From positions 1 to 47,006 of IMG/VR virus record IMGVR_UViG_3300036806_000141: a stretch of DNA of 47,006 bases; one strand, given 5' to 3'. The notes below the pieces were generated by a model, which ran no database searches, had not been told where the DNA came from, and saw nothing but the letters and a program-made list of their open reading frames with translations. Numbering within the stretch: the first letter of the stretch is position 1; each line of letters starts with the position of its first letter. The stretch is from a virus. The position numbers were made by a program, and so were the translations under genes. Shown here in pieces: positions 1 to 47,006 of this stretch.

Positions 1-818
1 TGGTTGTTGGCCGTTGTCCCGGACAAGCCGGACAACGCCTGGCCGCCTGGCGCTGGTGGTGCTTGCACGGCTTTCGTTCCTGCGCCTGGCCCAGGCGTGG
101 GCGTGGGCGTGGGCGTGGGCGTGGGCGTGGGCGTGGGCGTGGGCGTGGGCGGCACGGGCACAACCGCGGGCAGGACAATCCCCCACGCCTCGGCCAGCTC
201 GTCCACCGTAAAGGTAACTTCCGGCCGCCATGACACGAGCCGGCACGCAAACCCGCCCACGCCACAGGCGGCCTTCGTGTTCGTGCCCACCGGCAGCCGC
301 GCATACCGTGTGACGCCCTTCATGCCGGGGTCCGATCCGTCCAGGCTCACGCCGTGCGCCACCATCCCACTGACCAGCGCCTCGACACGGCCCCGGTCCC
401 ACTCCGGCAAGTCCAGCCGGTAGCCCCATTGGAAGTTCCCGGCGCTGGTCTCCAGCCGATAGGTGGGCTCGCCCATGCGCCCGAGAACCAGACCCTCGTC
501 GCACTTGGTCCCGACATCGTCCACGATCACCACGAACGCCCACAGGAACAGCTCTTTTGACCGTCTCGCGCGGCCACCGCGCGGGTCGTCCTCGAACACC
601 GAAACCGTGAAATAGTTGTTCAGCGCGCGCTGCTCGATGCGGGCCGGTGCCCGGCCCGCCCGCCAGCCGGCCCAGGCACCGCCCAGGCCAGGGTCCTGGG
701 CAAACCCCGTCACATGCACCCGGCCCCACTCAGGCCCGCACAGCGCCTCCAGGAAGCCGGCGTTGGTCATGCCGGCGCCGGTGTTGCGGCGCGGCGCGTC
801 CATCCCTACATTGCCCAC
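1..818 (-). CDS. RepB/AEP-like primase, C-terminus cut by window edge
   Basis: This minus-strand frame stays open from about 818 to the left edge, so the protein is truncated and its C-terminal part is not visible. The N-terminal 200 or so residues resemble the RepB-like / archaeo-eukaryotic primase fold of phage primase-helicases: an acidic pair in FVVIVDDVGTK, then an ETSAGNFQWGYRL strand, then RYARLPVGTNTK, which occupy the order of the catalytic motifs of that family. A (Thr-Pro)-rich tether follows, coded by the GTGGGC repeat, presumably leading to a helicase or C-terminal domain outside the window. The GTG at 818 is chosen because AGGAAGG lies 11 nt upstream; the in-frame ATG at 803 is an alternative. 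Inferred role: priming phage DNA replication. Motif assignment is by eye. Confidence 0.7.
   Translation of the reverse strand, partial: MGNVGMDAPRRNTGAGMTNAGFLEALCGPEWGRVHVTGFAQDPGLGGAWAGWRAGRAPARIEQRALNNYFTVSVFEDDPRGGRARRSKELFLWAFVVIVDDVGTKCDEGLVLGRMGEPTYRLETSAGNFQWGYRLDLPEWDRGRVEALVSGMVAHGVSLDGSDPGMKGVTRYARLPVGTNTKAACGVGGFACRLVSWRPEVTFTVDELAEAWGIVLPAVVPVPPTPTPTPTPTPTPTPTPTPGPGAGTKAVQAPPAPGGQALSGLSGTTANN
97..150. repeat. GTGGGC hexamer microsatellite, 9 perfect copies
   Basis: Nine uninterrupted copies of GTGGGC. In the minus-strand primase frame they encode alternating Thr-Pro, a stiff interdomain linker. A perfect hexamer run keeps the frame when its copy number changes, so linker length may vary between relatives or within a population. 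Confidence 0.95.
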
Positions 819-1053
819 TGCACCCTGGTCCTTCCTCGGTGTGCTTTGGTCACGTCATTGGGTGGCAAGACCGATTGCTCGGGGCCGGCGGTCCTCTGTT
901 CCCTGCGGGAGCGCGGATTGCCGGCCCATCAACCTTAAATCCCCCGAACTTTTCCGTGACCATCGCGTGTCAGAACCACGACGCTAGGCGTCGCGCTCAC
1001 GTGTTGGCAACCGCCAGGGACAAACAGGACAAAGCACACAAAATGCGGTGGCC

Positions 1054-1075
1054 TAGGCGCCGCGTGCGGCGCCTA
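1054..1075 (-). terminator. Perfect 10-bp-stem hairpin downstream of the integrase-led operon
   Basis: The arms TAGGCGCCGC and GCGGCGCCTA are exact reverse complements around a 2-nt GT centre, six bases past the stop of the 76-aa gene. On the minus strand it is followed by GGCCACCGCATTTTG, not a clean U-tract, so intrinsic termination is plausible but not certain. It may also be a protein-binding dyad. The rest of the gene-free stretch 819-1081 shows only a short GACGC-TAG-GCGTC dyad near 980 and two GGACAA hexamers; I see no gene in it. Confidence 0.55.
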
Positions 1076-1081
1076 TGTGGG

Positions 1082-1312
1082 TCAAGCCTCGTTGTCTATG
1101 ATGTCGTCTACCTTCCGCACCGCCGCCTGCATACGCAGCAGCTCCGCGGCCAGCTCGGGATCGGCCATCAGCTCGCGCAGCTCGCCCGCGTCCAGCTTGC
1201 GCAGCCGCAGGCGCCGGCGCTCCCGGCCCACATACAGCGCCAGCCCGGCGCACCGGATGCACACCGCGACATCGATGCGGCGGCGTTCAGCCTCGCGTGC
1301 GTCGTCACTCAT
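1082..1312 (-). CDS. Small charged hypothetical protein, 76 aa
   Basis: I do not recognise this protein. It is Arg/Glu/Asp-rich and predicted mostly helical, with one CIRC pair near residue 18 that could contribute to metal binding. Its ATG at 1312 overlaps the TGA of the preceding gene in an ATGA junction, which implies translational coupling as the last gene of the integrase-led minus-strand operon. The hairpin at 1054-1075 follows directly. Its position suggests an accessory or regulatory protein of the lysogeny module, but nothing in the sequence fixes a function. Confidence 0.6.
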   Translation of the reverse strand: MSDDAREAERRRIDVAVCIRCAGLALYVGRERRRLRLRKLDAGELRELMADPELAAELLRMQAAVRKVDDIIDNEA

Positions 1313-1854
1313 GGCCCTGTGCTCTCCAAGCCGGTGTCCAGCAGCATGCGCAGCACCGCCTTGCCGTGGCTCCCCTCCAGCCTGGCGTTGACCTGCACGG
1401 TGCTGGTCCCGTCGCGGTGCAGGCGGAACAGCAGCAGGTCGTCGCCCACGCCCGCGCCTGCGCTCTCAGGATGCGCGCCGCCATTCACCTTCTTGGGCGG
1501 TGTCATGGCCCGCCCGGACCTGGCCACCGGGACAAGCGTGGTGGACGGCGGCCCAGCCGGTGCTGCTGTCGCTTCGTCCGGCACCCAGTCCATGATCTCT
1601 ATGAGGCGCGCCAACGGCACCCGGATGGCCTTCGCCAACGCTGGCCTCGCTTTGGGCGCCGGCAGATTACGGCCCTTGATGTAGGCGTAGGCCCCGGTCA
1701 TTGCCCGGTCGTTCTTGTCCACGCCGGAGACCGCGCGGCAGATGGCGTCGTTGTTCAGGCCCAGCGCCTGCTTGCGCTCCTCGATCAAAGCCGCGAGCCG
1801 TTCGGCCCGCAGCTTGTTCACCAAGTTGGTGAGCGGTTTGCGAACGCCGGCCAT
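1309..1854 (-). CDS. Putative helix-turn-helix regulator, 181 aa
   Basis: The first 95 or so residues read like an XRE-type DNA-binding domain: an amphipathic helix (LRAERLAALIEERKQAL), a turn region with NNDAICRAVSG, a segment resembling YIKGRNLPAPKARPALAKAI, then LARLIEIMDW. The pattern of recognition helix followed by an ALAKA... LIEI helix is typical of phage repressors. The C-terminal half is Pro/Ala-rich and then forms a short domain (DDLLLFRLHRDGTSTVQVNA) of beta character. Start and stop are tightly coupled to both neighbours (TGATG upstream, ATGA downstream). A second regulator in addition to the repressor at 3761-4225 suggests control of the operon or of host genes. The HTH call is by eye. 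Confidence 0.5.
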   Translation of the reverse strand: MAGVRKPLTNLVNKLRAERLAALIEERKQALGLNNDAICRAVSGVDKNDRAMTGAYAYIKGRNLPAPKARPALAKAIRVPLARLIEIMDWVPDEATAAPAGPPSTTLVPVARSGRAMTPPKKVNGGAHPESAGAGVGDDLLLFRLHRDGTSTVQVNARLEGSHGKAVLRMLLDTGLESTGP

Positions 1855-2216
1855 CAGCCGTTCACCACGCGCAACGCCCGTGAGCTGCGCGACGGCACCG
1901 GCACCGGCGGGTCAAGATGCACCACGTTCGTGTCGCGCTTCGCGTCGGCGTTGGCCCGCCGGATCGTGCTGGCCCCAAGCGCCGGCGCTTCACGCTCTAA
2001 GATGCAGACATAATACGCGTCGCGAACGCAGGCGCTTCGCGATTTGAAAGGTCCGGCTTCTCCCCTGCGAGCGTCCATCCAATACCAGCCCGTAAACTGC
2101 ATCGGCTCTTTTGCTTGACGGCGTGCGTTCCACCATTTCGCAATGTGCCGCGATATATACGTGATCTTCACCCTACGCTCGGTGCGGGTCGTCACTTCGG
2201 CAGTAAGTGCTGTCAC
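1854..2216 (-). CDS. Hypothetical protein, 120 aa, GTG start
   Basis: I do not recognise a family. The GTG at 2216 is chosen because it overlaps the TGA of the upstream gene (GTGA), the junction style used repeatedly in this phage; the frame remains open further upstream but would overlap that gene by more than 100 bp. The protein is rich in aromatic and basic residues (KWWNARRQ, GWYWMDARRG), has two central cysteines, and ends in a Pro/Ser/Arg tail. Small basic proteins of this kind occur in phage lysogeny or early operons, but the role here is unknown. Confidence 0.55.
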   Translation of the reverse strand: MTALTAEVTTRTERRVKITYISRHIAKWWNARRQAKEPMQFTGWYWMDARRGEAGPFKSRSACVRDAYYVCILEREAPALGASTIRRANADAKRDTNVVHLDPPVPVPSRSSRALRVVNG

Positions 2217-2608
2217 GAATTTTTCCCTTCCTCGTTCGTCTTTCTGCACATCGCACCAATGATCTCCTGCGTTGGGCAGTCGTCTGCCATGCACCCCGAC
2301 AGAGACGGTGGTGGCGAGCCGCACTTCGGACAGAGCACGGTGGCTGGCTTTTCACTGTCAGGCATCTGGGGCTTCTCCTTCAACGCTGCGCGTGCGATGC
2401 GCCCGATACCGTAGAGGGCATGGCGCATGGCATCGGCACTGATCCGATCCACCGTCATGCCGTGCGCCTTCAACACGTCATGCGCCCGCTGCATGTAGCC
2501 GTCGTCTGGAACGGGGAAGATGGCCGTAGGATATGCGTCGGCCCACTGCTGGATGCGACACAGCGCCTCCTCCAGGCGCTCTTCGCGTTCGCTAGGCTGC
2601 GATGTCAC
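2213..2608 (-). CDS. Hypothetical protein with C-terminal zinc ribbon, 131 aa
   Basis: The GTG at 2608 overlaps the integrase stop TGA (GTGA), which fixes the start; an open stretch further upstream lies inside the integrase gene. The N-terminal half is acidic and helical. The C-terminal third contains CPKCGS followed by CMADDC and a later Cys, the spacing of a small zinc ribbon. It may bind nucleic acid or protein. It is translationally coupled to the integrase upstream and to the 120-aa gene downstream, so it is probably expressed in the lysogen or with integration. No function can be named. Confidence 0.55.
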   Translation of the reverse strand: MTSQPSEREERLEEALCRIQQWADAYPTAIFPVPDDGYMQRAHDVLKAHGMTVDRISADAMRHALYGIGRIARAALKEKPQMPDSEKPATVLCPKCGSPPPSLSGCMADDCPTQEIIGAMCRKTNEEGKNS

Positions 2609-3639
2609 ACCAACCTCCCAACGGCGCTTTGCAATTTCCCGCTCACATGGTGGCCATAGACCCGCTCCACCGTGCGTGTCGTGTCCCCCAGCACACCCGC
2701 CACGTCCCAGATGCTCGCGCCTCGCTGCAACATCAGCGTCGCCGCGGTGTGACGCAGAACATGCGGCGTCACCCAAGGCAGTCCCAGGCTGCGCATGAAA
2801 CTCGTCAACGCCCCCCGGCACGAGCGTTCGCCCATCACGTAGGGCGATAAATCCACCGGATTGTCATGCAATTCAGTCAACACAGGCGACAAACGGTCGT
2901 TTATCGGCACCGGCACGCGCCGCTTGCGCGACACCAGAGCGTCGGGCACGCGATAGTCCAGCATGCGCCGCTCCAGGTAGACCCGGCCCCAGGTCAGTTG
3001 CTCGATGGCTTCTTTCCTGGCGCCCGTGGCCAGCGCCAGGCACACGAACGCCCGCACGTGCCGGTGCCGTGGCCCCAGGGCCAGCGCCGCCTGCCACACC
3101 CGCGCCTCCTGCGCGTCGTCCAGCCACACGTCGCGCGGCTGGCTCTCCGGTGGCAAATCCACGTGCGGCACCATGAAGGTGTCGCTGATCGCGCCGGCCT
3201 TGAACGCCCAGCGCAGGCAGGCGCCCAGCGCCCCCAGCTCACGCCGCAGCGTGGTGCCCGCGGCGCCTTGCAGGACGCGCTGGCGGCGGTAGTCCAGCAC
3301 CACGGCGCCGGTGATGCCGGCCGCCGGCATCCCGCCCAGCGCCGCCCGCACGGCCCGCAACGCGGCGCCCTGCGAGCGGCTTGGACGAGCCCCTAGATAC
3401 AGGTCCGCGACCGCGTCGAGGGTCAAAGCGGGCAAGATCGCCGTCTGTCCTGTCTCTAGGCGCAACACCAGGTCGGCGATCTCACGCACCTTGGTCCGGC
3501 ACGACTTGGCCCGTGAGCGCCACTTGCCCGTCGTGCCGATCCGTTCGGCCCATACGATCACGTAGTTACCGTCAGCGTCCTGTGTCATCCGGGGCGCTGT
3601 TCGCTGCGTCGCGAACGCACCCGGTTGGTTGGTGTCCAT
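2605..3639 (-). CDS. int: Tyrosine recombinase / phage integrase, 344 aa
   Basis: The protein catalyses site-specific insertion of phage DNA into the host chromosome. The C-terminal catalytic domain shows the tyrosine-recombinase set: Arg in ATGARKEAI (about residue 207), HxxR as HVLRHTAAT (about 292-296), and the nucleophilic Tyr in ERVYGHH (about 328). An SAM-like core-binding domain precedes it (LTLDAVADLYLGA to about residue 190), and an N-terminal segment (YVIVWAERIGTTGKWRSRAKS) resembles an arm-binding or AP2-like fold. The ATG at 3639 is preferred; the frame is open back to 3696. It heads a tightly overlapped minus-strand operon and sits next to the repressor. I could not identify an attP core by eye; the 121-bp gap 3640-3760 is the first place to look. 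Confidence 0.9.
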   Translation of the reverse strand: MDTNQPGAFATQRTAPRMTQDADGNYVIVWAERIGTTGKWRSRAKSCRTKVREIADLVLRLETGQTAILPALTLDAVADLYLGARPSRSQGAALRAVRAALGGMPAAGITGAVVLDYRRQRVLQGAAGTTLRRELGALGACLRWAFKAGAISDTFMVPHVDLPPESQPRDVWLDDAQEARVWQAALALGPRHRHVRAFVCLALATGARKEAIEQLTWGRVYLERRMLDYRVPDALVSRKRRVPVPINDRLSPVLTELHDNPVDLSPYVMGERSCRGALTSFMRSLGLPWVTPHVLRHTAATLMLQRGASIWDVAGVLGDTTRTVERVYGHHVSGKLQSAVGRLV

Positions 3640-3760
3640 TTTTGCTTTCCCACCCTTTTTGAAGGCGGCCCAAGGGTCTGCATCGCTTCTCCGCAAGCCT
3701 TTTGCTGCCGCCAGCGAGGCCCGGTGATCTTTTGTTCGCTCTCGCTTTTCGGAGCGGGCA

Positions 3761-4225
3761 TCAAGCGCCCGCGGCGGCGGCCTTGGCGTCGTTCAGCACG
3801 GTGGCCACCTTGAGGGCCAACGCTGGCGTCACCACGGTGTTAATCCGCAACACCGCCTGATCCGGCCGGCCCGCGACCATGACGATCGAGACCTCGGGGT
3901 TTTCACGCTCCAGTCGCGAAGCCATGACGGCCGGCGCCAAGTCCTCCGGCCGCACGCCCAAAGCCTTGGCGATCTTCACCAGGTTTTCCTTCTCGGGCAC
4001 GCCGCGACCGCTCAGATACACCGACACCCGGTCCCGATTGCGCGCCACGCTGTAGCCGCGCGCGTCCTTCTGCTTGCCCCAGACCGCCTTGGCTAGATCG
4101 GACTGTGACATCTGCTTGGCCGCCAGCGCCTGGTAGAGGCGCTGTGCGAATTCCTGGTGTTCTTGCAGCACCGCGGGCGGCCGTGGCGGCGGCGGCGGTG
4201 CGGCTGATCGGTGACTAACAGCCAT
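3761..4225 (-). CDS. XRE-family repressor (CI-position), 154 aa
   Basis: After a Pro-rich N-terminus, residues of about 22-95 form a helix-turn-helix domain: FAQRLYQALAAKQMSQSDLAKAVWG, then VSVYLSGRGVPEKENLVKIAKALGV, the classic XRE arrangement. The C-terminal 50 residues (VSIVMVAGRPDQAVLRINTVV) form a small dimerisation-like domain, not a LexA-type self-cleaving peptidase, so induction by RecA-mediated cleavage is not evident. It is transcribed away from the gene at 4395, with a repeat-rich 169-bp region between, the layout of a phage genetic switch. A TGG-TATAAAAT stretch lies directly upstream of the ATG; if it is an extended -10 box the message would be leaderless or would start within the first codons. 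Confidence 0.75.
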   Translation of the reverse strand: MAVSHRSAAPPPPPRPPAVLQEHQEFAQRLYQALAAKQMSQSDLAKAVWGKQKDARGYSVARNRDRVSVYLSGRGVPEKENLVKIAKALGVRPEDLAPAVMASRLERENPEVSIVMVAGRPDQAVLRINTVVTPALALKVATVLNDAKAAAAGA

Positions 4226-4394
4226 ATTTTATACCATCCCATTTGTTGCTCACGCTTAGGCACGTGCAGGCGCTGCCCCGCGCTTAGGCAGGGGAAGCAT
4301 GCCCCTGCTAACACTTTGTTGGTGGCGTTGTCCACAGCCTTGACCAACAAACTGTTGACCGTTCCGTGACCACTGTCCTAAACCGCGCAGTCCT
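4226..4394. promoter_or_regulatory. Divergent switch region with candidate operators
   Basis: The region holds two exact copies of CGCTTAGGCA (4253-4262 and 4281-4290), with a related inverted copy near 4377-4387 (CGCGGTTTAGGACA on the minus strand). It also contains a dyad GCAGGGG-7 nt-CCCCTGC at 4288-4308 and a perfect 9-bp inverted repeat, TTTGTTGGT at 4315-4323 with ACCAACAAA at 4343-4351. A possible rightward -35 TTGACC at 4354-4359 has a poor -10 17 bp later (CCTAAA). These are candidate operators for the repressor and its opponent; operator identity is inference. Confidence 0.5.
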
Positions 4395-4646
4395 ATGGTT
4401 CGCTGGAACTACCCTCGTATGTTTGAGGCTGCCGGCGGCAATCCGGTGGACTTGCAGCGCCTGATCCACAAGCACTGCGGGCACGCCCCAAGCCTCGGCA
4501 CGGTCCAGATGTGGAAGGCCCGCAAGCAGATCAGCCGCGAGTGGGTCGCGGCGGTGGTCTATGCCCACATGCGCGAGGGCCGCCGCGCCTTTGAGTTCAT
4601 GCAGACCGGGCCACCGCCCCGATCGGCGGAGGCGGACATCTGGTGA
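4395..4646 (+). CDS. Small Cro-position DNA-binding-like protein, 83 aa
   Basis: This is the first gene of the rightward early operon, opposite the repressor. The sequence has two helical segments, GNPVDLQRLIHKHCG and SLGTVQMWKARKQISREWVAAVVYAHMR; the second fits the turn plus recognition helix of a small HTH protein (S-x-G-T-V-x-M-W-K-A-R-K). I infer an anti-repressor or Cro-like role from position and fold, not from a family hit. Its TGA overlaps the GTG of the resolvase gene (GTGA), so the two are probably translationally coupled. No clear Shine-Dalgarno precedes the ATG. Confidence 0.6.
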   Translation: MVRWNYPRMFEAAGGNPVDLQRLIHKHCGHAPSLGTVQMWKARKQISREWVAAVVYAHMREGRRAFEFMQTGPPPRSAEADIW

Positions 4647-5137
4647 GGGTGCTCGGCTGCGATCCAGGGCTGACCGGCGCTCTGGCATTGATTTCGTTCG
4701 GCCAAGCACGCCCTACCGACCGCGAATTTCTGGTGCGCGACATGCCCGTTGTCCGACTCCGAGTCGGCAAGGCCACCAAGGCCACCATCGAGCCCGCCAC
4801 CCTGGCCGACCTGGTGCGCGAGCTGCGCCCGGACCTCGCCGCGGTGGAACGGGTCCACGCCATGCCGGGCCAGGGCGTCAGCTCCATGTTCAGCTTCGGC
4901 ACCAGCTACGGCATGATCCTCGGTGTCCTGGCCGCGCTGGCCGTGCCGGTGACCCTGCTGACACCGCAGGAGTGGGGCCGCATCGTCCGCCTCCCCAGAG
5001 GGCCGGACGCGTCGCGCCAACGATGCACCCAGTTTTTTCCACAACATGCTGCCCAGTTTGCGCGCAAAGGCGACCACGGGCGTTCCGACGCGGCGCTGAT
5101 CGCCATGGCCGGTGCGCGCGTCGCAGGCGTGATCTGA
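4643..5137 (+). CDS. RuvC-like Holliday junction resolvase, 164 aa
   Basis: This is an RNase H-fold nuclease predicted to cut four-way junctions during phage replication and recombination and before packaging. The acidic residues appear in the expected order: Asp7 in GCDPGLTGA, Glu69 in AAVERVHAMPGQG, and Asp144/Asp149 in RKGDHGRSDAALIA. The SMFSFGTSYGMILGVLAAL segment is characteristic of phage RuvC relatives. The length is close to bacterial RuvC (about 170 aa). The GTG start overlaps the previous stop (GTGA). Confidence 0.82.
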   Translation: MRVLGCDPGLTGALALISFGQARPTDREFLVRDMPVVRLRVGKATKATIEPATLADLVRELRPDLAAVERVHAMPGQGVSSMFSFGTSYGMILGVLAALAVPVTLLTPQEWGRIVRLPRGPDASRQRCTQFFPQHAAQFARKGDHGRSDAALIAMAGARVAGVI

Positions 5138-5159
5138 CCAAGTCGAAGGAGTAATTTGA

Positions 5160-5336
5160 TTGCTGACCTGGACACCGGACCAGTGGATTACCGCGGTAGG
5201 CGGCTGCTTCGGCGCGTATTACGCCGTGCGGTTCTGCTATGAATTCATCGTGGCCCTGTTTGGTGGTCCGGTGGCCCCCACCCAAAAGATCGAGCTTGAG
5301 ATCACGGCGACGGTGACTAGCCTGGACACCGATTAG
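5160..5336 (+). CDS. Small single-membrane-span protein, 58 aa, TTG start
   Basis: A short frame starts with TTG and has AAGGAG eight bases upstream, one of the best ribosome-binding sites in the window. The product begins MLTWTPDQWITAVGGCF, continues through one hydrophobic span rich in Gly, Tyr, Phe and Val (roughly residues 10-33), and ends in a polar tail rich in Thr. It lies between the resolvase and the helicase. I do not recognise it. It could be a small membrane effector (superinfection exclusion or an early lysis factor), which is conjecture. Its length and start codon make it easy for gene callers to miss. Confidence 0.6.
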   Translation: MLTWTPDQWITAVGGCFGAYYAVRFCYEFIVALFGGPVAPTQKIELEITATVTSLDTD

Positions 5337-5381
5337 CTCTTGCGCCTGTTTGTCTTTCGTGTTGGTCTTCGTCCCAGACAA

Positions 5382-5414
5382 TACGCTCCCTACGCTCCTA
5401 CGCTCCTACGCTGG
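5382..5414. repeat. Short tandem repeat TACGCTCC
   Basis: There are three exact copies of TACGCTCC (5382-5389, 5391-5398, 5399-5406) and a degenerate fourth (TACGCTGG, 5407-5414), in the gap immediately before the helicase start. The cause could be slippage or a binding site; nothing else is seen in 5337-5431. Confidence 0.85.
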
Positions 5415-5431
5415 ACTGAAAGACCCACACG

Positions 5432-6727
5432 TTGCTTTTGGACGATCGCCCTTACCAGGTCGCGGGTATCGAGTTCCTTTGCGCGACACCGCGCGCACTC
5501 CTCGCCGACGACACCCGCCTGGGCAAGTCCCGCCAGGCCCTTCGAGCGGCCATCAAGCTCGACCTCAAGCGCATTCTGATCTGCACCCCAAGCATCGGCC
5601 TGTTGTCCTGGCCAATCGAGATCGACAAGCACGCGCCTGGCCTGGCGAAGCGCATCGAACTGGTGTCCTACGACACGCTCTCGGACAACCACGCCAACGC
5701 CAAGATACTGCGCAAGCGCCTCCGCCAGGGCGCGCGGTGGGACGTGCTCATCCTGGACGAGGCGCACTATCTCAAGTCGCCGGGCAGCAATCGCACCAAG
5801 GCCGTCTACGGTGGTGGCCGCACCCTGGGCATCGTGCACAATGCTGAGCGCGTGTGGCTGCTCACCGCGACACCGTCGCCCAATCATGCCGGCGAACTCT
5901 ATTCGCACTACCGCGCGCTCTGGCCCGACACGATCACCGCGCTGGACAGCGACGCGCTGCCGCGGGCGCTCGAACAGGTCGAATTCGAGGACCGTTTCTG
6001 CCACGTGAACAACACGATTTACGGCCGACGCATCGTCGGGTCGCGCGACCAGGGAACCTTGCGCAGTCTCTTGGCTCGCAACGTGCTGCGCCGGACCAAG
6101 CGCGAAGTCATCGAGCACATGCCCGAAGTGACTTATGCGATGACGCCCATTCATGCGCCGGCGTTGTCCATGCCCTCCTCGAACGTCGTGGCCAACGTGT
6201 CGGACAACATGCTGCTGGAGCTGCTGGACCGCGAGACGACGCACATCACCACGCTGCGCCGCGAGCTGGGCGAAGCAAAGGCACAGGCGGCGGTGGACTG
6301 GATCACCGACACCCTCATGTGCGGCGTCGCCAAAATCGTGGTGTTCGCCTGGCACCACCAGGTGCTGCACACGCTGTTCGACATGCTGCAATCGCACGAG
6401 CCCGCCTACATCGACGGCGCGACGCCGCCCCTGTCGCGCCAGGCTGCCGTGTCCCGCTTCCAGACCGATCCCAACTGTCGCTTGTTCATCGGTCAGACCC
6501 TGGCCGCGGGCACTGCGATCTGCCTGGACGCGGCGGACGAGGTTGCGATCGTGGAGCCCTCATGGGTGCCGGCCGAGAACTACCAGGCCGCATGCCGTGT
6601 CGAAAACGTCGCCACCCGCAAGGCCGTCACGGTGTCCTGGCTCTACGTGCCGAACACCCTGGACGCAAGGATCATGCAGGTGTGCCAGCGCAAAACACGC
6701 GAGATCGCCAAACTCTGGGAGAAGTAA
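5432..6727 (+). CDS. SNF2-type DEAH helicase/ATPase, 431 aa, TTG start
   Basis: This superfamily 2 helicase-like ATPase is probably a replication or recombination remodeller. A nucleotide-binding loop is present but altered (ADDTRLGKSRQ, residues 25-35, in place of DExGLGKT). DEAH lies at 109-112 (VLILDEAHYLKSP), motif III is LLTATP near 143-148, and the C-terminal lobe carries IVVFAWHHQVL and FIGQTLAAGTAICL. Motif VI is unusual: QAACRVENVATRK in place of the usual QAxxRxxRxGQ. An in-frame TGA at 5417 forces the start to 5432 or 5438, both TTG. The protein is short for an SNF2 member (430 aa), as in phage versions. The gene lies between the resolvase and the DUF2800 gene, a gene set often seen together in temperate phages. 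Confidence 0.85.
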   Translation: MLLDDRPYQVAGIEFLCATPRALLADDTRLGKSRQALRAAIKLDLKRILICTPSIGLLSWPIEIDKHAPGLAKRIELVSYDTLSDNHANAKILRKRLRQGARWDVLILDEAHYLKSPGSNRTKAVYGGGRTLGIVHNAERVWLLTATPSPNHAGELYSHYRALWPDTITALDSDALPRALEQVEFEDRFCHVNNTIYGRRIVGSRDQGTLRSLLARNVLRRTKREVIEHMPEVTYAMTPIHAPALSMPSSNVVANVSDNMLLELLDRETTHITTLRRELGEAKAQAAVDWITDTLMCGVAKIVVFAWHHQVLHTLFDMLQSHEPAYIDGATPPLSRQAAVSRFQTDPNCRLFIGQTLAAGTAICLDAADEVAIVEPSWVPAENYQAACRVENVATRKAVTVSWLYVPNTLDARIMQVCQRKTREIAKLWEK

Positions 6728-6731
6728 CCTC

Positions 6732-7247
6732 ATGTCCATCACGCTCACGCTGGTTGCGGACAACGCCGACGAATTGCGCCTCATGCTGATGGGCCTCATG
6801 CCGCAACAGGTTGCCCTTGCCTATGCTCCGCCGTCGGAAGCGAAGGACACGTTGCCGGCCGTCGATCCGTTCGAGGATGCGCCCGCAGCACCGGCGCCGG
6901 CGGCTACGCCCGCACGTGGACGTGGCCGGCCGCCCAAGGCCGCTGCGACCGCAAGCAAGGCCAACGGCTCCGTGCCGCCGATCGAGGACGACGTGTTGGG
7001 GGATGGGGCGGCCCAGACGGCGCCCGCGCCCGCAGCACCGGCCCGCGATCCCGCCGCGGATTTGAAGACGGCGCTGGACCTGCTGCGTGCGCTCTACAAT
7101 CGCCGCGCGGCGCAGACCCTGGTCACGGGTCTCTTGGGCAAATACAGCGTCAAGAAGTTCTCCGAGATCGGCCCGGACAAGGGCAGCGAACTATTGATGG
7201 ACGCCCGTGCGCTGGACGCTGAGACGACGCCCGCGGCGGCGGCGTAG
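6732..7247 (+). CDS. Hypothetical protein with AT-hook-like motif, 171 aa
   Basis: The ATG at 6732 follows the helicase stop by four bases. The N-terminal 35 residues are an amphipathic segment (ITLTLVADNADELRLMLMGLM). A long Ala/Pro-rich linker holds ARGRGRPPKA, which matches the core of an AT-hook (RGRP). A C-terminal helical domain follows (LKTALDLLRALYNRRAAQTLVTGLLGKYSVKKFSEI). Similar proteins sit beside DUF2800/DUF2815 genes in other phages. I infer a DNA-associated accessory role in replication, without firm support. Confidence 0.65.
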   Translation: MSITLTLVADNADELRLMLMGLMPQQVALAYAPPSEAKDTLPAVDPFEDAPAAPAPAATPARGRGRPPKAAATASKANGSVPPIEDDVLGDGAAQTAPAPAAPARDPAADLKTALDLLRALYNRRAAQTLVTGLLGKYSVKKFSEIGPDKGSELLMDARALDAETTPAAAA

Positions 7248-7248
7248 C

Positions 7249-8385
7249 ATGGAGAACAAGGCCCACTCGCCGCTGGGCGCTTCGGGCATGAAACGCTGGA
7301 TGACATGCGCCGGCAGCTATGCGCTTGCGCTGAAAGCCCCCTGGCAGCGGCCGAGTATCTACGCGGCCACCGGCACGCTCGCGCACAAGATCGCCGAAGA
7401 CGCCCTGATCGTGGGGTTCGAGCCGCATCTTGCGCTGGGCGACGTGGTCACCGTCGAAGGTTATGAGATCACCGTCGATCAGGAGATGGTCGACGGTGTC
7501 CAGATGTATCTGGACACGGTCATCGCGCGCTGCGCGTCGCCGGGCGTGCATGTCTCGCATGAAATCCAGGTGTCGTTGAACGCGTGGTGGCAAGAGGGTC
7601 TGCGCAAGAACTCTCCGCCGCCACCCGTCGACCTGTTCGGCACCGCTGACACAGCGATCGTTGATCCTGCGATCGGCACACTGAGCATCGTGGATTTCAA
7701 ATACGGCGCGGGGATGTTTGTCGCCGTGGAGGACAACCCGCAGCTCATCTACTACGCGGCCGGTGTCGCGTTGAAGGTCGCGCAGAACGCACCGGCGCTC
7801 TACCCGAAGCTCAAAGAGATCGAGCTTGTGGTTGTCCAACCACGCGCCCAGGCCCGCGAAAAGGTGCGTGTCGCCCGCATGGACATGCTCGACCTGTGGC
7901 GCTGGATAGACGACACGCTGATCCCGGCGGTGGCGGCGGTGACCGATCCGGCGGCGCCGCTTGTGCCAGGCCAGCACTGCCACTTTTGTCCGGCCGCCAC
8001 GTTCTGCCCGGCGCTGCAAGAGCGCCGCCAGGCGAGCGCCAGGCGGGAGTTCCTTGGCCCGCTGTCCGACGAAGAGTTACGCCTGGCGCTGGACGACGCG
8101 GAGAACATCGAAATCTGGGTGAAGCACGTCCGGGACGAAGCGACCAGGCGCATCGAGCAAGAGCATAACACCGCATTGGGCTGGGCGCTTGTCCCGACGC
8201 GCCCCACGCGCGTGTGGGACGACGAGGACATGCTCTTGCCCTTGCTGCCCAACGGCGCAGTGACCGTGAAACCCTTGTCACCGGCGCAGCTCGAAAAGCA
8301 ATTCCCGAAGGTCTGGCACACCGTGAAGGAACACGTTGTCTCGCGCTCAGGCGGGACAAAGCTGGCAAGGGTGAACACGCCATGA
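7249..8385 (+). CDS. DUF2800 family, Cas4/RecB-like nuclease-fold protein, 378 aa
   Basis: The opening (HSPLGASGMKRWMTCAGSYAL) and TGTLAHKIAED are hallmarks of DUF2800, a PD-(D/E)xK, RecB/Cas4-like family in phages. Catalytic-type residues are visible: a conserved His in LAHKIAED, Asp in VDLFGTADTAIVD, then IVDFKYGAG (Asp and Lys of the core). Near residue 243 begins a Cys pattern, GQHCHFCPAATFCPA, which fits the Fe-S or zinc cluster common in the family. It likely processes DNA ends during recombination with the DUF2815 protein downstream. The ATG at 7249 is one base after the previous stop codon; the end overlaps the lysozyme start (ATGA). Confidence 0.82.
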   Translation: MENKAHSPLGASGMKRWMTCAGSYALALKAPWQRPSIYAATGTLAHKIAEDALIVGFEPHLALGDVVTVEGYEITVDQEMVDGVQMYLDTVIARCASPGVHVSHEIQVSLNAWWQEGLRKNSPPPPVDLFGTADTAIVDPAIGTLSIVDFKYGAGMFVAVEDNPQLIYYAAGVALKVAQNAPALYPKLKEIELVVVQPRAQAREKVRVARMDMLDLWRWIDDTLIPAVAAVTDPAAPLVPGQHCHFCPAATFCPALQERRQASARREFLGPLSDEELRLALDDAENIEIWVKHVRDEATRRIEQEHNTALGWALVPTRPTRVWDDEDMLLPLLPNGAVTVKPLSPAQLEKQFPKVWHTVKEHVVSRSGGTKLARVNTP

Positions 8386-8828
8386 ATGCTCAACAACTGA
8401 CCGAACTCCGGCACGACGAGGGCACGCGCCTGTTGGTCTATGACGACGCCACGGGCAAACCCCTCCTCCCCGGTGACACGCTCAAAGGCCACCCGACGAT
8501 CGGCACGGGCCGTGCGCTCGACGTGAATGGCATCACCACGGACGAAGCGGACCAGCTCTTGGTCAATGACCTGGCCAAGATCGAGGGACAGCTTGGGCCA
8601 TTGCTGTGGTTCGACGCGCTGAACGACACGCGCAAGGGCGTGATGGTCAACCTGGCATTCAACATGGGTGTGCGCGGCTTGCAGTCGTTCGTTCGCATGA
8701 TCGCCGCGTGCCAGGCCGGTGACTTCGACAAGGCAGCGCACGAACTCCAGGACAGCCAATGGTTCAAGCAGGTTCAGACAACCCGGAGCACCCGCCTGGT
8801 GCGCCAGCTCCGCACCGGCCAGCTCTGA
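8382..8828 (+). CDS. GH24 (T4-type) lysozyme / endolysin, 148 aa
   Basis: This muramidase cleaves the MurNAc-GlcNAc bond of peptidoglycan. Family features are a catalytic Glu13 in LRHDEGTRL, Asp21/22 in VYDDATG, Thr39 in HPTIGTGRAL, and the helical core ALNDTRKGVMVNLAFNMGVRGLQSF typical of T4 lysozyme relatives. No signal peptide or SAR segment is seen, so it would need a holin for release. It is unusual that it sits in the early plus-strand operon between DUF2800 and DUF2815, whereas the holin-like and spanin-like genes are in the late minus-strand operon. The start overlaps the DUF2800 stop (ATGA). Confidence 0.9.
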   Translation: MNAQQLTELRHDEGTRLLVYDDATGKPLLPGDTLKGHPTIGTGRALDVNGITTDEADQLLVNDLAKIEGQLGPLLWFDALNDTRKGVMVNLAFNMGVRGLQSFVRMIAACQAGDFDKAAHELQDSQWFKQVQTTRSTRLVRQLRTGQL

Positions 8829-8986
8829 TGAGCAACAAGGGCTTCGTCACCTACCGCAACGCCGTGCGCGCCGCGCTGAGTCGGGCACTTACCCACAGTG
8901 ATCTCGCGCGCACCCGCAACGCGTATTCCATCAACATCCCGGTGCACGTGCTGGTCGCAATGCTCAAGCGTGGCGGGCGCTGGTGA
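8828..8986 (+). CDS. Small basic hypothetical protein, 52 aa
   Basis: The ATG shares its A with the lysozyme stop (TGATG), so translation is coupled. The product is basic and helical (NKGFVTYRNAVRAALSRAL, VHVLVAMLKRGGRW) without a membrane span or cysteines. I do not recognise it; overlap and codon use similar to its neighbours are the only support for its being a gene. A lysozyme-associated or DNA-associated peptide are both possible. Confidence 0.5.
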   Translation: MSNKGFVTYRNAVRAALSRALTHSDLARTRNAYSINIPVHVLVAMLKRGGRW

Positions 8987-9083
8987 CTTTGCCATGGGTT
9001 TCGCCGGTGTCGCGGGCATCGTCGCCGCTTTACCTGCGCCCAGTTTGTTGGTTACGTCTTCCACTGAACAGGACACCAAACCG

Positions 9084-9659
9084 ATGACCAGTATTATGAC
9101 GCCCACCGGCATCCTTTCGTTTCCCGCGCTGTGGACGCCACGGCCGCCGGCGCCCAACGCCGAACCCCGTTACAACTGCAACATCGTGTTCGACCGTGCG
9201 GCGCAGGCCACGCCGGAATACCAGGAGCTGCGCCGGGCCGTCGCCGGCGCCATCAACGACAAATGGGGCGCCGGCAAGTCACAGGACAAGGTGTTCCTGG
9301 CCAAGACCCGCCTGCCCTTCCGGCCATGCAGCGAGAAAGATTACAGCGGCTACAACATCGAGGGCGGCGTGTTCATCAATCCGTGGTCGAAGAACCGGCC
9401 CGGTGTGGTGGACGCGCGGCGTAATGATATTCACGTCGCGTCCGACGTATGGGCTGGCCAACTGTGCCGCGCCACCGTGCACGTGTTCGCTTACGACACC
9501 GCGGGCAACCGCGGCGTGGCGTTCAATCTGAACAACCTCCAGATCGTCAAGGCGGACATGCCGCGGCTCGACGGCCGGCGTCCCGCCAAGGATGAGTTCC
9601 CCGACGCAGAGGGCGAAGACGCCATGGCTGGCGCTGACGCTGACTATCCGCCGTTCTGA
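9084..9659 (+). CDS. DUF2815 ssDNA-binding protein, 191 aa
   Basis: The protein matches the DUF2815 pattern (phage single-strand binding, OB-fold-like): GILSFPALWTPRPP near the N-terminus, YNCNIVFDR, INDKWG, a central DYSGYNIEGGVFINPWSKNRP, DVWAGQLCRATVHVFAYD, and VAFNLNNLQIVK. The acidic tail (DEFPDAEGEDAMAGADADY) is like the C-terminal tip of SSBs, which recruits partner proteins. The ATG at 9084 is preferred because the homologous core starts a few residues later; the in-frame ATG at 8994 would add an unrelated hydrophobic segment. Role: protecting ssDNA next to the DUF2800 nuclease and the polymerase. Confidence 0.85.
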   Translation: MTSIMTPTGILSFPALWTPRPPAPNAEPRYNCNIVFDRAAQATPEYQELRRAVAGAINDKWGAGKSQDKVFLAKTRLPFRPCSEKDYSGYNIEGGVFINPWSKNRPGVVDARRNDIHVASDVWAGQLCRATVHVFAYDTAGNRGVAFNLNNLQIVKADMPRLDGRRPAKDEFPDAEGEDAMAGADADYPPF

Positions 9660-9674
9660 GGGGAGCTCAGCACC

Positions 9675-9929
9675 ATGCTGCACCTGACCTCGATCGAGAA
9701 CGTCGAAGTCCTGCCTTCGCAACTTGACCAGGCGGTGACGCTCTTGCGGCGCGCGATGCGCGACGACCGGCTGCGCCGCGAACAAATCGAATTCGCAGAA
9801 GAACATTGTCTGGACGTGCATCGTCCCGCGCCGCTGTGGGACGAAGACCAACGCTGGGGCATGGTCGCGGATGCCCTGGCGCTGCTGGAGAAACATCCCG
9901 CGGCAAAGGAGCACATGGGCCATGTCTGA
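9675..9929 (+). CDS. Hypothetical protein, 84 aa
   Basis: The start is supported by GGGGAGCTC about 10 bases upstream of the ATG. The product is acidic and helical: LDQAVTLLRRAMRDDRLRREQIEFAEEHC, then a RWGMVADALALLEKHPAAKEH helix. No family is recognised. It is located between the ssDNA-binding protein and the polymerase, so it is likely expressed with replication genes and could be a small accessory factor. Confidence 0.6.
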   Translation: MLHLTSIENVEVLPSQLDQAVTLLRRAMRDDRLRREQIEFAEEHCLDVHRPAPLWDEDQRWGMVADALALLEKHPAAKEHMGHV

Positions 9930-10176
9930 CACACCCCCGGACGAACCCCCCGTCGACCCACCGCCCGAAGAACCGCCCGCACCAGAAGACCCGCGCCGCG
10001 GTGATCCGAACCAGCCGACGCCAAGCCCGGTGCTCAATCCACCGGACAGCGCGGACACCGCGGATTTCCTGCCGGAAGGTGCTGACCCGCGTTACCCGGC
10101 GCCGGAGCCGGAAGGCGAGATCGCCACGCATCCGCCCGGCATTCCCCGGCAGTCTGAACCTGATTTCCCTGAGTGA
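9922..10176 (+). CDS. Proline/glutamate-rich disordered protein, 84 aa
   Basis: The frame begins eight bases before the end of the preceding gene and encodes a product dominated by Pro, Glu and Asp with no predicted structured domain. It ends three bases before the polymerase start. Whether it is functional is uncertain; the tight spacing and the absence of another plausible frame support it. It could be an adaptor or DNA-mimic-like acidic peptide, but this is speculation. Confidence 0.45.
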   Translation: MSDTPPDEPPVDPPPEEPPAPEDPRRGDPNQPTPSPVLNPPDSADTADFLPEGADPRYPAPEPEGEIATHPPGIPRQSEPDFPE

Positions 10177-10179
10177 TCC

Positions 10180-13032
10180 GTGGGTGCGCGCCAACTGCAT
10201 GCGCCGGGCATTCCGCGTCTTGTCCTCGACGTGGAAACCTTCTCGACGCTCGATCTGCCCAAGGTTGGCGCGCACGCCTACGCCGAACACCCTGACACCG
10301 ACGTGCATTGCGTCGCGTTTAAGATCACCGGCAGCGCGGCGCAGCTCTGGCACCCGGGTTTTGATCCCTGCCCGCCTGAGATCACAGCGCACGTCGCGAA
10401 CGGCTATCCGATCATCGCGCACAACTGGCTGTTTGAGCTGAACATCTGGCAGGAAATCCTCGTCGTCAGGTATGGCTGGCCCGCGCCGGCCTGGAATGCC
10501 TGGAGCTGCACCATGGCAAGGGCGCTCTACCATGGGTTTCCTGCGGGCCTGGAGGCGCTGGGCGAGGCCCTGGGCCTGGCACAGCTCAAGCAGGCCGGCA
10601 CGCGTGCGCTCATGTTGCAGATGTCCAAGCCCCGCAACCTGGACAAGCTGGGGCGCCCCGTCTGGTGGCACAACGATCCCAAGACCGGCTGGGACAAGCG
10701 CGTGGCGCTCGCCGCCTACTGCCTGCAAGACGTAGAGGCCGAATTCGAGGCCGACCAGCATCTGCCGGAGCTGCCCAAATTCGAGCGTGAAGTCTTCCGC
10801 CTCGATGGCGAGATCAATCAGCGCGGCGTGGCGATCGACCTGGAGCTGGTCGACCGGCTGGACCAGATCGCCTACGACGAAGGCATCCGGCTGAACCGCT
10901 ACGTGGCCCAGGTCACCGGCGGCGCGGTGCGCACCACCAGTCAGGTGGCGGCCATCACGCAGTGGCTGGCAGAGCACCAGGTCGTCGTGCAGAGCCTGGA
11001 CAAGGCCGCCGTGGCCCTCGCCCTCCAGGTCGCCCGCGGCGCCGCCAGGAACGTGCTCCTGGCCCGCGCAGAGGCCGCCAAGAGTTCCACCGCAAAGCTG
11101 ACCGCGATGCGTCGCGCGGTGTCGCGCGATGGCCGGGCACGTGGGTTGTTCCAGTATGGCGGCGCGGGCCGCACCATGCGCTGGGCGGGCCGCAGGGTGC
11201 AGCCGCAGAACATGCCCCGGCCGCACATCAAAGACCCTGAACGCGTCGCGGCGCTGATCGACGGCGTGATGGCCGGCGACGATCAGGAAGTGATCCGCCT
11301 GTTCTGGCCGGGCTCGCCGATGGACAACGTCGCCTGCGCCCTGCGTGGCTGCATGGTGGCCGGGCCGGGCCAGGTGCTGATCGCGATGGACGAGGCGCAG
11401 ATCGAGGCGCGCGTGATCGCCTGGCTGGCGGGACAACAGGACATCCTCGACGTGTTCGCCCGCGGCGACGACGTCTACACCTACACCGCCCGCTCGGTGG
11501 GCAGCCCGGACCGGCAGTTCGGCAAGGTGCTGGTTCTCGCTTGTGGCTACGGTCTTGGTCCAGCCCGGTTCGTGGAGACTGCGGCCTCCTACGGAATCAC
11601 GCTGGACCTTCCCGCCGCGCAGGCCGCCGTCTGGGCCTGGCGGGCGGAGAACCGGGAAATCGTCGCCTACTGGTATCGGCTCGGTGAAGTTTTCCTGCGT
11701 GTAGCCCAAGCGCCACACGGCACTGCGGAGCGCCTTGGCCACGTCGTGGTGCGCAAGACGGGCAAGGCCGTCCGCATCGTCCTGCCGACTGGTCACGAAA
11801 TGTTTTACCAGGACGTGCAAATCCACGCCGACGACCAGGGGCGTCCCGAAATCACCTACCTGGGCGTCAACCAGCTCACCCGGCGGTGGGAACGCCTGCG
11901 CACATGGGGCGGCAAGCTGTGCCTCGGTGCAGACACGCTCGTGCTGACGGACCGCGGCTGGGTGCCGATCGTGTCGGTGCGCCAGAACGATCTGGTCTGG
12001 GACGGAACGGCCTGGGTGCAGCACCAGGGCGTCGTCTTCAACGGCATGGCGACCACCGTGACGCTTGATGGCATCGCCATGACGGCAGAGCATGAAGTTG
12101 CGACAACAAAAGGGTGGGTCCGTGCGGCAGACTGCGAAGGACTTGACCGGCGTCCGGTTGCACTACCTGACCGCAGTCCGACGCATCGGCACGGTGCGGG
12201 GCAAAAAGCCGCTATGGGAAATCCGCTGCGACTGCGGGGCACTGCGCCAGATGGCGTCTACGGATTTTCTCAAAGGCACGCAGAAATCCTGCGGCTGCCA
12301 GAGAGGCCGGCTGGTTTCCGACGCCCTGCGCACGCACGGCATGAGCCGGCATCCAGCCTTCGCGGTGTGGCACTCAATGCTCGACCGATGCCGGTTGCCC
12401 TCGCACCGTGCCTGGAAGAATTACGGTGGTCGCGGGATCACGGTCTGCCCGGAGTGGGCTTCCTTCGAGGCGTTCTGGGCCGACATGGGTCCGACCTATC
12501 GGAAGGGCCTTTCCCTGGAGCGCCGGGACAACAACGCCGGCTATGCACCGGGGAACTGCGTTTGGGCCTCCCGAATCGAACAGGCCAACAACCGCAGGCA
12601 CAATGTTGTGATCGACACGCCGGCAGGCCGGATGACCGTGGCGCGGGCTGCGCGTCTATCCGGCATCGGGTTTACGACGCTGCTCTATCGCGTCGCCCAC
12701 AAGTGCGACCCGTCTTTGATCTTCTCGACACCGGACCCCACCACCAGTTTGTCGTCCTCGGCGCGTCGGGGCCGCTGATCGTCCACAACTGCGAGAACGT
12801 GACCCAGGCGTTCGCCCGCGACGTGCTGGCCGACTGCATGCTGCGGCTTGCGCGGCCGGCTTTCCAGTTGGTCGGCTCAGTGCACGACGAAGTGCTGATC
12901 GAATGCGACCCGCTCGCTATCGGCGCGCAACTGGACACCGTGCGCAAAGTCATGGCCGCGCCGATCCCATGGGCGCGAGGTCTGCCGCTCGCGGCCGAAG
13001 GCTGGGCCGGCCACCGCTACCGCAAAGGCTGA
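10180..13032 (+). CDS. Family A DNA polymerase precursor with intein, 950 aa
   Basis: This is the replicative phage DNA polymerase with 3'-5' exonuclease. Exonuclease motifs: LVLDVETF (Asp17, Glu19), IIAHNWLFELNIW and YCLQDVEAE. Polymerase motif A is AMDEAQIEARVIAW (Asp404), motif B is RQFGKVLVLACGYGLG, motif C is GSVHDEVLIE (His902-Glu904). An intein interrupts the conserved GGKL/CEN segment: residues 581-870 begin with Cys and end with His-Asn before Cys871. Splicing would give a 660-aa enzyme with the continuous motif GGKLCENVTQAFARD, a normal size for phage PolA. The start is a GTG four bases after the previous stop. Within 12092-12778 the low GC3 of this frame shows that it passes over another, real gene. 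Confidence 0.9.
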   Translation: MGARQLHAPGIPRLVLDVETFSTLDLPKVGAHAYAEHPDTDVHCVAFKITGSAAQLWHPGFDPCPPEITAHVANGYPIIAHNWLFELNIWQEILVVRYGWPAPAWNAWSCTMARALYHGFPAGLEALGEALGLAQLKQAGTRALMLQMSKPRNLDKLGRPVWWHNDPKTGWDKRVALAAYCLQDVEAEFEADQHLPELPKFEREVFRLDGEINQRGVAIDLELVDRLDQIAYDEGIRLNRYVAQVTGGAVRTTSQVAAITQWLAEHQVVVQSLDKAAVALALQVARGAARNVLLARAEAAKSSTAKLTAMRRAVSRDGRARGLFQYGGAGRTMRWAGRRVQPQNMPRPHIKDPERVAALIDGVMAGDDQEVIRLFWPGSPMDNVACALRGCMVAGPGQVLIAMDEAQIEARVIAWLAGQQDILDVFARGDDVYTYTARSVGSPDRQFGKVLVLACGYGLGPARFVETAASYGITLDLPAAQAAVWAWRAENREIVAYWYRLGEVFLRVAQAPHGTAERLGHVVVRKTGKAVRIVLPTGHEMFYQDVQIHADDQGRPEITYLGVNQLTRRWERLRTWGGKLCLGADTLVLTDRGWVPIVSVRQNDLVWDGTAWVQHQGVVFNGMATTVTLDGIAMTAEHEVATTKGWVRAADCEGLDRRPVALPDRSPTHRHGAGQKAAMGNPLRLRGTAPDGVYGFSQRHAEILRLPERPAGFRRPAHARHEPASSLRGVALNARPMPVALAPCLEELRWSRDHGLPGVGFLRGVLGRHGSDLSEGPFPGAPGQQRRLCTGELRLGLPNRTGQQPQAQCCDRHAGRPDDRGAGCASIRHRVYDAALSRRPQVRPVFDLLDTGPHHQFVVLGASGPLIVHNCENVTQAFARDVLADCMLRLARPAFQLVGSVHDEVLIECDPLAIGAQLDTVRKVMAAPIPWARGLPLAAEGWAGHRYRKG
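11920..12789 (+). other. Intein coding segment in the DNA polymerase (290 aa)
   Basis: The N-terminal splicing block A is CLGADTLVLTDRGWVPI, and block B is MTAEHEVATTKGWV with the conserved Thr-x-x-His. The C-terminal blocks F and G are VFDLLDTGPHHQFVV and GPLIVHN, followed by Cys+1. The nucleophile Cys1, the penultimate His, the terminal Asn and Cys+1 are all present, so the element looks splicing-competent. The splicing parts total about 100 residues; the roughly 190 residues between them have no recognisable domain in this frame because the DNA there encodes an HNH nuclease in the +1 frame. Insertion is in the highly conserved polymerase active-site region, a common place for inteins. Confidence 0.85.
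12092..12778 (+). CDS. HNH endonuclease nested out of frame inside the polymerase intein, 228 aa
   Basis: This is a complete phage-type HNH homing-endonuclease-like protein. The N-terminal domain is KDLTGVRLHYLTAVRRIG with WEIRCDCG...SCGC zinc-type cysteines (46, 48, 67, 69). The nuclease core is WHSMLDRCRLP...YGGRGITVCPEW, then SLERRDNNAGYAPGNCVWAS and EQANNRR (141-168). A C-terminal DNA-recognition tail follows (MTVARAARLSGIGFTTLLYRV). Codons in this frame are strongly GC-ending, unlike the polymerase frame over the same DNA. It starts within intein block B and stops 11 bases before the intein end. GTG at 12122 (after AAAGGG) is an alternative start. It likely mobilises the intein or itself. 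Confidence 0.85.
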   Translation: MKLRQQKGGSVRQTAKDLTGVRLHYLTAVRRIGTVRGKKPLWEIRCDCGALRQMASTDFLKGTQKSCGCQRGRLVSDALRTHGMSRHPAFAVWHSMLDRCRLPSHRAWKNYGGRGITVCPEWASFEAFWADMGPTYRKGLSLERRDNNAGYAPGNCVWASRIEQANNRRHNVVIDTPAGRMTVARAARLSGIGFTTLLYRVAHKCDPSLIFSTPDPTTSLSSSARRGR

Positions 13033-13075
13033 TCCGTTCGTTGCCTTGTCCTGACAACAAAGAGGGACCTATCCC

Positions 13076-13381
13076 ATGCTGCGCATGCTCACACCGATCG
13101 CCGTCCTCGCGTTGACCGCCTGCACCGCGGGCACGACACCCACCGCCAACAGCGTGGTCACACAGGGCCAGCTCTATTGCTCGCTGGTGACGAAGACCGG
13201 GCCGCTTGTGGTGGCGCTGGCGGACGCGTCAGGCGTGCCCGTCGTGGCCACTGACAAGGCCGCCAGCGTCGTGCAGGCGGCGTGCGCGGTCATCGGCGCC
13301 ATCCCGGTGGCGCCGCCGCCTACGCCCTCGCAGGCGCCCGTGGTTGCGGCGCCGGTGGCAGCGGCTGCCCGCAGCGCCTAG
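13076..13381 (+). CDS. Small putative lipoprotein, 101 aa
   Basis: The N-terminus (MLRMLTPIAVLALTACTAG) is a lipoprotein signal peptide with the lipobox LTAC; cleavage before Cys would give a mature lipoprotein of about 85 residues. The rest contains two further cysteines and an Ala/Pro/Val-rich tail. It ends the plus-strand operon. GAGGGACC precedes the ATG. Its stop is shared with the converging gene: the CTAG at 13378-13381 supplies the TAG for both strands. A cell-envelope role (superinfection exclusion or lysis) is conceivable but not shown. Confidence 0.65.
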   Translation: MLRMLTPIAVLALTACTAGTTPTANSVVTQGQLYCSLVTKTGPLVVALADASGVPVVATDKAASVVQAACAVIGAIPVAPPPTPSQAPVVAAPVAAAARSA

Positions 13382-13749
13382 CGGTCGCGGTGCAGGCGCC
13401 AGAGAGCGAAGCCGGCATAGACGGGCGCGTAGGCCATGGTCATGCCGACACAAGCCAAGCCGAACACGTCCATGGGCTGCCCGTTGAGGTAGCTCACCAG
13501 AGTCACGCCCACGGCGACCCCGCCGGTGATCGTCCCCAAGGTCATCAATGTGCCAATGACAAAGCGGTAAAGCCGGGCCACCGGGTAGCTCAGCACCAGC
13601 TCGGCGATCAGCAGCCAGATCGGCGGCGGGAAGCTGTGAAAGAACTCCTGCTGCTCGGCGTTCCGCCGCAGCACCGCCGCCAGGTAGAACGGGATTTGCT
13701 CCTCGGACAGCATGATTTCCTGGCCATGTCGAATAGATGGCCGGGGCAT
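13378..13749 (-). CDS. Small membrane protein, 123 aa
   Basis: Two to three hydrophobic helices are visible: FPPPIWLLIAELVLSYPVA, FVIGTLMTLGTITGGVAVGV and FGLACVGMTMAYAPVYAGF, ending with a short basic tail (LWRLHRDR). The ATG at 13749 follows the preceding TAA directly; a second Met at 13713 is possible. I do not recognise it. Its position at the end of the minus-strand transcript, beyond the structural genes, and its topology would suit a holin or exclusion protein, but this is only inferred. Confidence 0.6.
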   Translation of the reverse strand: MPRPSIRHGQEIMLSEEQIPFYLAAVLRRNAEQQEFFHSFPPPIWLLIAELVLSYPVARLYRFVIGTLMTLGTITGGVAVGVTLVSYLNGQPMDVFGLACVGMTMAYAPVYAGFALWRLHRDR

Positions 13750-14100
13750 TTATGCCGCCTCCGGGGGTGATGGGGGCGACGGGTCGTTCGCGCGGCGGTG
13801 TGTGTGAAACGGCCGCAGGTTTTCGCCGGGGTTGTTCACCCTCTCGCCCGGCGGCTCGGGCTCGGGCGGTGACGCTGGCGTGTTCAGTTCGATCATGGCC
13901 TGCGTGACGTAAAGCTGTGTCTCTTCCGGCCCCTCCAGGGCATACAATGTGCGCAGCGCCGCAAACAGCATCGCCAACAGCAGATGCGTCCCGCCACGTC
14001 TCGTGATCTCGGTAATCCGGCGCTCTGCCATCAAGGTTAGAGCGTGAACTTCCTCCCAATCTATCATGGTTTTCACGGCCTTCCGTTCGGGTGGCGTCAT
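13750..14100 (-). CDS. Hypothetical protein, about 116 aa
   Basis: This frame has strongly GC-ending codons, in contrast to the overlapping frame of its upstream neighbour. The product has a helical N-terminal half (WEEVHALTLMAERRITEI, LLLAMLFAALRTLYALEG) and a Pro-rich, disordered C-terminal tail. Candidate starts are ATG at 14130, 14100 or 14067; 14067 has GGAAGG 11 bases upstream. It ends immediately before the start of the 123-aa membrane protein (TAA-ATG). No family is recognised; the hydrophobic central helix could associate with membranes. Confidence 0.55.
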   Translation of the reverse strand: MTPPERKAVKTMIDWEEVHALTLMAERRITEITRRGGTHLLLAMLFAALRTLYALEGPEETQLYVTQAMIELNTPASPPEPEPPGERVNNPGENLRPFHTHRRANDPSPPSPPEAA

Positions 14101-14551
14101 CCTGTCGGCTGATTGGCAGGACGGAAGCATGCTGCTCCCAACGACTCAGCGGGGACAAGGCCCCAGGCCAGTCCGGCATCCACTTCGCGAGCAGTCTTGC
14201 CTTCTCGTGCGCGGATACAGCGGTGGTATCGAAGGTAAGTAAGAACTCTTCCTTGGATAGAGGACCGGCAAAAGTTGCCGCTCTACGTGATCGCTCCTCG
14301 GCACTCAGAACGCGGGTAATCGACGTGCGTCCACGGAACCGCCAGCCGCTTAGGGCGATCGGGCTGCGTCGGGTGACCTCGATCCAGCCGTGCGCCTCCA
14401 GCCACGCGCGGTGCGTCCGCACGGTGCGTTCACAGCAGCGGGCGCGTTTCGCTATGGCGCGCTGGGACCAGTCATCGCCGGGGGCTCGCAGATACGCCCG
14501 CAGCAGCTTGAGCGGGCCGCACGGCATCCCGGCCGCTTCGGCGGCTCGCAT
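14101..14551 (-). CDS. Winged-helix/HTH protein, apparent loss of its natural stop
   Basis: The supported part runs from about 14551 to 14101. It encodes a winged-helix-like DNA-binding domain: LKLLRAYLRAPGDDWSQRAIAKRARCCERTVRTHRAWLEAHGW, typical of phage replication-initiator or regulatory HTH domains, then a basic wing (RRSPIALSGWRFRGR). From about 14100 the same frame remains open to a stop at 13229, but its codons there lose GC bias and run over two better-supported genes, so the remainder looks non-coding. A one-base shift near 14100 would place a TGA overlapping the next ATG, the junction style used elsewhere. Either an indel (biological or sequencing) or an unusual long overlap explains this. 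Starts at 14587, 14551 and 14527 are possible. Confidence 0.5.
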
Positions 14552-14745
14552 GGTCGAACTGCAAAGAGTGCGCCGGTGTTGGTCCAACTACGAATTTCGG
14601 TCGCAGCTCCCCAAGCCCCAAAAGAGGGGTTGCCAAATCGGGCCGCACTATGGTGGGATCGCTTTGCAGAGTTACGATCACCACCAAGTGGCTTGTTGCG
14701 GCCGGTTTCCTTCTCTTTCTTGGGCGGGGGGCCGGCCTACCTTTT

Positions 14746-15174
14746 TCAACAGGTTGTAACTACAAACGTTGATGGGTGCGCCGAAGCCGCGTCAATACTC
14801 TTTGTAGTTTTCCCCGTTTTTAGGGCCTTTACGCGCCTTTCCAGGACCGTTGTCGCGGTCTTTCGGTAGGGCGACTCGGGCGACAGGCCCTCAAGATGGC
14901 TTGCGACTCGGGTCATGTGTTCGAGCAATTCCAGCTCCTCGCGGTCGAAACCCGCCCGTTTCACCGGCGGCGGGGGTAGGGACAACGGTTGGGCGGCCTG
15001 GCCGTCGATCGTGTGGCTGTCCTCGCGTTCGGCCAGGGCCTGGATGGCCTCGGCAAGCCAGGCGCCTATGGTCATGTGCCGGGCCTCGGCGTGTTTGGTG
15101 GCCAGGTCGCGCGCCGCCGGGCGCACTTTCAGGGTCCATTTATCCAGGGCGGCAGGATTTTCGGTCAGGCTCAT
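14746..15174 (-). CDS. Ribbon-helix-helix-like regulator, 142 aa
   Basis: The N-terminal 50 residues read as a beta strand (WTLKVRPAARDLATKHAE) followed by a turn and helix (MTIGAWLAEAIQALAERE), the pattern of Arc/CopG or MobC-like ribbon-helix-helix proteins. The C-terminal half carries a Pro-rich linker and a helix pair (FDREELELLEHMTRVASHLEG, KTATTVLERRVKALKTG). The ATG at 15174 starts the conserved part; the upstream open frame is basic and repetitive. The first gene after the giant virion gene, it has a candidate operator half-site 12 bp upstream that recurs in the divergent region at 43848-43863. A regulator of late or lysogenic transcription is plausible. Confidence 0.55.
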   Translation of the reverse strand: MSLTENPAALDKWTLKVRPAARDLATKHAEARHMTIGAWLAEAIQALAEREDSHTIDGQAAQPLSLPPPPVKRAGFDREELELLEHMTRVASHLEGLSPESPYRKTATTVLERRVKALKTGKTTKSIDAASAHPSTFVVTTC

Positions 15175-15185
15175 TGGTCGGTCCT

Positions 15186-15197
15186 CAGTCTGTGGGT
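15186..15197. promoter_or_regulatory. Candidate operator half-site CAGTCTGTGGGT
   Basis: The 12-mer lies 12 bp upstream of the ribbon-helix-helix gene and is identical to 43852-43863, where it forms part of a full dyad in the other regulatory gap. A chance match of this length is possible in 47 kb, so the pairing is suggestive only. Confidence 0.3.
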
Positions 15198-15238
15198 GAC
15201 CGGACCGCCTTAACGAACGTCCTTCGCGTCGGGCAACT

Positions 15239-18200
15239 CTATTTCCGCGGCGGGGCGGTGAAGCGGGCGAATTCCTGCGCCAGGGTCTTCGCCGCCAGCG
15301 CACCACCAACCACCGCCCCGCCCACCTTGAGCGGTCCCGGCAGGCGCGCCCAGTTCCTGGCGATCAACGGCGCGAAGTCGTCGCCCAGGCCGACGATCGC
15401 CGACGTGGTGGCGCTGGAGCCACCCGTGCTCTTGGGCTTGGTGGTGGGCTCGGGGCCTAAGCCTTCCTCGCTCTCGGACGGGATCGGCTTGTCCGGGTTG
15501 GCGTTGGGATCGGTCGACCCTTTGGGGCCTACCAGGGTCCGCGCGGCGCGATCGGCGGCGTTCTTGCTGGTCAGGTGCATGCCTGCGGCAGCCGCCGCGG
15601 CGCTCATCATCGGGCCGCCCGGAATGGCGGTCATCGCCACCGCCGCCAGCGGCGCAATGAACATCTGATAGGCGCCGACGATCGCGTTGTAGTCCGCCGT
15701 GTTCGTCTCCGGCGAGCGCGACGTGAAGGCGCGCACCATTTTGTCCGCGGCTTCCAGGAAATACCCCACCTGTGCGCCGGCGGTGAGACTGGCGAAGCTC
15801 TTTTGGTATTTCTGGCTGGTGATAGCCTGGATCAATGGATCGAACGGTCCGTTGAGGCCGATGCGCTGGAATGCCAGGTCCGCCAGCCAACCGCCCAGCT
15901 CGCCGTCTTTCTCCCGTTCGTCCCAGGTTTGTCCGTTGAACATGGCTTCGCGCAGCACGGTGCTGACCATCGAGCCGGCCCAGAGCGCGCCCACGCCGGC
16001 CACGCCCTTGGCCGCCATCTTGGACAACACGGAGCCCTTGGCGCCGAAGCCCTCGGCGTCCTTGAACCGGCGCGCGCCCTCCTTGAAGAACCGATCCACC
16101 ACGTTGGTGTAGAACACGTAATTGAAATTCATCAGGCCCATGGCCAGGCGGCCAAACGGGTTGGCGGCGACCATCGGCTTTTCGCTGGCGGTCGGGTCCT
16201 GAATGACCTGGTTCACGAAGCGTGTCACCGCCGCGCGGTATTGTCCGCCGGCAACCGTGCCCTCCATGTCCTCGACGCTCGGCACATGGTCGTAGGGTGC
16301 CAGCCACTTGGCGAACTCGTTTTGCTCGGCGTTGGACAGGCCAAGATCGCGCAACTGCGCCTGCGCTTCCTTCACGCGCGCCGCCTTGCCGGACTGCAAA
16401 TCCACCGCCAGCGAATGGATGTAGGTGTGCCCCGCGACAAGCGCACCGCGCCGCTGGCTGTTGGTCAGCGCAGTCAGGCCGGTGCGACGAAAATAGTTCG
16501 TCATCATCGTGCCCAGGCCCTGGCTGTCGGTGTAGGTGGAGCCCACGCGGTCGTGCTGGATCGAGTCAAAGTGGCTGGCGGTGACCAGGCCGATATATTT
16601 CGCCGCCTGGTCGATGCGATCGGCTTCCGCGGTCCGCATGATGTCCCGGACAACAGATGTGAACGCCTGCGCGGTGGCCTTCACGCTGCCGGTGCGCAGC
16701 AGAATGCTCATTGGCTCGGCGATCTGGGTGAACACCGCGCGGGGCATCAGCGCCATGGTTCCCAGCGCGTGCGTGGTGTCCAACGCCCGCGTCATCGCGG
16801 TGCTGTCGCCCCTGCCCCGCCGGACCTCGCCCGTGAGGTTGTTCAGGATGCGGCGCATTTCAACGCCGTCCTCCGGCCGCATGCCCTTCGCCACCGCGGC
16901 CTCGATCGCGGTATCAATCCCCTCGCCGGTGGCACCGAACCGCTTGACGAACGCGATCTTGCGGTTGGTCGCGTTGAAGTAGTGCGGCAGCACCTGGTGC
17001 GGATCGGTGACCAGCCACTTGCGCATGATCGCGTCGGTTTCCGGCGGCAGCGAACGGCCGCGCAGCGGCTGGCCACGCGGGCCGCGCGTGTCGTATTCCG
17101 CCGGGTAGCCGGTGACGATGCGCTGGCCCCACTCGGTGGCGGCCTGCTTGCCCCACGCCTCGGCGATCGCGTCGCGGTGATCCTTGTCCGGCAGCAGGTC
17201 CTCTGCGGTCTCGGCCGGGTAGGCCCCGTTGCGCACGTCCTTGTCGTGCTCGCGCAGGCGCTTCTGGATTTCCCCCGCGATCTGCGGGTCCATGTCGTCC
17301 TTGAGCTGGTGGTATTGCGAGCGCAGCATGTCGGGGTCGTTCTCGGTGTCACGCTCGAACTGGATCGCCTTGGCCTTCGCAGCGTCCGCCTCGAAGCCGG
17401 CCCGGTCCGAGTAGACCCGATAATCGTCATACATCCGCGGGAAATATCCCTCGGTATAGGGTATCTCTAGGCCCGCGCGACGCAGGTCATAATAGCGGTT
17501 GTCCAGCATGAACCGCATGTCTGCTGCGAAGCGTTTGACGTTGTCCGGCGTGCCTTTGGGCGCCGCGGCGAACATCGCGTCACGCAGCGCCTGTTGGTCC
17601 GGCTTGGACAACTGGTTGATCGTGTTGTCGCGCAACGCCTTCTGGATGTTCTCGGGCAGCGACATAGTATCTTCGCGCTGCGTCATCATCGCGTGTATCT
17701 GCTCGGCCTCGCGCTCGGTCGGGTCCAGCAGGTCGTGTTTGCGGGCCACGTCGCTGTAGAGATTGTGGTCGCGCACCGTGTTGCCGCGGGTCTCCTCCTC
17801 GAAGGTCTGTCGGACCGTGCGCGCCGATCCAGGGTCGGTGGTCACCGCGTCGATCAGCGAGCGCACATAGGGCTTGGCGCCGTCCGGCACGCGATCGTGG
17901 ATCGTGTTCATCATGCCGCGCCAGGTGAACGTCACCGCGCGGGCGGCGTCGATCGCCCGCACGCGCCGCGTGAGGTAGCCAGGGTCGGAGCCCTTGGTCT
18001 GGTCAAACCCCAGACGCTTCATGCCGCGGGTGACAAAGCTCGCCTGGTTGTTGGCCCGGACGACGGTGGTTCTGAGCGCCTGTGTCAGCGCCTGGTTGCC
18101 CGCGGTGTCCGCCCATGCGGGCCAATGCGGCGGCCCCATGCCGCCCATCGACAAGGGCGAGCTGGCCGGTGTCCCCGCGCTGTAAAGCGCGTCCTCGCGA

Positions 18201-21200
18201 AGCTGGTTATGCAGGTTGTCCCAGGCGCTGAAAATCGCGTTGCGCTCGTCGCCCTTGGGATAGGCCAGGGCCAGGTAGCGGTCCGCCTCGTTGAGATACG
18301 CGGTTTCCGGCTTGGCGACGGCAGTCACATCACCGCCCGCGGCGGTGACCATCTTGGAGATGTATGCCTCGTGCGATCGCGCCAGCAGCTCATAGGGCTG
18401 CGCCAGATACTGCGGCGAGACCATCTGCGCCTTGCGGTAATAGTCGGTCGCGTGGAACGCCTGGCGGGCCTGCGCCAGGGCGCGTGCGTTGGCCGGTGTA
18501 GGTGCCTGCGCGGCGCGGCGTTCCGCGGTCATAAACGCCAGTGCCTTGTCGGCGTCCTTGCCGTAGATCGCGCCCATGAGCTGCGCGAAGGCGTGCGAAG
18601 ACGTGCCCGGCGGCGCCGCGTGCCAATCCGCCGGTGACCGGGACAAGAGCACCGCATTGCGCGGGTTGACGGCGAGGGCATCGGACAACGCGTGATCGAG
18701 GGCGTGCGTCCATTCGTGGGCGAACGAGTTGGTCCGACCGGGCAGGTAGATGGTCCGATTGTCGGGCCGGTAGATGCCCAACGCATACCGCCCCTGCCCC
18801 ATCGCGACCTCGGGGCTTTCCTTGCGGCCCACCCAGATGCTGAGTTTGCCGCGCAACCCGATCGCGTCGTCCGGCACGCCCATGACCTGCGCCATCCAGG
18901 ACAGGTTCCGGTGCGCGTCGGCGAGCTGGTCGATGATCTCGCGCGGATTGGCCCCGGCCTCCACGCGCACGTTGGCCAGGCCATATTTGTCCTTCACCGC
19001 GGCGCGCAGGATTTGCTGCTGCGCGAACACCGGCTTGGACACCATGCCGTCCGGGTCGGCGATGCCCAGCTCGGCGTAGACCTGGCGGGTGTAGGTGCTG
19101 GGCCGGTCGGTATGGCTCGGGTCTGCCGGCAGTCCGCCCTTGCCGGTCGGGTCGTAATGCGCCGGCGGCACGTTGGCGATCCGGTTGGCGTAGCCGTTGG
19201 GGATGTCTTGGAGTGCCGCGCTGCCCATGTCGGCGGCCTTGCCCAGTAAATTCCCCTGGTCCGGGCCTTTCCTGCCCTCTGCGACCGCCTTGCGGACCGC
19301 AGTCAGCACGTCGGCCGGACTGGCCTTGGCACCGCCCAGAAGATCACCACCCGCGCTCTGCCTGGCCGCCTCGGTGGCATACCGGCGCAGCACGTCGGCC
19401 ACCTGTGGCCGGCCCAAGGGCCTGGTCATGCCCTCGTTGTGGAACGCCCGGACAAACTGCTCGACCTGCGGGCTGATCGGGTTGAACGCGTCCTGCTGGG
19501 TCAGCACGTCGCGCACCTGTTGGCCACGCTCGCGCGCCTGGCTGACCAGCTCGACCGCGCGCACCAGGTCTTGGCTCACGTTGAACTCGGGCGGCACGCG
19601 GCCCGCCTCGATCTCGGCGTGCAGCTTGGCGAACGCCGGCGCCGCATCGGTCAGCGCGCCGGTGAGGGTCTTGGTGTTGTCCTCGGGCGACTCAAGCATG
19701 CGCGAGAGGGTGCCCTTGTCGCCGTAGGCTTTGGCCAGCATGGCACCCTGGATGCGGCGCACGCCCTCCTGGGACAACGCGCCCTCGGGTCCCATCACCG
19801 CGTTGCGTTCGGGCTCCGGCAAGGTGGCCACCCACGAGCGCACGAAATCGCGGTTGCGGGCCGCCAGCGGACCGCCGGCCAGGCTGTGGTCATACCGGGC
19901 CAGCATGTCCGCGGTCATGCCCTTGGCGTCGATCGCCGCCTGCTCGGGCGCGGACATGCGTGCCGTGGCGCTCTGGTTCGGCTCGCGGACAAACGCCTGG
20001 CGGTCCTCCGGCGTCATGTCGGTTGTCCGACGCCGCACAAGCACCGGCTCCTGCATGCCGGTCGTATCGAAACCGTGATCGTGGATCATCGCGCGGTATG
20101 CGTCGCCGCGGCCCGCCTGGTAGGCCGCCCGGATCGCACTCACGCGGCCGTTGCCGCTCTCGATGATGTTGTCCGGGCCAATGATCGGCGCCCCGCGGTC
20201 TGCCTCGGCGGAGGAGTGCAGTCGGGCCGGGTCCAGGTTCGCCGCGATCTGCGCAATCTGTGCGTCGCTGGCGGCGCGGCCGGCGCGATCGCGCGGCTGC
20301 AAGTCACCGCCGGCCGGTTTCAGGTCCGCCGCGTCGATGACCTCGAAGCGCGTATCTACCTTGCGTCCGGTGGCGGTGGCGACGGTCTCGCTGATCCCGG
20401 TTCGTCCAGGCACGTCAGGCCCAGCAACACCGGCTGGAGCTGGCGGGCGGGCAGGTTCAGCTCCTTGGCCAGGACGCGCTTCGCCTCCCAGCACCGGCTC
20501 CTGGCCTGCGGGTGCAGGCGACACGGTCCCATCGGTCCGAACTGCTGGAGCAGCTTCACCGCCAGCGCCAGCCTCTGGGCCGGTGACAGGTCGGACAGGT
20601 TCGGCAGGTCGTGAACCATCTACGGGTCGTCCCTCTGGTCCCACCACAGGAACACCAGATTGACCACCAAGGTTCCGATCGCCGCCCCCACCATTGACGC
20701 CAGGAACGTTGCCATTGGGCGATGGTGCCGGAGCCGCCGGCGTCGGTGCAACAGGTTCGACGGGCGCCGGCTCCGGCGGCCCCATGATCGGTTCGCGTCG
20801 CACCGGCGGCGGCGGAATTGGGGCAGGCTCTGTGACAGGCGTGGTAAGCGGAGCAGGGGCAGCGGCAGCGTCAGCGCGCTCTGAGGCGGTCTGGTAGGCT
20901 TGCTGCACGTCCTGGACCGCCTGGGCGCGGGCGGCCTCCCGCGGCGCCCTGTAGGCGTCCAGGGCGCGGGACAGGCCATGCGCTACGCCGGCATGCAGAA
21001 GCGGGATGGCGGCCCCCAGCACCGCTGCCTCGGCCGCCTGGCCTACGTCGATCGCCTCCTGCGTCCCGCCGGCGATGTTCAGGCCCTGCGCGGCCACGTT
21101 GCCGGCAGCCTGCGTGCCCGCCTGGACGGCCAGAGGGCGGACCAGGGTCCGCAGGCCCAGACCCGTGACCGGACCGCCTACCAGGCTCTCAGGCGTCGCC

Positions 21201-21745
21201 ACGCCGCCGGCGAAACTGCCGGCCAACGCCGCGGTGCCGGCCAACGCCTTGGCGCCCAGTCCGCCCGGCTGGTCCGTCCACGAGGGCATGCCCTCCAGGC
21301 GGGCGTTCTCCTCCATGATCGACTGGCGGACCTGCTCGCGCGGGCTCGCGGCGTTGATCGGTTGTCCGGTGTTCGGGTCGATCGGCACGGTGTCCGGCGC
21401 CAGGCGGCCCGCCACGTAGTTCGCACCGGCGCCCAGCGACGTGCCGCGGAACGCCCCGCCCACGTTCGCCGTGAACCGCTCCCACAACGACGGGTAGCCT
21501 TGGGAGACCTCCTGCGACTGGTAGGGACCGAAATCCGGTATGCCCACGTCCTGGTCGGACAACAGGGCGGACCCGGCGGCGGCAGGCGGGCCGGGAGGAG
21601 AGGCGCCGCCACCGCCGCCGCCGGGCGCCGGGATACCTACGTCGGCGTCAGACAACAGGCCGCCGGGCGCCGCTGTCTGTTGGGGCGATGCCGGCGGTAT
21701 CCCGACCTGGTCATCCGTGAGTAGGGCTGCGTCCAGCGGTGGCAT
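15239..21745 (-). CDS. Giant polyvalent internal virion protein, about 2168 aa
   Basis: This very large protein is probably packaged in the head or ejected with DNA, in the position of T7 gp15/gp16-like ejection proteins. Reading from the N-terminus: three copies of LL(S/T)DxxVGIP in the first 70 residues; Gly/Ala and Pro-rich segments; from about residue 462 a DdrB-like ParB domain (FEVIDAADLKP, LQPRDR, ESGNGRVSAIRAAY, PVLVRRRTTDMTPEDR); near 1009 a zinc-peptidase motif HEWTHALDH; and a long helical C-terminal half ending with hydrophobic stretches (GVGALWAGSMVSTVL, FIAPLAAVAMTAIPGG). This mosaic matches the polyvalent proteins described in phages and conjugative elements. The start overlaps the transglycosylase stop (TGATG); GTG at 21748 is also possible. 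Two small genes lie out of frame within 20356-20715. Confidence 0.8.
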   Translation of the reverse strand: MPPLDAALLTDDQVGIPPASPQQTAAPGGLLSDADVGIPAPGGGGGGASPPGPPAAAGSALLSDQDVGIPDFGPYQSQEVSQGYPSLWERFTANVGGAFRGTSLGAGANYVAGRLAPDTVPIDPNTGQPINAASPREQVRQSIMEENARLEGMPSWTDQPGGLGAKALAGTAALAGSFAGGVATPESLVGGPVTGLGLRTLVRPLAVQAGTQAAGNVAAQGLNIAGGTQEAIDVGQAAEAAVLGAAIPLLHAGVAHGLSRALDAYRAPREAARAQAVQDVQQAYQTASERADAAAAPAPLTTPVTEPAPIPPPPVRREPIMGPPEPAPVEPVAPTPAAPAPSPNGNVPGVNGGGGDRNLGGQSGVPVVGPEGRPVDGSRPAEPVRPVTGPEAGAGGEAAPAVRTDGTVSPAPAGQEPVLGGEARPGQGAEPARPPAPAGVAGPDVPGRTGISETVATATGRKVDTRFEVIDAADLKPAGGDLQPRDRAGRAASDAQIAQIAANLDPARLHSSAEADRGAPIIGPDNIIESGNGRVSAIRAAYQAGRGDAYRAMIHDHGFDTTGMQEPVLVRRRTTDMTPEDRQAFVREPNQSATARMSAPEQAAIDAKGMTADMLARYDHSLAGGPLAARNRDFVRSWVATLPEPERNAVMGPEGALSQEGVRRIQGAMLAKAYGDKGTLSRMLESPEDNTKTLTGALTDAAPAFAKLHAEIEAGRVPPEFNVSQDLVRAVELVSQARERGQQVRDVLTQQDAFNPISPQVEQFVRAFHNEGMTRPLGRPQVADVLRRYATEAARQSAGGDLLGGAKASPADVLTAVRKAVAEGRKGPDQGNLLGKAADMGSAALQDIPNGYANRIANVPPAHYDPTGKGGLPADPSHTDRPSTYTRQVYAELGIADPDGMVSKPVFAQQQILRAAVKDKYGLANVRVEAGANPREIIDQLADAHRNLSWMAQVMGVPDDAIGLRGKLSIWVGRKESPEVAMGQGRYALGIYRPDNRTIYLPGRTNSFAHEWTHALDHALSDALAVNPRNAVLLSRSPADWHAAPPGTSSHAFAQLMGAIYGKDADKALAFMTAERRAAQAPTPANARALAQARQAFHATDYYRKAQMVSPQYLAQPYELLARSHEAYISKMVTAAGGDVTAVAKPETAYLNEADRYLALAYPKGDERNAIFSAWDNLHNQLREDALYSAGTPASSPLSMGGMGPPHWPAWADTAGNQALTQALRTTVVRANNQASFVTRGMKRLGFDQTKGSDPGYLTRRVRAIDAARAVTFTWRGMMNTIHDRVPDGAKPYVRSLIDAVTTDPGSARTVRQTFEEETRGNTVRDHNLYSDVARKHDLLDPTEREAEQIHAMMTQREDTMSLPENIQKALRDNTINQLSKPDQQALRDAMFAAAPKGTPDNVKRFAADMRFMLDNRYYDLRRAGLEIPYTEGYFPRMYDDYRVYSDRAGFEADAAKAKAIQFERDTENDPDMLRSQYHQLKDDMDPQIAGEIQKRLREHDKDVRNGAYPAETAEDLLPDKDHRDAIAEAWGKQAATEWGQRIVTGYPAEYDTRGPRGQPLRGRSLPPETDAIMRKWLVTDPHQVLPHYFNATNRKIAFVKRFGATGEGIDTAIEAAVAKGMRPEDGVEMRRILNNLTGEVRRGRGDSTAMTRALDTTHALGTMALMPRAVFTQIAEPMSILLRTGSVKATAQAFTSVVRDIMRTAEADRIDQAAKYIGLVTASHFDSIQHDRVGSTYTDSQGLGTMMTNYFRRTGLTALTNSQRRGALVAGHTYIHSLAVDLQSGKAARVKEAQAQLRDLGLSNAEQNEFAKWLAPYDHVPSVEDMEGTVAGGQYRAAVTRFVNQVIQDPTASEKPMVAANPFGRLAMGLMNFNYVFYTNVVDRFFKEGARRFKDAEGFGAKGSVLSKMAAKGVAGVGALWAGSMVSTVLREAMFNGQTWDEREKDGELGGWLADLAFQRIGLNGPFDPLIQAITSQKYQKSFASLTAGAQVGYFLEAADKMVRAFTSRSPETNTADYNAIVGAYQMFIAPLAAVAMTAIPGGPMMSAAAAAAGMHLTSKNAADRAARTLVGPKGSTDPNANPDKPIPSESEEGLGPEPTTKPKSTGGSSATTSAIVGLGDDFAPLIARNWARLPGPLKVGGAVVGGALAAKTLAQEFARFTAPPRK
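20356..20619 (-). CDS. Nested gene inside the giant virion gene, 87 aa, unknown
   Basis: The frame is shifted by one relative to the giant gene. Its codons are almost all GC-ending up to about 20400 (for example CTG, GCG, AAG, CAG throughout), whereas the giant frame over the same bases has low GC3 and encodes a Pro/Gly-rich filler. The product looks like a folded helical protein: LSPAQRLALAVKLLQQFGP, WEAKRVLAKELNLPARQLQPVLLGL, then a Pro-rich tail. ATG follows the upstream TAG directly. Function unknown. The evidence is codon bias and protein-like sequence, not homology. Confidence 0.6.
   Translation of the reverse strand: MVHDLPNLSDLSPAQRLALAVKLLQQFGPMGPCRLHPQARSRCWEAKRVLAKELNLPARQLQPVLLGLTCLDEPGSARPSPPPPDAR
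20620..20715 (-). CDS. Nested single-span micro-membrane protein, 31 aa
   Basis: Same shifted frame as the 87-aa gene and immediately upstream of it. It encodes MATFLASMVGAAIGTL and onward to FLWWDQRDDP: one hydrophobic span of about 20 residues with a WW belt and a charged C-terminus. GC-ending codons dominate from the ATG on, and not before it. No Shine-Dalgarno is evident. Micro-proteins of this form can be toxins, holin-like or exclusion peptides; no choice can be made here. Confidence 0.5.
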   Translation of the reverse strand: MATFLASMVGAAIGTLVVNLVFLWWDQRDDP

Positions 21746-22317
21746 CACACCGTGAACTGCTGCTTGAGGCTCTGGAGTGCGGCCACGGTCGGGTCGACCG
21801 GCGGCGCCATCGGGTAGCTGGGCGGTGGCATGCCGCCGAACGCGAGAAGGCCAGGCAGACCACCCCGGTTGGCATCGGCGCCGGTCTGGTATCTTGCGGC
21901 GGCGAGCTGGTCATTGGTCTGCTGCGTCGGCGGCACGTTGGCCGCGGCTTTCTGCCCGCCGACGATCTGCTGCACATACGATTGCGTGGCCGCCGGCGCC
22001 TTGGTCACATCACCGGCGGCTTTGGCCAGGTTGCCCGGCCCCCAGTTGTAGGCGGTGAGCGCGCGGCGATAGTCGCCGCCGTTCTGCGCCAGGAGCTGCT
22101 GGAGGTAGCCGGCGCCGCCCTCGATGTTCTGTGCCGGGTCGCGCGGGTCTTTCACCCCCAGACCCTGTGCCGTCGCCGGCATGAGCTGCATCGGGCCAAG
22201 CTCGCCGGCGCGTCCTGTGGCGTTGGTCGCGCCACTCTCGGCCTGCGCGAGACGTAAGAGGATGGCCGGGTCCAGGTGGTGGCGCTTCGCGGCCTCGGCG
22301 ATCAGGTCTTCGAACAT
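21745..22317 (-). CDS. Virion-associated lytic transglycosylase (SLT domain), 190 aa
   Basis: This is a Slt/GH23-type peptidoglycan lyase. Catalytic Glu27 lies in LRLAQAESGATN, followed by ELGPMQLMPATAQGLG (39-54), then AYNWGPGN near 83-90, the three motifs of the family. The C-terminal third is Gln/Ala/Pro-rich and disordered. It lies between the 520-aa virion protein and the giant protein and presumably opens the cell wall locally during DNA ejection. In T7 the equivalent domain is part of gp16; here it is a separate gene. The ATG at 22317 is where the conserved sequence begins; the longer upstream frame is Arg-rich noise. Confidence 0.88.
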   Translation of the reverse strand: MFEDLIAEAAKRHHLDPAILLRLAQAESGATNATGRAGELGPMQLMPATAQGLGVKDPRDPAQNIEGGAGYLQQLLAQNGGDYRRALTAYNWGPGNLAKAAGDVTKAPAATQSYVQQIVGGQKAAANVPPTQQTNDQLAAARYQTGADANRGGLPGLLAFGGMPPPSYPMAPPVDPTVAALQSLKQQFTV

Positions 22318-22321
22318 GGCT

Positions 22322-23884
22322 TCACGGTCCTGCCTGTGCGGCTTGCGCGGGTAGGCGCTGCCAGCCTTGTCCCGTCCACAGCATCGGCCCGGACAACGTC
22401 TGGTAGACCTGGCCCGCCTGGCGTGCCTTCGGATCGGGCGGGGCAGGGGGCGGTGCCGCGTTCGCCGGCGGTGGCTGCGGAGCCGCTGGTTGTGCCGCGG
22501 CCGGCTTGGGTGCCGGCGTGCTCTTACCGGCGCCCGCACCGGGCGAGGGCGGCCCCAACGTCAGCACCGACGAGCCTGGCTTGAGGTAATGCGTGTCCTG
22601 CTGGAACCGGGGCGCCAGCTCGGTCCACGCCTGGTTCAGTGCACCGGGCGCGTTCTCGAACGTCGATCGGTTCGAGCGGTCGGCGACGAGCTGGGCCACG
22701 CGCGCCTGCAAGGCGCTCCGTGCGTCGTCGCCCAGGATAAATTCCTTGTTGAGGCCCAGGCCGCCGACGCCAAGGTTTTCCTTGTTGAACTGCGCCAGGC
22801 GATTGTCGATCAGCCGGTCCAGTTGCAGGCCGGCGCCTGGCGTCTGCGCGCCCGGCTTGGGCAACGCACCGGAGGCTGCCTGGTCGAAGATGTTGGGCTG
22901 ATCCTGCGGGACAATGACCCCGGCCAAGCCGCCGGTCGGACCATTTGTGCCAGCGGGTGAGACAGTCGGACTTGGCGGGGTCGCGGCGGGCTGCGCAGTC
23001 GGACCATTTGTGCCAGGCGGTGAGACAGTCGGACCGTCAGTGCCGGCGATCGTCCCGGCCACACCGCCGGGGCCGGCCTGGCCAAACGCGCCGGTGCCCA
23101 GGATCGCCTGCTGTGGGTTCGCGGGATCGTAGGGGACCGCACCAGGCGGCGGCTGCTGGGTGACCGGCACGTTGACGATGACCGCGCCGTATTTGCCGGA
23201 GCCTGGCACCACATACGGCCGGCTTTCGCCCGCCTGCTTCTGGCCGGCCAGCTCTGCCTGCCTCGCCTGCGGTGCGCTGGCAATCTGCTGGCGCTCTGCC
23301 TCCGCCACCGTCGCCAAGGGCCGGTATCCGGCCGGCGGGTTCTGACCGGGCGGCAGGTAGACCGTGTCGCCGCCGGGGCCGGCGAAGGCCAGGCGTGTGT
23401 CGCCGTATTTCTGTCGCTCCAGCGCCGCCTGCTGATAGTTCGGCCCGGATGCGATCGCCTGGCGCTGCGTCTGCGCTGCCTCGGCCGCCTGCGTGCCCGT
23501 CTTCGTGCTGCCGTAGGAAACGCCCAAGCCCGGCAGCATGGCGTCAGCGACGCTCTGCGGCATGCTGCCGCTGCCCGTGGCACCGGCCACCAGGCCGGAC
23601 AGTATCTGCCGCGGGTCGGTGATGCCGGCCTGCGTCCCGGCGCTGATAATCGCCGCCAGGTTCTCCGGGCTCTGGTGCGCGGTGTAGCCCTGGATAGCTG
23701 CGCCCAGCCGCTGCTTGGCCTGCGCAGTCGCCACCATGTCGCTGGTCTGCTGCTGTGCCCGGCGGGCCTCGGCGCCATAGTATTGCGCTTGTCCCAGCTT
23801 GCTGGGATCAGGGAACAACGCCTGCGCGAGAGTGCCGAAGCCCTCCATGCCGGTGTTGTCGGTGCCGCCTGCAAAGTAGGGCAT
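22322..23884 (-). CDS. Internal virion-type protein, 520 aa
   Basis: No domain is recognised. The N-terminus (MPYFAGGTDNTGMEGFGTLAQALFPDPSKLGQ) and the Ala/Gln-rich helical first half resemble podoviral ejection proteins. A central Pro/Thr/Gly region carries the repeated peptide PTVSPxGTNGPT, followed by a helical stretch (LQLDRLIDNRLAQFNKENLG) and a Pro/Ala-rich tail ending in a small domain (QVYQTLSGPMLWTGQGWQRLP). The location between the 352-aa virion protein and the transglycosylase supports a particle role. Confidence 0.6.
   Translation of the reverse strand: MPYFAGGTDNTGMEGFGTLAQALFPDPSKLGQAQYYGAEARRAQQQTSDMVATAQAKQRLGAAIQGYTAHQSPENLAAIISAGTQAGITDPRQILSGLVAGATGSGSMPQSVADAMLPGLGVSYGSTKTGTQAAEAAQTQRQAIASGPNYQQAALERQKYGDTRLAFAGPGGDTVYLPPGQNPPAGYRPLATVAEAERQQIASAPQARQAELAGQKQAGESRPYVVPGSGKYGAVIVNVPVTQQPPPGAVPYDPANPQQAILGTGAFGQAGPGGVAGTIAGTDGPTVSPPGTNGPTAQPAATPPSPTVSPAGTNGPTGGLAGVIVPQDQPNIFDQAASGALPKPGAQTPGAGLQLDRLIDNRLAQFNKENLGVGGLGLNKEFILGDDARSALQARVAQLVADRSNRSTFENAPGALNQAWTELAPRFQQDTHYLKPGSSVLTLGPPSPGAGAGKSTPAPKPAAAQPAAPQPPPANAAPPPAPPDPKARQAGQVYQTLSGPMLWTGQGWQRLPAQAAQAGP
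22935..23033. repeat. Two 36-bp direct repeats in the virion gene
   Basis: Copies at 22935-22970 and 22998-23033 differ at two positions and start 63 bp apart. They encode the repeated peptide PTVSPxGTNGPT on the minus strand; an in-frame duplication of a linker segment. Confidence 0.85.
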
Positions 23885-24943
23885 CTATTTCCACCCCGTT
23901 GCGGCCGGCGTTGGACTGTTGAGCACCTTGCTGATGCCCGTTCCACCGCCGGTCAGTGAGTCGATCCAGTTGCCATACCGGCCTGCCGCGGCCGCGCCGA
24001 TCTGGCCGATGCCGGAAATGATGCTGCCCAGTGCCTGCGTGCCCGCCTGCGCCGTTTGGGCGTCCGCCACGCGGTTCTGCGCGAGCTGCGTGGTGTCGCC
24101 CTGCTCTAGGTTCGCAACATTGGTGGCGCCCTCGAAGCCAACGCGCGCAACGTCCAACTGGCCCTGGGTTGCCGCGCGTATTTTCGCCTGCTCCGCCGCG
24201 CCTTCACTGCCGGCGATGGCGTAGGCCGTGTCACTTGGAAGCAATCTGATCTGTTGGCCAGACTGCAAAAGCTGATTGGCAACGGCGGTGGGCATGATGC
24301 CCGCTTTCTCTTGCTCAATGGACTGCCCCACTGTCGTCAAGGGCGCCGTGTAGCTGGCCACCGTCGCCAGGCGCTGGCCGTAGCTGCGCACGTTGTCCGC
24401 GGCCTCTTTCAGGCGACTGGCATAGGCTTGCGTGGTGGCCTGACCGCCCTGGTTGTCGGTCGGGTGCGCCAGGGGCGACGCCGTCTCGATGTTCCCGGCG
24501 ACGTTGCCCACGTCCTTGTTGACGTTCGCCGCCAACGCCGTCTGCGACTGATCCAGCGCCGCCTTGTTGGTGGCCGCCATCAAGATGGATTTTTGCTGAT
24601 CGGCCTGCGCCCGGATCGCTGCGGCCTGTGCGTTTTCCTGGTCGACCGTGTCCTGCCGCTGTTTGAGCGCCGCCGTTTCCGCCGTGCGTTGGCGGGTGAA
24701 CGCCTCCTGCTGGTCCGCCATGCCCTGGTTTTGGGCCTGGCCCTGCTCCGCGAGCTGTAGGTTGGCGGCCTTGGCCCGCTCCCAAAAGCCGGTGTTCTGC
24801 GCGTTGAACGCGTCGCTGTTGGCCTGGCGCTGCGCTGCCGCCGTGCGGTTCGCAGCACTGGCCGACAGGACGGTGCCGCCCACCGCCGTGGCGGCGCTGA
24901 CACCGGCCGCGATCAGCGTGGCGGTCGACGCGCTAATGCCCAT
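23885..24943 (-). CDS. Internal virion protein, Ala/Gln-rich, 352 aa
   Basis: The N-terminus has a hydrophobic glycine-rich segment (TATLIAAGVSAATAVGGTVLSASAA) of the kind seen in membrane-interacting podovirus ejection proteins (T7 gp14 position). A long Ala/Gln/Glu coiled-coil region follows (ANLQLAEQGQAQ...TAALKQRQDTVDQENAQAA), and a Gly-rich tail. I infer a role in the ejection channel from position and composition. The gene overlaps the GNAT gene by 11 bp upstream and ends one base before the next gene begins. Confidence 0.6.
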   Translation of the reverse strand: MGISASTATLIAAGVSAATAVGGTVLSASAANRTAAAQRQANSDAFNAQNTGFWERAKAANLQLAEQGQAQNQGMADQQEAFTRQRTAETAALKQRQDTVDQENAQAAAIRAQADQQKSILMAATNKAALDQSQTALAANVNKDVGNVAGNIETASPLAHPTDNQGGQATTQAYASRLKEAADNVRSYGQRLATVASYTAPLTTVGQSIEQEKAGIMPTAVANQLLQSGQQIRLLPSDTAYAIAGSEGAAEQAKIRAATQGQLDVARVGFEGATNVANLEQGDTTQLAQNRVADAQTAQAGTQALGSIISGIGQIGAAAAGRYGNWIDSLTGGGTGISKVLNSPTPAATGWK

Positions 24944-25415
24944 CGTCGGTCACTCCGATTAGGGTCTTGGCATGTAGCTTCTCGATCGTGCGGTAGCCCA
25001 GGAACTCGAAAAGCCGCCCCAGGGGCACGTGCAGCTTTTCCTTCATGGTGATTTTGTTGCAGCCCAGCTCACGCACGTTGCGTTCGGCGGCCTGCATGAG
25101 CTTGATGCCCACGCCACCGCGACGGTATTCGGGGTCCAGCCAGAAGATGTCGTTGTCCGCCAGTTTGAGGCTGCGGTAGTGCAAATTCGGCACGATGAAA
25201 TGCGTGCAGTAGCCCACGAGCAAATCCCCGGCGCGCGCCGTGGTGATGACCAGCAGTTTGGCGTTGTCCAGCGCCGCATACGCCTCCCAGATCGGGTCCA
25301 GCGGCACGGTGTCCTTGTCCAGCGCGACCTCATCCCAATGGTGCTGGAGAAGGGGCCAGACCTCGTCCCGCAACGCATCGCTCCAGGGCTCGCGCTGATA
25401 GGTGACGGTGCTCAT
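24933..25415 (-). CDS. GNAT-family N-acetyltransferase, 160 aa
   Basis: GNAT fold: motif A with the acetyl-CoA pyrophosphate loop is LDPEYRRGGVGIKLMQAAE, preceded by strand LVGYCTHFIV and followed by CNKITMKEKLH and FEFLGYRTIEKLHAK. It transfers an acetyl group to an unidentified substrate, possibly a host protein or peptide. It is embedded among internal virion genes, which raises the possibility that it is carried in the particle. A second, weaker GNAT-like protein lies two genes upstream (26284-26799). Confidence 0.8.
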   Translation of the reverse strand: MSTVTYQREPWSDALRDEVWPLLQHHWDEVALDKDTVPLDPIWEAYAALDNAKLLVITTARAGDLLVGYCTHFIVPNLHYRSLKLADNDIFWLDPEYRRGGVGIKLMQAAERNVRELGCNKITMKEKLHVPLGRLFEFLGYRTIEKLHAKTLIGVTDDGH

Positions 25416-26279
25416 TCAGTAGGTTCTCACACTGCCACCGCCGGACGGTGAGCCGCCGCTTGGCCCTGAACCGCCGAACGCCGCGGCGTATTGCGCCGCC
25501 TGTTGCCCCGAAATGAAGTTCCCTGCGCTCCCAGCGATCGACCCGAAGATGTTGCCCAGCGTGTAATTCGGCGGCGTGGCTTTCAGCGCCGTGGTGTAGT
25601 CCGCGGCGGTCGATCCGATCGAAGAAATCGCGCGGTTCGCCGTGTCGATCGCCGCAGAGACCCCGGCACTTGATCCGGGCGCGATCGGTTGTCCCAGCGT
25701 GTCGGTGGAAAGCGCCTGGCCCAGCAACCCCGTCTTGGCTTGCAGCGTGGAGTTTTGCAGGGCGGTTTCGCTCTGCTGCGCCTGGTTGGCGATGTCGGCT
25801 TCCGTGCGGCCCTTCTGTTCTTCGAGCAATCCCTGTTGGTCGGCCGCGGCGCTCGATCCAAGGATGCCCTGGCGCGCCATACCGAAAGCCAGGTTCTTGG
25901 TCGCCACGTCGGCCTGGCGCTGAACCTCGGCATTGTTCTGCGTGATGATGTCGGACTTATACTGGTCGAAATAGGCCGGCGTGAATTTCGAGAACGCCGC
26001 CTCGACCTCGTTCTGTGCCGTCGTCGCGTTCTGGTTCCGCGTGGTGTCCCACTGCGCCTGCCGGCCGGCCTGTGCGTCGGCGTCCGCCTGGCGCGCGGCG
26101 TCCTGCTGCTTTTGGTAGTCGAACTGGTCCTGGTTGAACTTGGCCTGCGCGTCCGCGATTTGCTTCTGCTGCGCCAGCGCGGCGTCGGCCTGCTTCTGCG
26201 CCTCGACCATCTGCTCTTGCTGCATCTGGATTTGCACATAGGGTGGAATTCCACCGCCACCGCCGCCGCCGACGCACAT
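25416..26279 (-). CDS. Virion protein with coiled coil, 287 aa
   Basis: The N-terminus carries a polyglycine stretch after MCV and then a long Gln/Ala/Lys-rich coiled coil (about 20-80), followed by a second helical region (FGMARQGILGSSAAADQQGLLEEQKG) and a Gly/Ser-rich tail. A Gly-rich N-terminus plus coiled coil is common in podovirus internal core proteins. No enzymatic motif is seen. It lies directly between the gp13-like gene and the GNAT gene in the late operon. Confidence 0.55.
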   Translation of the reverse strand: MCVGGGGGGGIPPYVQIQMQQEQMVEAQKQADAALAQQKQIADAQAKFNQDQFDYQKQQDAARQADADAQAGRQAQWDTTRNQNATTAQNEVEAAFSKFTPAYFDQYKSDIITQNNAEVQRQADVATKNLAFGMARQGILGSSAAADQQGLLEEQKGRTEADIANQAQQSETALQNSTLQAKTGLLGQALSTDTLGQPIAPGSSAGVSAAIDTANRAISSIGSTAADYTTALKATPPNYTLGNIFGSIAGSAGNFISGQQAAQYAAAFGGSGPSGGSPSGGGSVRTY

Positions 26280-26283
26280 GGGC

Positions 26284-26799
26284 CTAGTCCTCTGCCTGAT
26301 AGACGTAGGTCACGTAATCCTCGCCCCCGCGGCCCATCCGGTAGTGCGTGCCTTCCAGCACACCGCCGCAACTCTCCAGCCACTTGCGCGCCGACACGTG
26401 CGAGGCCGCCGCGCACGCCTCGATGCGGTGCACACCCCCGCGCAGCAGCGCCGGAACGATAAACCGTCGCGCGTGTCTTGTCATGGAGACAACGGCCAGG
26501 GGCCACTGCTCGGTGCCGAAGCCCCAGCACCGCCACACGTTGGGTCGGATCGGATGCGCGCCCAAGATGGTGGCCGGCTGGCCATCGACGCGCCACACGC
26601 GGGTCATGTCGCCGGCATAGTGCATGATGTCCTCGGCCAGCGCGTCCGCATCGTCGTCCCAGCGCAGCGCGAAGATTTCCGCCCAGTCCTCCTCCCGCAT
26701 GTGGTGAACAAGGTAGCTCACAGCCTCCTCGGTGACCGGCACGTGGTCGATCAGCGGCATATGAGCCAGATCATGCTGATAAAGCGACGCGCCATTCAT
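26284..26799 (-). CDS. gp13-like / DUF2833 GNAT-related virion protein, 171 aa
   Basis: Features shared with the DUF2833/T7 gp13-like group: an N-terminal LVHHMREEDWAEIFALRW segment (members align at the R-x-x-D-x-x-E core), a central sensor WRVDGQPATILGAHP, WGFGTEQWP, a helix SMTRHARRFIVPALL, and a C-terminal HVSARKWLESCGGVLEG close to GNAT motif B. It likely occupies the internal core position and may have lost or changed catalytic function. ATG at 26799 overlaps the preceding TGA (ATGA); the longer open frame upstream lies inside the tail tubular B gene. Confidence 0.7.
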   Translation of the reverse strand: MNGASLYQHDLAHMPLIDHVPVTEEAVSYLVHHMREEDWAEIFALRWDDDADALAEDIMHYAGDMTRVWRVDGQPATILGAHPIRPNVWRCWGFGTEQWPLAVVSMTRHARRFIVPALLRGGVHRIEACAAASHVSARKWLESCGGVLEGTHYRMGRGGEDYVTYVYQAED

Positions 26800-28196
26800 A
26801 GCTTCTCGCCCGATTTGAAGTCGATCGCGGCGGCGCTCAGCACCGCCGGGTTGGCATCGTTGGACGTGAATTCCAGCGCAAAGTGCGTGCTGTGCGCGTT
26901 CACCGCGATGCGCTGCGAGGGCAGGAGCGTGGTGCCGTTCACGTTGGCCACTAGCTCGAACAGGTCCGGGTTGTTCACCACACCGCCGATGCTCATGGAC
27001 CAGGCGCCGGAGGCCACCAACGACGCCGCGGTGGCGCGCTTCATAATGGTGGGGCGATCGGCCGCCAGGTGCGGAGTGCGGACGCGACACAGCGACGTGT
27101 CGTAACTGGTGTCGTCCAGGCCGCCGTAGAGGTAGACCGCGTTGCCCGATCGGCAATAGACGCGGTTTGCCACGCGCGCCCAGGCTTCGACCGTGAAAGG
27201 GATCGTGAAGGTGCTCCAGGCGGAGATTTTGCCGCTCGGAAAGAAGCTCAATACGAAGACCGTGTTGCCGATGTTCAGCCAATAGCGCCCTGCCACCGGC
27301 TGCACGGTGGCGCGGCTTTCCTCCGCCGCGGTCGGAAACTGCCGGATCGTGTCGCGCACCAGGCGGTCGATCGGCGAGCCCACGTCAACCACGCCGGCGG
27401 CCAGCGTGTAGTTCAGCGCACGCAGACTGCGAATGCCGCTGTCCGACAGGAACAACACATCGCCGGTGCCGAACTGAAAGATGGAGTGCGGCGCCAGACT
27501 GCCGACACGGATGACCTGTTTCAGCGTGTTCAGCGTCGGGTCCGGGTCCACCGCCCAGATTTGCGTGGCCAGGCGCGCGAAGACCGCCAGGTTGTCGATG
27601 TAGATTTCGATACCGCCCAGCTCCTCCACGTCGGCGTCGTGCTGGGACAAGTCGATAAAGCCACCGCCCGGATTGGCCGGGGTGTTGTCCGAGATTGCCG
27701 GATTGTCCACGGACGAGAACTGCAAGAGGTTCCCGTTGGTGGAATACATCTTGCTTTTGAACGCGCGATTGTAGTTGCCCGGCGGGGTGCGCAGCGCGCC
27801 GTCATACCAGGACGTGAGCACGCCGCCGATCGCCCCCGAAACGGAGAACTTTCCCTTGTAACTGTCGATGTCCAGGTGGCCGCCGTCGATCGTGCCACCG
27901 CCCGCGAGCTGGTGGTAGATGATCGGCACGGCGCCGATGTCGGGCAGCGTGCCTACGGTCGCGGGATCAGCGGTCCCGAACGTGTGCAGCTTGCCGCCCT
28001 GGTCGAACAGCGAATAGGTGGTGGCGGGCAAGGTGGCGACCTGGACGAACGCCTTGCGCTTCTCGATCTCGCCGCCGTCATTGATGAACGCGTTGTCCAG
28101 AACTTGCAGCGAACCGCCGGGCGCGGTGAGCGGCGAGCGGCGCACGTCCAGACCATGGCGGAAATCAGCAATGGAGAGGGTCTGTTCGGCGGCCAC
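26796..28196 (-). CDS. Tail tubular protein B / nozzle-like, 466 aa
   Basis: Its place after tail tubular A, its length and its beta-rich composition match the podovirus nozzle (T7 gp12 or P22 gp10 type). The N-terminal FRHGLDVRRSPLTAPGGSLQVLDNAFINDGGEIEKRKAF pattern is typical of phage tail-nozzle/stabilisation proteins (a segment describing definitions of outputs per chain). Further segments include GRYWLNIGNTVFVLSFFPSGKISAWSTF. It starts with GTG at 28196 and ends in an ATGA overlap with the gp13-like gene. It forms the distal tail tube and probably contacts fibres. Confidence 0.75.
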   Translation of the reverse strand: MAAEQTLSIADFRHGLDVRRSPLTAPGGSLQVLDNAFINDGGEIEKRKAFVQVATLPATTYSLFDQGGKLHTFGTADPATVGTLPDIGAVPIIYHQLAGGGTIDGGHLDIDSYKGKFSVSGAIGGVLTSWYDGALRTPPGNYNRAFKSKMYSTNGNLLQFSSVDNPAISDNTPANPGGGFIDLSQHDADVEELGGIEIYIDNLAVFARLATQIWAVDPDPTLNTLKQVIRVGSLAPHSIFQFGTGDVLFLSDSGIRSLRALNYTLAAGVVDVGSPIDRLVRDTIRQFPTAAEESRATVQPVAGRYWLNIGNTVFVLSFFPSGKISAWSTFTIPFTVEAWARVANRVYCRSGNAVYLYGGLDDTSYDTSLCRVRTPHLAADRPTIMKRATAASLVASGAWSMSIGGVVNNPDLFELVANVNGTTLLPSQRIAVNAHSTHFALEFTSNDANPAVLSAAAIDFKSGEKL

Positions 28197-28199
28197 GCA

Positions 28200-28952
28200 T
28201 CACCGCCGCGACGGGCCGGAGCCGTAGCCCTCCGGTATGTAGTCCAGGCCAATGCGCGGCTGCATGCGCGGGCCAAAGCCGCTGCCGCCCACGACAAAGG
28301 GCGGCGTCTTGTGCGCGTTCTCGCGCACCTTGTTCCGCCGGATGAGTTCCGCCGCACGCTGCGCCTTGGTCTGCGCCGCCGGGTCTTCCGCCTTGGCCAG
28401 GATTTCCGCCGCAGCGGTCAGCACGATGATACGCCACGGCAAGGTGTTCGTGTCGTCGTCGTTGACCATCGGCACGAGCTGGAGGTTGCCGCGAAACCGG
28501 ATGATGCCCTGCGGGTCGGTGGCCGCCACGTTGGCGTCCGGCACGGGCCAGACCTCAAAGCTGCCATCGTCGGCGTGGTGCATCCACTTGCGCACCGGCC
28601 ACGACATTTGCGGCGGGACCAGTTGCGAGTTCCAGAGGATGAAGTCCTCGGGGCCGATGCCGTAGTCCACGCGGCCCACGACAGTGCCGAACAGAAGCCA
28701 GACCTGCTCGATATCGTCAAAGCCCATGTCGGTCGGGTAGTTGTAGTAACGGGTGCCCTCGACAAGGACGATATCGCGATCCGCCACCAGGCGCGGCCAG
28801 GTGTAGTCCTCCCAAAGGTCTTGCTGGACGCGGTCGATCAGGTATTTCAGCGCGTCCAGATCATTCAGCCCATGCGCGACGTTCATGCTGTGCCCGCACT
28901 CGGCGCGCACCGCAGAGACCAGTTCGCGAAGCTGCTTTTTCTGTTCGGGCAT
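28200..28952 (-). CDS. Tail tubular protein A / head-tail adaptor-like, 250 aa
   Basis: Matches the T7 gp11 pattern: helical N-terminus (LNDLDALKYLIDRVQQDLWEDYTWP), a beta domain (VLVEGTRYYNYPTDMGFDDIEQVWLLFG), YGIGPEDFILWNS, then a second helical segment with YLILTAAAEILAKAEDPAAQTK-like spacing. It attaches the nozzle to the portal ring. Length is slightly above T7 gp11 (about 196 aa). It lies between a small head gene and the nozzle, as expected for podoviruses. Confidence 0.75.
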   Translation of the reverse strand: MPEQKKQLRELVSAVRAECGHSMNVAHGLNDLDALKYLIDRVQQDLWEDYTWPRLVADRDIVLVEGTRYYNYPTDMGFDDIEQVWLLFGTVVGRVDYGIGPEDFILWNSQLVPPQMSWPVRKWMHHADDGSFEVWPVPDANVAATDPQGIIRFRGNLQLVPMVNDDDTNTLPWRIIVLTAAAEILAKAEDPAAQTKAQRAAELIRRNKVRENAHKTPPFVVGGSGFGPRMQPRIGLDYIPEGYGSGPSRR

Positions 28953-28958
28953 GACCCG

Positions 28959-29381
28959 TCACTCGCCCTGGTGCAGCGTGTCCACGTCACCGGCGGGCGG
29001 TGCCAGGCCGTCATGTATCTGCGGCTGGAACGCCGGATCGGTGTAGTCGACGCGCGAGGGCGCCCGCTTGCGCCGCGGTGGTGTCAGCGCGATGCGCGGA
29101 CGGATGCGCGAGTCCGCCGGCGGCAGGCGCGGGTTGGCGCCGGGAAAGATGTCCTGGCAGACCTTCTTGCTGTAGATCGCCCGCAGCCGCGCCAGCTCGT
29201 CGGCGTTCTCCCGCTCCACCGTGCCCTGCTCGTAGGCGTCGGTCACGGCTTCGTCCCCGTGCACGAATTGCAGCACGATCAGTTCGGGATAGGTGACCGC
29301 GAACAGACCGCCGCGATGCACGATCTGCTGCTCGTCGCCACCGAGTGCGACCATGCACTCGATCAGTTGGAAAGTTGGCAT
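28959..29381 (-). CDS. Hypothetical late protein, 140 aa
   Basis: No family is recognised. The first half is a small alpha/beta domain (FQLIECMVALGGDEQQIVHRGG, PELIVLQFVHGDEAVTDAY). The second half is Pro/Arg-rich with GANPRLPPADSRIRPRIALTP, likely extended. Located between the 120-aa head-region protein and tail tubular A, it is probably a particle or assembly protein. Confidence 0.55.
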   Translation of the reverse strand: MPTFQLIECMVALGGDEQQIVHRGGLFAVTYPELIVLQFVHGDEAVTDAYEQGTVERENADELARLRAIYSKKVCQDIFPGANPRLPPADSRIRPRIALTPPRRKRAPSRVDYTDPAFQPQIHDGLAPPAGDVDTLHQGE

Positions 29382-29391
29382 GCGTTGTCCT

Positions 29392-29748
29392 TCACCTTGC
29401 CTGGAGCGTGGTGCCGCCGTCCGTGGTCGACAGCATGATTTCGATGTAGGAACCGGCGGTGGTCGCGATGGTCGGCGCGACGCCGTTGCTCCACTGCACC
29501 GTCGGCAATGTCGTGGTGAAGCCGCCCGTGGGGTTGCGGATCATCAGGACGATGCGCTGCCGGCGCCCCGCGACGGTGTTGGTGCGGGTCACGGTGAACG
29601 TGCAGTTGGCGGACAGCGTCACGTCATAGGTGATGTCGCCGACCGGCGGGAAAACCAGCGTCTGCGCCGCACCGGACACCGGGACAACGACGGTGTTCCC
29701 ACCGTTGAGCGCGGATGCCTCGGCCTTGGAAAGTGCACCCCGGATCAT
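29392..29748 (-). CDS. Small beta-rich head protein, possibly decoration, 118 aa
   Basis: The sequence is nearly all beta and Thr/Val-rich (GNTVVVPVSGAAQTLVFPP, TYDVTLSANCTFTVTR, IVLMIRNPTGGFTTTLP), like capsid decoration or fibre-domain proteins. AGGAG lies seven bases before the ATG at 29748 and only one base before the ATG at 29754, so 29748 is chosen. It sits directly after the major capsid gene, behind a strong hairpin, where decoration proteins are often encoded. Confidence 0.55.
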   Translation of the reverse strand: MIRGALSKAEASALNGGNTVVVPVSGAAQTLVFPPVGDITYDVTLSANCTFTVTRTNTVAGRRQRIVLMIRNPTGGFTTTLPTVQWSNGVAPTIATTAGSYIEIMLSTTDGGTTLQAR

Positions 29749-29761
29749 GGCCATGCTCCTG

Positions 29762-29788
29762 CACGGCCCTGGCTGGGCCAGGGCCGTG
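29762..29788 (-). terminator. Perfect 12-bp hairpin after the capsid gene
   Basis: CACGGCCCTGGC and GCCAGGGCCGTG pair exactly around TGG. It lies 12 bp past the capsid stop on the transcribed strand. No U-tract follows (the next bases are the AGGAG of the following gene), so it looks like a partial attenuator or an mRNA-stabilising 3' end that raises capsid mRNA relative to downstream genes, rather than a full terminator. Confidence 0.6.
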
Positions 29789-29800
29789 TTTCAAAAGGTT

Positions 29801-30913
29801 TCAGGCGATATCAATGACCAGCGATGAATTCATCATCGTGGCGATCATCTGTCCGGTGTGCGTAAGACTCTTGTAAACAAGGAACTGGTTGGTCGGCCGC
29901 GACGGCGTGAACTGGTGGCCCCACTCGCCTTCCATCGCCATGAGGAAGATGCACTTGGGATCGAACCAATACATGCGCTTGGACAGGCCAAGATCGTCCA
30001 GGGTCGGGTCGTATTCCGGCACCGTGCCGCCGGGCAGCACGCTATCGCCGATCGCCACGCTCTGGCTGCGATCGAACCCGGTCATGCTGTAGAAGCCGTT
30101 GGCCCGGCGCTCGACCTGCATCGCGTCCAGGAACGCAGACCCCGCCAGCGCCTTGGTCGGCTTGCCGCCGTAGCGGATGAGCTGGAGGTATTGCTTGGAC
30201 AGCACCTGCAAGAGCGCGCCGCCGTTGGTCGGGTCCGACGTGACCGGCCCACCGCCCCACTGCGCGAGCGCAGGCGTGCCTGTGACCTTGGCACCGAACG
30301 CTGCGGTGAACGCGCGATTGCGCCACCAAGTGTTCGTGGTGCGGGTCAGACCACCGGCGCTGCCGATCGACGGGTCATCCACGATCAGCGCACGGATGCC
30401 GGCAAGGGCCTTCGCGTCGCCGGTGCCGTCGCCCCACAGCAGGGTGTTCATCGTGCGGGCATACTGCTCGCCAAAATCTTCTAACTTGTCCTGCAAGAGC
30501 CCGACCAGAACCGTCTTCTCGCGTTCGGTGTGGTTGGACGTGCTGCTGCCGTCGCCGGTGTCGTCGGTGACGCTGATGCCGTCAATCTTGAGTTCGGTAT
30601 GCGTCAGCGTCAGACCGATGTGGTGTTCGCGCCACGGGTAGTTCGCTCGCTTGATGTTGGCGGGCGTATAGAAATTCACCGTGTCGTTGTGGGTGTAGCC
30701 CACTACGCCGTCATTAGTGCCGCCGGCGCCGTAGTCGCCCTTGATGCCAACGGAGATATTCCCCTTGCCGCCGGGGAAGGTCTTTTTGCCGCTCTCCACC
30801 ATCGCCAGCAGTGGTTTGGCCTGGATGGATTGCTTGAACGTGTCGCCCTGATTGAAGTAATAATCCAGGGCAGCATTCGCGATGCTGGTCAGTTCTCCTG
30901 CCGTGAAGGCCAT
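29801..30913 (-). CDS. Major capsid protein, 370 aa
   Basis: Recognised from gene order (scaffold, then this gene, then tail tubular genes), length and sequence style: TFKQSIQAKPLLAMVESGKKTFPGGKG near the N-terminus, a domain with GYTHNDTVNFYTPANIKRANYPWREHHIGLTLTHTEL, LLWGDGTGDAKALAGIRALI, and a C-terminal EGEWGHQFTPSRPTNQFLV followed by SLTHTGQMIATMMNSSLV. It is expected to adopt the HK97 fold and to form the icosahedral shell around the scaffold. A strong hairpin follows the gene. Confidence 0.82.
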   Translation of the reverse strand: MAFTAGELTSIANAALDYYFNQGDTFKQSIQAKPLLAMVESGKKTFPGGKGNISVGIKGDYGAGGTNDGVVGYTHNDTVNFYTPANIKRANYPWREHHIGLTLTHTELKIDGISVTDDTGDGSSTSNHTEREKTVLVGLLQDKLEDFGEQYARTMNTLLWGDGTGDAKALAGIRALIVDDPSIGSAGGLTRTTNTWWRNRAFTAAFGAKVTGTPALAQWGGGPVTSDPTNGGALLQVLSKQYLQLIRYGGKPTKALAGSAFLDAMQVERRANGFYSMTGFDRSQSVAIGDSVLPGGTVPEYDPTLDDLGLSKRMYWFDPKCIFLMAMEGEWGHQFTPSRPTNQFLVYKSLTHTGQMIATMMNSSLVIDIA

Positions 30914-30928
30914 TTTGCGTTGTCCGAA

Positions 30929-32062
30929 CTACGCACGGCGTTGTCTGGATCGCTCTAGCCCAAGATTGACTGCGTCCATGAGGCTCTTGGGGACAACCAC
31001 CGCGCCGGTGTGCGACATGGAAACGCCGTTTGGCTGCGGACGGGTCGGCTGCACCGGCGGGCGCGGGATGCGCGCATACTGGGCATTGACCTCATCCAAG
31101 GCTCGCTGCGCGAGTGCGATAGCGCCTTCGACCGTGGTCGGTCGGCCTAGCTCCGCAATCAGCGCCTGCGACGTGCGCCGCACTTGCATTTCCTTGAGGG
31201 CGTAATCCGGGTCTCGCGTCCTGACCGTCTGTTCCCACTGGACAATGGCGTTGTGCACCTGGGTCTGGGCAACCTGGGTGTCGCGCTGCGTGGCCTGCTT
31301 GGTCAGCTCCTCGGCCTCGACACGGTGGCGCGTGGCCTCCATGCGGGTCCGGGTGAGCTGCTTCGCGGCGTCCTCGGACAGACTGCCGTTCTCGACCTGC
31401 GGCAACAGGTCCGGGGCGATCGCTTCGCCCACGGCCTGCATCGCAATCTCGCGATACGGCTCGATGCCTTCGAGAAAACCCTTGTAGTCGCCACGGCGCA
31501 GCGCAGCGCCGATGCTCAGCAGCAGGTTTACATCGTCCACCGCCAGCTTGTGGTGCTGGAGATAGCCCATAAGCTGCCGGTGCTGTTCCAGCTCGGGTTT
31601 GACGGTTTCGAGGCCCTGGCGGGCCTCATCGCGCTGGGACAAGAGCTTGCGGACACGGCCAGCCACGTGCGGCCGTAGGGCCGCCATTTCGGCGTCGTCC
31701 GGGTCTTTGTCCAGCGGGTCAGGCGCGTTCGGATCACCGCCCGTTCCCGGAGCCGCGGTCGTGCCTGGCGCGGGTGTTGCCGCTGCGCCGCCGGGCGCAG
31801 GCTGTTGTCCGTCCTTCGGCTTGATCGCGTCCGTGACCGCGGCAAGCAGGCCGTCACGGTCCGAGAGGGGCTTTGCAGTTTCGCCGGGCGAGAGCGTAGT
31901 CGCGCCTTGATCCGCGGTAGACGGTGCCGCGCTGGTATTAACGTCTGTGGTTGTCCCCGCATCGGGCGTCGATGTTGTCGTCGTCGTCGTAGAGACAGAC
32001 GTATCAGCGCCGGTGCTGGTGGGGGCGTCGCCTGACGAGGGCGTGGTGGGCGCGTCGGACAA
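30929..32062 (-). CDS. Capsid scaffolding protein, 377 aa, TTG start
   Basis: The N-terminus is Ser/Thr/Pro-rich and disordered; from about residue 120 the protein is a long charged helix/coiled coil (VRKLLSQRDEARQGLETVKPELEQHRQLMGYLQ, DAAKQLTRTRMEATRHRVEAEELTKQATQRDTQ), ending with a basic tail (LERSRQRRA) that could bind the capsid protein. This composition and the place just before the major capsid gene are typical of podovirus scaffolds. TTG is the only good start, with AGGAG nine bases upstream; the start codon itself is part of a TTGTCC hexamer. Confidence 0.78.
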   Translation of the reverse strand: MSDAPTTPSSGDAPTSTGADTSVSTTTTTTSTPDAGTTTDVNTSAAPSTADQGATTLSPGETAKPLSDRDGLLAAVTDAIKPKDGQQPAPGGAAATPAPGTTAAPGTGGDPNAPDPLDKDPDDAEMAALRPHVAGRVRKLLSQRDEARQGLETVKPELEQHRQLMGYLQHHKLAVDDVNLLLSIGAALRRGDYKGFLEGIEPYREIAMQAVGEAIAPDLLPQVENGSLSEDAAKQLTRTRMEATRHRVEAEELTKQATQRDTQVAQTQVHNAIVQWEQTVRTRDPDYALKEMQVRRTSQALIAELGRPTTVEGAIALAQRALDEVNAQYARIPRPPVQPTRPQPNGVSMSHTGAVVVPKSLMDAVNLGLERSRQRRA

Positions 32063-32093
32063 TGGGTGCCGCTCCTATTGTCGGTCTTGCCTG

Positions 32094-32600
32094 TTAGCCT
32101 TGTCTTGGGGACAAAGCAACACCTTGGACAACAGACTGTGAGCCTAGGGCCGGCACGTTCTGCGCCTTGGTCAGGGGGCTCAGGTCGGTGGGCACCGGGT
32201 CCAGAGGCTTAGGCATCGGGGGGAGGGGGCTCGCCGCGATCGCCTCGTTGGTGGCGATGTTCTTCAAGCCGATCTGCGCGTTGATCTTGTCGGCGATCGC
32301 GCTGGTGTCGATGCCCAGTCGGTCCGCCTCGCCGCCGGCGTGGTCCAGCACATACTGCACGCCCGTGGCCAGCTTGGGCGGGGTGCCAGGCGGCAGCATG
32401 ATGTTCGGGTGCGTGGCCTTGATGCCGGCCTCGGCCGCCTGCTGCATGGCGCCCAGCGCGTTGCGCACGGCGTTCTGCACCACGTCGGCCGCCTGCTGGT
32501 CCTTGATGTGCTGGGTGAACCAGTAGGCCGCCACCGGACCAAGGATGCTGAACACGCCGGCCACCAGGGCCAGCATGAGTTCGGTCAGGTCGATAATCAT
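32094..32600 (-). CDS. Holin-like membrane protein (LLH-type), 168 aa
   Basis: The N-terminus has one membrane span (LMLALVAGVFSILGPVAAYWF) followed by a helical region (IKDQQAADVVQNAVRNALGAMQQAAEAGI) and a segment with VQYVLDHAGGEADRLG, which resembles the long-loop holin-like family of phage proteins with an N-terminal span and a cytoplasmic helical domain. The tail is Pro-rich. It overlaps the lipoprotein gene by ATGA, together with the coiled-coil membrane protein upstream forming a lysis cassette. The role as holin is inferred. Confidence 0.55.
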   Translation of the reverse strand: MIIDLTELMLALVAGVFSILGPVAAYWFTQHIKDQQAADVVQNAVRNALGAMQQAAEAGIKATHPNIMLPPGTPPKLATGVQYVLDHAGGEADRLGIDTSAIADKINAQIGLKNIATNEAIAASPLPPMPKPLDPVPTDLSPLTKAQNVPALGSQSVVQGVALSPRQG

Positions 32601-32995
32601 CGTGCTACCTCCGAATGGGTGTCGCCGATCTGCCAGAGCACGGCGCGCAGCTCGTCCAGCGCCTTGCTGGTATCGGTCAGCGCGTCAGGGGTGGGCTTCG
32701 GGCCTTGGCTGGCCAAAACCCGCAGCGCGTCACGCGCCCGCGCGTCCGCCCGCTTCACCGCCCGGATGTAGTCGACCGTGGCGGCCGGAGATGTGATCGC
32801 CGGGGCGATCGCGCTTTCCAGTCCGCGGTAGGTCCGCGCCAGGCTGCTGGCGCTGGCCTGGACCTTGGTCGGGCGCGCCGGCGCCTTGCAGCCCGGGCAA
32901 TCCGGCGCCGGCACGACGACAACGATGACCTCGGGCGGTTTCGCCGGTTGCGCGCAGCCCGCCAGCAGAAGCATGACCAGGGCGAGCACTTTCAC
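32597..32995 (-). CDS. Rz1-like outer-membrane lipoprotein (o-spanin candidate), 132 aa
   Basis: A lipoprotein signal with the lipobox LAGC (VLALVMLLLAGCAQP) is followed by a Pro-rich stretch (PAKPPEVIVVVVPAPDCPG) and a helical domain. Size and lipobox fit an outer-membrane spanin subunit; it is longer than lambda Rz1 (60 aa) and less Pro-rich. GTG start at 32995 overlaps the TGA of the coiled-coil gene (GTGA) and its end overlaps the holin-like gene (ATGA). Together they would fuse inner and outer membranes at lysis. Confidence 0.6.
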   Translation of the reverse strand: MKVLALVMLLLAGCAQPAKPPEVIVVVVPAPDCPGCKAPARPTKVQASASSLARTYRGLESAIAPAITSPAATVDYIRAVKRADARARDALRVLASQGPKPTPDALTDTSKALDELRAVLWQIGDTHSEVAR

Positions 32996-33414
32996 CGGCG
33001 GCCTGCGTAGGGCGTCGGCAGATTGGGCTGTGTCACGCGTTCGGTGTTGAACTTGGACAACGCCTCGATCACGTCCAGCCGGGCACGCATCGTCGCGTCC
33101 GACGCATCATTCGCCGCCTGCGCGCGGGCGCGCTCGCGCTCCATGTTCAGGCGGTAGTCCGTGGCCGCGGTCTTGGCCTCATTCAGCCGTGCGTCCACCG
33201 ACACCAGGTCCGTTTGCAAGGTCTTCACCGCGGCTTTCAGGTCGCGCAGCTCGCCCTCGTTCTTCTCGATCTGCGTTTCGCTGTTTTGAAAATACCGGCC
33301 CATTGCATAGATGGCCCAGAAACCTGATCCAGTGAGGGTCACAATCGCCATCACCGCCGCCAGCACGTTCGCCTTGAGCCAGCCCACCAGTTGGCTCTGC
33401 TGCCTTTCGGTCAC
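32992..33414 (-). CDS. Rz-like inner-membrane coiled-coil protein (i-spanin candidate), 140 aa
   Basis: An N-terminal membrane anchor (VLAAVMAIVTLTGSGFWAIYAM) is followed by about 80 residues of coiled coil (NSETQIEKNEGELRDLKAAVKTLQTDLVSVDARLNEAKTAATD), the layout of Rz-type i-spanins with a periplasmic coiled coil. The GTG start overlaps the portal stop (GTGA). Unlike lambda, the o-spanin candidate is next to it with only a 4-bp overlap and not embedded in it. The spanin call is inference from topology and order. Confidence 0.6.
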   Translation of the reverse strand: MTERQQSQLVGWLKANVLAAVMAIVTLTGSGFWAIYAMGRYFQNSETQIEKNEGELRDLKAAVKTLQTDLVSVDARLNEAKTAATDYRLNMERERARAQAANDASDATMRARLDVIEALSKFNTERVTQPNLPTPYAGRR

Positions 33415-35744
33415 GGGGTGGCAACGCCAACTCCCGGTGTCGGGTGAACGCCCAGCGGCTGGCCGGAACCGGGGATGATCGTCTCCGCTGAATTAGGCGG
33501 CCGGCGCGGCCCCATGGTGCCGTTGCCAGGCGGGCCTTGCTGCTGGTTCTGCGCGCCCTGCGGGCCTTGCTGGCTGGGCGCGCCCTGGCTGCCATCGTCC
33601 GGCGGCGTAGGCCCGCCTGGCGGCCCTCCAGGCCCGCCCATGCCCGTAGGCATGCGGTTCATCGACTCCATGCTGGGCAGGCCCTCCACGAACGCGTCGG
33701 TCAGGTCCAGCCGGTCGTCCATGCGGCGGATCACTTCACGCGCCATCCATTCGGGGGAGATGCCGGGGATGCGCTGCAACAAGGGTATGAGCTGGACGAA
33801 GTTCTGGACCTCCTGCTGCTTGTTCGGGCGGCCCGATGAGCCCGCTTCGATCTCCAGATAGACGTTCTTCGCCACGGTCACCTTGTCCAGGACGGGCCAG
33901 ACCGCGCCTGGCCCGACGATCTCCGACACGGTGGCCTGGGACACGTTGAGCATGAGGATTTGCCCGCCGTTGGACGCCAGGCTGGTCAGCAGCTCGTCCA
34001 GGTCGTCCATGACGGAGGCGCTGGCGGTGTGCGAGCTCGCCGCGGCGAGGGATGCTTCCGTGGCCGTCGCACCGGCCGTGCTGCCGGTGTCCGCGGCCTG
34101 GTTGCCCAGCACGCGCAGCATGTCTTCCATGGCGCCGGCGGTGTCGTAAAGCTCCTGCTGGATCGGCGGCATTTTGACGACCTGGAGCAGGTCATCGACC
34201 TTTTGGCCGGGTGCCAGGCTGTTCAGTTCGAGCACCGCGTTGGCCGGATGCGTGCGGAGCTTTTCCTTGTCCGCTTCCTCCAGCACCCCGGCCGCCACAG
34301 CGATCTTGGGCCGGTTCGCCTGGCGCTGTTCGCGCAGGCCCTGGCGCGCCCGGTTGATCTCCAACTGCATGTCACGCAACAGGTCGATGTCGGACGGCGG
34401 GAACAACCGCTTGGCGTGATACGCCTCATTCATCAGGAGCACGTGCCAGGGCCAGAATGCGTCCGTATATACGTCGGGCGGGTGGGGCTCCTCCAGGAAA
34501 TCCGGGTATCCGTCGCACACGGTGTAAACCGTGCCGTCTTTGCGCGACCAGATGTCCCACACGCAGCAGATGGCCGATCCGTCTTCGGCGTTCACCGCCG
34601 CGCCACCGCCGCCGGCGCGGGTGTGATCGCTGGTCTGGATTTCCTGGCTGCGGCCAGGCGTGCGCGTGTCGCCGCCGGTGTCGCTGGCGTAGCTCGTATG
34701 CGCCTTCGACACGTCGATCTGGTAGATTTCCTGAACCTCGTCCTCGGTCAGGTAATACTCTTGGGCGACCCAGTCGGCGCCAAGGAAGCCGCGCAGGCTG
34801 CGGCACTTTTTGTCGGGAATGATGCTCCAACTGTCGGGGTAGTCGAAGCTCAGGCCCTCGCGCGCGACGATCTGGCCTTCGGCGGCCAGGCTCTGCATGG
34901 CGAGGCGGAGCTGTTCCGCCTCGGCGGAGGTCTCGTCTATCTCGCCGTCCGCCAGGTCACTGGACAGGCGTTCGATCGTGGCCAGGCGCTCGCTCATGTC
35001 GGCCAGGCGGTTCTCGATCTCCGGCGACATTTTCATGGCGCGCTGGAAACCCTCTTTGACATACCCCACGCCGGTGACCACCGCCCGGCGGATGGTCAGC
35101 TTCATCATGCTTTTGAACGAGTGGACCTGCTCGCTGATATTGTAGTTGTAAAGGTAGGTCAGCGTTTTCCCGATCCGCTCCATCATCTTGTCGTAGCCTT
35201 GCGTGAGCTGGAAATCCGCAAGGATTTGCATGGTGTTCGGGTCAGGCGGCAGCGCAGGCAGGCCCAGCGCCTGGGCCTGCGCGTTCTGCTGCATGGTCAT
35301 CTGCGCCTGCTGGAGCGTGGCCATGTCACCGTCCCAGGCTTTGCCCAGGATTTTGGGGCGTTTCCGTGCAATCACCGTGGGGTTGTTCGGATAGAGCGTC
35401 GCGGTGGCCTGCTGGACATGGCGCAGCGCCACATTGGCCACGTATCGCTGGTCCTTTTCGTCGGCGCCCGTGGTCGGCTTGTTGGCCTCCCACTGGGCGC
35501 CAAGGACAAACTCGGTGTTGTCCCGCATGCGCTCGAAATCGCGCTTGAAATAGGCCCGCGACGTGCGCACGCGCTCGGTCCAGCGCGCGACCAGCTTTTT
35601 GCGCGGGTCCGGCGGGTCCGGGCGATCGCGCGGGATGGTGGTGCCTTGCGGCGCGGCGTTGTCCGGCGGAAGTTGGCCTTGTCCTGGTGACGACGGGACA
35701 CCGGCGCCGGCGGTCGGATCAAAGGGGGGCACACTGCCGGACAT
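33411..35744 (-). CDS. Portal protein, 777 aa
   Basis: The large protein immediately downstream of the large terminase is expected to be the portal, the dodecameric ring for DNA passage. Supporting segments: a Pro-rich disordered N-terminus, then WTERVRTSRAYFKRDFERMRDNTEFVLGAQW, KDQRYVANVALRHVQQATATLYPNNPTVIARKRP, RAVVTGVGYVKEGF and a clip/stem-like region (FDYPDSWSIIPDKKCRSLRGFLGADWVAQEYYLTEDE). The C-terminal tail is Gly/Pro/Gln-rich with several glutamine repeats. Such podovirus portals with long N- and C-terminal extensions range from 550 to 800 aa. Confidence 0.85.
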   Translation of the reverse strand: MSGSVPPFDPTAGAGVPSSPGQGQLPPDNAAPQGTTIPRDRPDPPDPRKKLVARWTERVRTSRAYFKRDFERMRDNTEFVLGAQWEANKPTTGADEKDQRYVANVALRHVQQATATLYPNNPTVIARKRPKILGKAWDGDMATLQQAQMTMQQNAQAQALGLPALPPDPNTMQILADFQLTQGYDKMMERIGKTLTYLYNYNISEQVHSFKSMMKLTIRRAVVTGVGYVKEGFQRAMKMSPEIENRLADMSERLATIERLSSDLADGEIDETSAEAEQLRLAMQSLAAEGQIVAREGLSFDYPDSWSIIPDKKCRSLRGFLGADWVAQEYYLTEDEVQEIYQIDVSKAHTSYASDTGGDTRTPGRSQEIQTSDHTRAGGGGAAVNAEDGSAICCVWDIWSRKDGTVYTVCDGYPDFLEEPHPPDVYTDAFWPWHVLLMNEAYHAKRLFPPSDIDLLRDMQLEINRARQGLREQRQANRPKIAVAAGVLEEADKEKLRTHPANAVLELNSLAPGQKVDDLLQVVKMPPIQQELYDTAGAMEDMLRVLGNQAADTGSTAGATATEASLAAASSHTASASVMDDLDELLTSLASNGGQILMLNVSQATVSEIVGPGAVWPVLDKVTVAKNVYLEIEAGSSGRPNKQQEVQNFVQLIPLLQRIPGISPEWMAREVIRRMDDRLDLTDAFVEGLPSMESMNRMPTGMGGPGGPPGGPTPPDDGSQGAPSQQGPQGAQNQQQGPPGNGTMGPRRPPNSAETIIPGSGQPLGVHPTPGVGVATP

Positions 35745-35752
35745 TTTGGGGT

Positions 35753-37312
35753 CTACCAGCCTCCCGTGGCGGAAGTCATGCGCGCGGCGCGCTCAGTTCG
35801 ATCGCGTTCGGCCTTCAACCAGCCGAATGTGCCCGGTTTCGCCGCGCCGTCGCGCTTGACGAACGAGACATGCGTCTGGCTCTGCATGCCCAGACCGATG
35901 TAGGCCAGTGTATCTACAAAGTCATCATGGGCATCAAACGGGAATTTCAGGATTTGGTCGCGCGCGTCGCCCCACCAGTTGGCGTGCTCGGGGAAATACA
36001 CCTTGCCCATGGCCATGCGGCCCTGAATGGACTGCGCACGGGTCTGTTTGTCGGCGACCGGCTGAACCTCGATGATCGAGCAGTAGACCATCTCCTCGAT
36101 CATGCGCTTGCGCAGAAAAGGCCCGATGGATTTGCTGATCTGACCGCGTTCGGCCCACCAGAACATCGGCCGGTGCTTGCGCATCAGCTCCAGGATGGCT
36201 TCCACGGTCTTGTCCGTGGTCATCTGCCGCCAGACCAGATCCTGGAGGATGTAAATATCGTCGTTTTCGGCCACGCCGACGCACATCAGACAGGTTTTGT
36301 CCCGGCCCTGCGCCATGGACACCGCATGGTCGCTGGCGGCGTAGATACGCAGGTGTTTGGGGAGCTGCGAGGCGCGATAGGTGCGCAACCACTCGGCGCG
36401 GAAGAACATACCTTGGTCTGGCGACGGCCGGCCCTGGTATAGCGCGGTGAAACCGCGCGGATCGGTGCGCTGCTGCTGCTTTAGGAAGGGCACGCCGAAG
36501 CGCGAGGGCCATAGCGCCTCACCCTCCTTGCGGCCCAGCACGCAGTCGTCGCGCGCAAGGGCGGGAAGGTCGATGATCTTCCAGGTTTTGGCCTGTTCCG
36601 GGTCGTAAAAGTCGTTAGTGGGGTCGGTCAGGCGCCCAACGATGTCATCCTGGTGCCATCTGGTCTGGATGACCAATATGCGCGCCTGGTCATCCATCAT
36701 GCGGGTGCCCAGAATTTGCGTGAACCACAGCCACATGGTCTCGCGGATGGTGGGCGAGTCAGCTTCCTGGCGGTCTTTCACCGGATCGTCCACCACGAGC
36801 ATGTCACCGCCGCGTCCGGTGGTTGTCCCACCGCGGCCGACGAACGCCAGGACGCCGCCTTGCGTGGTTTCGAGCCGATCGGCCGCCTGGCTGTCCTCTT
36901 TCAGGTGGCAGTCGGGGAAAATCTGGGCGAACGCCGGGTGGCGGATGCAGTCGCGCACCGCCCGGCCGATGTCTTGGCTGAATTTGTCGTTGTAGGTGCC
37001 GAAGATGACCGACTTGCCGGGGTTCCGGCCGGCATACCAGGCGACGAATTTCTTGCTGGCAAGCTCGGTTTTGCCGTGGCGCGGCGGCACGTTGATGATG
37101 AGGCGCTTGAACGTGCCTTTTTCGAGCTCTTCGAGGGCTGCCGCCATCGCCCGGTGGAACCGCTGCGCGTCGTAAAGCGTCTTGTCCGGGTCGTCGGGGT
37201 CCGCGGGCGTGGGCATGAGGAGCTGGACAAAGCGCAGCAGGTCGTCCTGCGCGTCCTCGATCGCCACCAGGCGCTTGATGAGCAGTTCGCGGCGGGATTT
37301 GGTCGTGCTCAT
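35753..37312 (-). CDS. terL: Terminase large subunit, 519 aa
   Basis: DNA packaging motor: the ATPase domain has Walker A VPPRHGKTE (76-82) and Walker B MLVVDDP (171-177), and a coupling motif region LVIQTRWHQDD. The C-terminal RNase H-like nuclease has Asp328 in IYAASDHAV and a second acidic group in DAHDDFVDTLAY near the C-terminus. The ATG at 37312 overlaps the stop of the preceding gene (ATGA). Compared with other phages it is separated from the small subunit by the tail fibre genes, which lie upstream in the same operon. Confidence 0.93.
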   Translation of the reverse strand: MSTTKSRRELLIKRLVAIEDAQDDLLRFVQLLMPTPADPDDPDKTLYDAQRFHRAMAAALEELEKGTFKRLIINVPPRHGKTELASKKFVAWYAGRNPGKSVIFGTYNDKFSQDIGRAVRDCIRHPAFAQIFPDCHLKEDSQAADRLETTQGGVLAFVGRGGTTTGRGGDMLVVDDPVKDRQEADSPTIRETMWLWFTQILGTRMMDDQARILVIQTRWHQDDIVGRLTDPTNDFYDPEQAKTWKIIDLPALARDDCVLGRKEGEALWPSRFGVPFLKQQQRTDPRGFTALYQGRPSPDQGMFFRAEWLRTYRASQLPKHLRIYAASDHAVSMAQGRDKTCLMCVGVAENDDIYILQDLVWRQMTTDKTVEAILELMRKHRPMFWWAERGQISKSIGPFLRKRMIEEMVYCSIIEVQPVADKQTRAQSIQGRMAMGKVYFPEHANWWGDARDQILKFPFDAHDDFVDTLAYIGLGMQSQTHVSFVKRDGAAKPGTFGWLKAERDRTERAARMTSATGGW

Positions 37313-37809
37313 GCCAGCGCCGTCCACGTGCCACCGCCGCGGGACAGATAGAGCGTCGCCCCCACCGTGCCGTCCGTGCGGCTGTAGAGGCTGCCCTTGT
37401 CCTCTGTAGTGGTCGGGGCGCCGATGCCGCTGGTCCAGGTGATGGCAGGGTCTGGCGCCACCAGGGCGGCGTCGGCGGTGGCCTGCGCAGCGTCGGCGGC
37501 GGTCTGCGCGCTGTCCGCGTCGGTCTGCGCGGTCGTGATCCGGGTGCTGAGGGCGTTGTCCGCGCTGGTCCGGTTGGTGGTTTCGTTCGTAATGCGGGTG
37601 TCGAGAGCGTTGTCCGCGGCGATGCGCGCCGCGGTTTCGTCAGCCAGGCCGCTGCCCGTGCTTGGGTCGTTGGCCAGAGCCACCGCGGGCGTGCCGGCGA
37701 AGCCGGCCAGGATGAGAAGGCCGTCCGCCGGATCATAGCCCAGCTCGCCAGTCACCATGGCAGAGATCGCGTCGCCGGTGACCGCTCGGATGATGACACG
37801 CTCTGCCAT
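37309..37809 (-). CDS. Small fibre-like protein with trimerisation repeats, 166 aa
   Basis: The middle consists of Ala/Asp/Thr heptad-like repeats (AARIAADNALDTRITNETTNRTSADNALSTRITTAQTDADSAQTAADAAQATADAA in part), typical of fibre stalks. A C-terminal beta segment (GSLYSRTDGTVGATLYLSRGGGTW) is a common short tail-fibre end domain. It shares the motif ARIAADNxLxxxxxxETTNRTxAD with the large fibre at 38604-42782. Likely an accessory fibre or baseplate spike attached near the tail. Confidence 0.65.
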   Translation of the reverse strand: MAERVIIRAVTGDAISAMVTGELGYDPADGLLILAGFAGTPAVALANDPSTGSGLADETAARIAADNALDTRITNETTNRTSADNALSTRITTAQTDADSAQTAADAAQATADAALVAPDPAITWTSGIGAPTTTEDKGSLYSRTDGTVGATLYLSRGGGTWTALA

Positions 37810-37814
37810 GGGGA

Positions 37815-38591
37815 TCAGAAACCCGTCACGCCGCGCGGCCCAAGCACACCCAGCAACCAGGTGCGGATGGTCTGGAGTTGCGCAAGCGTCTGCGGCTGAA
37901 ACGCGACACCGCCCGCCGCAACGTCAGTGTTTTGGTAAATATTGGCAGGGAGTGCGGCGACAGCCCCGAAATTGAAGTGGTTCGTCGTGCCGACCAGGGC
38001 GCGGCTGTGCGTGGTGGTTGTGATCTTTTCCGTGCCGCCGGTCACGTCGGTAACGCGATAGGGCCGCGCGCCCGCTCCTGCCGGATAACTCACGGCATAC
38101 ATCCGCCAGTTGGCCAGCGAAATGCCCGCGAGGTCGATTGTTTGCTCCGGGGAGGTAAACGAAAGTCCTTGCGCAGCGATATAGAAACTCGGGTGGTTGC
38201 TTATGAGACTGTTCGAGGGGTTGAGCACCGCACAAGTGGACTGGCCAGTGCCGATGGACATTACAGTGCCGTTGGCGCTGGACGGCAGGTATCGTGCGAT
38301 CATAAACATGGTCCAGCCCGAGGCCAGACTTGCGGCGGTCTCAGCGACGTTGGTATCGATCCCCGTCGTCGGGGTCACCGTCGAAGTATTGTTGTTCACC
38401 GTGATAAAGTTGGTGCCGAACACCGGCGGGTTGGTCAGATTGACGAACGCCGGGCCGCCGGGCGCGCGATTGGTGTTCTTGCCGTCTTTGCCCGTGCCGA
38501 ATATGCCAAGGGCCTGGAGGCCGGAAATGGTCGGCGGCAAGGTCGCAAACCCGGTGAAGGTTACGCCCGCGATGACTTCCTCAAGTGCCAT
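37815..38591 (-). CDS. Lectin-like tail protein (LamG/ConA fold), 258 aa
   Basis: The sequence reads as a jelly-roll, lectin-like domain: WTMFMIARYLPSSANGTVMSIG is the typical first motif of LamG/concanavalin-like folds, followed by HPSFYIAAQGLSF, SLANWRMYAVSYPAGAGARPYRV and HFNFGAVAALPANIYQNTDVAAGGVAF. It ends with QLQTIRTWLLGVLG. A role in binding host surface sugars is plausible. It lies between the two fibre genes. Confidence 0.55.
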   Translation of the reverse strand: MALEEVIAGVTFTGFATLPPTISGLQALGIFGTGKDGKNTNRAPGGPAFVNLTNPPVFGTNFITVNNNTSTVTPTTGIDTNVAETAASLASGWTMFMIARYLPSSANGTVMSIGTGQSTCAVLNPSNSLISNHPSFYIAAQGLSFTSPEQTIDLAGISLANWRMYAVSYPAGAGARPYRVTDVTGGTEKITTTTHSRALVGTTNHFNFGAVAALPANIYQNTDVAAGGVAFQPQTLAQLQTIRTWLLGVLGPRGVTGF

Positions 38592-38603
38592 GTGGTTCGC
38601 CCC

Positions 38604-41600
38604 TTACATCGCGCACAGGTCGAGAGCTTCGTAGACTGGCCGCACGATCCGTTCCGACGTGAGGGACGGGTCGTGGTAGGCACCGCCGCCGCCGCTGAAA
38701 TTCGGATCGCCTGCAATGATGTCCGCGGCGGTGCCGGACGGTGAAAAGTAAACGTCGCGATCGCCATAGAGATTGGTGAAGCTCGTCGTAACCGGACCGG
38801 CGCCGGTGATGCGGAAGCGTGGCGCGAAGCGCACGCCGTAGCGTTCCACCGCCCCGCGGAACAGGCACGAGGTCAGGCTGTTGCGCCAGGAGAATTCGTC
38901 GCGGTTGAAACTGAGCAAGAGCGTGTGGCTGGTGCCCAGCGAGGACTGGACCGTGTTGGTGCGCGGGATGGAGATACGCCCCAGCCACATCTGCACCACC
39001 TGATTGGTCAAGGCGGGCGGTGCCGGGGTGAGGGTGACCGTATTGGCGCTCGTGTAGCCGGTGATCTTGCCGCGGTATTCGCTGTTGGTGCCCCAGGTCA
39101 TCACCACGTCCACACCGGCGTCCACGTCAACCGGCAGGAACACCTGTCCGCCCATGGTCAGGGTCACGCTGTTGCTGAACGTCGCGTTGCCGGAGCCTGG
39201 CGGGTTGCCCCACCAGAAATCATCCATCACCGCCGTGGTGTCGTTGATGACCTGGTTGATGTAGGTGCGTTGGCTCTGGCCGTTCACATCGAGGCCAGGC
39301 ATCAGCACGCACTGCCCGGCTTTGCCGGTGAAACCCCCCGCGGCGTAGGTGAGCTGATTGGTGAACGCGGCCCAGGTGAGCGCGCCGGTGGAGGACACGC
39401 CGGTGGCGGTGGTGAGCGTTGCACCGGAGGTCGAAACGGTGGTGGTGACTTCGCGACCCCAGAGGCGGGCCTCATAGCGCAGCACGTTGGCCGACGTGTC
39501 CGCGTCGATGATGAAGGTGTTACCAGGCATCGGCGAGAGGCCGATATGTAGCTTGCCGATGAGCGGCCAGACCTGCGAGCCACCGCCGGACAGGATCAGT
39601 TCCGCGGAGAACGAGTGCGAGTCAACCAAGATGAGGAAAGGGTTGGCCGGCGTCAGGGACCAGGTCGGGCCTTCGGGGAGTTCTTGCAGCTCGCGATGGT
39701 AGCAAGACGCCCCGAACATGACCTGTTCAGAAAACGATTGCAGATCGACGCAGCCGACCGCTTGGGTCTTCGCCATGGTGCGGATCAGGACTTCGGTATG
39801 GGACCGGCCATCGACATTCCAGGCGCAAGCCTGTTGCGGTGTGGCGATAGCATTCGCCTTGGCCGTGGTGAGAAGAATGTCAGGCGCGCGCCCGCCGCTA
39901 TCGTTGCCGGAGGTATGGCCCAGGTTCAGGCCCGCCTGGACTTTGATCGCGTGACCGCGCCAGAAATCGTTATGACCGGAGGACGACATGAAATAGAGGT
40001 CAGTGCCAGCGATGCGCCAGGGCAGGCCACCGCCAGGGTCGACCATTTCGGCCCAACCGACCCCGATGTTGGCGATGTTCTGGAAGATGAAGGTCTTGCG
40101 CGGGTTCTGCCGGCGCATGAGCCCTTCCCACATGCCGACCGGGTTCCAACTGTCCGACTGCGCCGTGGGGTCGTATTTCGCGATGCTGTCGCCCACTTCG
40201 ACCGTGTTGATCGTAGTGTTTGCCACGACACGCGGCATGTGCAGGCGGGCGATCACATCACGCACGGGTGGTTTCGGCGGCGGGGCGCGGTTCGGGACAA
40301 GGCGCTTGGGCAGAAGACGACCCGAGATGTCCGTGAGGACACCAGTGACCGAGGGATCACCGATCCACACGGTCTGGACATAGGTTTGGTTCGCCACGGC
40401 GGTAAAGTTTCGATAGTAATTATCATTCGTCTGGCGTTGCGCGAGCGCAAACGCGCAGTAGACCGTCTTGGCCTGGCCATCGGTGCGAGGATGCCAGATG
40501 TATTTGATGCCTTTGGCGATCACGTCCGGCTGGACGTTCGCGTAGGCTTGCGAATTGTCGGTGCCCCAGGACACGCGCACCGGCTGGCCGCTGTTCGCTG
40601 TGGTGAAGTTCGGCGCGATCGTGTTGGTGACGGTTACCTGGTTGCCGGCGAGTATCGCCGAAATGGTGCCTGTGTAGGCCATCAAACCGGAGTTCCAGGC
40701 TTGACGGATCAGGCTGACTGCACCGCCTTCGACACGAATAGACTTGTTGAGATCGGTCGACTGAAAGGCCGGCCAGCAGAGGATGGCGCTTGTCACCGTC
40801 GCGGGGGCGTTGTCCGCCACGCTGACGGAGCTGCCGTTAAGAAAGGCAGTGATTTTCGTGGTCAGGACAACGCCTGAACCGTCGGTCGCCTGGATGTAGA
40901 CGTATTTTCCGACAATGTTCGGGTCGAAGCCCGGATTGGTCTTCATGTCGGAGACGGTCAGCGTATTGCCGGTCGTATTGTAGGTCACCGGGCCGTTGAA
41001 CCGGGTCAAGGTCAGCGTGTTGCCGGCAGCAGCCCAGGTGCCACTGAAAACGTCGTCGTTGCCGTCACCGACTGCGCCGTATTTGGTTATGTCCAGAGTG
41101 TCCGCCGGCGAAGCGGTGACGCCCCCACCGCCGCCGCCGGAGAAGCCGGGCGCGGTGAGCGTGCCTTGAACCTGCATATTCTGCACGAGGACCGTGCCAT
41201 CGGTGCCCACGGCAAGCGCGATGTTGCCGGCGGTATCGCGCCACCAGCGCGCCAGGTCAGGCATCACCGCGCCGGCGTCGATCAAATCACCGGACGCGGA
41301 GAAGGTCAGGTTGCCGGAGAGCGTAGCCGTGGCGGCGTTGACCGCGGTCGCGTTCACGATGGTCGCAGCGAAAACGTTGAACGTCACCGTCCCGTAGACA
41401 CGCAGGTTCTGGAGGAACAGCGTGCTGTCTACACCAAGCGCCTCCACAATATTGCCGGCGGCGTCGCGCCGCCACCAGGCGAGGTCCGGCACCATCGGCG
41501 TGCCGGGCTGGATCAGCGAGCCGTCGTTGAAACCGACAACCGTCTGGCCTTGCGTGCTGCCGCCGGTAATCGCCACCGCATTGGCGTTCTGGATCGCCAT

Positions 41601-42782
41601 GGTGCCGTTGACGGAGCTGTATGGTATTCTGTAGCTACCCGTGCCGGTGTTGACGATCTGATCGCCAACCGCCCAGGTCGCAGTGCCGTCGATCGACGTG
41701 CTACCGGCGACGGTCACCATGTAGTAGTCGCCCGCAACGCCCCAGCCACCGCCCGACGCCAGGGTGGGGGTGTTGGTGGACGCATTCCAGGAGCCACGCG
41801 GGTGCATGCCGGTGACGATGCCGGCCGGGAGTTGCGCGGGTGGAAGATGGCCCGCCGCGTCCAGGGTGGCGATGCCGTTTGGCTGCCCTACGGTGGCGAG
41901 TGTTGCCGCAAAACCGGCATCGGCGTTCGCGCGCGTGGCGGCCTCAACCGCGTCCGCATTGGTGCGGTTGGTGGTTTCCGTCGCCAGGTTCGCGGTGAGC
42001 GTATTGTCCGCGGCGATGCGGGCGGCTTCTTCATTGGCAATCTTGGCGCCCAGATCACCGCCGCCGCCGAACGCGTAGAAATCATTGATCTGGTTATAGG
42101 CCCAGATCGCCCACCACTTCGAGGAATAGAGCCCGCCTGGTTGTCCCGAGACGGGCTCATAAAAGAGCCCTTCGGGGAAGGGCGTGCCGGTGACATAGGC
42201 GGGGGCCTGCGCCTCGTCCACCACCGGGCCGTCCAGATACTCCGCCCACTTGAGAGCTTCGTCCGCCGACATGGCGGACTGCGTCGCGAAGGAGTTTGCG
42301 CTGTTAGCGGCGTTGACGGCAGAGCCCGCCTGGCTGGTCGCTTGGTTCGAGGACACCAGGGCGGCGTCGGCATTCGTGGCGGCGTCTGCCGCATGGCCGG
42401 AAGACGCGTCGGCGTTGGCGTTCGCCGTGCTGGACGCGAGGTCCGCACTGCTGGCGGAGCCAGCCGCATCCGAGACCAGGCCGTTGATCTCCGCAACACC
42501 GGCGGCGGTGGCGTTGTTGACATCGGTGACGCCGGTCGTGGTGGCGTTCTCGATCTGCGCCAGGAAGTCGGTTTGCAGCGCGCTGTCAGGAACGGAGCCG
42601 GGCTTGAGCGTGCCGTCCGGCGCGAAGACCGTAGATACGAAGGTGGTTACGTCCGCGAGCGACGCGTTGGAACGATCGAACTCCGCATCCAGCTTGTCAC
42701 CGGGCTGTGGTTCGGTCGGATGGTTGACGCTCCAATCAGTGAACGAAAACTGTCGGGTCGGTGGGACCGGGGGGACAGCCAT
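38604..42782 (-). CDS. Tail fibre/spike with SGNH-hydrolase-like domain, 1392 aa
   Basis: The receptor-binding protein. The N-terminus has the podovirus fibre anchor (RQFSFTDWSVNHPTEPQPGDKLDAEFDRSNASL), then an Ala/Ser/Asn/Asp-rich stalk (about 100-190 and 240-300), Gly/Thr-rich beta repeats, and a central beta-helix-like part (about 560-800). Near 860 begins a SGNH-like module: EVGDSIAKYD (GDS at 864-866, Ser nucleophile) and SSGHNDFW near 935 (G-x-N-D). I do not see an unambiguous DxxH motif, so esterase activity is inference. The C-terminal part (1050-1392) is beta-rich. The enzyme domain may deacetylate capsule or LPS sugars during adsorption. Confidence 0.75.
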   Translation of the reverse strand: MAVPPVPPTRQFSFTDWSVNHPTEPQPGDKLDAEFDRSNASLADVTTFVSTVFAPDGTLKPGSVPDSALQTDFLAQIENATTTGVTDVNNATAAGVAEINGLVSDAAGSASSADLASSTANANADASSGHAADAATNADAALVSSNQATSQAGSAVNAANSANSFATQSAMSADEALKWAEYLDGPVVDEAQAPAYVTGTPFPEGLFYEPVSGQPGGLYSSKWWAIWAYNQINDFYAFGGGGDLGAKIANEEAARIAADNTLTANLATETTNRTNADAVEAATRANADAGFAATLATVGQPNGIATLDAAGHLPPAQLPAGIVTGMHPRGSWNASTNTPTLASGGGWGVAGDYYMVTVAGSTSIDGTATWAVGDQIVNTGTGSYRIPYSSVNGTMAIQNANAVAITGGSTQGQTVVGFNDGSLIQPGTPMVPDLAWWRRDAAGNIVEALGVDSTLFLQNLRVYGTVTFNVFAATIVNATAVNAATATLSGNLTFSASGDLIDAGAVMPDLARWWRDTAGNIALAVGTDGTVLVQNMQVQGTLTAPGFSGGGGGGVTASPADTLDITKYGAVGDGNDDVFSGTWAAAGNTLTLTRFNGPVTYNTTGNTLTVSDMKTNPGFDPNIVGKYVYIQATDGSGVVLTTKITAFLNGSSVSVADNAPATVTSAILCWPAFQSTDLNKSIRVEGGAVSLIRQAWNSGLMAYTGTISAILAGNQVTVTNTIAPNFTTANSGQPVRVSWGTDNSQAYANVQPDVIAKGIKYIWHPRTDGQAKTVYCAFALAQRQTNDNYYRNFTAVANQTYVQTVWIGDPSVTGVLTDISGRLLPKRLVPNRAPPPKPPVRDVIARLHMPRVVANTTINTVEVGDSIAKYDPTAQSDSWNPVGMWEGLMRRQNPRKTFIFQNIANIGVGWAEMVDPGGGLPWRIAGTDLYFMSSSGHNDFWRGHAIKVQAGLNLGHTSGNDSGGRAPDILLTTAKANAIATPQQACAWNVDGRSHTEVLIRTMAKTQAVGCVDLQSFSEQVMFGASCYHRELQELPEGPTWSLTPANPFLILVDSHSFSAELILSGGGSQVWPLIGKLHIGLSPMPGNTFIIDADTSANVLRYEARLWGREVTTTVSTSGATLTTATGVSSTGALTWAAFTNQLTYAAGGFTGKAGQCVLMPGLDVNGQSQRTYINQVINDTTAVMDDFWWGNPPGSGNATFSNSVTLTMGGQVFLPVDVDAGVDVVMTWGTNSEYRGKITGYTSANTVTLTPAPPALTNQVVQMWLGRISIPRTNTVQSSLGTSHTLLLSFNRDEFSWRNSLTSCLFRGAVERYGVRFAPRFRITGAGPVTTSFTNLYGDRDVYFSPSGTAADIIAGDPNFSGGGGAYHDPSLTSERIVRPVYEALDLCAM

Positions 42783-43115
42783 CGCGTCGGGCCTCCTGTC
42801 GTCGGGCGTGTATGCACTTGTCTTGCCCGATGGGCAACAAAGGGGTTACACGGCCACGATGTTAAATCGGAATGAAGGTTGGGAAGACGCGAATTTCCAC
42901 CGCTACACGGCCACGATGTTAAATCGGAATGAAGGTTGGGAAGACGCGAATTTCCACCGCTACGGTGACAGTGATCCCAGGCCCGCGCGCGCGACCCCCG
43001 GGGGGCGCTTTCGGACGGTCGCACGATCGCGCTCGTTGCGCTGTCGTTGTCCTGCTTGTCCTGCCGTTGTCCCAGCTCTGGCGCCCTGGCATAGGACAAG
43101 CATTCGTCCATTGTC
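42783..43115. other. Non-coding gap between tail fibre and small terminase
   Basis: No credible gene is found in these 333 bp. They hold a perfect 57-bp tandem duplication (separate entry), a GC-rich stretch, and four copies of the TTGTCC hexamer (43047-43052, 43056-43061, 43067-43072 and, inverted, 43094-43099). The first three lie 9 and 11 bp apart, start to start. A packaging (pac/cos) or promoter function is inferred from the position beside terS. Confidence 0.6.
42847..42960. repeat. 57-bp perfect tandem duplication
   Basis: Two identical copies, 42847-42903 and 42904-42960, begin TACACGGCCACGATGTTAAA. They are AT-richer than the surroundings and lie in the gap between the small terminase and fibre genes. 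The minus strand contains TTCCCA-15 nt-TAACAT, a poor promoter-like pair. 57 is divisible by three, but no conserved frame uses it. Confidence 0.95.
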
Positions 43116-43412
43116 TCAATCACTTAGCCCTTGGATGCGCGCCAGTTCCTGACGTAATTCAGCCTTGGATAGGCTGGACAAGGGCACTTCACCGGGCGGG
43201 GCCGGAGGCTCGGCATGTCGACCCACCATGCCCATGATCTCAGCGAGGGTTCGAGCCGCCGCAGCACGTGCTGCGGCAGGGGCCAAAGGGTCCGAACAAA
43301 TCGTGCGCAAAGTGTCACGAACAATGGTCTGGTCATCCAGACAACTTGGTTTGATTTCACTGTCACCATAGCTACGGGCCGCCGGCCGTTTGTCTGTCTG
43401 ACGGCGCGTCAC
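43116..43412 (-). CDS. Terminase small subunit candidate, 98 aa, GTG start
   Basis: The sequence SCLDDQTIVRDTLRTICSDPLAPAAARAAAARTLAEIMGMVGRH, then Pro-rich, then LSSLSKAELRQELARIQ, resembles small terminase-type DNA-binding proteins: a helical N-terminal region and a short C-terminal helix that would contact TerL. The GTG at 43412 is chosen because it forms a GTGA overlap with the preceding stop; upstream ATGs at 43481 and 43502 are alternatives but would overlap that gene much more. Role: recognise the packaging start site and hand DNA to TerL. Confidence 0.6.
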   Translation of the reverse strand: MTRRQTDKRPAARSYGDSEIKPSCLDDQTIVRDTLRTICSDPLAPAAARAAAARTLAEIMGMVGRHAEPPAPPGEVPLSSLSKAELRQELARIQGLSD

Positions 43413-43810
43413 TCCAGCGCCTGGCGCGCCTGGCGCACCGCCTCCACCCAGGTTAGGGGATCGTTGTCCCTGTTGTCCCATGCACGAGACAACGCCAGAC
43501 AAGGGATCGACAACCTGAGCGCACCAAACCGGAGGCGCCGGTAGAGATCGAGGGCCAGGACCTCGGGCGCAACGTTACCCTCCGCCTCCAGCTTGCGCAG
43601 CATCCGCCGGGCCGCCCTGGCGGGCGATGGCGCAACCGCGGTGTGCTGGTTTGTGTGCAGGTAGCAATGCGTTGTCCCAGCTCTGGCAACCCGACCGCAC
43701 CGACACCGGAGCAAAGCGCCCCACGACTGACGGTGCTGCGCCAAAGCCACCAGACTGTTTGGATGCCCGCGCCAACCACCGAGACCGTTTCCCGTTCGCT
43801 CGATTGCCAT
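43409..43810 (-). CDS. Hypothetical late protein with zinc-finger-like Cys/His cluster, 133 aa
   Basis: The protein has a CRCGRVARAGTTHCYLH cluster (C-x-C...C-x-x-H) resembling the HGG-type proteins found next to small terminases, where a Cys/His knuckle binds DNA. The N-terminus contains GWRGHPNSLVALAQHRQSWG, similar in layout to HGGYR-family sequences. The C-terminal helical part is Leu/Arg-rich. It is the first gene of the leftward late operon, coupled by GTGA to the terS-like gene. The ATG at 43810 is preferred as the first Met of the conserved region. Confidence 0.55.
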   Translation of the reverse strand: MAIERTGNGLGGWRGHPNSLVALAQHRQSWGALLRCRCGRVARAGTTHCYLHTNQHTAVAPSPARAARRMLRKLEAEGNVAPEVLALDLYRRLRFGALRLSIPCLALSRAWDNRDNDPLTWVEAVRQARQALE

Positions 43811-43915
43811 GAGCTTTGTCCCTATCGCTAAAGGACACGCTGGACAACCCACAGTCTGTGGGTCTAGGTTGCGCTTGCCACCCAAGGCAAACCGACCAAA
43901 CCACTAGAGGACCAG
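43811..43915. promoter_or_regulatory. Divergent regulatory gap of late operon and CobS-like gene
   Basis: A perfect 15-bp dyad, CCCACAGTCTGTGGG (43848-43862), lies midway between the two divergently transcribed operons. A second short dyad (TTGCC...GGCAA) and two TTGTCC/GGACAA hexamers are also present. The dyad shares 12 bases with the site at 15186-15197. Promoters are expected for both directions but no strong -35/-10 pair is seen. Confidence 0.55.
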
Positions 43916-45412
43916 ATGACCACCAAACCAAAGCGACCAAGCGAAATCACGCGCGACGCGTTGCGTCGTGCCGTTCGCAACCATCCATCGTGGGCTGCCA
44001 CGATGGGCCAGCCGAACCTGATTACCGTGGCGGAGCTGCGCCAGCTCGCAGAAGACCTCGGGCTGGATGCAGACCGCATCCAGCAGAAAGCCCTGGCCAC
44101 GTGGCACGCCACAGGCGAAACGCCAGAGGACACCGCCCCCACACCGGAGGACAACAGCACCATGCCGCTGGACAGCGCACCGGCCGCGGGGCCGGCAGTA
44201 GATACAAACGACACAACAGACGTAGTCGCGACCATTTCGAGCCTGCGGCAGGACATACTGGACCATGGTTTCGCCAGTGTGACCGACCGGCTATCGGCTT
44301 TGATCGAGGCCGCGGCAAAACCGCCTGTTGTGATCGAAAAGATTGTGGAACGCGTGATCGAGCCGCCGCTTGCTGTCGGCGTGCACGATCTGGCCAAGGT
44401 GCGCACCGAAAGCTGGGCCAGCTTGTTCGGCGTGACCGGGCCGCTGAGCTCGCGCACCGTAACCGTATGGGATCATCCAAACGCACCCAAGGCTAATCCA
44501 CACTATGTGTTCCCTGATGCGGAAAGCGCTCTGGCGCTGTCACAGATGGCCAGGAGCGATGCGGCGCGTGCGGCGGGCGCACCCGCCAAGCATGTATTGC
44601 TGCACGGACCGGCAGGCACCGGCAAGAGCACCTGGGCCAGGGAATTCGCCGCGCGCACCGGCCGGCCGTTCGTGAGTATCCCATTGAACGACGGAATCGA
44701 AATGGAACAGCTCATCGGCCAGACCGTGCTGGATGGCCACGGTGGCACGAAATGGCAGGACGGCTTGCTGCTGTCGGCGATGCGCCAGCCCGGCATGGTG
44801 ATTTGCCTGGATGAGGTTGGTGGCATGCGGCCGGCCGTTGGCGTGGCGTTGAACGGCTTGCTGCAAGACATGGTTTACTTTGTCCCTGACACTGGCGAAC
44901 GGCTTGTCGTCGCGCGCCATGTTGTGTTCATCGCCACGAATAACGTCGTGCTGGCGGAGTCGGGCGCATCGACCGGCTACGTTGGCGTGCAGCGGCAAAA
45001 CCGCGCGTTTGCTGACCGCTTCGGCGCATCAATCGAAATCGGCTATGCGCCGGCCGCCACCGAAAGCGCCTTGCTGGTGGCCTATACCGGTTGCACGCCG
45101 ACACTGGCTGACTTGCTCGTGCAGGTTGCCGTTGTCACGCGGGCAAAGGCACAGATGGAGGAGCTGACGCATGGAATCGGCTTCCGTCGTTTGCTGGCAT
45201 GGGCGGAGGCATTGACCGATGGCAACCCGGCCGAAATCGCGTTCAAGAGTTGCGTGCTGAACACCGCGCCGGCCGTTGACAGCGAGCCGTTGCGCCAGCT
45301 CGCACTTGTGGCCATCGACCCGGCCGCAATCGAGGCCGCATTGCGTGGCCAGAAACCCCGCGTGCTGTCGCACGCCGCGACGGAATTCACTGACGTTTCG
45401 GACGAGGCTTAG
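43916..45412 (+). CDS. CobS/MoxR-like AAA+ ATPase, 498 aa
   Basis: The AAA+ domain (about 200-460) shows Walker A HGPAGTGKSTWA (231-239), Walker B MVICLDEVGG, sensor 1 VFIATNNV, and an Arg-finger region QNRAFADRFGASIEI. These match MoxR/CbbQ/CobS-type ATPases. The N-terminal part has a small helical domain (EITRDALRRAVRNHPSW, ITVAELRQLAEDLGL) and a Pro/Thr linker. In the bacterial pathway CobS partners with CobT in cobaltochelatase; phage copies of these pairs are known (cobS in cyanophages), with an uncertain role. The CobT-like gene follows directly, spaced by 4 bp, which supports a functional pair. Confidence 0.8.
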   Translation: MTTKPKRPSEITRDALRRAVRNHPSWAATMGQPNLITVAELRQLAEDLGLDADRIQQKALATWHATGETPEDTAPTPEDNSTMPLDSAPAAGPAVDTNDTTDVVATISSLRQDILDHGFASVTDRLSALIEAAAKPPVVIEKIVERVIEPPLAVGVHDLAKVRTESWASLFGVTGPLSSRTVTVWDHPNAPKANPHYVFPDAESALALSQMARSDAARAAGAPAKHVLLHGPAGTGKSTWAREFAARTGRPFVSIPLNDGIEMEQLIGQTVLDGHGGTKWQDGLLLSAMRQPGMVICLDEVGGMRPAVGVALNGLLQDMVYFVPDTGERLVVARHVVFIATNNVVLAESGASTGYVGVQRQNRAFADRFGASIEIGYAPAATESALLVAYTGCTPTLADLLVQVAVVTRAKAQMEELTHGIGFRRLLAWAEALTDGNPAEIAFKSCVLNTAPAVDSEPLRQLALVAIDPAAIEAALRGQKPRVLSHAATEFTDVSDEA

Positions 45413-45416
45413 AACC

Positions 45417-47006
45417 ATGACCACCATCGCATACATCGACGTGGTTTCGGCCGCGCAAGAGACAGTCACGAAGCTGCTCGCCGGCCGTAAGCAATCCCTA
45501 ACCCTGCATGTCGACACCGCCGGAGGCGAAACCGCTGGCGTCTATGTGGAGGCCGCGCGCGGGCGCGTCCGCCTTAGCCTGCCGTCGTTTCCGCCGCATC
45601 ACCGGCTGACCAGGGCGGAGGCGGACCGCTTCGTGGGGTATCTGGCGCATGAGACTGCGCACGTGATCCACACAGATTTCAACCAGTGGGACCGTGCTCT
45701 AACGCTTGGCCCAGTCGTGAAGACGCTCACCAACGTGTTTGAAGACCTGCGCATTGAGCGGGAAGAAATCAGCAACGGGCCGTGGGCTGGCTTCCGGGCC
45801 ACCATCGAAAAGCTGCTTGTCCAGATGGACGCAGATAACCACGCAAAGGCCGCGAAAGAGGGCCAGGGGGAAATCGGCTCGCGGGTGCAGCATCTGCCGT
45901 GGGTCCTGGCACTGCTAGGGCGCCAGGATAACGGGGTGTTTGTCCCAGACCCGGACCGAACGCGTCGCGCCCTGCCGCGAGAGCTGCGCAGCATCGTCAA
46001 CAGCGCCTTGCGCTCCGCCAAGGAAACCAAGAGCACGTGCGATTGCGTGGAGCTGGCGCGCCGCATCGCCAAGCGCCTTGAGCAGGAGGAGGCACGCCAC
46101 CGCCAGGAGCAAGAGCGCCAGGAGGGCCAAGGCAAGCCGCAGGAGGGCCAGGAGGGCCAGGGCAAGCCACAGGCGGGCCAGGAGGGCCAGGGCAAGCCAC
46201 AGGCGGGCCAGGAGGGCCAGGAGGGCCAGGGCCAGCCACAGGAGGGCCAGGAGGGCCAGGAGGGCCAGGAGGGCCAGGGCAAGCCACAGGCGGGCCAGGA
46301 GGGCCAGGAGAGCCAGGAGGGCCAGGGCCAGCCACAGGAGGGCCAGGAGGGCCAGGAGGGCCAGGGCCAGCCGCAGGAGGGCCAGGGCCAGGGCAAGGGC
46401 GCCGGCCGTGGCGTTTGGGACGGCTCCCCGCTGGACTCGGGCGACCTGAGCCTGGACACGGACAGCGCACGGATCGCGGAACGGGAGGGGGCCAGCTTGG
46501 AAGTGCCACCGGAGCACTATGGGCACCGGCGCGGTCCGCACACGCTGGCTGGCGTCGGACGGTTTACCGTGCACCCGGTTCCGGCTGGCGCAACCGGCTA
46601 CGCAAAAGCCGCCCGCGATCGCCTGCCGCGCTCCGCCCTGGTGCACGATCAGATTGCCCAGCTCGTGGCGGCGGAGGAAATCCGCCACCGGGAAAGACAC
46701 CTGACCTCGGGCCGCTTCGACCGTCGCGCCATGGCGCGCGCCGGCATGGGCGGAATTGATGTCTACGCCCGCCGCCGTGTCACGCCAGGGACCGACACCG
46801 CGGTGTGCCTGCTCGTCGACCTGTCCACGTCAATGAACATCAGCAACGGCATGGGCGCCATGGACCGGATCAGCGCCGCAAAAACCATGGCGCTCCACAT
46901 GATCGACGCAATCGAGGCCGCGGGGGCCAAGTCCGCCGTTGTCGGGTTCGGCGATCCACAGAACCAGCAGCATGGTTGCTCGCTGCACGTGATGAAGGAC
47001 TGGACG
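45417..47006 (+). CDS. CobT-like protein: HExxH motif plus VWA domain, C-terminus beyond the window
   Basis: 530 codons are visible and the frame is open at the right edge. The N-terminal 220 residues contain [11 protein letters not shown] (HExxH at 78-82) and a later EDLRIERE (Glu109, possible third ligand), a zincin-like arrangement seen in metallopeptidase/VWA proteins. A long Gln/Gly/Glu/Pro-rich linker (about 229-328) follows. Near 468 begins the VWA domain with the MIDAS motif [10 protein letters not shown] (DxSxS), preceded by DTAVC. The rest of the VWA domain is not in the window. A MoxR-type ATPase plus VWA partner would form a chaperone-like or chelatase-like machine. The ATG starts 4 bp after the ATPase stop. 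Confidence 0.8.
46102..46400. repeat. Degenerate repeat array encoding a Gln/Glu/Gly-rich linker
   Basis: A roughly 300-bp tract of CAGGAGGGC-type 9-bp units interleaved with CAGGGCAAGCCACAG blocks, giving [13 protein letters not shown]-like peptides between the HExxH region and the VWA domain. Internal near-identical blocks suggest expansion by unequal recombination. Confidence 0.9.

Follow-up and report, generated by a model that had tools for sequence, protein, structure and literature searches.

The viral record analysed here (the window, 47,006 bases, which carries integrase, terminase, portal and major head genes) ends in a gene pair that encodes a MoxR/CobS-like AAA+ ATPase and, 4 bp on, a partner joining an HExxH domain to a VWA domain, as the original prediction had read it (Table 1). 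We consider it fairly probable that this pair is an AAA+-driven zincin peptidase or remodeller, with a likely target in DNA replication or recombination, and not a cobalt chelatase. The architecture is already known from group 2.2 jumbo phages, for whose MoxR/metallopeptidase-vWA pair a role in virion assembly was proposed (Iyer 2021, PMC7824862), and the window pair is a member of a real, under-studied family. By published description, the jumbo phage pair likewise sets a MoxR ATPase next to a vWA protein whose N-terminal part is a metallopeptidase domain; the window has the adjacent MoxR-like AAA+ gene and the HExxH domain fused to a vWA (partly seen), but in a 47 kb integrase-bearing record and divergent from the late operon.

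Table 1. Features of the ATPase/zincin-VWA gene pair and its upstream neighbour in the window.
Feature	Coordinates	Strand	Basis
MoxR/CobS-like AAA+ ATPase, 498 aa	43916..45412	+	ORF; Pfam, phrog and NCBIfam searches
Zincin-VWA partner, 530 aa, cut by contig end	45417..47006	+	phrog_1576; alignment of relatives
N-terminal zincin-like domain, residues 1-227	45417..46097	+	AlphaFold2, Foldseek, CobT N-domain match
HExxH, H78 E79 T80 A81 H82 (AHETAHVIH), predicted zinc-binding/catalytic site	45648..45662	+	Conservation
N106-V-F-E109-D110-L-R-I-E114, predicted third-ligand helix	45732..45758	+	Conservation and model
Gln/Gly-rich repeat linker	46100..46402	+	Read off the sequence
VWA domain start, MIDAS DLSTS (D468, S470, S472)	46773..47006	+	Alignment of relatives
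Divergent upstream gene, at most 158 aa, start probably internal	43409..43885	-	blastp

The ATPase has Walker A (GPAGTGKS), Walker B (VICLDE) and sensor (FIATNN) motifs, whose key residues are invariant across relatives, and a CbbQ_C-like C-terminus. It matches Pfam AAA_5 at 6e-22 and CbbQ_C weakly at 2.9e-5, phrog_249 at 5e-38, and the CobS model TIGR01650 at 51.3 bits against a cut-off of 558.55, so that the CobS equivalog threshold is not reached. The partner starts at an ATG 4 nt after the ATPase ORF, and its frame is open to the contig end. It matches phrog_1576 (function unknown) at 1e-23 and, more weakly, the phrog_459 "peptidase" family, which 64 of 78 relatives match. No Pfam family was above cut-off for the partner, VWA_2 appearing at E=0.25 only, and NCBIfam, CobT equivalog included, gave no match to this truncated protein. 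DUF2201_N, a putative metallopeptidase, was rejected as the family, being matched by only one of the 78 members (E=0.009).

The VWA domain was recognised from its motif and from alignment to full-length relatives. An intact MIDAS had been predicted, and DLSTS is indeed present; the remainder of the domain lies beyond the contig end and is complete in full-length relatives such as the viral locus L002. Positions 1-423 of the window were considered as the lost 3' end of this gene and are in frame, but their sequence is unrelated. The expanded Gln/Gly linker of the original prediction proved to be an in-frame EGQ/GKPQ repeat. Related viral contigs (L012, L016, L018, L019, L022-L025), several of them about 50 kb long, also run out at the VWA gene's repeat linker or close to it, perhaps because assembly breaks at the repeats.

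Divergent transcription was likewise borne out by the leftward upstream gene, a counterpart of which blastp locates at the same position next to the pair in about 16 relatives. A sigma-70-like promoter was sought in the gap between this gene and the ATPase and none was found. The 7-mer GTTGTCC occurs at 58 sites on both strands between positions 13 and 44155, where 6.5 are expected from shuffles, and is also frequent in L002 and L006; it may mark scattered sites for protein binding or priming, and an extended operator was rejected, conservation being limited to the 7 bases. Positions 1-180 hold a GGGCGT simple repeat with GTTGTCC/GGACAAC copies, antisense to a primase-like ORF.

The predicted active site is strongly conserved. 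In the first five aligned sequences H78, E79, H82, E109, D110, E114, D468, S470 and S472 are all invariant, and Glu109, the suggested third ligand, is invariant together with Asp110 and Glu114 across 78 aligned relatives, a set pre-filtered for both the HExxH and the downstream Glu motif. As a control for this circularity, loci were recruited by the NxxEDxRIE pattern alone, without reference to HExxH. HExxH was present in 28/28 bacterial and plasmid loci picked by the downstream motif, 24-32 residues before the Glu, and in 24/24 viral loci that have the ED pattern, including 18 that the HExxH pattern of the scan does not pick up; the loci also had to match the window protein in tblastn, so these sets are not wholly independent of that protein. 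Conservation at this level excludes a chance match and upholds the metallopeptidase-like reading of the N-domain.

HExxH is also found in phage partners reached through the ATPase or other parts (Mae-Yong1326-1, RHph_X66, RHph_N1_10, SSU5, ICP2, CRP-810, Camerico, Cantare, MbCM1, T5S1, OspM_OC, ChisanaKitsune, syn9 and pJN2-26) and in the partner from HCTV-2, a haloarchaeal virus (Saparoviridae). The third-ligand motif is altered in some of these carriers (ICP2, Camerico). Phages nickie (L089:3983-6067) and BUCTxx99 (L096:3983-5968) keep the pair and have lost the HExxH, which reads SEISK and REVST, respectively, as in a pseudo-enzyme; the pair thus functions without a peptidase site in some lineages.

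An AlphaFold2 model of the N-domain, built from 78 sequences, was obtained with high confidence (pLDDT 95.4, pTM 0.91). It runs from three strands to helix 66-85, which carries the HExxH, and on to a backing helix, 99-120, which carries Glu109, so that sequence and secondary-structure order agree with a gluzincin-type layout (HExxH, downstream Glu, sheet before the active-site helix). Foldseek against the PDB gave no match below E=0.001; the weak matches repeatedly include metallopeptidases (selecase, abylysin, jannalysin, CapP, SPRTN, MATCAP and BepA), with minigluzincins reaching a probability of 0.54. Against BFVD, viral "CobT"/VWA proteins are matched down to 1.7e-11, with SprT and IrrE-like proteins further down. 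The retention of HExxH and the E/D residues in sets picked by another motif, the confident model and the recurrence of metallopeptidases among the weaker Foldseek matches favour a peptidase-remodeller; the missing PDB fold match below 0.001 and the loss of HExxH in nickie and BUCTxx99 count against it.

The original prediction took the N-domain to be foreign to CobT, and in this it was mistaken: homology to authentic CobT is end to end (hhalign probability 97%, 215 columns), the solved CobT N-domain (PDB 21vu_H) is matched at 9.2e-5, and PF06213 matches 48 of the 78 relatives. The peptidase idea was to fall if such an alignment was found and the HExxH was not conserved in relatives. The alignment occurs, but the HExxH is conserved in relatives and absent from CobT (0/15 authentic sequences at the aligned position, sampled from one class, that of an Acidiphilium MAG), and the peptidase idea therefore survives. 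By our reading of the sequences, a Gly preceding the HExxH, an Asp following it and the Glu are set 13 and 22 residues apart in the window protein and CobT alike, and in CobT the two His are replaced by Ala/Ser and Arg and the Glu position is variable. In an unrooted tree the CobTs form one group (100/100) on a long stem joined among HExxH rows, and nickie and BUCTxx99 stand apart within the phage-plasmid group, at modestly supported forks. On the simplest reading of these sequences, CobT looks like a relative whose zincin site has decayed; because the tree is unrooted, we infer the direction of this loss.

Related pairs are found in several settings. CobS-CobT (TIGR01650/TIGR01651, PF06213, PF11775; PDB 9uka, 21vu) likewise combines an AAA+ protein with a VWA protein whose N-domain is homologous throughout, and differs in the missing HExxH of CobT, in the absence of CobN from the window and in the CobS score of the window ATPase. 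NorQ-NorD and CbbQ-CbbO activases (PDB 9qhd) also join an AAA+ protein with a CbbQ_C domain to a VWA adaptor; the NorD N-domain is not matched by the zincin profile. T4-like cyanophages encode a CobS and "peptidase" pair (phrog_249, phrog_459) with HExxH that is very distant in sequence from that of the window. IncC plasmids and pGSUB1 carry an ATPase-DUF3150-VWA module, likewise an HExxH-VWA protein (HEAAH and EDCRIE in IncC) with an AAA+ gene nearby, which differs in the DUF3150 gene and, in IncC, the ssb-bet-exo genes that lie between the two. The gene order is ATPase, hypothetical, ssb, bet, exo, DUF3150 and VWA with HEAAH in IncC, and ATPase, WGR, DUF3150 and VWA in pGSUB1. Direct tblastn of the window protein gave no plasmid relatives; these were reached via DUF3150. 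The ATPase-DUF3150-HExxH-VWA module was seen in bacterial and plasmid loci (L114:2446-6569, L110, L120, L163:3175-11168 and L164:4489-9141). Relatives of DUF3150, on which a literature search found nothing, occur in 1118 plasmid records, 969 of them predicted conjugative.

A related ATPase lies near the VWA gene on the same strand in 94 of 97 phage loci (upstream in 44, downstream in 50), which favours an AAA+ motor with a zincin-VWA co-factor; Listeria phage relatives of the ATPase, with no evident adjoining VWA partner, were not counted. Among 17 annotated phages, 15 have product names in their flanks that denote replication, recombination or allied nucleic-acid functions (ligase, DNA polymerase III, primase, DnaB, gp46/47, sliding clamp, integrase), and none has a virion gene named there; the tally is one of product names, over flanks of unequal length, from records some of which are close kin. 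In cyanophages the pair sits in a conserved replication region, between gp46/47 and sliding clamp genes. L002, L010, L007 and others have a primase-like gene convergent with the pair, and the left end of the window has a homologue of it; we read the gene product as a primase from its sequence and not from a family search. The flanks in 15/17 phages, ssb-bet-exo in IncC and the convergent primase-like gene point to a target in replication or recombination; against such a target, the tail-fibre end of the late operon adjoins the pair upstream in the window, and terminase genes lie downstream of it in L003. Gene neighbourhoods favour neither published role.

In the mechanism we propose, the ATPase would form a ring, as expected from the MoxR, CobS and NorQ families, and the VWA domain would hold a protein, or the ring itself, through its MIDAS. 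ATP hydrolysis would remodel the bound protein and hand it to the N-terminal zincin, whose active site is predicted from conservation and the model and which would cut the protein so presented. The target, the weakest step of the scheme, would be a host or phage protein of DNA replication or recombination, as the neighbourhood suggests. In this scheme the pair is not a cobaltochelatase, and authentic CobT is a relative with a decayed zincin site.

The published alternative to this scheme is that the pair is a viral CobST that joins host CobN and makes cobalamin during infection, the "peptidase" label being a mistake (Liu 2021, PMC8651126). Homology of the N-domain and VWA to CobT, the resemblance of the ATPase to CobS and existing phage annotations speak for this proposal, which we nevertheless regard as very improbable. 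Authentic CobT lacks the HExxH that viral copies keep, the ATPase, at 51 bits, falls far short of the 558-bit CobS cut-off, and CobN, for which the original prediction had asked, was found neither in the window nor in 27 related viral records (some of them fragments), all of which disfavours a cobaltochelatase and agrees with the prediction of a different machine. Escherichia, Klebsiella and Salmonella phages carry the pair and IncC plasmids the module, whereas an E. coli control genome had no CobN match. One Acidiphilium MAG (L105, L134) holds authentic CobT (827 bits) beside the HExxH version. The phage Mae-Yong and syn9 partners do not match the CobT equivalog, and that of ICP2 reaches 98.8 against 759 bits; no paper on a CobNST structure came up in a literature search. 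Between the peptidase label of Iyer 2021 and its rejection by Liu 2021, the pattern of HExxH conservation, HCTV-2 included, favours the peptidase, and the usual B12-enzyme label of the relatives is probably wrong.

A chaperone or peptidase that processes structural proteins during virion assembly, as proposed for the jumbo phages, would suit the shared architecture and the position of the pair, which adjoins the late operon in the window and has terminase genes close by in L003. We judge it unlikely, given the contrast between virion and replication/recombination genes in the 17 annotated phages and the presence of an HExxH-VWA gene with a nearby ATPase gene on plasmids that form no virions, one of the IncC group and pGSUB1. 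The anti-host or counter-defence protease of the original prediction has patchy carriage among phages and mobile plasmids in its favour, as well as the jumbo-phage SprT/ArdC-type zincins thought to target host proteins (Iyer 2021, PMC7824862); it was not sustained, since PADLOC matched a generic ATPase only and the neighbourhoods, that of the cyanophages included, point to replication and recombination, and we rate it as quite unlikely. Somewhat less doubtful, though still improbable, is a remodelling chaperone whose HExxH binds a metal, either structural or for delivery. Two phage lineages retain the pair without HExxH and CobT works without it, but Glu79, a residue that in zincins serves catalysis rather than metal binding, is conserved to the same degree as both His.

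The AAA+-driven zincin peptidase or remodeller may belong to something wider. We advance only tentatively, as possible but rather doubtful, a broad family of AAA+-driven zincin-VWA proteases of bacterial and archaeal viruses and conjugative plasmids that acts on replication and recombination complexes, with CobT as a descendant that lost the protease site. If true, this would explain the origin of the CobT N-domain and would give cyanophages, haloviruses, vibriophage ICP2 and IncC plasmids an uncharacterised enzyme that is testable via one residue (E79 here). Viral "cobST" is often tallied in viral ecology as a B12 auxiliary metabolic gene pair, and should the partner prove to be a protease, these tallies and the B12 story would have to be revised.
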